In this document: piece by piece, positions 1 through 32,532 of the stretch
Layout of the letters: each line of letters begins with the position of its first letter
Numbering within the stretch: the first letter of the stretch is position 1
Source: Nostoc sp. NOS(2021)
Lineage (GTDB): Bacteria; Cyanobacteriota; Cyanobacteriia; Cyanobacteriales; Nostocaceae
DNA: 32,532 bases
Assembly (NCBI RefSeq): GCF_017115025.1
Contig: NZ_JABXKM010000113.1
Coordinates: forward strand, 1 to 32,532
Direction: 5' to 3'
Position numbers and translations under genes: made by a program
Notes under the pieces: generated by a model
The model's input: only the letters and a program-made list of their open reading frames with translations
Told to the model about the DNA's origin: nothing
Databases searched by the model: none

Positions 1-85
1 GGCGGGGGTGGGGTTCTTCGGGTTTAATAAGCAATCAAGCGGACATGATATAACATACTTCTCGAAATATTAGCCCATACTAAAT

Positions 86-108
86 AGAGACGCAATGATT
101 GCGTCTCT
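86..108. repeat. Short perfect inverted repeat, 11-base arms
   Basis: Arms AGAGACGCAAT (86-96) and ATTGCGTCTCT (98-108) are separated by one base. This GAGACGC-type palindrome resembles foldback sequences dispersed in Nostoc intergenic DNA, and a related GACGCGATAAATCGC palindrome occurs inside the element at 18776-18910. It lies downstream of the minus-strand gene at 169-576 and could help end its transcripts, but there is no clear T-run. Confidence 0.55.
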
Positions 109-168
109 ACAAACCACCTATTTCGCCTTCTGACGTGTAATTGCACCCAGCAAAAGCATACTTGTGAA

Positions 169-576
169 TTAAATTATTCCTGGGCCTCTACCGCGTTTGT
201 CACCCTTTTCGGTCAACTTGCCTTCCTCGTCCTGATTAACTTCTGCGAGTTCTTCAACACGTTCGGCGGTATCTTCTGCTGCTTGTTTACGTGCATCACC
301 CGGTTCTTCGTAGTACATTTCCGGTTCAACAGCATAGTTGTTCAACAAACCTTCTTTGTCCACAGTATAACCGTCAGTGGTGCGTATACTATCTGGATCG
401 GTTTGGTCATCCGTAGGTGCATCTGCCTCCCTTTCTTCTGTGGGGAGTGTTTTGTACAGATTTCCTTCTCTTTCCATTCGAGCAGCTGTTTCAGCTGGGA
501 TAATGCCGCGATCGTATGTATCGGATTCAGCGCGATCGGATGAATCTATACCTTTGTTAACTCCTTCATTAGCCAT
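169..576 (-). CDS. Acidic, soluble hypothetical protein (135 aa)
   Basis: I do not recognise a named family. The 135-residue product is very rich in Glu, Asp, Lys and Arg, has no signal peptide or hydrophobic segment, and ends in a basic-Gly tail (RGRGPGII). Most of it looks disordered or helical and charged (for example KQAAEDTAERVEELAEV at about 97-113), which suits a small cytoplasmic stress-type protein but does not prove a role. The start is supported by a Shine-Dalgarno sequence GAGGA (plus-strand 585-589) eight bases before the ATG at 576. It is the last of four minus-strand genes (169-3705), but a ~640-base gap separates it from the next, so it probably has its own promoter. Function: unknown. 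Confidence 0.7.
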   Translation of the reverse strand: MANEGVNKGIDSSDRAESDTYDRGIIPAETAARMEREGNLYKTLPTEEREADAPTDDQTDPDSIRTTDGYTVDKEGLLNNYAVEPEMYYEEPGDARKQAAEDTAERVEELAEVNQDEEGKLTEKGDKRGRGPGII

Positions 577-1123
577 AAATTATGTCCTCGTTAAAGAATG
601 TATTAATTGACACTTTCCGCTCTAAAAAGACGGAGATTCTTAAAACATCACTGTTTTGATATCCTGATTTCTCAGGTTCCCAGGCTGACTACGTTTGCAC
701 AAAAAAGTGCGTAGTCATATCTCCTCAAGGTTGTTTCGGGCATCACTTCCCCCCAGTCTGGGGGTAGGTTTTTAAATCTTATACTGATCTGAGTATTTTA
801 CCATGTTCAATCACAAAATTGACTTAAGCCTAAAGGCTTTTTGCCCTTTTCATCCCTTGTCTAAAGTACAGATGTATCGACCTTAGGTCGGACACATCTT
901 CAAGTGTTTTCAAGCAGCATTCTTATAACTTCAAAAACTAGATTAGGCTTTTTTTCATCTCCGAGCGACTATCTTTAGAGGTGATTAAAATTTAAATATA
1001 ATGTTATACTCTCTATCTTTTGATGTATCCAAAAGACTAATCTTAAGCCCGGTTAAATACTGATAATTTACGCTTATTGGGTAAAACAAGGGTTTTGACT
1101 GAAGGTTTACACACTAGTTTGAT
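577..1123. other. Intergenic stretch with several hairpins, no gene
   Basis: No convincing coding sequence is present. It holds three inverted repeats: TGACTACG/CGTAGTCA (686-693 and 710-717), CCCCCAG/CTGGGGG with a one-base spacer (750-764) followed by T-rich sequence, and AAGCCT/AGGCTT (826-839) followed by Ts. The last two look like plus-strand terminators, yet no plus-strand gene precedes them, so their role is unclear. The first lies about 110 bases upstream of the acidic-protein gene and could be a regulatory palindrome. Confidence 0.4.
585..589 (-). promoter_or_regulatory. Ribosome binding site for the acidic hypothetical protein
   Basis: On the minus strand this reads GAGGA, eight bases before the ATG at 576. 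It fixes the start of the 169-576 gene. Confidence 0.6.
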
Positions 1124-1200
1124 AGACTTCTTGCATAAATCAAAAAAAGAACCCCTCCCCGCCTGCGGGTGGGGTGTTAGGGGACTTTTGCAAGAGGTTT
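1124..1200. repeat. MITE-like foldback element, 77 bases
   Basis: The ends AGACTTCTTGCA (1124-1135) and TGCAAGAGGTT (1189-1199) form an imperfect terminal inverted repeat (9 of 11). Between them lies a C-rich/G-rich stem (ACCCCTCCCC... GTGGGG). The same ends and flanking words, in the opposite orientation, bound the larger element at 13351-13533, so this is a dispersed family. It sits just after the stop of the minus-strand CAAD gene and may serve as its transcript end. There is no coding capacity; mobilisation would need a transposase supplied from elsewhere. Confidence 0.6.
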
Positions 1201-1214
1201 AATGGGTTAGAAAT

Positions 1215-1649
1215 TTATTCGCCCAGAAATTGGTTTTTCAGAAATTGAATTTCATCGGCTAATTCTTGACGAGTAGAAGCCTTCAGTAGATAACGGAAAA
1301 TAAACCAACTGGCGTAACTAATTCCAACTAACTCAAAGAGCGGTGATAGTAGTGGAATATGAGTGATTGCATCCAGTACTGCTAATACTACCTTCGCTGA
1401 AACAATCGCCGTCAAAATTAAAGCAACGGTTATTAGAGGCTGCTTGTAGTCCTTAAAAAAGTTACTTAAGTATTCGGGCAGTTGCTCCAAAAATTGAGTA
1501 GCTTGTCTGCTAATTTGCTGCCATTGAGATTCAGGTTCAGCTGCTGGTAATAACCTTGGCAAGTTTGCAGTATCTGTACCTTCAAGTGCTAGCGTACCTT
1601 GCGATAAGGAAGCATTGATGGATTCATCTTGCTGTTGTTCGGTTTCCAT
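1215..1649 (-). CDS. CAAD-domain thylakoid/membrane protein (CURT1-like)
   Basis: The 144-residue protein has a polar N-terminal half, an amphipathic segment (about 43-68, WQQISRQATQFLEQLPEYL), two membrane helices (about 71-95 and 98-121) and a C-terminal amphipathic helix (124-143, STRQELADEIQFLKNQFL). This layout matches the CAAD domain, found in cyanobacteria as stand-alone proteins or appended to aminoacyl-tRNA synthetases, and related to plant CURT1 proteins that curve thylakoid membranes. Here it stands alone. Location in the thylakoid or plasma membrane is inferred from the family. It lies 187 bases downstream of the BON lipoprotein gene on the same strand, with a strong hairpin between them, so it is probably transcribed separately. 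The family call is fairly secure; the exact role is not. Confidence 0.8.
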   Translation of the reverse strand: METEQQQDESINASLSQGTLALEGTDTANLPRLLPAAEPESQWQQISRQATQFLEQLPEYLSNFFKDYKQPLITVALILTAIVSAKVVLAVLDAITHIPLLSPLFELVGISYASWFIFRYLLKASTRQELADEIQFLKNQFLGE

Positions 1650-1737
1650 AATTTCTATTTTCGGCGATTACAAAGAGCTTGTATAACTGAACTGAGCATC
1701 AATAAATATAATTATTAAGTTCATCAGTTTTCCATTC

Positions 1738-1771
1738 TGAGTGGTCAGTAACAAGTATAACTGACCACTCA
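1738..1771. repeat. Perfect 12-base stem hairpin between two minus-strand genes
   Basis: TGAGTGGTCAGT (1738-1749) and ACTGACCACTCA (1760-1771) form a perfect stem with a ten-base loop. It lies after the stop of the BON lipoprotein gene and before the CAAD gene on the minus strand. It could be a transcript end or an mRNA-stabilising stem; no run of Ts follows on the minus strand, so a Rho-independent terminator is not certain. Confidence 0.55.
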
Positions 1772-1836
1772 GATTGAGCAGGAGCATCTAAATTTATTTA
1801 TGCCTACCTACTCACTTAGATATATTGTTAGCTGCC

Positions 1837-2298
1837 TTATGGTTTTGCTGGGGCAACAGTCGCTTTAACAACTACAATTTTGACGCCTTTAATTTGCTTA
1901 GATAAAGGTTCAATCTTAGCCAACTCCTTTTGATTGCTCACAGTTCCGCCAACAGTTACAGTCCCATCGTCTGCGGCATTAACTGTTAGTTGACTCTTGG
2001 GTATGTTAACCTCCAACTTGGAGCGAACTTCACTTGCTAAGTCACCTTTAGCTCTTGTTGTATCGCCACCAGTGGTATTATTGCGCTGTTCGCGGGCGCG
2101 AATATCAGAATTAGCTTGTTTTCTGCGAACTTCACTTTGTGCGTCTTGTTGAGAAGCCTCTGTTGTTTTTGCGGTCGGTGTTTGGGGAGCATCATTAGCA
2201 TTATTGGGTGCAGATTCACTTGTTTTAGAAGCGTTATCACAAGCAGCAACACCAAAAACTAAAAGGCAGCTAATTAAGAAGGGGGTTAGCTTTTGCAT
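1837..2298 (-). CDS. BON-domain lipoprotein
   Basis: The N-terminus is a lipoprotein signal (LISCLLVFGVAAC) with a lipobox ending at Cys20, so the mature protein should be lipid-anchored and face the periplasm. A long Asn/Ser/Thr/Gln-rich, low-complexity linker (about 21-84) follows, then a C-terminal BON domain (about 86-148) with the usual helix-strand-strand pattern: DLASEVRSKL, TVTVGGTVSN, and a final VKIVVVKATV strand. BON domains bind phospholipid or attach to the envelope and are common in osmotic-stress proteins such as OsmY. It lies 141 bases after the duplicated YflT-like stress gene on the same strand; a shared stress role is plausible but inferred. Total length 153 residues. Confidence 0.8.
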   Translation of the reverse strand: MQKLTPFLISCLLVFGVAACDNASKTSESAPNNANDAPQTPTAKTTEASQQDAQSEVRRKQANSDIRAREQRNNTTGGDTTRAKGDLASEVRSKLEVNIPKSQLTVNAADDGTVTVGGTVSNQKELAKIEPLSKQIKGVKIVVVKATVAPAKP

Positions 2299-2369
2299 AT
2301 GTTTAATTCGGAATCGGAAAGTGAAATTTGCTGATATTTACGGCAGAAGGGAGGAGCAAGTTTTTTAGT

Positions 2370-2400
2370 CAGGAGCAAAGTTTTCGACTTTTGGCTCCTG
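2370..2400. repeat. Hairpin between the stress-protein and BON genes
   Basis: CAGGAGC and GCTCCTG form the base of a stem extended by CAAAG/CTTTTG with one bulged T. It lies about 40 bases after the stop of the 2440-3705 gene on the minus strand. It may attenuate or process a shared transcript. The U-rich tail needed for a clear Rho-independent terminator is not evident on the minus strand. Confidence 0.4.
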
Positions 2401-2439
2401 CAATTTTGTAGAATTAGTGTGAGTGAAAACTACCTTGGG

Positions 2440-3705
2440 TTAGAGTGTTTCATCACGACGATCAACAATGACTACGGCAGGCTCGTCTCTATCAGGCTCT
2501 GTTGATGAGTAATTGGTGCGATCGCTCTGATGCGTTACTCTGTCGAAACCTGGGCGATGTTCACTGATCTCAGTGGCATCATAGATAGCAAATTCTTCAA
2601 TACCTCGACGTTTGAGAATCGCTTCAGCTTGGTGGATTTCAGCTTCCGTACCATCGATAATTACTAAGTAGTCCCCTCTTTGGAAGCGATCGCCATAAAC
2701 TCGCGCCCTGTCTTCAGGAATTCCCAAGCCAACCAGTCCGCCAACAATACCCCCAGCAGCTGCACCGATCGCACCGCCCGCCGCTGTTGTCGCCAAAGCT
2801 GTGGCTACTGCGCCACCTGCAATCACTGGCCCGACTCCAGGAATCGCTAAAGTCCCAAGACCAACTAATAAGCCAGTCAAGCCGCCTAGAACACCGCCTG
2901 TAGCTGCTCCAGTTTTTACCCCATCGTCTGCTTTATTTCCTGTACCGACCTTTCTATCTACATCTACACCAGCGATCCCTTGACCGTTTGTATCCTTGGC
3001 AATGATGGAGACTGTACTTAAGGGAAAACCCGCATCTCGTAATTCTGTAAGTGCTGTTTCTGCATCTCGACGATGAGAAAATACCCCAATTGCGCGTCTA
3101 GCAACACCGCTATGAGCCGCAGTCGGAGTTGGAGTGACATAATCAGCGGTTGCATTTCTCGCATCTGGGTTGTCGTAAATGCCAAACTCTTCCACACCCT
3201 GACGTTTTAGAATTGCTTCTGCTGTGAGGATTTCTGTATCTGTGCCATCGACGATGACTAAATAGTGTCCTCGCCTTACGCGTTCGTCGTAAACTCTGGC
3301 CCTTTCTTCGGGAATTCCTAAACCAATCAATGCACCAAGCAAACTACCAGCTACTGCACCAATACCAGCACCAGCCAGGGTGGTAGCTAGGGTAGTTGCT
3401 GCGGCTCCAGCGAGCATAATTGGCCCAATTCCAGGAATTGCCAAAGTCCCAAGACCGACTAATAAACCAGTTAATCCGCCCAAAGCACCGCCTGTAGCTG
3501 CTCCGACTTTAGCGCCTTCGTCAGATTTATCACCGACGCGATCGCGTACTTCTGCCCCAGCAATATCATCTTTGTCTCCATCCTGCGTAATCACGGAGAC
3601 TCTATCCATGTCAAAGCCGACATTTTTTAATTCATGTAGGGCATTTTCAACATCTCGACGATTAGAAAATACACCTACACCACGTTTATGTACACCCACA
3701 ACCAT
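2440..3705 (-). CDS. Tandem-duplicated YflT-like general stress protein with glycine-zipper segments
   Basis: The 421-residue protein contains two copies of one module (about 1-185 and 203-380). Each opens with a YflT/GSP_17M-type segment (RGVGVFSNRRDVENALHEL...VSVI; second copy RAIGVFSHRRDAETALTEL...VSII), runs through a long Gly/Ala-rich hydrophobic stretch (about 65-132 and 263-330; GGALGGLTGLLVGLGTLAIPG), and ends with ARVYxxRxxxGxYLVIVDGT and AEAILKRxGxEEFxIYD. The glycine-zipper stretches could insert in or associate with membranes. In Bacillus, YflT is a heat- and sigma-B-induced protein of unknown mechanism; the domain is named from that resemblance. The C-terminus (381-421) is polar and charged. 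The two halves are still very alike, so this is an internal gene duplication. Exact role unknown. Confidence 0.75.
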   Translation of the reverse strand: MVVGVHKRGVGVFSNRRDVENALHELKNVGFDMDRVSVITQDGDKDDIAGAEVRDRVGDKSDEGAKVGAATGGALGGLTGLLVGLGTLAIPGIGPIMLAGAAATTLATTLAGAGIGAVAGSLLGALIGLGIPEERARVYDERVRRGHYLVIVDGTDTEILTAEAILKRQGVEEFGIYDNPDARNATADYVTPTPTAAHSGVARRAIGVFSHRRDAETALTELRDAGFPLSTVSIIAKDTNGQGIAGVDVDRKVGTGNKADDGVKTGAATGGVLGGLTGLLVGLGTLAIPGVGPVIAGGAVATALATTAAGGAIGAAAGGIVGGLVGLGIPEDRARVYGDRFQRGDYLVIIDGTEAEIHQAEAILKRRGIEEFAIYDATEISEHRPGFDRVTHQSDRTNYSSTEPDRDEPAVVIVDRRDETL

Positions 3706-4452
3706 TATTTTCTCTCCTCAGCAAAAACCAATTATTCACTATATTTATAGCTCGTAATAACCCTTATTAATACATATTTGTGTTTATTTTTAATCAATCG
3801 TTTGGAATAATTTTTATCTCTATCATTAGATATAGGTGCTTTGAGCTAATCTAAGTTAACAAAACTTCATAGATATCAAATAAATTATGTTTTGCAAAAA
3901 CTTAGATATTCACTATTTTATTTGTCAAATTTTTGTCTAAAATAGGAGTTTTAAAATTAACTAAATTTCTTTCTGCGAAAAAATTATCTATTAGATGTAA
4001 TCCTTAGTAGGGACACACAGCTATATATCGGTTTAAACTTCAGGATCAATCTGCTTTATTTCGTCACCCAATTTTGTAGAGAGAGTCAGGGTCACTAGAG
4101 AACGCTTGCCAGTGCTGGCTTCTATCTTAGAAGATTAACACCAATAAACATTGTTCCCTACCGTTTGGTACTCTACCTCACCCGTTTGAAACTTGCCGTA
4201 TCTGTGGATGCATTTTTATAAAATTTACTTTTGTTAAGAAGATTTTATGAGATGATCACAAAATCATTCAATTCAACCTAAATTCTTTTCTTTAGTTAAA
4301 AAGTAATAACAATATTTGTTTTTTGTAAAATACGACTTTTGGCAAACAAATTTATTACTTAAGAAAGTGTCAGCTTGTATAACTAATAATTAAATTAATG
4401 AGTAAGCCATTTATGAAATGGCTATTTAATTGAGTGCAAGTGAGAAAATCCT
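3706..4452. other. AT-rich intergenic region between divergent genes
   Basis: No gene is visible in these 747 bases. The stretch is strongly AT-rich and must hold the promoters of the divergent stress-protein (minus) and repeat-protein (plus) genes. One palindrome, AGCCATTT-ATG-AAATGGCT (4405-4423), lies 29 bases before the start codon at 4453 and could be an operator or a leader hairpin. The Shine-Dalgarno region before 4453 (AAGTGAG) is weak. Confidence 0.45.
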
Positions 4453-7400
4453 ATGTTTCAAGGTGTTTTAACTATATTGGGATGGAACTGGCTGCCTTTT
4501 GGATTAGCGCCGATAACTTTAGCTCAGGAAGTACTAACTCCAGAAGAAGCATCAGTTCTTTTTTCTGGCCCTAAATTCTTGGTAGCATTGCTGGCTGGGG
4601 TTTCGATGGCATTTGCCTTTCAATTGTTATTCACAAACTTTTCAGTCGCTGTCGGAATTTCATCTTGGGAAATTGACTCAGATTCTGATGATGAAAGTTT
4701 GGGTAGTAAAATTCGTGAAGTTCAAGCTAAAGTTGGTTCTTGGGCATTGATAACCGCTAGCATTGCATTATTTATTGCTTGTTTTCTAGCGGTAAAACTT
4801 AGCTTAATCGAAAGTGCATTTTTAGGAGCAATTATCGGTGTAGTCATTTGGTCTACCTATTTCTCATTGGTAATTTGGTTGGGTTCATCGGCGGTAGGTT
4901 CTTTAATTGGTTCTATCGCTAATACTGTCACTTCTGGTTTTCAAGCTCTGATCGGTACAGCAACTGGTGGCATTGGCGCTAATGCGGCGAAAAAACAGTT
5001 AGTTTCTACTGCTGAAGATATTACAGCCGCAGTCCGGCGGGAATTAACTTCAGGTTTTGATCCTGAAGGTATTAAAAATACCCTCCAAAGTTCATTAGGT
5101 TCTCTGCAATTACCAAAGCTGGATATCAAAGAAATTCGTAATCAATTTGACCAGCTTTTGAAAGATCCAGATTTGGAATCTGTTGCTAACAGCGACCTAT
5201 TGCAGAATATCAACCGCCAAACATTTGTTGATTTAATCAGCAGCCGCACAGATTTATCTAAAGAAGATATCAATCGCATTTCTGACCAATTTCAAGGTGC
5301 TTGGCAACAAGCTTTGAATCGCAAAAATCCCACAGAACAAGTAATTAATTTGCTCAATTCTGCTACTCCCGAAGAACTGAATTCGGAGCAATTAGGTGAA
5401 CGGCTTCAACAACTGGTTACAGTTGGAGGTGGTAATGGCAATGGTGTAATCAAGCAAGCTATTCGATATGGCTTGAGCGCTGCTGCACCAGCAGTTCTGG
5501 ATCGGGTAAATCTTTCCAATATCGATGTGAACAAAATTACAACTCAGTTGCAAAAGCTGAAAGAGAAAGTTCAAGATGTCGATGTCGATCAAATCACAGC
5601 ACAACTCCAAAAAATTAGAGAGCAAGCAACTGAGCAAGTATCTGCCAAATTGCCAATATCACTCAAAAACACGATTAAGGCAGATGTAGAAGAATACATA
5701 TTGAATTCCTTTCCTTGGCACTTTAACCGAATTACGCTAGTAGATGAATTTCCAGAAGTCATCTATGACGTAAATGCAGATCCGACAACTGTGAGACGGG
5801 AGTTGGAAGAACTAAATCAAGAATATTTTACCAACTTGCTGAAGCGGCGGGATGATATTAGTGAAGCCAGGGTGAAAGAAATTGCCGAACAAATGGAAAG
5901 CGATCGCCTGGAAGTTTTAGAAACTGTAAAGCAGGCCCAAACGCAAGAAAAAGGGCAAGATTTCCGCAGCCGCATCGAAAATTATCTACGTTCGACGGGG
6001 AAAGAAGAACTCAATCCTGAAGGTATTCAACGGGACTTTGCCAAGTTGCTGGAAGATCCAGAAGCTGGCTTTGAAGATTTAAGTAGCCGCTTCGGGCAAT
6101 TTGACCGCGACACTTTTGTACAATTGCTTAGTCAGCGTCAAGATATCAGCGAAGAAGAAGCTAATAATATTGTTAGTCAACTCGAAAGCAAACGCGATAA
6201 TCTCTTGAATGGTGCTAGAGAAGTGCAAGAACAAACAAAAGCGAAAGCTGATGAATTGCGCCAAAGAGTTGAAGACTATCTGCGGAATACTAACAAAGAC
6301 GAACTTAATCCCGAAGCAATCAAACGCGAGTTTGGAGTTTTACTAGACGATCCGCAAGCCGGAATTAGCCTTTTGCGATCGCGCTTATCGCAATTCGACC
6401 GCGACACACTAGTACAATTGCTTAGTCAGCGTCAAGATTTGAGCGAAGAACAGGTAAACCAAACTCTCGATCAGCTCGAAGCAGTCCGAGATAATATTTT
6501 GCAAGTACCGCAGCAGGCGAAAGAACAGTACGAAAAAACTACAAAAGCGCTCGCCGAATATCTCCGCAATACCAACTTGGAAGAACTTGATCCAGAAGGA
6601 ATCAAGCGCGATTTGGAAAAATTACTCGATGATCCCAAAGCCGGAGCCTTAGCACTGCGCGATCGCTTGTCAAATGTTGATCGAGAAACCTTGGTTAAAC
6701 TCGTGAGTCAACGTGGAGACTTGAGCCAAGAGCAGGTTAATCAGATCATTGATCGCGCCCAAGATGCGATTGGTGATATTGTGAAAGCGCCACGACGTTT
6801 GGCCAAGCGTACTGCTCAACAAGCTTTAGATTTTGAAGCTAATCTTGAACAATACCTGCGTAATACCAACAAAGAAGAACTCAACCCAGAAGGAATCAAG
6901 CGCGATTTGCAATTGCTGCTGTCTTCTCCCCGCGCTGGAATTGGGAATTTAAGCGATCGCGCCTCGAAATTTGACCGTTCGACAATTGTGGCGCTATTAT
7001 CCCAACGGGAGGATATCTCAGAAGAGGAAGCTAACCGAATTGTGGATCAAATTGAGTCGGTTCGCACCTCCATTGTCGAACAATTCCAGCAGATTCAGCA
7101 GAGGGTGCAATCAGTGCTGGATGGGGTTTTTGCCAAAGTTCGGAACTATCTCAACTCGCTGGATCGTTCGGAACTCAACTATGAAGGGATTAAGCAAGAC
7201 TTTGCGAAAGTGTTCGACGATCCACAAGCTGGATTTGAAGCATTGCGCGATCGCCTCAGTCAATTTGATCGTGACACCCTAGTTGCTGTCATCAGTTCTC
7301 GTGAGGATATTTCTCAGGAGGACGCGAACCGCATTATCAACCAAATAGAAGCTGCGCGGGATGGCGTACTGCAACGAGCCGAACGCATCCAGCAAGAAAC

Positions 7401-7569
7401 CCAAAAACGCCTGAAAGCGATCCAACAGCAAGCTAAAAAGCAAGCCGAAGAAACCAAAAAGACTGTTGCAAATGCTGCCTGGTGGATATTTGGGACAGCT
7501 ATCACTTCCCTATGTGCCAGTGCGATTGGTGGTGCGATCGCTGTGACTGGGATAACTCTACCTGGGTAA
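4453..7569 (+). CDS. Large membrane-anchored repeat protein (1038 aa), function unknown
   Basis: I do not recognise a characterised family. The N-terminal ~180 residues hold three or four hydrophobic segments (about 35-66, 96-115 and 117-156). A long hydrophilic body follows, and a final hydrophobic segment lies at about 1008-1034 (WWIFGTAITSLCASAIGGAIAV), so the body may be tethered at both ends. The body contains five clear repeats of about 95 residues starting near 517, 616, 710, 806 and 905. Each has the pattern ELNPEGIKRDxxxLLxDPxAG, then RLSQFDRDTLVQLLSQR, then DISEEEANRIVxQIE, joined by Gln/Lys/Glu-rich coiled-coil-like linkers. More diverged copies lie near 200-283 and 428-485. The alternating helical signature suggests a rod-like structural or tethering protein; this is inference. 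The gene stands alone and ends in a strong terminator. Confidence 0.75.
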   Translation: MFQGVLTILGWNWLPFGLAPITLAQEVLTPEEASVLFSGPKFLVALLAGVSMAFAFQLLFTNFSVAVGISSWEIDSDSDDESLGSKIREVQAKVGSWALITASIALFIACFLAVKLSLIESAFLGAIIGVVIWSTYFSLVIWLGSSAVGSLIGSIANTVTSGFQALIGTATGGIGANAAKKQLVSTAEDITAAVRRELTSGFDPEGIKNTLQSSLGSLQLPKLDIKEIRNQFDQLLKDPDLESVANSDLLQNINRQTFVDLISSRTDLSKEDINRISDQFQGAWQQALNRKNPTEQVINLLNSATPEELNSEQLGERLQQLVTVGGGNGNGVIKQAIRYGLSAAAPAVLDRVNLSNIDVNKITTQLQKLKEKVQDVDVDQITAQLQKIREQATEQVSAKLPISLKNTIKADVEEYILNSFPWHFNRITLVDEFPEVIYDVNADPTTVRRELEELNQEYFTNLLKRRDDISEARVKEIAEQMESDRLEVLETVKQAQTQEKGQDFRSRIENYLRSTGKEELNPEGIQRDFAKLLEDPEAGFEDLSSRFGQFDRDTFVQLLSQRQDISEEEANNIVSQLESKRDNLLNGAREVQEQTKAKADELRQRVEDYLRNTNKDELNPEAIKREFGVLLDDPQAGISLLRSRLSQFDRDTLVQLLSQRQDLSEEQVNQTLDQLEAVRDNILQVPQQAKEQYEKTTKALAEYLRNTNLEELDPEGIKRDLEKLLDDPKAGALALRDRLSNVDRETLVKLVSQRGDLSQEQVNQIIDRAQDAIGDIVKAPRRLAKRTAQQALDFEANLEQYLRNTNKEELNPEGIKRDLQLLLSSPRAGIGNLSDRASKFDRSTIVALLSQREDISEEEANRIVDQIESVRTSIVEQFQQIQQRVQSVLDGVFAKVRNYLNSLDRSELNYEGIKQDFAKVFDDPQAGFEALRDRLSQFDRDTLVAVISSREDISQEDANRIINQIEAARDGVLQRAERIQQETQKRLKAIQQQAKKQAEETKKTVANAAWWIFGTAITSLCASAIGGAIAVTGITLPG

Positions 7570-7604
7570 AATATCTCTGTCATCAGGAATTTTGATAAAG
7601 TACT

Positions 7605-7645
7605 AAGTGGTATTCAGTCTTTACAAATGAATGCCACTTTTTTTT
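7605..7645 (+). terminator. Rho-independent terminator after the repeat-protein gene
   Basis: A 12-base-pair stem (AAGTGGTATTCA with TGAATGCCACTT, one G-U pair), an eleven-base loop and an uninterrupted T-run follow the stop codon of the 4453-7569 gene by 35 bases. Confidence 0.85.
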
Positions 7646-7670
7646 ATAAATAAAACAAACTACCCCCCAG

Positions 7671-7801
7671 GTAAGTAGGTTGGTGCTATTAAAAGTAACT
7701 ATGTAAAGTTTTATAAAGATTATGAAATGTGCTTTAATTAAGCTTGGTTGTTCATGTACATACTTTTAGATGATTTGGTTTTTCCCCACCAATCTACTTA
7801 C
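7671..7801. repeat. Possible foldback element with 15-base inverted ends
   Basis: GTAAGTAGGTTGGTG (7671-7685) is matched inversely by CACCAATCTACTTAC (7787-7801), with one mismatch, enclosing about 100 bases without coding sequence. It may be another non-autonomous element. No convincing target duplication was seen. Confidence 0.4.
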
Positions 7802-7929
7802 GATCACGACCTTGTTATTCCGATATAGATTAAAAAACCTTATCTGAAATCAAGGGTTTCAGATTTTGTTTTGGCAAGAGTAAAAAAAGATGGTTAATTA
7901 TTCTTTCTTATAGATAGAAAAAAGTACGC

Positions 7930-7959
7930 TTGAGAGTAATATCATAGTCTTGTTATTCT
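7930..7959 (+). promoter_or_regulatory. Candidate sigma-70-type promoter of RTX gene 1
   Basis: TTGAGA and TATTCT are separated by 18 bases. The same pair with the same spacing is present in the other two leaders (TTGAGG/TATTCT at 9454-9483 and 11501-11530). If used, it would give transcripts with an untranslated leader of about 400 bases. No transcript data are available, so this is a motif match only. Confidence 0.3.
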
Positions 7960-8376
7960 GAATACAGTCACAACGTCCTAGAACCCATGCAATTCTCTAG
8001 GAGAAAATCTGCTTGTTCCCTAGCAGCCTACTACTGGAACCAGTGAAGACATCAGGCACAAGGATATGACATGACTATTGGCACAATTTTGATGCCAATA
8101 TCATCAATACATCTAGTGCTTCTCAAATCTTCCCAAATATTCAGACTTAACAGCAAAGACCTGCTCCAATCAGGTCGGGTTCAGTTATCTCTTCCCACTC
8201 GTTATTTCTCCACCTTGTTTTCTTGGACTTGCTTAATGAAAGTATGAAATTCAAAAATTCAATATTTGAAACTGTTTCCTTTGTGCCTTTGGGGGAAACC
8301 AAATTCATACTCCTACATCAGCAACGCCGTTTTCTGATGGGGAAGTGACGAGGTAATTTTTTTACCCTTGAAATTT

Positions 8377-8381
8377 AGGAG
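8377..8381 (+). promoter_or_regulatory. Ribosome binding site deciding the start of RTX gene 1
   Basis: AGGAG lies ten bases before the ATG at 8392. The reading frame is open further upstream to a TTG at 8368, but that codon lies before the Shine-Dalgarno sequence. The equivalent AGGAGA sits at the same place before the starts at 9905 and 11944. Confidence 0.75.
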
Positions 8382-8391
8382 CAGCTCATTA

Positions 8392-9189
8392 ATGGCAATT
8401 ATCAACCTTATCCCTGGTCTCAATATAACTATTCCTTCGGGCAATACCGTCGGCAATATCGTTAGCACTCCTAGTGGTAACAAAACCATTAACGGCACTA
8501 ATGGTAATGATGTCCTTATCGGTGGTAGTGGCAACGACAGCATTAACGGTGGTAATGGCAACGATGTGATTAACGCCGGCAATGGCAACAATACCATTAA
8601 CGGTGGTAATGGCAACGATATCATTAACGCTGGTAGTGGCAACGATAACCTCATTGGCGGATTGGGCAACGATGTGATTAACGCCGGCAATGGCAACAAT
8701 ACCCTTAACGGTGGTGCTGGCAACGATATCCTTAACGCTGGTAGTGGCAACGATAACCTGATCGGTGGTGATGGCAACGATATCCTTAACGGTGGTGCTG
8801 GCAAGGATATCCTTACTGGCGGTGCTGGCAACGACACACTTGTTGGTGGTACTGGCAACGACACACTCGTTGGCGGTGCTGGCAACGATGTTTTCAAGTT
8901 CAACTCAGTTTCAGATAGTCCTTTTGGTAAACGGGATCTTATCGCTGACTTTGTTGGAAAGGGTAACTCGCTAGGTGACCGAATCGATGTATCTGCCATC
9001 GACGCTAACACCACTAAAGCGGGCAACCAAGCCTTCACTTTCATTGGGTCTGCCGCATTCTCCGCACCTGGTCAGCTGCGTTATTCAGGAGGTATTCTAC
9101 TAGGTAACACTGATAGCAATCTGTCACCTGACTTTGAGGTTCGGCTTGTAGGAGCGCCACAACTAGTGGCAAGCGACATTATCCTTTAA
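8392..9189 (+). CDS. RTX calcium-binding secreted protein 1 (265 aa)
   Basis: The protein is almost entirely two modules. Residues about 30-165 are tandem RTX nonapeptides (GGxGNDxLx, for example [20 protein letters not shown]) that fold into a calcium-binding beta roll. The remainder is a serralysin-type M10 C-terminal domain ([10 protein letters not shown], then [25 protein letters not shown], then [22 protein letters not shown]). It ends in SDIIL, an acidic residue followed by hydrophobic residues, as in the extreme C-terminal type I secretion signal of serralysins. There is no protease or other catalytic domain. Export by a type I system and extracellular calcium-dependent folding are inferred from the family; no transporter genes lie in the window. 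It is one of three tandem paralogues, each with its own leader. Confidence 0.85.
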
Positions 9190-9192
9190 TTT

Positions 9193-9223
9193 CATCGACC
9201 TGCCTTGAAAATAAGGCAGGAGG
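9193..9223 (+). repeat. Hairpin after RTX gene 1
   Basis: CCTGCCTT and AAGGCAGG pair perfectly around a six-base loop just after the stop codon. The same stem, with its loop inverted, follows RTX gene 2 near 10597-10619. No T-run follows, so it may protect the mRNA 3' end ahead of the real terminator. Confidence 0.55.
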
Positions 9224-9250
9224 CAGAATTCTGATCATTGAACAGTCGCG

Positions 9251-9284
9251 GGGAGAGGTAAGTTTAGCTTGCTTCTCCCTTTTA
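9251..9284 (+). terminator. Rho-independent terminator of RTX gene 1
   Basis: A 12-base stem, GGGAGAGGTAAG with CTTGCTTCTCCC (G-U pairs included), a five-base loop and a TTTT tail lie about 60 bases after the stop. A homologous copy follows RTX gene 2. Confidence 0.8.
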
Positions 9285-9295
9285 TAGTGATTATC

Positions 9296-9904
9296 TTATT
9301 GGCAATTACTTCGTTATACATAACTACAGAAACCACCAAACAAATCTCAAGCGGCAAAACCAACCCTATCTGAAATCAAGGGTTTCAGATTTTGTTCTGG
9401 CGAAAGTAAAAAAATGGTTAATTATTCTTTCTTATAGATAGAAAAAAATACGCTTGAGGGTAATATCATAGTCTTATTATTCTGAATACAGTAAAAACCT
9501 CCTAAAAGCTATGCAATTCCGTAGGAGAAAATCTGCTTGTTCCCTAGCAGCCTACTACTGTAACTAATGAATACATAAGGCACGTGGATATAACATGACT
9601 CTTGGCACAATTATGATGCCAGCATCATCAATACATCCAGTGCTTCTCAAGTCTTCAGACTTAACAGTAAAGACTTGTTCTAATCAGGCTTGGTTCAGTT
9701 ATATCTTCCCACTCGTTATTTCCCCACCTTGTTTTCTCGGCGTTACTGAATAAAAGTGTGAATTCAAAAATTTAATGTTTGAAACTGTTTCCTTTGCGCC
9801 TTTGGGGGAAACCAAATTCATACTCTTAATCAGCAACGCCGTTTTCTAGTGGGGAAGTGACGAGGTAATTTTTTTTACCCACCAAGTTCAGGAGAAGCTC
9901 ATTA
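9296..9904 (+). repeat. Conserved RTX leader, copy 2
   Basis: This is the second copy of the RTX leader, homologous to 7836-8391 from about 9362. Its first ~65 bases (TTATTGGCAATTACTTCG and on) are shared only with copy 3 (from 11343), so copies 2 and 3 are the more recent pair. It contains the hairpin at 9368-9390, the promoter candidate at 9454-9483, the GGTAA/TTACC hairpin at 9864-9879 and the AGGAGA site at 9890-9895. Confidence 0.8.
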
Positions 9905-10588
9905 ATGGCAATCATTAACGGTATCGATTTAATTAATATTTTCGGCGGTAGTGGTAACAATACCATTAACGGCAGTAGTGGCAACGATGTCCTTGTTGGC
10001 AGTAGTGGCAACAATAGCCTCTTTGGTGGATTGGGCAACGACGTCCTTAACGCCGGCAATGGCAACAATACCATTAACGGTGGTAGTGGCAACGATGTCC
10101 TTGTTGGCAGTAGTGGCAACGATACCCTCTTTGGCGGATTGGGCGACGATACCCTTATTGGCGGTAGTGGCAACGATAGCCTTATTGGCGGTAGTGGCAA
10201 CGATAGCCTTATTGGCGGTAGTGGCAACGACACACTCGTTGGCGGTGCTGGGACTGATATTCTCACTGGAGGACCAGGTAACAATAATTTCGAGTTCAAC
10301 TTAATTTCAGAGAGTCCTGCTGGTTTTTCACGGGATGTGATCACTGACTTTGTTGGAAACGGTAGCTTGCCAGGTGACCGAATCGATCTATATAGCATCG
10401 ACGCCAACTCGATTCTAGCGGGCAACCAAGCCTTCACTTTCATTGGGGCTGCCGCATTCTCTGCACCCGGTCAGATCCGTTATTCAGGAGGTATTCTCCA
10501 AGGTAACACTGATGCGAATCTGTCGGCAGACTTTGAGATTCAGCTTGTAGGAGCACCACAACTAGTGGTAAGCGACATTATCCTTTAA
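9905..10588 (+). CDS. RTX calcium-binding secreted protein 2 (227 aa)
   Basis: This is a paralogue of the genes at 8392 and 11944. The N-terminal ~125 residues are RTX nonapeptides ([11 protein letters not shown] and variants such as GSSGNDVLVG); the rest is the same serralysin-type C-terminal domain ([49 protein letters not shown]) ending in SDIIL. AGGAGA at 9890-9895 sets the start at the ATG of 9905. The repeat tract is shorter than in paralogue 1, as expected from repeat slippage. Secretion by a type I exporter and calcium-dependent folding outside the cell are inferred from the family. No enzymatic domain is present, so a structural, surface-layer or matrix role is possible but unproved. 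Confidence 0.85.
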   Translation: MAIINGIDLINIFGGSGNNTINGSSGNDVLVGSSGNNSLFGGLGNDVLNAGNGNNTINGGSGNDVLVGSSGNDTLFGGLGDDTLIGGSGNDSLIGGSGNDSLIGGSGNDTLVGGAGTDILTGGPGNNNFEFNLISESPAGFSRDVITDFVGNGSLPGDRIDLYSIDANSILAGNQAFTFIGAAAFSAPGQIRYSGGILQGNTDANLSADFEIQLVGAPQLVVSDIIL

Positions 10589-10650
10589 TTTCATCGACTG
10601 CCTTATTTTCAAGGCAGGAGGCAGAATTCTGATCATTAAACAGTCGTGGC

Positions 10651-10682
10651 GAGAGGTAAGTTTAGCTTGCCTCTCCCTTTTA
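10651..10682 (+). terminator. Rho-independent terminator of RTX gene 2
   Basis: GAGAGGTAAG and CTTGCCTCTC form a ten-base stem (one G-U pair) with a five-base loop, followed by CCTTTTAT. It is homologous to the terminator of RTX gene 1. Confidence 0.8.
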
Positions 10683-10689
10683 TAGTGAT

Positions 10690-11177
10690 TATTAGATTTC
10701 TGTACTTAGGCGCATTGACAAAATGCACTCGGCTTTAACAAATCCCCTTCTCTACGAGAGGCTGCGCCAACGGGACGGGAACTCTTAATAGGGAAGAGGG
10801 AACAGAAAAGAGAGAATTAGCCCCGTTCGCGGTAACGTCTTGTAGAGTTGCAAGACTTTAAGCCGTACTTCGTCCCGCTACGCGCTTTCGCCCCTCGTGA
10901 GCGAAAAAATCCTTGTATCCCAAGGTAGGTTGAAACCCAATCCCCTTGTGGGTGGCTTAATGTTCCCCGTTCCCCGTTCCCCGTTCCCTGTTCCCTTTCA
11001 TCTCTCAAGAATGGTATTGCTGTAATCAATCACGGGTGAGTAACACATCAAATACCAACAAAGCATATTTTACCAACCAACAAAGTCGCTGATATTGGCT
11101 GCACGCTCCAGATTGATAATCTCCTTAACACTGTTAATTAGCAACAGAAGCACATCTGAGAAATAGAGAATTGCCAA
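10690..11177. other. Repeat-rich intergenic stretch, no gene
   Basis: No credible coding sequence is seen. The stretch has dispersed-repeat vocabulary (CTACGAGAGGCTGCGCCAACG near 10754; CGTCCCGCTACGCGC near 10871) and a heptamer tandem array at 10962-10996. It separates RTX gene 2 from the truncated ilvD copy and has no counterpart between RTX genes 1 and 2, so it was inserted or assembled after the duplication. Confidence 0.5.
10962..10996. repeat. Heptamer tandem repeat, five units
   Basis: GTTCCCC occurs three times and GTTCCCT twice, head to tail. Short tandemly repeated heptamers are a known feature of Nostoc/Anabaena intergenic DNA. A second array of a different heptamer lies at 32447-32488. 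Confidence 0.85.
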
Positions 11178-11320
11178 TGCTTGCTAACGGTCGATCGCGC
11201 CGCATAAGCATGAGAAAATCAGGTAATACAATCGCAATACAAGCGATGATGCCACGTAAGGAAAAAAGATGTCAGAGAATTTGAGAAGCCAAATTGTAAC
11301 GCAAGGGGTGCAGCGATCGC
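11178..11320 (+). pseudogene. ilvD: Truncated copy of the ilvD promoter region and first 17 codons
   Basis: Bases 11178-11320 match 13534-13677, the upstream region and start of intact ilvD. The copy keeps the ATG (11269) and encodes [17 protein letters not shown] exactly as in ilvD, with only three base differences over those codons (TTG/TTA, GTA/GTG, ACG/ACC), all silent. Homology stops exactly at the HIP1 octamer at 11313-11320; beyond it the frame runs another 16 codons into unrelated sequence and stops at 11370. It cannot encode a dehydratase. The upstream sequence is also well conserved, so a leader promoter may still be active and could transcribe into RTX leader copy 3. Confidence 0.85.
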
Positions 11321-11342
11321 ACTGGTCAACAAGGCTTTTAAT

Positions 11343-11943
11343 TTATTGGCAATTACTTCGTTATATATAACTACAGAAATCACCAAAAAAATCTCAATAG
11401 ACAAAACCAACCCTATCTGAACAAAGGGTTCAAATTTTGTTCTAGCGGGAGTAAAAAAAGATGGTTAATTATTCTTTCTTATAGATAGAAAAAAGTACGC
11501 TTGAGGGTAATATCATACTCTTATTATTCTGAATACAGTAAAAACCTCCTAAAACCTATGCGATTCCTTACGAGAAAATCTGCTTGTTCCCTAGCAGCCT
11601 AGTGCTGGAACCAATGAATACATAAGCTACAAGGATATAAGATGACTATTGGCACAATTTTGATGCCAGTATCATCAATACATCCAGTGCTTCTCAAATC
11701 TTCAGGCTTAATAGTAAAGACTTGTTCTAATCAGGCTTGGTTCAGTTATATTTTCCCACTCGTTATTTACACACCTTGTTTTATCGACGTTAGTGAATAA
11801 AAGTGTGAAATTCCAAAATTCAATTTGAAACTGTTTCCCTTGCGCCTTTGGGGGAAACCAAATTCATTTAATCAGCAACGCCGTTTTCTGATGGGGAAAT
11901 GACGAGGTAATTTTTTACCCTCTAAGTTTAGGAGAAACTCACT
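11343..11943 (+). repeat. Conserved RTX leader, copy 3
   Basis: This is the third copy of the RTX leader. It begins about 22 bases after the truncated ilvD copy and is homologous to 9296-9904. The first hairpin is degenerate here (TGAAC/GTTCA only). The promoter candidate is at 11501-11530, the GGTAA/TTACC hairpin at 11906-11919 and AGGAGA at 11930-11935. Confidence 0.8.
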
Positions 11944-13344
11944 ATGCCAACCATTAACGGTACTAATCGCGCTGACAATCTTAGTGTTCCTTTTTCTAAT
12001 TCTTTTGTTCCTTATCTTATCAACGGGTTTGACGGCAACGATACGATTCAGGGCGGTTTTGGCGGCGATACGATTAACGGCGGTGATGGCAACGATAGCC
12101 TTGTTGGCGGCGGAGACGGATTGATAAACGGCGGTGACGGCAACAATACGATTCAGGCCGGTAGTTTTGGCGGCGATACGATTAACGGCGATGATGGCAA
12201 CGATAGCCTTGTTGGCGGCGGAGACGGATTGATAAACGGCGGTGACGGCAACAATACGATTCAGGCCGGTAGTTTTGGCGGCGATACGATTAACGGCGAT
12301 GATGGCAACGATAGCCTTGTTGGCGGCGGAGACGGATTGATAAACGGCGGTGACGGCAACGATACGATTCAGGCCGGTATTGGGACTGAGATTCTCACTG
12401 GAGGATCAGGTAACGATATTTTCAAGTTCAACTCAGCTTTTGATAGTCCTGCTGGTGTTTCACGGGATGTGATCACTGACTTTGTTGGAGTTGGAAACAG
12501 TATCTTTCCAGGTGCAGGTGATCAAATCGATCTATCTACTATAGCGCTCAACCAAGCCTTAACTTTCATTGGGGCTAGCGCATTCTCTGCACCCGATCAG
12601 GTTCGTTATTCAGGAGGTATTCTCCAAGTTAGCATTTTTGGGAATCTGTCGGCTGACTTTGAGATTCAGCTTGCAGGATCACCACAACTAGTGGCAAGCG
12701 ACATTATCCTTTCTGCTACTGACGATAACAGTTCTGCTACTGACGATAACATTGACAGTTTCAGCATAATGCCAAGTGGCACTAGTGACGGACGTTCTCC
12801 AACTGGCTACTCTTCTGGGAGCAGTGATGAAAACGGCACTATCTTTACCAGTAGTGTTAACAACAATAACAACTATATTATTAAATCCGGTAGTGGCAAC
12901 GATACTATTAACTCTGGCGGTACTGGCAACGATACTATTGACGGCGGTAGTGGCAACGATACTATTAACGGCGGTCGTGGCAACGATATACTCACTGGCG
13001 GTACTGGGACCGATCGCCTCACGGGAGGATCAGGTAACGATATTTTCAAGTTCAACTCAGTTTCAGATAGTCCTGCTGGTGTTTCACGGGATGTGATCAC
13101 TGACTTTGTTGGAAACGGTAACTTGCCAGGCGATCAAATCGATCTATCTACAATCGACGCCAACTCCACTATAGCGGGCAACCAAGCCTTCACTTTCATT
13201 GGGGCCAGCGCATTCTCCGCACCCGGTCAGATCCGTTATTCAGGAGGTATTCTCCAAGGTAATACTGCTGGGAATCTGTCGGCTAACTTTGAGATTCAGC
13301 TCGTAGGATCACCACAACTAGTGGCAAGCGACATTATCCTTTAA
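11944..13344 (+). CDS. RTX calcium-binding secreted protein 3, internally fused (466 aa)
   Basis: This is a double-length paralogue. The order is: an RTX block with three 36-residue repeats (about residues 40-147), a full serralysin-type C-terminal domain (about 155-258) ending in SDIIL, a Ser/Asp/Asn-rich linker holding a repeated SATDDN, a second RTX block (about 315-375), and a second serralysin-type C-terminal domain ending again in SDIIL at 466. At the internal junction, the codon after the first DIIL is TCT where paralogues 1 and 2 have the stop TAA. The gene therefore looks like two RTX genes joined in frame. AGGAGA at 11930-11935 supports the start. Secretion by a type I system is inferred. 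Unlike its paralogues it lacks the downstream terminator: a foldback element begins seven bases after the stop. Confidence 0.85.
   Translation: MPTINGTNRADNLSVPFSNSFVPYLINGFDGNDTIQGGFGGDTINGGDGNDSLVGGGDGLINGGDGNNTIQAGSFGGDTINGDDGNDSLVGGGDGLINGGDGNNTIQAGSFGGDTINGDDGNDSLVGGGDGLINGGDGNDTIQAGIGTEILTGGSGNDIFKFNSAFDSPAGVSRDVITDFVGVGNSIFPGAGDQIDLSTIALNQALTFIGASAFSAPDQVRYSGGILQVSIFGNLSADFEIQLAGSPQLVASDIILSATDDNSSATDDNIDSFSIMPSGTSDGRSPTGYSSGSSDENGTIFTSSVNNNNNYIIKSGSGNDTINSGGTGNDTIDGGSGNDTINGGRGNDILTGGTGTDRLTGGSGNDIFKFNSVSDSPAGVSRDVITDFVGNGNLPGDQIDLSTIDANSTIAGNQAFTFIGASAFSAPGQIRYSGGILQGNTAGNLSANFEIQLVGSPQLVASDIIL
12061..12384 (+). repeat. Three tandem 108-base units inside RTX gene 3
   Basis: Units start at 12061, 12169 and 12277. 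Each encodes 36 residues (GGDTINGDDGNDSLVGGG and on through GGDGNNTIQAGSF). Units 1 and 2 are nearly identical in DNA and not only in protein, which points to recent amplification. Unit 3 diverges only at its 3' end, where it runs into the C-terminal domain. Confidence 0.9.
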
Positions 13345-13350
13345 TTCAAT

Positions 13351-13533
13351 AGACTTGTTGCAAAAGTCCCTAATACCCCACTTATAAGCGATCGCTCTCA
13401 TAGCATTTGATTTCGTTCAAATCATAAGACTCAGATCCTCGACTTCTTAGAGAAGTCGAGGATCTCGTTGTTCACGAATGATTTAGGATTGCTATAGAAG
13501 TGGGGTTCTTATTTTTGATTTATGCAAGAGGTC
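13351..13533. repeat. Foldback element with a second foldback nested in it
   Basis: The outer ends AGACTTGTTGCA (13351-13362) and TGCAAGAGGTC (13523-13533) match the element at 1124-1200 in the opposite orientation. Its ACCCCACTT/AAGTGGGG stem is split by a 96-base insert (13400-13495) which is itself a foldback: ATAGCA/TGCTAT ends, AAATCAT/ATGATTT inside, and a perfect 14-base central stem GATCCTCGACTTCT/AGAAGTCGAGGATC (13434-13464). No open reading frame is present. It lies directly between the RTX gene 3 stop and the ilvD upstream region and may end RTX gene 3 transcripts. Confidence 0.7.
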
Positions 13534-13625
13534 ATGCTCGCTGATGTTCGATCGCACCGCGCATACATGAGAAAATCAGGTAATACAATCGCAATACAAG
13601 CGATGATGCCACGGAAGGGAAAAAG

Positions 13626-15311
13626 ATGTCAGAGAATTTAAGAAGCCAAATTGTGACCCAAGGGGTGCAGCGATCGCCTAATCGAGCTATGCTGCGAGCA
13701 GTTGGTTTTAAAGATGAAGATTTCAATAAAGCGATTGTGGGCATTGCCAACGGTTACAGTACGATTACTCCCTGTAATATGGGGATCAATCAACTGGCGC
13801 TCATAGCAGAAGTTAGTATTAAAACCGCCGGGGCGATGCCGCAAATGTTCGGCACAATTACCATTAGCGATGGCATTTCGATGGGAACAGAAGGGATGAA
13901 ATATTCCCTAGTGTCGCGGGAAGTGATTGCTGATTCCATTGAAACCGTCTGTACTGGACAAAGTATGGATGGTGTGCTAGCGATTGGCGGTTGTGATAAA
14001 AATATGCCAGGGGCAATGCTGGCGATCGCGCGGATGAATATCCCGGCGATCTTTGTTTACGGTGGCACAATTAAACCCGGTCACTATAACGGACGCGATT
14101 TAACTGTTGTCAGTTGTTTTGAAGCTGTTGGTCAATATAGTGCCGGAAAAATTGACGAAAAGGAATTATTAGAAGTTGAAAATCGGGCTTGTCCTGGCGC
14201 TGGTTCCTGTGGGGGAATGTTCACAGCTAACACCATGTCTTCAGCATTTGAAGCGATGGGGATGAGTTTGCCCTATTCTTCGACAATGGCGGCGGAAGAT
14301 GCCGAAAAAGCCGACAGCACGGAAAAATCGGCTTATGTGTTAGTCGAAGCGATTCGCAAACAAATCTTACCCCGCCAAATTATCACGCGTAAATCTATAG
14401 AGAATGCCATTTCTGTGATTATGGCGGTGGGTGGTTCGACCAATGCAGTGTTGCATTTATTAGCGATCACCCGCGCTGCTAATGTAGAGTTAACTCTGGA
14501 TGACTTTGAAACTATCCGCGCCCGTGTTCCCGTTTTGTGTGATTTAAAACCAAGTGGTAAATATGTAGCGACAGATTTGCACAAAGCTGGTGGTATTCCG
14601 CAAGTCATGAAGATGCTACTTGTGCATGACTTATTACACGGTGATAGCCTCACCATTAGCGGCCAAACAATTGCAGAGATATTAGCAGATATCCCAGAAG
14701 AACCATCCGCCAACCAAGATGTGATTCGGACTTGGAATAACCCGATGTATCCCCAAGGACATTTAGCTATTCTCAGAGGTAATCTGGCAACGGAAGGGGC
14801 TGTCGCCAAAATTACCGGCGTGAAAAAACCAGTCATTACCGGGCCAGCACGGGTGTTTGAATCGGAAGAAGCCTCTTTAGATGCAATTTTGGCGGGTAAG
14901 ATTCAACCTGGTGATATTCTAGTCATCCGCTACGAAGGGCCAAGGGGCGGCCCGGGAATGCGAGAAATGTTGGCTCCCACCTCAGCAATTATCGGTGCTG
15001 GTTTGGGTGATGCTGTGGCATTAATTACCGATGGGCGCTTTTCTGGGGGTACTTACGGCATGGTGGTTGGTCATGTTGCTCCAGAAGCGGCAGTTGGTGG
15101 TGCGATCGCTCTTGTAGAAGAAGGCGATAGTATTACTATTGATGCACCGGCTCGTTTATTGCAGTTGAATATATCGGAAGCAGAATTGGCCCGTCGTCGT
15201 GCCAACTGGCAACCTCCGGCACCACGTTACACTAAAGGCGTGTTGGCGAAATATGCCAAATTAGTCTCTTCTAGCAGTATTGGTGCTGTAACAGATTTGG
15301 ACTTGTTTTAA
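13626..15311 (+). CDS. ilvD: Dihydroxy-acid dehydratase
   Basis: IlvD removes water from 2,3-dihydroxy-isovalerate and 2,3-dihydroxy-3-methylvalerate to give the 2-keto acids that precede valine, isoleucine and leucine. It is a cytoplasmic iron-sulfur enzyme that also needs magnesium. The 561-residue protein is full length. Conserved cluster-ligand cysteines are seen at C50 (ITPCNMG), C123 (GGCDKNMPG) and C195 ([16 protein letters not shown]); the DK pair at 124-125 fits the magnesium-binding, modified-lysine site. [15 protein letters not shown] and [10 protein letters not shown] near the C-terminus are also typical. The start at 13626 has a GGAAGGG sequence upstream. It stands alone, without other ilv genes. 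Its first 17 codons and leader are duplicated at 11178-11320. Confidence 0.97.
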
Positions 15312-15730
15312 TTAACTTGACATGATATAGCGCAAGTTTACCTACCTTTAACAAGGGGCTTAAGCCCCTTGTCTGGTTAGTTGAGATGGTCGCTGGATTT
15401 ACACCGTCCTCTACTAGTTTGATCTAGTGATCGCCTCTAAAGAAGTTGCAAGGACAAACTCAGTAACTTACTTTGCGATCGCAAGCGTGGTAAAACAAAT
15501 TGCTGTACCGAAAAAACTTGTCAGATGAAATACTGTTGATCGCCTCTAAGTTTGGAAGCTATTGAAGAGGGATATTCTCTGTTTATACCAGATTTTTACC
15601 TAAATTTTATGAGTTTTTGGAAAAATCTTGAAAAAGTTTCAGGAAATTTACATAGAAGATGTGATGTCAATCGATATACTACAGAAATAGAATTGACCAT
15701 CAACTGCTGAAAAACCTAAAAGGGCACAAA
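15312..15730. other. Intergenic region with a 22-base palindrome
   Basis: No gene is seen. A perfect palindrome (15351-15372, centre GGGGCTTAAGCCCC) lies 40 bases after the ilvD stop and may act in transcript ending, though no T-run follows. GATCGCCTCTAA occurs twice (near 15430 and 15539). The remaining AT-rich ~150 bases before 15731 must hold the promoter of the EACC1/caspase pair. Confidence 0.5.
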
Positions 15731-16108
15731 ATGAGTTCTGAATCTAACGTCAAACTGACGATCGCTCTTTCTAATTCAGATTTAGATGCAGATGAGCAAG
15801 AACGGGAAACACGGAATTTGCTGCGAGAAATCAAAGACTTAGATGTGGAAAGTGCTGAACTTGTAGCAGTTACAGAAATACCCGAAGGAGCCAAGTCTGT
15901 TGGCGGGTTTCTGGTGGGGGTGTTGCAGACAGAGGTGAGCCTTGCCAATTTTAAGAAATTGTTGGGATTTTTGGGCGATCGCTTGGGTAACAAAACCGTT
16001 GAATTAGAAGTTGAGGCTAACGGCAAAAAACTTAAAGTCAAAGCTAGCAGTCAAGAAGAATTAACCGCCGCCATTGAACAAGCACAAAAGTTTGTCGCAG
16101 GTAACTAA
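15731..16108 (+). CDS. EACC1-like small protein, partner of the adjacent caspase
   Basis: The 125-residue cytoplasmic protein has a predicted strand (VKLTIAL), a charged helix (EQERETRNLLREI), two strands around LDVESAELVAV, a Gly-rich turn (PEGAKSVGGFLVG), a helix (SLANFKKLLGFLGDRL), then strands VELEVEANGKKLKVKA and a final helix. This order, including the PxGAKxxG turn, resembles the EACC1 family (effector-associated constant component 1), described by comparative genomics as small proteins encoded next to caspase-like or trypsin-like effectors in bacterial conflict systems. The biochemical role of EACC1 is not established. Only 30 bases separate it from the downstream caspase gene, so co-transcription is likely. 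Family call by eye: fairly likely, not certain. Confidence 0.65.
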   Translation: MSSESNVKLTIALSNSDLDADEQERETRNLLREIKDLDVESAELVAVTEIPEGAKSVGGFLVGVLQTEVSLANFKKLLGFLGDRLGNKTVELEVEANGKKLKVKASSQEELTAAIEQAQKFVAGN

Positions 16109-16138
16109 TAAATTCCAGCAGTAAGGAAGAATAACGAG

Positions 16139-18652
16139 ATGGCGAAAGTAGCGCTGCTAATCGGAGTCAGTGAGTATGAGTCTGGTCTTAGCCCGTTACC
16201 TGCGGCGACAAAAGATGTCGAAGCAATGCAGCGAGTTTTGCTGCATCCAGAAATTGGCGGTTTTGATGACGTCACACTACTGATAAATCCTCAACAACAT
16301 GTAATGCAGGAAGCGATCGAAATCTTGTTTGATGGTCGTCAAAAAGATGATCTCTTACTGCTATTTTTCTCTGGACATGGGATTAAAGATGAGAGTGGTA
16401 AACTTTACTTTGCAGCTCGCAACACCCGCAAAAATGACAAAGGAGTGCTAGTTAAGGCAACAACAGTACCAGCTAACTTTGTGCATGAGGTCATGAGTAA
16501 TAGCCGTTGCAAACGCGAGGTAGTAATTCTCGATTGTTGCTTTAGTGGTGCGTTTGCCGAAGGTCTGTTAGCAAGAGATGATGGTTTTGTAGATGTCAAG
16601 AATCAATTGGGTGGAGAAGGGCGGGCTGTTCTCACTTCTTCCACCTCAACCCAACTTTCCTTTGAAGAGCAAGGGGCAGATACCTCAACTTACACCCGCT
16701 ATATAGTTGAAGGCTTGGAGAATGGTGCAGCAGATCGGGATGAAGATGGTTGGATCTCTGTTGATGAATTACATGATTATGCTGCCAAGAAGGTACAAGA
16801 AGCAGCTCCAGCGATGAAACCAGAGATATATCCTATCAAAGGCGGCTATAAAATCAAACTTGCCAAAGCACCAAGTAATGATCCCAGACTCACATATCTT
16901 CGAGAAGTTGAATATTGGGTAGAGGGTGGTAACGGTGAAATTTCTGTTGCTGGTCGCGCTGCATTGGACGCACTACAAGAGACTTTGAAACTATCATCTG
17001 AAGACGCGGCTGCAATTGAAACTCAGGTTTTAGCACCTATCGAAGACAAAAAGAAAAAATTGCAGCGATATGAGCTAGCGTTCCGCGACGAGATTAAAAA
17101 AGGGTTTCCTCTTAGCGATAAAACCCGCCATAACTTGAAACGTCTTCAGCAAGCGTTAGGACTCAGAGATGAAGATATAGCTTTAATCGAAGCTCCGATA
17201 ATTGCCGAACAGCCACTTATTACACCTCCGGTAGGTGTCAATCCTCCACCTCCCCAAAATAGCAATTTTCTAAACTATGTGATAGCGGGAATCATCGGAG
17301 TAGCTATTGGCGGTACTATAGTATATGTTTTTCGACCTATATCTACACCTCAAATTACAGAAAATGTCTGTGTTCAAGAGCCGTATAGCTTGAACGACAG
17401 AATTAGCTTGGGTGAAAAAATTTTATTAAAACAAGATACAAATCCAGATAAAGAAGCTGGAGTTAAAGCATTTGCTAAAGGTGATTGTCAGGCTGCTATT
17501 GATAAGTTAAATTCATATCGCGCAACTAATCGTACAGATCCAGAAGCATTGATTTACTTGAATAACGCTCAGGCTCGGCAGAAAGGTAATTTTCTCAAAA
17601 TTGCTGTGAGCGTACCTATTGGCAATAATTTGGAATTATCACAAGAGATGCTACGCGGTGTAGCTCAGGCTCAAGATGAACTGAATAAAAATGGTGGCAT
17701 TAATGACAAGCTATTGCAGGTGGTGATTGCTAATGATGATAATGACCCAAATATAGCCTCAAATATTGCCACCCAGTTTGTTAACGATAACAGCATTTTG
17801 GCTATTGTCGGGCCTAACTCTACTAGTGCCTTAATTAATGCTGCCACTGTGTACCTCCAGAAGGGGAACGGGCTAGTGATGATATCTCCCACCAGTTCTG
17901 CTCCACTGCCTCAATACTACAACTATATATTCCGCACTAGTCTCCGTACTAACCTAGTGGCAGAAAAACTGTCTAATTACGCGATCAAGAATGTTCCTAA
18001 TAGCAATATTCTTGTTTGTGCTTATTATTCCACCAGTATTGATCATCAATCGCTCAAAGATGAGTTTGCCAAAGCGATAAGGTCTGTTGGCGGACAGATT
18101 AATCACACAGATTGTGATATTTCTGCCTCCAACTTTGACCCCAATGCAGTGATTTCTCAAGCTATTGCCAGTGGTGCAAATGGCTTGCTATTAACTTTCC
18201 CGATAGACGAAAGGAAGAAAGGTCTAGCGGTGGCACAAGCTAACAAAGGTCGTTTGCCTCTATTTAGCAATCCTGGTCCGTATACGCAAAAAATTCTACA
18301 GGAGGGGAAAGGCGATGTTGACGGCATGGTACTTGCCGTCCCTTGGTATCCTCAAGCATTTACTGGTAATCCTTTTGGGCAGAATGCTCTGAAACTTTGG
18401 GGTGGTACAGTGAATTGGCGAACGGCGACGACTTATGACGCTACTTTAGCGATCATCGCAGGTTTGCGGCAAACCAACAAGCGTAATGAATTGCAGAAGG
18501 TGCTGCACAATCCAAGTTTTTCAGTTGATGGTGCAACGGGAAAGATTCAGTTTTCCCCATCAGGCGATCGCATAAACAATAAAATCTTCTTAGTCAAAGT
18601 TCAACAAAAATCTGGAACTAATGAATATGAGTTTGTAGCGATTCAACCTTAG
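16139..18652 (+). CDS. Transmembrane caspase-like protease fused to a periplasmic ligand-binding domain (837 aa)
   Basis: Domains in order: (1) caspase-like (C14) protease, about 1-240, with catalytic His80 (FFSGHG) and Cys134 (ILDCCFSGAF); (2) an Asp-rich EF-hand-like loop within it at 199-210 (DRDEDGWISVDE), suggesting calcium control; (3) a helical linker of two ~50-residue repeats (250-300 and 308-356, both carrying LQxxLxLxxED...IE); (4) a Pro-rich hinge (360-375); (5) one membrane helix (about 377-398); (6) a TPR-like segment with Cys411 and Cys450 that could form a disulfide; (7) a LivJ-like type I periplasmic binding domain (about 483-830). Basic residues before the helix favour the caspase in the cytoplasm and the sensor outside. 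Caspase-like enzymes of this group usually cleave after Arg/Lys. Ligand and substrates are unknown. It is complete, with both catalytic residues. Confidence 0.85.
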   Translation: MAKVALLIGVSEYESGLSPLPAATKDVEAMQRVLLHPEIGGFDDVTLLINPQQHVMQEAIEILFDGRQKDDLLLLFFSGHGIKDESGKLYFAARNTRKNDKGVLVKATTVPANFVHEVMSNSRCKREVVILDCCFSGAFAEGLLARDDGFVDVKNQLGGEGRAVLTSSTSTQLSFEEQGADTSTYTRYIVEGLENGAADRDEDGWISVDELHDYAAKKVQEAAPAMKPEIYPIKGGYKIKLAKAPSNDPRLTYLREVEYWVEGGNGEISVAGRAALDALQETLKLSSEDAAAIETQVLAPIEDKKKKLQRYELAFRDEIKKGFPLSDKTRHNLKRLQQALGLRDEDIALIEAPIIAEQPLITPPVGVNPPPPQNSNFLNYVIAGIIGVAIGGTIVYVFRPISTPQITENVCVQEPYSLNDRISLGEKILLKQDTNPDKEAGVKAFAKGDCQAAIDKLNSYRATNRTDPEALIYLNNAQARQKGNFLKIAVSVPIGNNLELSQEMLRGVAQAQDELNKNGGINDKLLQVVIANDDNDPNIASNIATQFVNDNSILAIVGPNSTSALINAATVYLQKGNGLVMISPTSSAPLPQYYNYIFRTSLRTNLVAEKLSNYAIKNVPNSNILVCAYYSTSIDHQSLKDEFAKAIRSVGGQINHTDCDISASNFDPNAVISQAIASGANGLLLTFPIDERKKGLAVAQANKGRLPLFSNPGPYTQKILQEGKGDVDGMVLAVPWYPQAFTGNPFGQNALKLWGGTVNWRTATTYDATLAIIAGLRQTNKRNELQKVLHNPSFSVDGATGKIQFSPSGDRINNKIFLVKVQQKSGTNEYEFVAIQP

Positions 18653-18658
18653 TTTTGA

Positions 18659-18710
18659 AGCTTTACTTAATAGCGATCGCACTTACTCATTCTGATATTT
18701 CAAAATAGCG
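18659..18710. repeat. Direct repeat, left copy (52 bases, HIP1-containing)
   Basis: This block begins AGCTTTACTTAATAGCGATCG and matches 21301-21352 with one mismatch. The pair flanks the segment that holds the foldback element, the small secreted protein and the porin. Confidence 0.85.
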
Positions 18711-18765
18711 AATAGAGAAATCACGGAAATCTAATTGACAGTCAACTGCATATTCTTTACTTGGG

Positions 18766-18920
18766 GGGCGGCTGTCAATACGGTTCGGATAAGGTTTTTT
18801 AATGATACATCCTAGATTGCAAAGACGCGATAAATCGCCGTCTTTACAATAATCAGTCCTTTGTCTTGACGGCGATTTATCGCGTCTCTTGCCTTAACCG
18901 AACCGTATTGGGGCGGCTGT
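18766..18920. mobile_element. Foldback MITE with perfect 10-base target duplication
   Basis: The element spans 18776-18910 (135 bases). Its terminal inverted repeats, CAATACGGTTCGGATAAGG (18776-18794) and its near-complement (18892-18910), match at 18 of 19 positions. A second, perfect 20-base inverted repeat lies inside (18823-18842 and 18868-18887). The sequence GGGCGGCTGT stands immediately on both sides (18766-18775 and 18911-18920), a clear target-site duplication. It has no coding capacity and would need a transposase from a related insertion sequence. It appears nearly intact and therefore fairly recent. Confidence 0.85.
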
Positions 18921-19086
18921 GGCTTTGATGAATAAAGCTGCGGGCGATCGCTTTATTGGTCAGGCGAATAAAGCACAGTAGCCGGGACAACCAGTGCCCC
19001 TCACCTTCGACAGTCTGTCTTTTGACACAAATTCAGTTTCAGCAAAGAATGTAGACATAAAAAAATGCGTTAGAGTGTGACAATTA

Positions 19087-19539
19087 ATGCCTTCCCTCAA
19101 ATATTTTTCAAAGCCCTTCATCTTCCTCCTTTCGACGTTGATAGCTACGCCCGTACTTGCTCATACCGTACAGATGTCAGGCGATGTTGGAGCTACCTTT
19201 CATATTGAACCCAATGACAATCCCCAGGCTGGAAAACCTTCCCTTGCTTGGTTTGCTTTAACTCACAGAAGTGGGCGCATCATTCCCCTATCGCAATGTA
19301 ATTGTCAGCTCGCAGTATATGCGGTTCCTCATGAGAAAAATGCTCCGCCTCTGATCAGTCCAACCTTAAAACCTGTCAATGGCGATCGTTATCAAGGGAT
19401 TCCCGGTGCTGAAATTACTTTCCCTACAGTCGGAGAATACGAATTGAAACTGAGTGGATACCCGAAAAAAAATACTGGATACAATGGTCGATTTATACCT
19501 TTCACGCTAACCTACAAGATTATCGTTGCTGGAAGTTAA
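19087..19539 (+). CDS. Small secreted protein with N-terminal His after cleavage (150 aa)
   Basis: A classical signal peptide (basic start, FIFLLSTLIATPVLA) is predicted to be cut before His26, giving a mature protein that starts HTVQMSGDVG. The rest (about 125 residues) is beta-rich with a Cys-Asn-Cys pair (SQCNCQLAVYAVP) and GRFIPFTLTYKIIV at the end, like a small immunoglobulin-type periplasmic domain. I cannot assign a named family. A mature N-terminal histidine is a feature of some copper-binding periplasmic proteins such as CopC; that is only a hint here. It lies 67 bases upstream of the porin gene on the same strand, so the two may be co-transcribed and act together at the outer membrane, for example in metal uptake. 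Confidence 0.75.
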   Translation: MPSLKYFSKPFIFLLSTLIATPVLAHTVQMSGDVGATFHIEPNDNPQAGKPSLAWFALTHRSGRIIPLSQCNCQLAVYAVPHEKNAPPLISPTLKPVNGDRYQGIPGAEITFPTVGEYELKLSGYPKKNTGYNGRFIPFTLTYKIIVAGS

Positions 19540-19606
19540 GTAATTTTTCCAACAATATTTGAAGTGAAAGTTACTGAATCTGCCATCAACAAAAAGAAGT
19601 AAGATT

Positions 19607-21235
19607 ATGGGTCACAAGTTCAAAAATATTGCAATTATTTTCCAGTTAACCTTTGGATTACTGCTGCATTTTTCACATCCTGCTTTTGCTCAAACATCAG
19701 CGTCAGTGCTACCAGCAAAACAGGATAAACCATTAGTAAACGATACTGCCGAAAATACTGTCCAAGGGCAGGTCACTTCGGTATCCCAACTTTCAGATGT
19801 TAAACCTACTGATTGGGCTTTTCAAGCGTTGCAATCCTTAGTAGAACGCTATGGATGTATCACCGGATATTCTGACTCAACCTATCGTGGTAATCGTGCC
19901 CTCAGCCGTTATGAATTTGCCGCAGGTGTCAATGCTTGTTTGAGCCGGGTGAATGAATTGCTGGCCTCTACAACAAACAGTCTAGTAAAAAAAGACGACT
20001 TAGTGCTGTTGCAAAAGTTACAGGAGAGTTTTGCCGCAGAACTGGCGACCCTACGCGGTCGGGTGGATGGGCTGGAAGTGCGTGCTGCCACTGTAGAAAA
20101 GCAACAGTTTTCTACAACGACGAAGCTCTATGGTAACGCCCTCTTTTCCTTGACGGCTATTGGGGGTAACAAACAGGCTGATGGTAGTGGCGCACAGGTG
20201 AGTCGTAATCTGATTGCCAGTGATTTCCTGTGGCTGACTCTTGATACTAGTTTTACTGGTACTGACCTGTTGAGAACTCGGTTACAAGCTAGCAATACGC
20301 CTAATTTGCAGGTTGCCACTGGCACGAACATGGGACGGTTGACACTAGATGATTATGACAGCCCTAATCAACTGACTTTAGCTAAATTATCGTATCAATT
20401 TAAGCTAGGAGACAAACTCACCATCCATGTTGGTGCAAATGATGAACTACATGAAATGCTGGATGACGATGTGGATGCTGTTTCTCCTCTGGGTGATCAT
20501 GTTAATGGTTCCATCTCACTCTTTGGGCAGTTCAATCCCATCTTCGCTATAGGCGGGGAAGATGTTGCCGGTGGTTCTCTCACTTATGAGTTTAGCAAGG
20601 CAGTGAGACTTAGCGCCGCATATGCTGCTGGTGGCAATAGCAATAATCCAAATTCGGGACTTTTCGGCGGGACTTATGTGGGTTTGACTGAACTTACCTT
20701 ACGTCCAATCGACCATTTGACTTTTGCACTCACCTATACACATTCTTACAGTACTAACGATGATGATCCGAACAATGCGCTCAATACTGGTACAGGCAGT
20801 ATCAATGCCAATGACCCCTTTAATGGCAGTCCTACTTCTGCTAACTCCTATGGTGTAAACATGGCTTATGATGTTAGTCGTAAATTCACCTTGGCAGCGT
20901 CGGCAGGCTTTACATACGCCCATGCGGAAGGAGGTGACAATCAGGGAGCCAATGCGGACATTGTGAACTGGTCGGTAACGGCAGCATTTCCCGATTTGGG
21001 TGGAGAAGGAAACTTAGGGGGGTTTATGATTGGACTACCGCCGAAGGTGACTAGTAATGATGTTGCAACTCGCGTAGATCCTAATAGCTCGCTGGAATTA
21101 GAGTTGTTTTACCGCTATGCCATCAATGACGCTATTGCGGTAACACCGGGAGTAATTGTAGTTACCAACCCAGAACAAAACAGCCATAATGACACAATCT
21201 ATATTGGTACAGTCCGAACAACCTTCTCTTTCTAG
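19607..21235 (+). CDS. SLH-domain OprB-type outer-membrane porin (iron-uptake porin family)
   Basis: The 542-residue protein has a signal peptide ending near Ala28 (HPAFAQ), an SLH domain (about 62-115: SDVKPTDWAFQALQSLVERYGCITGYSDSTYRGNRALSRYEFAAGVNACL), a helical or coiled-coil spacer (about 120-165, ELATLRGRVDGLEVRAATVEKQ) and a long beta-barrel region (about 170-542) ending in an aromatic residue (TFSF), as outer-membrane barrels do. This arrangement is characteristic of the major cyanobacterial porins; SLH binds the cell wall and the barrel crosses the outer membrane. Related proteins are called iron uptake porins, and some conduct inorganic ions. The substrate cannot be read from sequence. 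It follows the small secreted protein gene. Confidence 0.88.
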   Translation: MGHKFKNIAIIFQLTFGLLLHFSHPAFAQTSASVLPAKQDKPLVNDTAENTVQGQVTSVSQLSDVKPTDWAFQALQSLVERYGCITGYSDSTYRGNRALSRYEFAAGVNACLSRVNELLASTTNSLVKKDDLVLLQKLQESFAAELATLRGRVDGLEVRAATVEKQQFSTTTKLYGNALFSLTAIGGNKQADGSGAQVSRNLIASDFLWLTLDTSFTGTDLLRTRLQASNTPNLQVATGTNMGRLTLDDYDSPNQLTLAKLSYQFKLGDKLTIHVGANDELHEMLDDDVDAVSPLGDHVNGSISLFGQFNPIFAIGGEDVAGGSLTYEFSKAVRLSAAYAAGGNSNNPNSGLFGGTYVGLTELTLRPIDHLTFALTYTHSYSTNDDDPNNALNTGTGSINANDPFNGSPTSANSYGVNMAYDVSRKFTLAASAGFTYAHAEGGDNQGANADIVNWSVTAAFPDLGGEGNLGGFMIGLPPKVTSNDVATRVDPNSSLELELFYRYAINDAIAVTPGVIVVTNPEQNSHNDTIYIGTVRTTFSF

Positions 21236-21300
21236 GCGTTTGAGTAGCATCCATAGTAGAGTATGGCGCAAAGGGGACTAATATTTGTTTTGTATTTTAG

Positions 21301-21396
21301 AGCTTTACTTAATAGCGATCGCACTGACTCATTCTGATATTTCAAAATAGCGATCGCACTGACTCATTCTGATATTTCAAAATAGCGATCGCACCC
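21301..21396. repeat. Direct repeat, right copy, with 35-base tandem units
   Basis: Bases 21301-21352 repeat the block at 18659-18710. The internal part is amplified here: TAGCGATCGCACTGACTCAT begins at 21313 and again at 21348, and a partial third unit begins at 21383 (period 35). Each unit contains a HIP1 octamer. Confidence 0.85.
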
Positions 21397-21406
21397 AATC
21401 TTTAAC

Positions 21407-21595
21407 TTACAGCAACTCGATAAATTCATCAACACTCAGTCCAACCTATCTGATAATTGCTCGTAAAGTTCCTTTGTCTAATTCTTGATTATTCGGAACA
21501 ATAACTTCACTAAATGGCTCATCTCCACATAAAATAATGTGGCTTTCACGTTGTCGCAAAACATAAAAACCAGCCTTTCCCAAAGCTATGCTTTG
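21407..21595 (-). pseudogene. Decayed HicA-type toxin gene (5' end lost, internal stop)
   Basis: The minus strand reads ALGKAGFYVLRQRESHIILC, then DEPFSEVIVPNNQELDKGTL, then RAIIR, an in-frame TAG, and VGLSVDEFIELL followed by TAA. This is the HicA mRNA interferase pattern (AGF..VRQRGSH, catalytic His in SH, VPNHKELDKGTLRAIIRQ.GLS.DEF). The TAG replaces the usual Gln codon after AIIR. The first dozen or so codons, including the start, are missing: the homology is cut by a GC-rich hairpin repeat at 21599-21622. No HicB antitoxin is adjacent. A functional toxin is not expected. Confidence 0.8.
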
Positions 21596-21598
21596 TCT

Positions 21599-21622
21599 CC
21601 CCTCCCCGCAGGCGGGGAGGGG
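21599..21622. repeat. GC-rich hairpin, 11-base arms
   Basis: CCCCTCCCCGC and GCGGGGAGGGG pair perfectly around two bases. Similar CCCCTCCCCGCCTGCGGG sequence occurs in the foldback element at 1124-1200, so this is part of a dispersed Nostoc-type repeat. It cuts off the 5' end of the HicA remnant. Confidence 0.75.
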
Positions 21623-21671
21623 TTGGGGGTGGGGTTCCTTAGTCTCAAAAAATCAAAAAAGCCAAAATCCC

Positions 21672-22394
21672 TCACAAAATATCTGGATTTTCTCCCAACT
21701 CTCTCAATCTAGCTGCTAAACGAGCCGCTTTTGCAACTGCGGTTTGTGCTTGTGCAGCAGCAGCTTCGTCTGGTAACAAAACCAAATTCCCAGCTACATC
21801 ATAAAACCGCAACCATATCGCCGTTTCTCTGTCTATTGTTCCCTCACTCGTTCCCAACCATAAACCTAACTTTTGACACCACAACCAACCACGCTCATTT
21901 GATGTCAAAGATTGATATTGCTGATTGTGATCTAAATGCCACCCTTGCAAAGAAGTCGGATCAAAGGGGTCATAGACAAAATAATCTGAAGTATGAAAAG
22001 TTTGTTCGTAAAGGTCTTTCTTAACAGTCTTATCTATTTTGGCTGTAGATGGTGACATTAATTCTACAATCACATCAGGATAACGACCGTTTTCTTCCCA
22101 CACTACCCAACCTTGACGAGAATTAGTCCCGTCCACATTCAGGACAGCAAAGAAATCGGGGCCACGGAAATCCTGGTTACGTACTTGGGCGCTGCTGTAA
22201 TAAATAAACATATTGCCACCAGTGAAGAAATCATTCCGGTCAATCCAAGCTTGTTGCAATGACCGAATCAGGACATTCATCGCAATACGGTGGCGATTTG
22301 ATTCCAAGGGTTCTCCGTCATCAAAAATTAAATCTGTGGGCGGTGTGGGGTGTTCCCAGTCTACAACGGCTGTTGGGTTGTTTTCGGTAGTCAT
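21672..22394 (-). CDS. Uma2-family (DUF820) putative endonuclease, with C-terminal helix
   Basis: The 240-residue protein carries the Uma2 pattern within a PD-(D/E)xK fold: GPDFF (Asp80), then PDVIVELMSPST (Asp107, Glu111), then K-rich sequence leading to LYEQTF and YFVYDP. These acidic residues and lysine would bind metal at a nuclease-like active site. The C-terminal ~35 residues (EAAAAQAQTAVAKAARLAARLRELGENPDIL) form a coiled-coil-like helix common in cyanobacterial members. Uma2 genes are greatly expanded in filamentous cyanobacteria, and their cellular role is unknown. It lies 36 bases downstream of a second Uma2 gene on the same strand, so the two are probably co-transcribed, but they are distant in sequence and not a recent duplication. 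Confidence 0.85.
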   Translation of the reverse strand: MTTENNPTAVVDWEHPTPPTDLIFDDGEPLESNRHRIAMNVLIRSLQQAWIDRNDFFTGGNMFIYYSSAQVRNQDFRGPDFFAVLNVDGTNSRQGWVVWEENGRYPDVIVELMSPSTAKIDKTVKKDLYEQTFHTSDYFVYDPFDPTSLQGWHLDHNQQYQSLTSNERGWLWCQKLGLWLGTSEGTIDRETAIWLRFYDVAGNLVLLPDEAAAAQAQTAVAKAARLAARLRELGENPDIL

Positions 22395-22430
22395 GAGCGA
22401 TCGCCTTTCTCAGAAAGCCTTAGATTTTTA

Positions 22431-23069
22431 TCATAAATTATTCTTCACCCAATCTCGAAAATTACGCATAGCTTGACTTCTCCCAATTGTTAAACACTGC
22501 TGAACATATTCATTGACTAATTCAACGATTGGGATATCAGGAAAATTAGGACTAGATTTAGATTTTATATATTTTCCTTCTTTTAGCAACAAAATTTCTA
22601 AACCTTGTTGTGTATGTCGCCAGAGTTCAGGAACTCTCAAAATTTCATAATTATCAAATCTAGTGCGAGAAGTAATATCAATTTCGATTGCTAAATCTGG
22701 TGGTGGGTCTATATTTAAATCTATGCGATTTTTCCCAATTACAGCAGCTTGATTTTGAATATAAAAACTGGTATCTGGTTCTAATGCTTGCCGCGATCGC
22801 TCATTTTTAAGTGTTGTGGAACCAAAAGGTTCAAAATCAATTTGGAGTTCGTCTAACAAGATTTTGACTAAATCACCAATAAGTTCTTTATCCTTTTCGT
22901 GTTCTGCTAAGGGAACCAGAATTTCTAACCAACCATCACTATAAGAAATACGTGCAGCACGTTTTTCTCCCATTTCTTCTAAAATATTTTCTAACTGCTG
23001 CCAACTAATATCTTTGAGCAACATTTGTTGACCAGGTTTAACAATAATTTGTTGCAGTTTTAAAAGCAT
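22431..23069 (-). CDS. Uma2-family (DUF820) putative endonuclease (212 aa)
   Basis: This second Uma2 protein has SDGWLEILVPLAEHE near the N-terminus, LEPDTSFYI (Asp99), PPPDLAIEIDITSRT (Asp125, Glu129) and an ELWRHTQQGLEIL strand, as expected for the PD-(D/E)xK-type core. It lacks the long C-terminal coiled coil of its neighbour. Length is normal for the family. It heads a two-gene unit with the 21672-22394 gene. No partner that would identify a defence or mobile role lies beside it; function unknown beyond the predicted nuclease fold. Confidence 0.85.
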   Translation of the reverse strand: MLLKLQQIIVKPGQQMLLKDISWQQLENILEEMGEKRAARISYSDGWLEILVPLAEHEKDKELIGDLVKILLDELQIDFEPFGSTTLKNERSRQALEPDTSFYIQNQAAVIGKNRIDLNIDPPPDLAIEIDITSRTRFDNYEILRVPELWRHTQQGLEILLLKEGKYIKSKSSPNFPDIPIVELVNEYVQQCLTIGRSQAMRNFRDWVKNNL

Positions 23070-23141
23070 ATCACCTTGGAAACTGGATGTAGCAGATTGA
23101 ATTTAGAAATAAAGTTTCTTAGTATCTAGGCATAAACAAAA

Positions 23142-23205
23142 GTTTGTAGTAAGGACTTTAGTCCTGATAATCTCTGCTCTAAGCGATAAATCGCTCACTA
23201 CAAAC
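23142..23205. repeat. Small foldback element, 64 bases
   Basis: The ends GTTTGTAGT (23142-23150) and ACTACAAAC (23197-23205) are perfectly inverted. Inside are two small stems, AGGACT/AGTCCT and AGCGAT/ATCGCT. It has the look of the short foldbacks dispersed in Nostoc genomes and lies in the 261-base gap between the Uma2 gene and the end of the histidine-kinase gene. It may act as a terminator for the latter. Confidence 0.6.
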
Positions 23206-23330
23206 TCAGAGTTTAATTATCTCTACCTACTTTAAAGTATATCGCCTTTGACTATGAGTGTAGAAATTAGTTAAAACAAATCCTTGACAGAATCTTTGAC
23301 TGTTTCAATGTTGTGATAAATTCTGAATTT

Positions 23331-25247
23331 TTAGTTTTTACTTGTTAAAGGAATACGGATGATAAACTCTGTACCACATCCTGGGGTAGAATCAACTTCA
23401 ATAGTTCCTCCATGTTTGTCTACAACAATTTGATAGGCGTTCGCCATTCCTAATCCGATTCCTTTGCCCACAGGTTTAGTAGTAAACATATGGTCAAATA
23501 CCCGTTGCTTGACATCCTCTGACATCCCAATACCATTATCGGAAATCTGAACGATCGCGTCATGAGTTGATTGGTCAATTTGCGTTTGGAGCTTAATTTG
23601 ATTAGGATTACTTTTAAGATTCTCAGAACTGCGTTTTTGGCTGACTTCTTCCAGTGCATCGATCGCATTCACCAAAACATTCATAAACACCTGATTCAGT
23701 TGCCCTGCGTAGCATTCTACTAGGGGTAAATCACCGTATTTCTTAACGATCTGAATTTCTGGTAGATTGGGCGTGGCTGTGAGGCGACGGTTCAGAATCA
23801 TTAGAGTGTTGTCTAATCCTTCATGAATATCTACAAATTTCATGTCTGCTTCATCGAGGCGCGAGAAATTACGTAGCGACAGCACAATTTCACGAATGCG
23901 CTTGGTTCCCACTTGCATTGATGTCATTAGCTTGGGTAAATCTTCTGCCAGAAACTCAATATCAAGGTCTTGGGCGCGATCGCGAATTTCTGGTGTCGGA
24001 TTTGGGTAGGTTTGTTCATAAAGCTTTAGCAAATCGAGGATGCCTTGGCTATATTCACTGGCATGGTTGAGGTTCGCATGAATAAAATTGGCAGGATTAT
24101 TGATTTCGTGTGCCACTCCAGCAACCAGTTGTCCCAGACTAGACATTTTTTCGGTTTGGATGAGTTGAGCTTGGGTATTTTGCAATTCTTTCAAAGTTTT
24201 GCTGAGTTGCTGCGCCTGCTGGCTGGAAATAAAGGCGCGATCGCGAATCTGTTCATATAGTTGCATCTGTCGCCATGCACCGATCAACCCAACCATCAAC
24301 AATCCTCCCAAAACCGTAGCCAACAGGTTCAACGCCTGCAATGGCGATTCGATATTTTCTTGTGGCACAATCAACGCTACCGACCAATTTGCTTCTCTGA
24401 GAGGAGTGTAAGCAACATAACTCCACTTACCATCCAGTTGAGCCAATTCAATGTTTGTGCGTTTAGCCACCATTTGTTGGGTAATTTCAACTAACCTGGG
24501 ATTGGGGGAGTTGAGGAAACTCTGGGCGACTTTTTCGCGTGTACCAATTAGCTGCGTGTTGGGATGGGCAATGGGAATTCCTTGAGAATTCAGCGCAAAG
24601 GCATAGCTGCCCTTGCCTTGATGTAAATTGCTGATCACCTCAACTACCCGCTTAATCGGAATACCTCCCATTAACACACCTGCTGGCTTTGTGCCTGTTT
24701 CGGCAGGAATCGGCGAACTAATTTGAATCTGTAACTGTTTGTTTGTGCGTCCAATAATTGGATCGGCAGCTATCGTTTCACCCGCCATACTCCGCTGAAA
24801 AAATTCTCGATCTTTAGCATTGAGATGACTCCCCTGAGTATTAATTGCTGTACCATCTGGTGTGACCAACCCGATGAGCAAAAACGTTTGCAGGCGTGTC
24901 ACCTCAGATTGTAAGTAAGGTTCCATCACAGACCAATCTACCGATCGCACCGCAAGAGAATTTGCCAAAGTCTTAATTTCTGTCTTCCGAATGGCTAACC
25001 AGTTATCAATATCCTCCTGACCTTGGTGTGTTTTTAACAGTGCTTGCTCCTTGAGACTATCGAGCAACAACCCCTTAACAATGTTGTAACTAGTGATGGC
25101 GGTGGCACTAATGCTAATAGACAGAATCACCACAATTGATAACAACAGTAGATTTCGCGATCGCCATTTCAATGAGTAGTAATTTTTGGCGCTTGGGGCA
25201 TACTGTCGGGGGTTGATTTTCAACCAGCCTTTGCGTAATTTAAGCAT
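23331..25247 (-). CDS. Membrane sensor histidine kinase with extracytoplasmic Cache domain (638 aa)
   Basis: A first membrane helix (about 32-56) and a second (about 304-324) enclose a periplasmic Cache sensor (about 57-303; LIGLVTPDGTAINTQG, GVLMGGIPIKRV, YAFALNSQGIPIAHPN). There is no HAMP domain; a coiled-coil region (about 330-365) leads directly to the kinase. The phospho-acceptor is His380 in LVAGVAHEINNPANF. The ATPase carries an N-box around 519-531 (NQVFMNVLVNAIDA), DNGIGM (570-575) and GKGIGLGMA (594-602). It should sense a small extracellular ligand and pass phosphate to a response regulator, none of which is encoded nearby. It lies 53 bases after the 1970-residue kinase gene on the same strand, and its kinase core is closely related to that protein's C-terminus. 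Confidence 0.9.
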   Translation of the reverse strand: MLKLRKGWLKINPRQYAPSAKNYYSLKWRSRNLLLLSIVVILSISISATAITSYNIVKGLLLDSLKEQALLKTHQGQEDIDNWLAIRKTEIKTLANSLAVRSVDWSVMEPYLQSEVTRLQTFLLIGLVTPDGTAINTQGSHLNAKDREFFQRSMAGETIAADPIIGRTNKQLQIQISSPIPAETGTKPAGVLMGGIPIKRVVEVISNLHQGKGSYAFALNSQGIPIAHPNTQLIGTREKVAQSFLNSPNPRLVEITQQMVAKRTNIELAQLDGKWSYVAYTPLREANWSVALIVPQENIESPLQALNLLATVLGGLLMVGLIGAWRQMQLYEQIRDRAFISSQQAQQLSKTLKELQNTQAQLIQTEKMSSLGQLVAGVAHEINNPANFIHANLNHASEYSQGILDLLKLYEQTYPNPTPEIRDRAQDLDIEFLAEDLPKLMTSMQVGTKRIREIVLSLRNFSRLDEADMKFVDIHEGLDNTLMILNRRLTATPNLPEIQIVKKYGDLPLVECYAGQLNQVFMNVLVNAIDALEEVSQKRSSENLKSNPNQIKLQTQIDQSTHDAIVQISDNGIGMSEDVKQRVFDHMFTTKPVGKGIGLGMANAYQIVVDKHGGTIEVDSTPGCGTEFIIRIPLTSKN

Positions 25248-25300
25248 GATCGTCGCTTTGTTCCAAGTTAAAATTTAAAAAGCAAAAGAAAGATGTCTTT

Positions 25301-28300
25301 TTACTTTTGTTGAGTAGAGATTTGAATGACAAACTCTGTGCCCTGTCCAAGCTCTGAAGTGCAGGAGAGTGAACCGCCATGTCCTTCCACCACAATTTGC
25401 CGAGCGATCGCTAATCCCAATCCTGTGCCTTTTCCTACAGGCTTGGTGGTGAACAAATGGTCAAATACTCGTTGCTTGACCTCCGGTGACATCCCCACGC
25501 CATTATCAGCAATCTTAATCAGAATGTGCTGACCTGAGTCTGCTAAACGGGTTTGAATGGTAATGCAATTGGGATTGGCTAAAATGGCTGACAAACTCCG
25601 CTCTGTATTGTATTCTTCAAGTGCATCAATGGCATTTGCCAACAAGTTCATAAACACCTGATTAAGTTGTCCAGCAAAGCATTCCACTAAGGGGAATTTG
25701 CCATAGTCTTTTATCACATCAATTGCCGGACGGTTTTCGTTAGCTTTTAAACGATGTCTCAGAATCAAAATAGTACTGTCAATGCCATCGTGAATATTAA
25801 AGGGCACTTTGTAATCTTTATCTGCTCTGGAGAAGGTTCGCAGACTAGTGCTGATACTGCGGATACGGTTAACACCCAGTTTCATCGAGTCCAGCAACTT
25901 AGGTAAATCTTCGCGTAAATAATTCAAGTCCATCGCATCAATTTCGTCTTCAATGTCTGAGCCGGGATTTGGAAATTTCTCTTGGTAAAGCTTAATTAGC
26001 CCAAACAAATCGTTGATATAATCTTTTGCTGGTTCTAAGTTGCCGGCAATAAAGCCGACAGGATTATTGATTTCATGGGCAACGCCTGCTACCAGATTAC
26101 CAAGGGCAGACATTTTTTCACTCTGCACTAGTTGCAATTGCATCGCTTGGAGTTCTTCCAACGCTTGTTCTAATTGTTGCTTTTGCTGTTGCAGCAATTG
26201 TTGTGCTTCCTGGCGTTCGGTGATGTCTTCAGAGGTGCCAAGGATGCCAAAAACGTTTCCTTCTTTATCTTTTAGCAGAATTTTGTTTGTATTCGACCAG
26301 ATATGTTTTCCGTCTGCTTGCTGCACGGTTTCGATAATGTTGAGTTCAGCTTGTCCAGACTCCATAATGCGGCGATCGCGCTCGACAAAAAAATCTGATT
26401 GCTCACGAGTCCAGGGAAGATCGTAATCTGTTTTACCAATAATATTTTCTGGCCCTCTGTTCTCGTAAGTTTGAGCAAAGTTCTGGTTACAGCCTAAATA
26501 AACACTATTGCGGTCTTTCCAAAAAACAGACTGGGGGATATTGTCGATAATTAACCGCAAGAATTGTTCAGTCTGTCCAAGGTTTTTGAGAGTATCTTGT
26601 GCTTGCTGATAAAGTCGGGCGTTTTCCAGGGAAATTGCAGCTTGAGTGCATAACAGATTCAGAATTTCGACGCGATCGCTGGTAAACGCCCCAGTGGTAA
26701 GATTGTTTTCTAAATACAAAATCCCCAACAGTTTGCCTTGATACAGAATCGGCGTACACAGCAAGCTTTTGGGTTGCTGACGAATGATGTAGGGGTCAGC
26801 TATCAGTGCCGGATACACTGTTGTATCAATGATGACGGTAGGTTGCAAGCTGCGTTTGACGGTGTAAATTAAGCTATGGGGAACGTCTGCGCTATCTTCC
26901 ACAAAAATGGACTGTAGCACGGTTGATTGCTGCCCAACTTGAGCAGTCGCCTCAACGACCAATCTATCTTCTTTGAGCAGTATTAACGCACACTTATCTG
27001 CTCCAGCATTTTGAATCACTACTTGCAGTAGCTTCGTGAGTAATTTATCCAGTTCGATTTCACTGGAGAGAGTCTGAGAGGCTTTGATAACTGTTGGCAA
27101 ATCTAGCATTACTGATGTATTGATACTAGATGTTACTGATTTATTTAAGCTTGGGTGCAAGGTAGCAATGCTGTCAATATTTGCGATCGTCTCATTGGGC
27201 GTGAGTGGCGATACTCTTTCAGAGTCACTTCGTGAACTCGTCCGTTGTAAGATGGGAGCTAGCAATTGCGGATAACGCTGTTCTAGGTCATCGACTTTGG
27301 CTTTAGCATCCCAGCGCGTGTAGCAATAGTAAGCATTAATCAAATACTCTTGGGCAATGCGTTCTTTGCCCCATTCTAAATAAAACTTGGCTGCGAGTTC
27401 GTTGGCGATCGCTTCTTCGTTGAGGTATTCGTTTTCTTTGGCTTTAGCAATGGCGCGATCGTATAACTCGATTGCATCCATGTAGTTGCTAGAAATTCTT
27501 GCCATTTCCGCAGATAACAATAGATATCGATGTAGAAAGTTTTCTGGGCAATTATTCGCCCAGGTTTTCAGAGTTTGTTGATGCTCTCGAATAATTTCCC
27601 AATCCTGTTTTTTATCCTCTAATGTCGCATCGGAATAGAGTGCTACCAAACTGAGTGGATAATAGAAATGATACTGAATAATTGGGAAGAAACCAGAGTT
27701 ACAATCAAGGGTTTTCTCAGCTTCTTCTGCCGCTTTAACGGCATCTGCATAGCGACCATAAAGGTACGACAATTGTATTTTGAGAAAGCAGTACCAATTA
27801 ATTCCATGATCAAAGTTATTTTTCTGTCTCCAAACTTCTATATAGAGAATATCTTCGCCATTGCGATCGTCTAATAAATCGGTGTTTTTAGATATGCCTT
27901 GCAAGTTCAGTAGAAACTGCTGCTGTAAACTAAATGCATACAGCATATTGACATCATTCACTTGTTGTACATAGCTCAGATATTTCTCAGTTTCCGCGTA
28001 GATATCTGATAGGCGATCGCCCTTAATTAACATCGCCCAAATCAGAAACGAAACTGCCCAGACACCAAACACCAAATTTCCAGTTTCTTGACTGACTTGG
28101 AATGATTTTTGAGAAATTTGCAAATTCGTTTTTAAATGCTGATTATAGGGATTAATTGTGTGGGCAAAGATATTATTAGTCTTAGGAATAAATTGGGTGC
28201 TATTGAAGTGATGATCAAGTTTTAGTGCTAACGTACCGAACTCATAAGCAGTTTCATAACTTCCTTGATTTGCCAGACTCATTCCATACAGACAGTAAGC

Positions 28301-31213
28301 AAAACCAGAGCTTTCTGCATTGCCATATCTCAACGATAAATTGATCATTAATAGAGGAATCAGGCAAGTGAGATGTTGATCTCCTCCCATATAAGCAGCT
28401 GCCCAAAGGTCAGCTAAAAGACCCATGCAGACTTTCTTATCTGGATCTATCATTTCAGGCAGATCGAATAAATCTGCTGTACGAACCGTTTGAAGTTTAG
28501 CTTTTAATTCTTGAAGTTCAGTTTCGATGGCAGCTTGCTGTTCTTCAGAAGTGACAGGCAGATGCATCCCCATGATGCTCAAACCTTTTAGCCCAGCTTC
28601 AAAGCCAGCTTCGATATTTTCACCCTGAGTCATTTTCAGGTACATCTGAATTCTATAAATATCTGCCTGTTCAAACTTATTTTGGCTATAATTTAAGGCG
28701 AGATTGAATAATCTCTCTGCTTTGTCAAAATTGCCAGTTAAATATTCACATTCCGCAGATAGTCGATATAATTCAAATGTGAGTTTATACTGAGTTAGCC
28801 AACTTTCTTCTATTAGCAATTCTCTGCCTAACGTGAAATATTTAACTGCTGCTTTATAAGCAGTGGAAGTTTTGGCTTTCTTGCCAGCAATTAAATTTAG
28901 TTTAGCCAGTTCATATATTTGGGATTGTTGGGTAATTATATCAATCCCCTCATTTAACTGATTAACAATATCAAAAATTCTGGCTTCAAGTGCTTGAGAT
29001 GACGTATTGTTTAACAGTAATTGCCCAATTTTTAAATGAGTAGCTTTTCTTTGAGATTCAGGAATCAGGGAATAGGCAGCTTGCTGAACGCGGTCATGAA
29101 GAAATTTGTAAGAACAGGAGTCAGGAGAATTGTGTTGCTGAAATTCAGAATTCAGAATTTTTAATTCTGACTCCTCTTGATAGAATTTGTAGACCTCATT
29201 GGTAGGGATAATCAACCCATCTTGCACAGCTTTCCAAAAGTCTGCGACTGTTTCCACCTGGGATTTTTCATGGACGATCGCTAATGTCGCTAAATCAAAT
29301 TGGTTTCCCACACAAGCCGCTAACTTCAAAACTTCTTGAGTCTGTGTTGGCAACTTCTGAAGTTGAAGTGCCATGAACTCTACCACATCATCAGTGAGAG
29401 CCAGCGATCGCACCTGAGCAATATCACATTCCCAATAACCACCGTCAAAATTAAATGTAATTAGTTGATCTTGATGTAGCGCTTTGAGAAACTGGGTACT
29501 GAAGAAAGGATTACCTTTGGTTTTACTCAATACTAACTCTGTTAACAGTGCGGCTAACGCTAGGGAGCAACTCAATGTATCTGCAACCAAATGATTGATA
29601 GAAATCTGATCGAGGGGAGCTAAGGTAATCGTATTGACTGTAACGCCTAACTTCTGAATCTCTTCCAAAGTCAGCATCAGCGGATGTACTGGGTTGACTT
29701 CGTTATCTCGATAAGCACCAATTAATAGTAGATAGCCGATGTCAGCTTCGCTGATTAACAAGTGCATTAACTTTAAAGAAGCAGAATCTGCCCATTGCAA
29801 GTCATCAATAAAGATTACCAATGGATGTTCTGGTGCAGTGAAGACTTGAGTGAACTTCAAGAACAGCAAATTGAAGCGATTTTGTGCCGCATTCCCAGAG
29901 AGTTCGGGCGCAGGAGGCTGTTTACCAATCATACTTTCCAGTTCTGGAATCACCTCAATCATCACTTGTCCGTTCTCACCCAAAGCAGAGAGAATTTTGC
30001 ACTTCCACTGCTCGAATTGAGCATCAGTTTCACTTAACAGTTGCCCGATTAAGTCTCGAAAGGCTTGCACAAAGGCAGAGAAGGGGATATTACGCTGGAA
30101 CTGGTCAAATTTACCTTTAATGAAATAACCCCGTTGTCGCACAATTGGCTTGTGGACTTCGTTAACCACAGCAGTTTTGCCAATCCCAGAGAAGCCTGCT
30201 ATCAACATAATTTCTGTGCTTCCCTGAGTGACACCCTCAAAGGCATCTAGTAAGCTTTGAACTTCGGCTTGGCGACCGTAAAGTTTTTCTGGGATAATGA
30301 AGCGATCGCAAATATCCCGCTCACCTAATTTAAAGGATTTAATCGAGCCAATTTCCTGCAATTGCTCCAAACATTTTTCTAAATCAAATTTCAGCCCTAA
30401 TGCACTCTGATAGCGATCTTCAGCATTTTTCGCCATCAATTTCATCACAATGTCATTCAGAACTTCGGGAATTTCTTCTTCCCTCCTGCCTCCTAATTGA
30501 TCTGGTTGCTTGGCAATATGACAGTGAACCAACTCCATCGGATCATTAGACTGAAAGGGTAACTGTCCAGCCAGCAATTCATAGAAGGTAACGCCGAGGG
30601 AGTAATAATCACTGCGATAGTCAATTCCGCGATTCATCCGCCCGGTTTGTTCCGGGGAAAGGTAGGCGAGGGTACCTTCTAAGACATTAGGACTTTGAAT
30701 TTCGCGGGTTTCTCTAGGTAAAAGAGAGGCAATGCTAAAATCAATCAACTTGACTTGCTTAGTTTCCGGGTTAATCAGGATGTTGGCTGGCTTGATGTCT
30801 TTGTGGATAACCCGATGGCGATAGAGTCCGTCAAGAATATTGCTCAGAGCGATCGCAATATATAAAAACTCTTCCAAGAAATTTGGATTACTCCCCCTGA
30901 CTGTTTTCATCCATTCTTTGAGAGAAATACCGCCGAAATCCTCCATTACCAGAACATAACTGTGGCGGTAAGGTTCCAGACTATAGGGATGAACAATACC
31001 AGGTAGGTCAATATTTTTAGCGATCGTGTACTGATTGCGGAAATGGAGCAGTTCGCTGAAGTTAGGATACTCTTGCTGGAGCAGTTTGATAATGACCGGA
31101 AGTTGATCAATCTCTCGAATTGCACGGAAAACCAGGGTTCTAAAGCTTGTATAAAGTTGTTCACTAATTTGATAGCCTGGAATTTGGGCGATCGGCTCAA
31201 CTGCTGTATTCAT
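25301..31213 (-). CDS. Ser/Thr kinase / AAA ATPase / GAF / PAS / histidine kinase fusion (1970 aa)
   Basis: From the N-terminus: a Ser/Thr kinase (about 10-285) with Lys43, the catalytic loop HKDIKPAN (Asp139) and DFS in place of DFG (158-160), usual in this family; a predicted ATPase with P-loop GFSGIGKT (340-347) and IFIDDLQWAD; a long helical, TPR-like region (about 700-1330); a GAF domain (about 1370-1545); a PAS domain (about 1547-1675); and a histidine kinase with LVAGVAHEINNPVGF, DNGVGM and GKGTGLGLA. Related cyanobacterial proteins are the HstK-type two-kinase sensors. The frame is open to a TTG at 31222, but AAGAAGAG places the start at the ATG of 31213. It is predicted to be cytoplasmic, as no membrane segment is evident. 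It should link Ser/Thr and His-Asp signalling. Targets are unknown. Confidence 0.92.
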   Translation of the reverse strand: MNTAVEPIAQIPGYQISEQLYTSFRTLVFRAIREIDQLPVIIKLLQQEYPNFSELLHFRNQYTIAKNIDLPGIVHPYSLEPYRHSYVLVMEDFGGISLKEWMKTVRGSNPNFLEEFLYIAIALSNILDGLYRHRVIHKDIKPANILINPETKQVKLIDFSIASLLPRETREIQSPNVLEGTLAYLSPEQTGRMNRGIDYRSDYYSLGVTFYELLAGQLPFQSNDPMELVHCHIAKQPDQLGGRREEEIPEVLNDIVMKLMAKNAEDRYQSALGLKFDLEKCLEQLQEIGSIKSFKLGERDICDRFIIPEKLYGRQAEVQSLLDAFEGVTQGSTEIMLIAGFSGIGKTAVVNEVHKPIVRQRGYFIKGKFDQFQRNIPFSAFVQAFRDLIGQLLSETDAQFEQWKCKILSALGENGQVMIEVIPELESMIGKQPPAPELSGNAAQNRFNLLFLKFTQVFTAPEHPLVIFIDDLQWADSASLKLMHLLISEADIGYLLLIGAYRDNEVNPVHPLMLTLEEIQKLGVTVNTITLAPLDQISINHLVADTLSCSLALAALLTELVLSKTKGNPFFSTQFLKALHQDQLITFNFDGGYWECDIAQVRSLALTDDVVEFMALQLQKLPTQTQEVLKLAACVGNQFDLATLAIVHEKSQVETVADFWKAVQDGLIIPTNEVYKFYQEESELKILNSEFQQHNSPDSCSYKFLHDRVQQAAYSLIPESQRKATHLKIGQLLLNNTSSQALEARIFDIVNQLNEGIDIITQQSQIYELAKLNLIAGKKAKTSTAYKAAVKYFTLGRELLIEESWLTQYKLTFELYRLSAECEYLTGNFDKAERLFNLALNYSQNKFEQADIYRIQMYLKMTQGENIEAGFEAGLKGLSIMGMHLPVTSEEQQAAIETELQELKAKLQTVRTADLFDLPEMIDPDKKVCMGLLADLWAAAYMGGDQHLTCLIPLLMINLSLRYGNAESSGFAYCLYGMSLANQGSYETAYEFGTLALKLDHHFNSTQFIPKTNNIFAHTINPYNQHLKTNLQISQKSFQVSQETGNLVFGVWAVSFLIWAMLIKGDRLSDIYAETEKYLSYVQQVNDVNMLYAFSLQQQFLLNLQGISKNTDLLDDRNGEDILYIEVWRQKNNFDHGINWYCFLKIQLSYLYGRYADAVKAAEEAEKTLDCNSGFFPIIQYHFYYPLSLVALYSDATLEDKKQDWEIIREHQQTLKTWANNCPENFLHRYLLLSAEMARISSNYMDAIELYDRAIAKAKENEYLNEEAIANELAAKFYLEWGKERIAQEYLINAYYCYTRWDAKAKVDDLEQRYPQLLAPILQRTSSRSDSERVSPLTPNETIANIDSIATLHPSLNKSVTSSINTSVMLDLPTVIKASQTLSSEIELDKLLTKLLQVVIQNAGADKCALILLKEDRLVVEATAQVGQQSTVLQSIFVEDSADVPHSLIYTVKRSLQPTVIIDTTVYPALIADPYIIRQQPKSLLCTPILYQGKLLGILYLENNLTTGAFTSDRVEILNLLCTQAAISLENARLYQQAQDTLKNLGQTEQFLRLIIDNIPQSVFWKDRNSVYLGCNQNFAQTYENRGPENIIGKTDYDLPWTREQSDFFVERDRRIMESGQAELNIIETVQQADGKHIWSNTNKILLKDKEGNVFGILGTSEDITERQEAQQLLQQQKQQLEQALEELQAMQLQLVQSEKMSALGNLVAGVAHEINNPVGFIAGNLEPAKDYINDLFGLIKLYQEKFPNPGSDIEDEIDAMDLNYLREDLPKLLDSMKLGVNRIRSISTSLRTFSRADKDYKVPFNIHDGIDSTILILRHRLKANENRPAIDVIKDYGKFPLVECFAGQLNQVFMNLLANAIDALEEYNTERSLSAILANPNCITIQTRLADSGQHILIKIADNGVGMSPEVKQRVFDHLFTTKPVGKGTGLGLAIARQIVVEGHGGSLSCTSELGQGTEFVIQISTQQK

Positions 31214-31230
31214 TTGTATCAACTCTTCTT
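31214..31230 (-). promoter_or_regulatory. Ribosome binding site fixing the start of the large kinase
   Basis: The minus strand reads AAGAAGAG, nine bases before the ATG at 31213. The TTG at 31222 would lie only two bases after it, too close for efficient initiation, so the ATG is preferred and the protein is three residues shorter than the longest frame. Confidence 0.65.
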
Positions 31231-31251
31231 GAAGCTCAACTTATTATTAAA

Positions 31252-31474
31252 ATAGGACTTACGCATTCACAGAACTAACTAAATATGGGTATGGATTTTC
31301 AGGCATTCAAGTTTGATTTTTCACTATTAGCCAGCGATGCCGAACGCGAGTACGTCTGGTAGAGAAGGCGGGCTACGCCTACGCTAGTGATCTAAAGATA
31401 GTGGCCAATAGCCTGAAACGACCGAATTTGGTTAGACACATGAAAGTCATTTTGTACAGTGCGTAAGATCCTAT
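31252..31474. repeat. Foldback element upstream of the large kinase gene, 223 bases
   Basis: The ends ATAGGACTTACGCA (31252-31265) and TGCGTAAGATCCTAT (31460-31474) are inverted, apart from one inserted base. Further inverted words lie within (TTTCAGGC/GCCTGAAA; CTATTAGCCA/TGGCCAATAG). A GCGGGCTACGCCTACGC-like dispersed repeat sits near the centre (about 31368-31384). No coding sequence is seen. It occupies the promoter-side gap between the divergent kinase and pdxJ genes and could influence either. Confidence 0.6.
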
Positions 31475-31545
31475 AAAAGTATTTTTCCCAACAGTTAGCT
31501 TTTTTTAACTCAGTTGCAACTTATTTAAGGTTGGAATGTGCTGGT

Positions 31546-31590
31546 TCGCATCTCAATTTAGAAATGGCGGCGACTGATGAAATGCTGGCG
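31546..31590 (+). pseudogene. pdxJ: 45-base fragment of pdxJ (codons 65-79)
   Basis: These 45 bases match 31921-31965 of the intact pdxJ gene and encode the same 15 residues, [15 protein letters not shown], with five base differences that are all silent. Homology stops abruptly on both sides. In the intact gene both limits fall inside HIP1 octamers (31917-31924 and 31963-31970). It cannot be functional. Confidence 0.85.
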
Positions 31591-31728
31591 GCTGAAGTTT
31601 TTCAACTATAGCGGTTCTGATTAGCCTTGCAGTTCGAGTCCGAGGCAGGCCAGTTGGCTGATCGAGAATGCTGCAAGATTTCCGGTAAAATCAAGTTCTG
31701 AGGACTGTGGATTTGGGAGAAATTTGGG

Positions 31729-32454
31729 GTGCCTACACTTGGCGTTAACATTGACCACATTGCCACCATCCGGCAAGCACGGCGGACGGTGGAACCAGAC
31801 CCCGTGGCGGCGGCGGTGCTGGCAGAATTAGGGGGTGCAGATGGGATTACGGTGCATCTGCGCGAAGATCGGCGGCATATCCAAGACAGGGATGTGCTAC
31901 TGTTGCGGCAAACAGTGCGATCGCATCTTAATTTAGAAATGGCCGCTACAGATGAAATGCTAGCGATCGCTCTCGATATCAAACCAGATTACGTGACTTT
32001 AGTCCCCGAAAAGCGCGAAGAAGTCACAACAGAAGGCGGACTAGATATTATCGGACAAATTGCTAGAATAGGTGAGATAGTTGATAAATTGCAAAGTGCT
32101 AGCATTCCAGTTAGTTTATTTATCGACGCAGAACCAGCACAAATCGAAGCATCTGTCAAGGTACAGGCGCAGTTTATTGAATTGCACACCGGACAATATG
32201 CTGAAGCTAAGGATGAAACAAATCGCCAGCGAGAATTAGCCATATTAGCTAAAGGGTGTGAACAAGCGATTCAAGCAGGATTGCGAGTCAACGCTGGTCA
32301 TGGACTTACCTACTGGAACGTCTATCCGGTGGGTGCGCTTCCAGGTATGGAAGAACTCAACATTGGTCATACCATCATCAGTCGGGCAGCATTAGTAGGT
32401 ATTGAAAGGGCAGTCCGCGAGATGAAACAAGCTATAAGAGGGGATGGGGCATAG
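31729..32454 (+). CDS. pdxJ: Pyridoxine 5'-phosphate synthase
   Basis: PdxJ condenses 1-deoxyxylulose 5-phosphate with 3-amino-2-oxopropyl phosphate to make pyridoxine 5'-phosphate, the last ring-closing step of the DXP-dependent vitamin B6 pathway; it is a cytoplasmic TIM-barrel enzyme. The 241-residue protein is full length. Visible signatures: [14 protein letters not shown] (5-18), [13 protein letters not shown] with His43, Arg45 and His50, LEMAAT with Glu70, and [11 protein letters not shown] with His191; their spacing matches the catalytic set of the family. It starts with GTG at 31729, preceded by GGGAG (31715-31719). The stop codon falls inside a tandem heptamer array. It stands alone; upstream lies a stray 45-base piece of the same gene. 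Confidence 0.97.
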
Positions 32455-32488
32455 GGCATAGGGCATGGGGCATAGGGCATTGGGCATT
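32447..32488. repeat. Heptamer tandem array overlapping the pdxJ stop
   Basis: Six head-to-tail heptamers (GGGCATA, GGGCATA, GGGCATG, GGGCATA, GGGCATT, GGGCATT) begin inside the last two sense codons of pdxJ and supply its TAG stop. A 9-base repeat, CTCCCTCAT, follows twice at 32503-32520. Such arrays are frequent in Nostoc-type genomes. Confidence 0.9.
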
Positions 32489-32532
32489 GGTTCTTAATTC
32501 TGCTCCCTCATCTCCCTCATCTCCCCCAATCC

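Follow-up and report, generated by a model that had tools for sequence, protein, structure and literature searches.

A two-gene unit from Nostoc encoding a predicted receptor-caspase and an EACC1-like partner that lacks a transmembrane-like segment

Can a small molecule outside a cyanobacterial cell switch on a caspase inside it, and which part of such a system would be the sensor? This question is raised by a two-gene unit of Nostoc sp. NOS(2021), located at positions 15731..18652 on the + strand of contig NZ_JABXKM010000113.1, whose complete 32,532 nt are called the window here. A gene for a 125-aa EACC1-like protein is followed, after a gap of 30 bases, by a gene for an 837-aa protein, which the initial annotation had described as a chain of caspase, helical module, one transmembrane (TM) helix and LivJ-type domain, an arrangement that is confirmed (Table 1). 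The unit is flanked by ilvD on one side and on the other by a gene for a 150-aa protein without a family match, beyond which an iron-uptake-type porin gene is located. It is a real and common example of a previously described kind of system, in a variant whose EACC1-like partner has no TM-like segment. We interpret it, with a probability of about 0.58, as a membrane-anchored, two-gene protease switch built on an EACC1-associated type of caspase that would be gated by a ligand via its type I periplasmic binding protein (PBP) domain.

Pairs of EACC1 and caspase were described as 'System 4' by Kaur et al. (2020), including a variant with a TM helix and an outside PBP, and EACC1, defined by a single conserved TM helix with a small-residue patch, was proposed to be a membrane sensor (PMC7159879). 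As in System 4, where a small EACC1 homologue at the 5' side precedes a protein with an N-terminal caspase and variable C-terminal domains, the window contains both partners in this order, but unlike the System 4 EACC1 its small protein is devoid of a TM-like segment and escapes the Pfam model PF19953; the System 4 account itself (section 33 of PMC7159879) lists actinobacteria and sporadic proteobacteria but does not mention cyanobacteria. For cyanobacterial orthocaspases, 8 occurrences of Peripla_BP_6 were counted among 473 proteins (PMC8283722, Table 1), a caspase with ANF_receptor was noted (PMC3501461), and MaOC6 was judged likely to be a TM protein whose receptor domain is outside (PMC5756287), so that orthocaspases with Peripla_BP_6 or ANF_receptor have the same kind of architecture as the window protein. 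Ligand-induced autocatalysis leading to cell death has also been proposed (PMC7475262, text and legend of Fig. 6). Both the layout and the ligand-triggered mechanism are therefore already in print (PMC7159879, PMC7475262). The passages concerned in PMC8283722, PMC3501461, PMC7475262 and PMC5756287 do not mention a 5' partner gene, a cysteine pattern or a shared ectodomain, and what is new here is the remote EACC1 homology of the TM-less partner, the recurrence of the unit, the cysteine pattern and the sharing of the ectodomain.

Table 1. Features of the two-gene unit and their positions in the window.
Feature	Position	Strand	Basis
125-aa EACC1-like protein, 5' gene of the unit	15731..16108	+	recurs 5' of caspases; profile-profile match
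837-aa receptor-caspase: caspase, helical module, TM helix, TPR-like linker, type I PBP	16139..18652	+	
Caspase (Peptidase_C14) domain, residues 3-224, NF047832 type	16145..16810	+	domain profile matches
His80, catalytic dyad	16376..16378	+	invariant, 89/89
Cys134, catalytic dyad (DCC motif)	16538..16540	+	invariant, 89/89 fused homologues
EF-hand-type loop, residues 199-210, between helices 184-195 and 208-222	16733..16768	+	conservation; predicted helices
Helical module, residues 249-356, five helices	16883..17206	+	predicted structure; own profile 'hel'
Single transmembrane helix, residues 380-398	17276..17332	+	KD19 2.15
TPR-like helical linker, predicted outside the membrane, residues 408-482, Cys411/Cys450	17360..17584	+	
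Type I periplasmic binding domain, residues 484-837, co-varying pair Cys627/Cys659	17588..18649	+	

At E ≤ 0.001, 893 homologues of the 125-aa protein were found, and among the 120 listed the named ones are mostly annotated as 'hypothetical protein' and a few as 'sugar ABC transporter permease'. PF19953 (EACC1; gathering cut-off 23.6 bits) gave no match to the protein up to E 10 and nothing at its gene up to E 1 in a genome-wide search, and its kinship to EACC1 was likewise missed by NCBIfam. When an alignment of 57 cyanobacterial sequences was compared by hhalign with 44 PF19953-bearing actinobacterial EACC1 sequences, a match with a probability of 97.4% (E 9.7e-12, 97 columns) was obtained, whereas 30 column shuffles reached at most 1.5% and reversed controls 0.2-0.5%. 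Genes located directly 5' of caspases in other bacteria scored 29.5 bits with PF19953 in the case of a Nonomuraea plasmid, and below the cut-off in Caballeronia (23.5), Streptomyces (16.7) and a fused Nonomuraea protein (16.1). A profile of the cyanobacterial proteins matched both Nonomuraea proteins, the PF19953-bearing EACC1 at 4e-9 and its fused counterpart at 7e-4, and did not match the Streptomyces or Caballeronia neighbours at 1e-3.

A TM-like segment (KD19 ≥ 1.6) was detected in none of the 57 cyanobacterial sequences versus 43 of the 44 actinobacterial ones, and in a larger alignment none of 63 cyanobacterial sequences reached 1.6. With a Hessa-type scale, sums below zero were obtained for 0/57 and 2/44 sequences (medians 9.3 vs 1.2), so that the published EACC1 TM helix is itself a borderline case. 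The 125-aa protein is predicted to adopt an alpha/beta fold of the order E-H-E-E-H-E-E-H (pLDDT 81.6), and in this model there is no TM helix, the site of the TM-like segment being occupied by a strand (60-70) and a helix (71-85). The profile-profile match together with the missing segment indicates that, as judged from sequence profiles, the protein is a remote EACC1 homologue belonging to a branch without the TM-like segment. The EACC1-like partner of the initial annotation thus stands as far as homology is concerned but fails the Pfam model and the TM criterion, and EACC1 in the published sense, with its TM helix and small-residue patch, was rejected as an assignment. As this branch has no such segment, the membrane-sensor role modelled for EACC1 would not be general.

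Two small genes occur in the genome of the window, and immediately 3' of each lies an NF047832 match above the cut-off; five further NF047832 matches are weaker, making seven in all. Among 118 genomes of the family, the small gene was found in 79, an NF047832 match in 117 and one above the cut-off in 73; in the phylum, 41 of 386 genomes gave small-gene matches. Taking as caspases the best 150 listed, measuring distances from match to match, and with two matches belonging to one degraded gene, 99 of the 140 small-gene matches listed had a caspase 3' on the same strand within 1 kb and 93 within 100 bp, which bears out the claim that the small gene recurs beside caspase-like genes; for near-full-length small genes the proportion was 94/123 among the matches listed. 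The remaining 29 were sorted manually from the stretch read around each: a caspase frame, whether intact, weaker or fragmented, follows downstream in 14, a caspase lies on the opposite strand in 1, and no caspase is present in the other 14. Within this last group, one gene precedes iSTAND-MoxR genes (scanned locus L028, to which L029 is similar), another precedes an EAD1-trypsin gene (L042), and a third is cut off by the end of its contig.

The C-terminal tails of these caspases are more variable than their partners. In 50 of 51 EACC1-linked frames of at least 380 aa from fetched loci (one contig-end frame dropped, the window excluded and three PBP loci added by hand), the domains detected included FGE-sulfatase (16), GUN4 (12), Peripla_BP_6 (8), TPR (4) and WD40 (3). 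Among pairs whose EACC1-like proteins are at least 70% identical, 34/95 had tails without a BLAST match to each other, or 19/80 when two systems with tails below 85 aa were left aside. These differences stem from few swaps, represented by L094 and by L057/L060; in the latter two, whose small proteins are 82% and 79% identical to that of the window, a TM helix and TPR repeats replace the PBP. Unrelated tails beside closely related EACC1-like proteins suggest that the partner goes with the protease core and not with the sensor, and in Nonomuraea EACC1 and caspase are naturally found in a single chain (L018:2102-4471).

With a score of 181.1 bits (curated cut-off 140), the 837-aa protein belongs to NF047832, the 'EACC1-associated type' of caspase. 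Both caspase and PBP domains are present in 115 of the best 120 of its 2263 homologues, and 89 fused homologues chosen from these 120 listed best matches were used to evaluate conservation. Asp132 is as invariant among the 89 as the catalytic dyad; Cys134 is also kept in 22 aligned caspase domains, actinobacterial ones included, and the adjacent Cys133 is variable in the actinobacterial ones. In the PDB the caspase profile matched the eukaryotic paracaspase MALT1 (best E 8.8e-9) and metacaspases (best E 3e-7). We know of no EF-type loop or EACC1 partner in these proteins, nor are they, to our knowledge, one-chain ligand-binding receptors. The helical module following the caspase is common to most of the EACC1-linked cyanobacterial caspases that were fetched. 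In a flexible loop of the caspase, the position of R146 is occupied by K or R in 77/89 homologues. From residue 358 to the TM helix, the window protein has no K or R, versus 82/89 homologues that do, and consequently there is no cleavage site there in the window protein.

The segment that had been annotated as membrane-spanning is TM-like (KD19 ≥ 1.6) in all 89 homologues. The linker following it has predicted helices at 436-446, 450-463 and 468-482, and weak TPR matches were obtained in the relatives L107 and L108 from the same genome. Besides Cys133 and Cys134, the cysteines kept in at least 70% of the 89 sequences are Cys411 (88/89), Cys450 (81/89), Cys627 and Cys659, all of them C-terminal to the TM helix, a distribution consistent with two compartments. 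Cys627 and Cys659 co-vary, being C-C in 77 sequences, F-F in 11 and F-gap in 1, and never mixed; this switch may have been a single event in one lineage. Residues 409-837 contain 4 cysteines in 72 sequences and 2 in 11 (83/89 together). This pattern would fit disulphides in an oxidising compartment and thus an outside ectodomain. The positive-inside rule leaves the orientation undecided, with 190 K+R in the 15 residues before the TM helix and 153 after it, summed over the 89 sequences. In an AlphaFold2 model of the 837-aa chain, confidence was low at 361-407 and pTM was 0.55, so that the geometry of coupling across the membrane is not visible.

Fold and profile comparisons agree that the C-terminal part is a type I PBP (Peripla_BP_6) of the LivJ type, as had been claimed. 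Its lobe-1 pocket loops are conserved, with S/T at 562 in 88/89 and T585 in 87/89, although the window departs from its relatives in having P at 559 (H in 76/89) and S at 587 (F/Y in 72/89). In LivJ, E226 is presumably the acidic residue that anchors the amino group of the ligand. The stretch weakly aligned to this anchor, 711-714, is free of acids in the window, and in the 89 sequences acids occur mainly in column 712 (D in 11, E in 1). The ligand may vary from one member to another, and it could be something other than an amino acid.

The combination of TM helix, TPR-like linker and PBP is also found on other proteins. In the same genome it forms part of an 895-aa AAA_35 protein and also stands alone behind a TM helix (466 aa), and ectodomain matches were found in 36 of 40 genomes of the family. 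In 20 hand-chosen frames of more than 700 aa, for which known caspase fusions and many others were passed over, the outputs tallied per family were Pkinase (7), AAA_35 (5), CHAT (3) and Peptidase_C14 (1). Cyanobacterial PBP-receptor fusions with kinases, CHAT or AAA_35 thus possess the same ectodomain and differ in their cytoplasmic output. Since the ectodomain serves kinases as input, it is most likely an input for the caspase too, and its reuse favours the PBP as sensor and the caspase as output; the earlier proposal of a sensor outside and a protease inside gains support in this way. A sensor role has also been proposed for lectin-type C-terminal domains in conflict systems of multicellular bacteria (PMC10907252).

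In the switch that we propose, the binding domain would catch a small molecule outside and close, and the TPR-like linker and the single TM helix would relay this change to the helical module and the caspase inside, probably by altering the pairing of chains. The caspase would then cut after Arg or Lys, both in itself (R146 being a candidate site) and in further targets, with both this specificity and the autocleavage being predicted. The 125-aa protein might be a soluble cytoplasmic partner of the caspase core that either holds the protease off or aids its assembly. The direction of signalling, activation by dimers and any connection with defence or cell death are likewise putative. More tentatively, and with the odds somewhat against it, Nostoc-type cyanobacteria might equip kinases, NTPases, CHAT proteases and caspases alike with one interchangeable outside receptor, made of a TM helix, a disulphide-stapled TPR-like linker and a type I PBP; the caspase version, with a soluble EACC1-type adaptor as its safety catch, would then be a one-chain, ligand-gated death or defence receptor of filamentous bacteria, and the variable C-termini of EACC1 systems would be sensors with the caspase as output.

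An alternative to which we give perhaps one chance in four is that the protein senses a nutrient or solute and that the protease, once the compound is bound, cuts a regulator or transporter, thereby tuning metabolism or transport with no killing involved. The nearest folds of the PBP domain, which are amino-acid binding proteins of ABC importers, and the position of the unit between ilvD and, past the 150-aa gene, the porin gene are in agreement with such a role. However, the immediate neighbours tested are not parts of ABC transporters, other cyanobacterial EACC1-like genes adjoin the iSTAND-MoxR and EAD1-trypsin genes mentioned above, and the core family is regarded as a conflict system that is overrepresented among multicellular bacteria (PMC7159879).

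The polarity argued for here is the reverse of that published for EACC1 systems in general, in which EACC1 is a membrane sensor that activates the caspase and the C-terminal domain, here the PBP, would be an effector deployed by autoproteolysis (Kaur et al., 2020; PMC7159879). For the window this published model appears unlikely to us: it accounts for C-terminal domains that vary while EACC1 and caspase stay constant, but a TM-like segment is absent from the cyanobacterial EACC1-like protein in both sequences and model, the PBP is a ligand-binding fold whose predicted location is on the other side of the membrane from the protease, the same ectodomain on kinases and AAA_35 proteins is most simply an input, and the window protein has no K or R between residue 358 and the TM helix at which it could be released. 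With a TM-less partner and a variable domain that is a ligand-binding ectodomain shared with kinases, the signalling direction, that is, whether the variable domain is effector or sensor, should be easiest to examine in this member, by means of an external ligand.

The EF-hand-type loop of the caspase is strongly conserved in the 89 fused homologues, with D199 and E210 invariant, D203 being D or N, and G204 in 87/89. It is below the Pfam threshold in the window protein (EF-hand_6, 12.6 bits vs a cut-off of 25). MaOC1 of Microcystis, a characterised cyanobacterial orthocaspase, is reported to be calcium-independent (PMC7475262). That the PBP and TM helix have only a positional role, keeping the caspase at the membrane or septal junctions, with calcium (through this loop) or the EACC1-like partner as activator, is very improbable in our view, for although the pattern is present in 4/4 aligned actinobacterial caspases (L017-L020), which do not match our PBP profile, it is missing from the Caballeronia caspase (L023), and a mere anchor would not need the whole binding domain with its conserved lobe-1 pocket loops. 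Among the 50 EACC1-linked caspases, EF-hand_1 of Pfam was detected at E ≤ 0.01 in 10.

A natural hint that EACC1 and the caspase are physical partners comes from Nonomuraea gerenzanensis, in which both are contained in a single chain of 789 aa (locus L018, positions 2102-4471). EACC1-like genes are also accompanied by partners other than the caspase. At L028, a locus in another genome, such a gene is followed by genes for an iSTAND protein (PF19995), a MoxR-type AAA protein and a vWA-looking protein (positions 1057-3869), and judged from sequence this arrangement looks like a ternary conflict system of the MoxR-vWA kind with EACC1 linked to it, the vWA gene being putative. A locus resembling L028 is present in another Nostocaceae genome (L029), where it was read at its EACC1-like gene only. 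At L042 (positions 148-1890), an EAD1-trypsin gene (PF19955 and Trypsin_2) lies 3' of the EACC1-like gene in place of the caspase gene.

The TM-TPR-PBP ectodomain also occurs elsewhere in the window's own genome, and these copies are listed below together with other genes of the window. For the 1038-aa protein of the window, family matching gave nothing beyond weak matches to unrelated families.

Ectodomain copies in the same genome and other genes of the window
Location	Strand	Feature	Domains or matches
L107:1486-2886		ectodomain by itself	TM-TPR-PBP
L108:94-2781		ectodomain on NTPase	TM-TPR-PBP, AAA_35
window 4453-7569	+	1038-aa protein	HU-type DNA-binding, apolipoprotein, TerB, Csn2 (weak, unrelated)
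window 21672-23069	-	two adjoining putative endonuclease genes	Uma2-type; second matches PADLOC PDC-S17 (1e-38)
window 23331-25247	-	sensor kinase, 638 aa	dCache_1, HATPase_c

Two further loci, L114 and L116, contain very long frames of about 1240 aa, each with two matches to binding domains of the ectodomain type, and in L116 the two Peripla_BP_6 stretches share their frame with a CHAT domain. From their predicted domains, the two copies in a frame seem to lie in tandem, which would make a double-sensor receptor. A piece of the binding domain is also found directly after an EACC1-like gene, at L027:3181-3743 and in protein P0230, and both are remnants, decayed copies of the EACC1-like/receptor-caspase unit.
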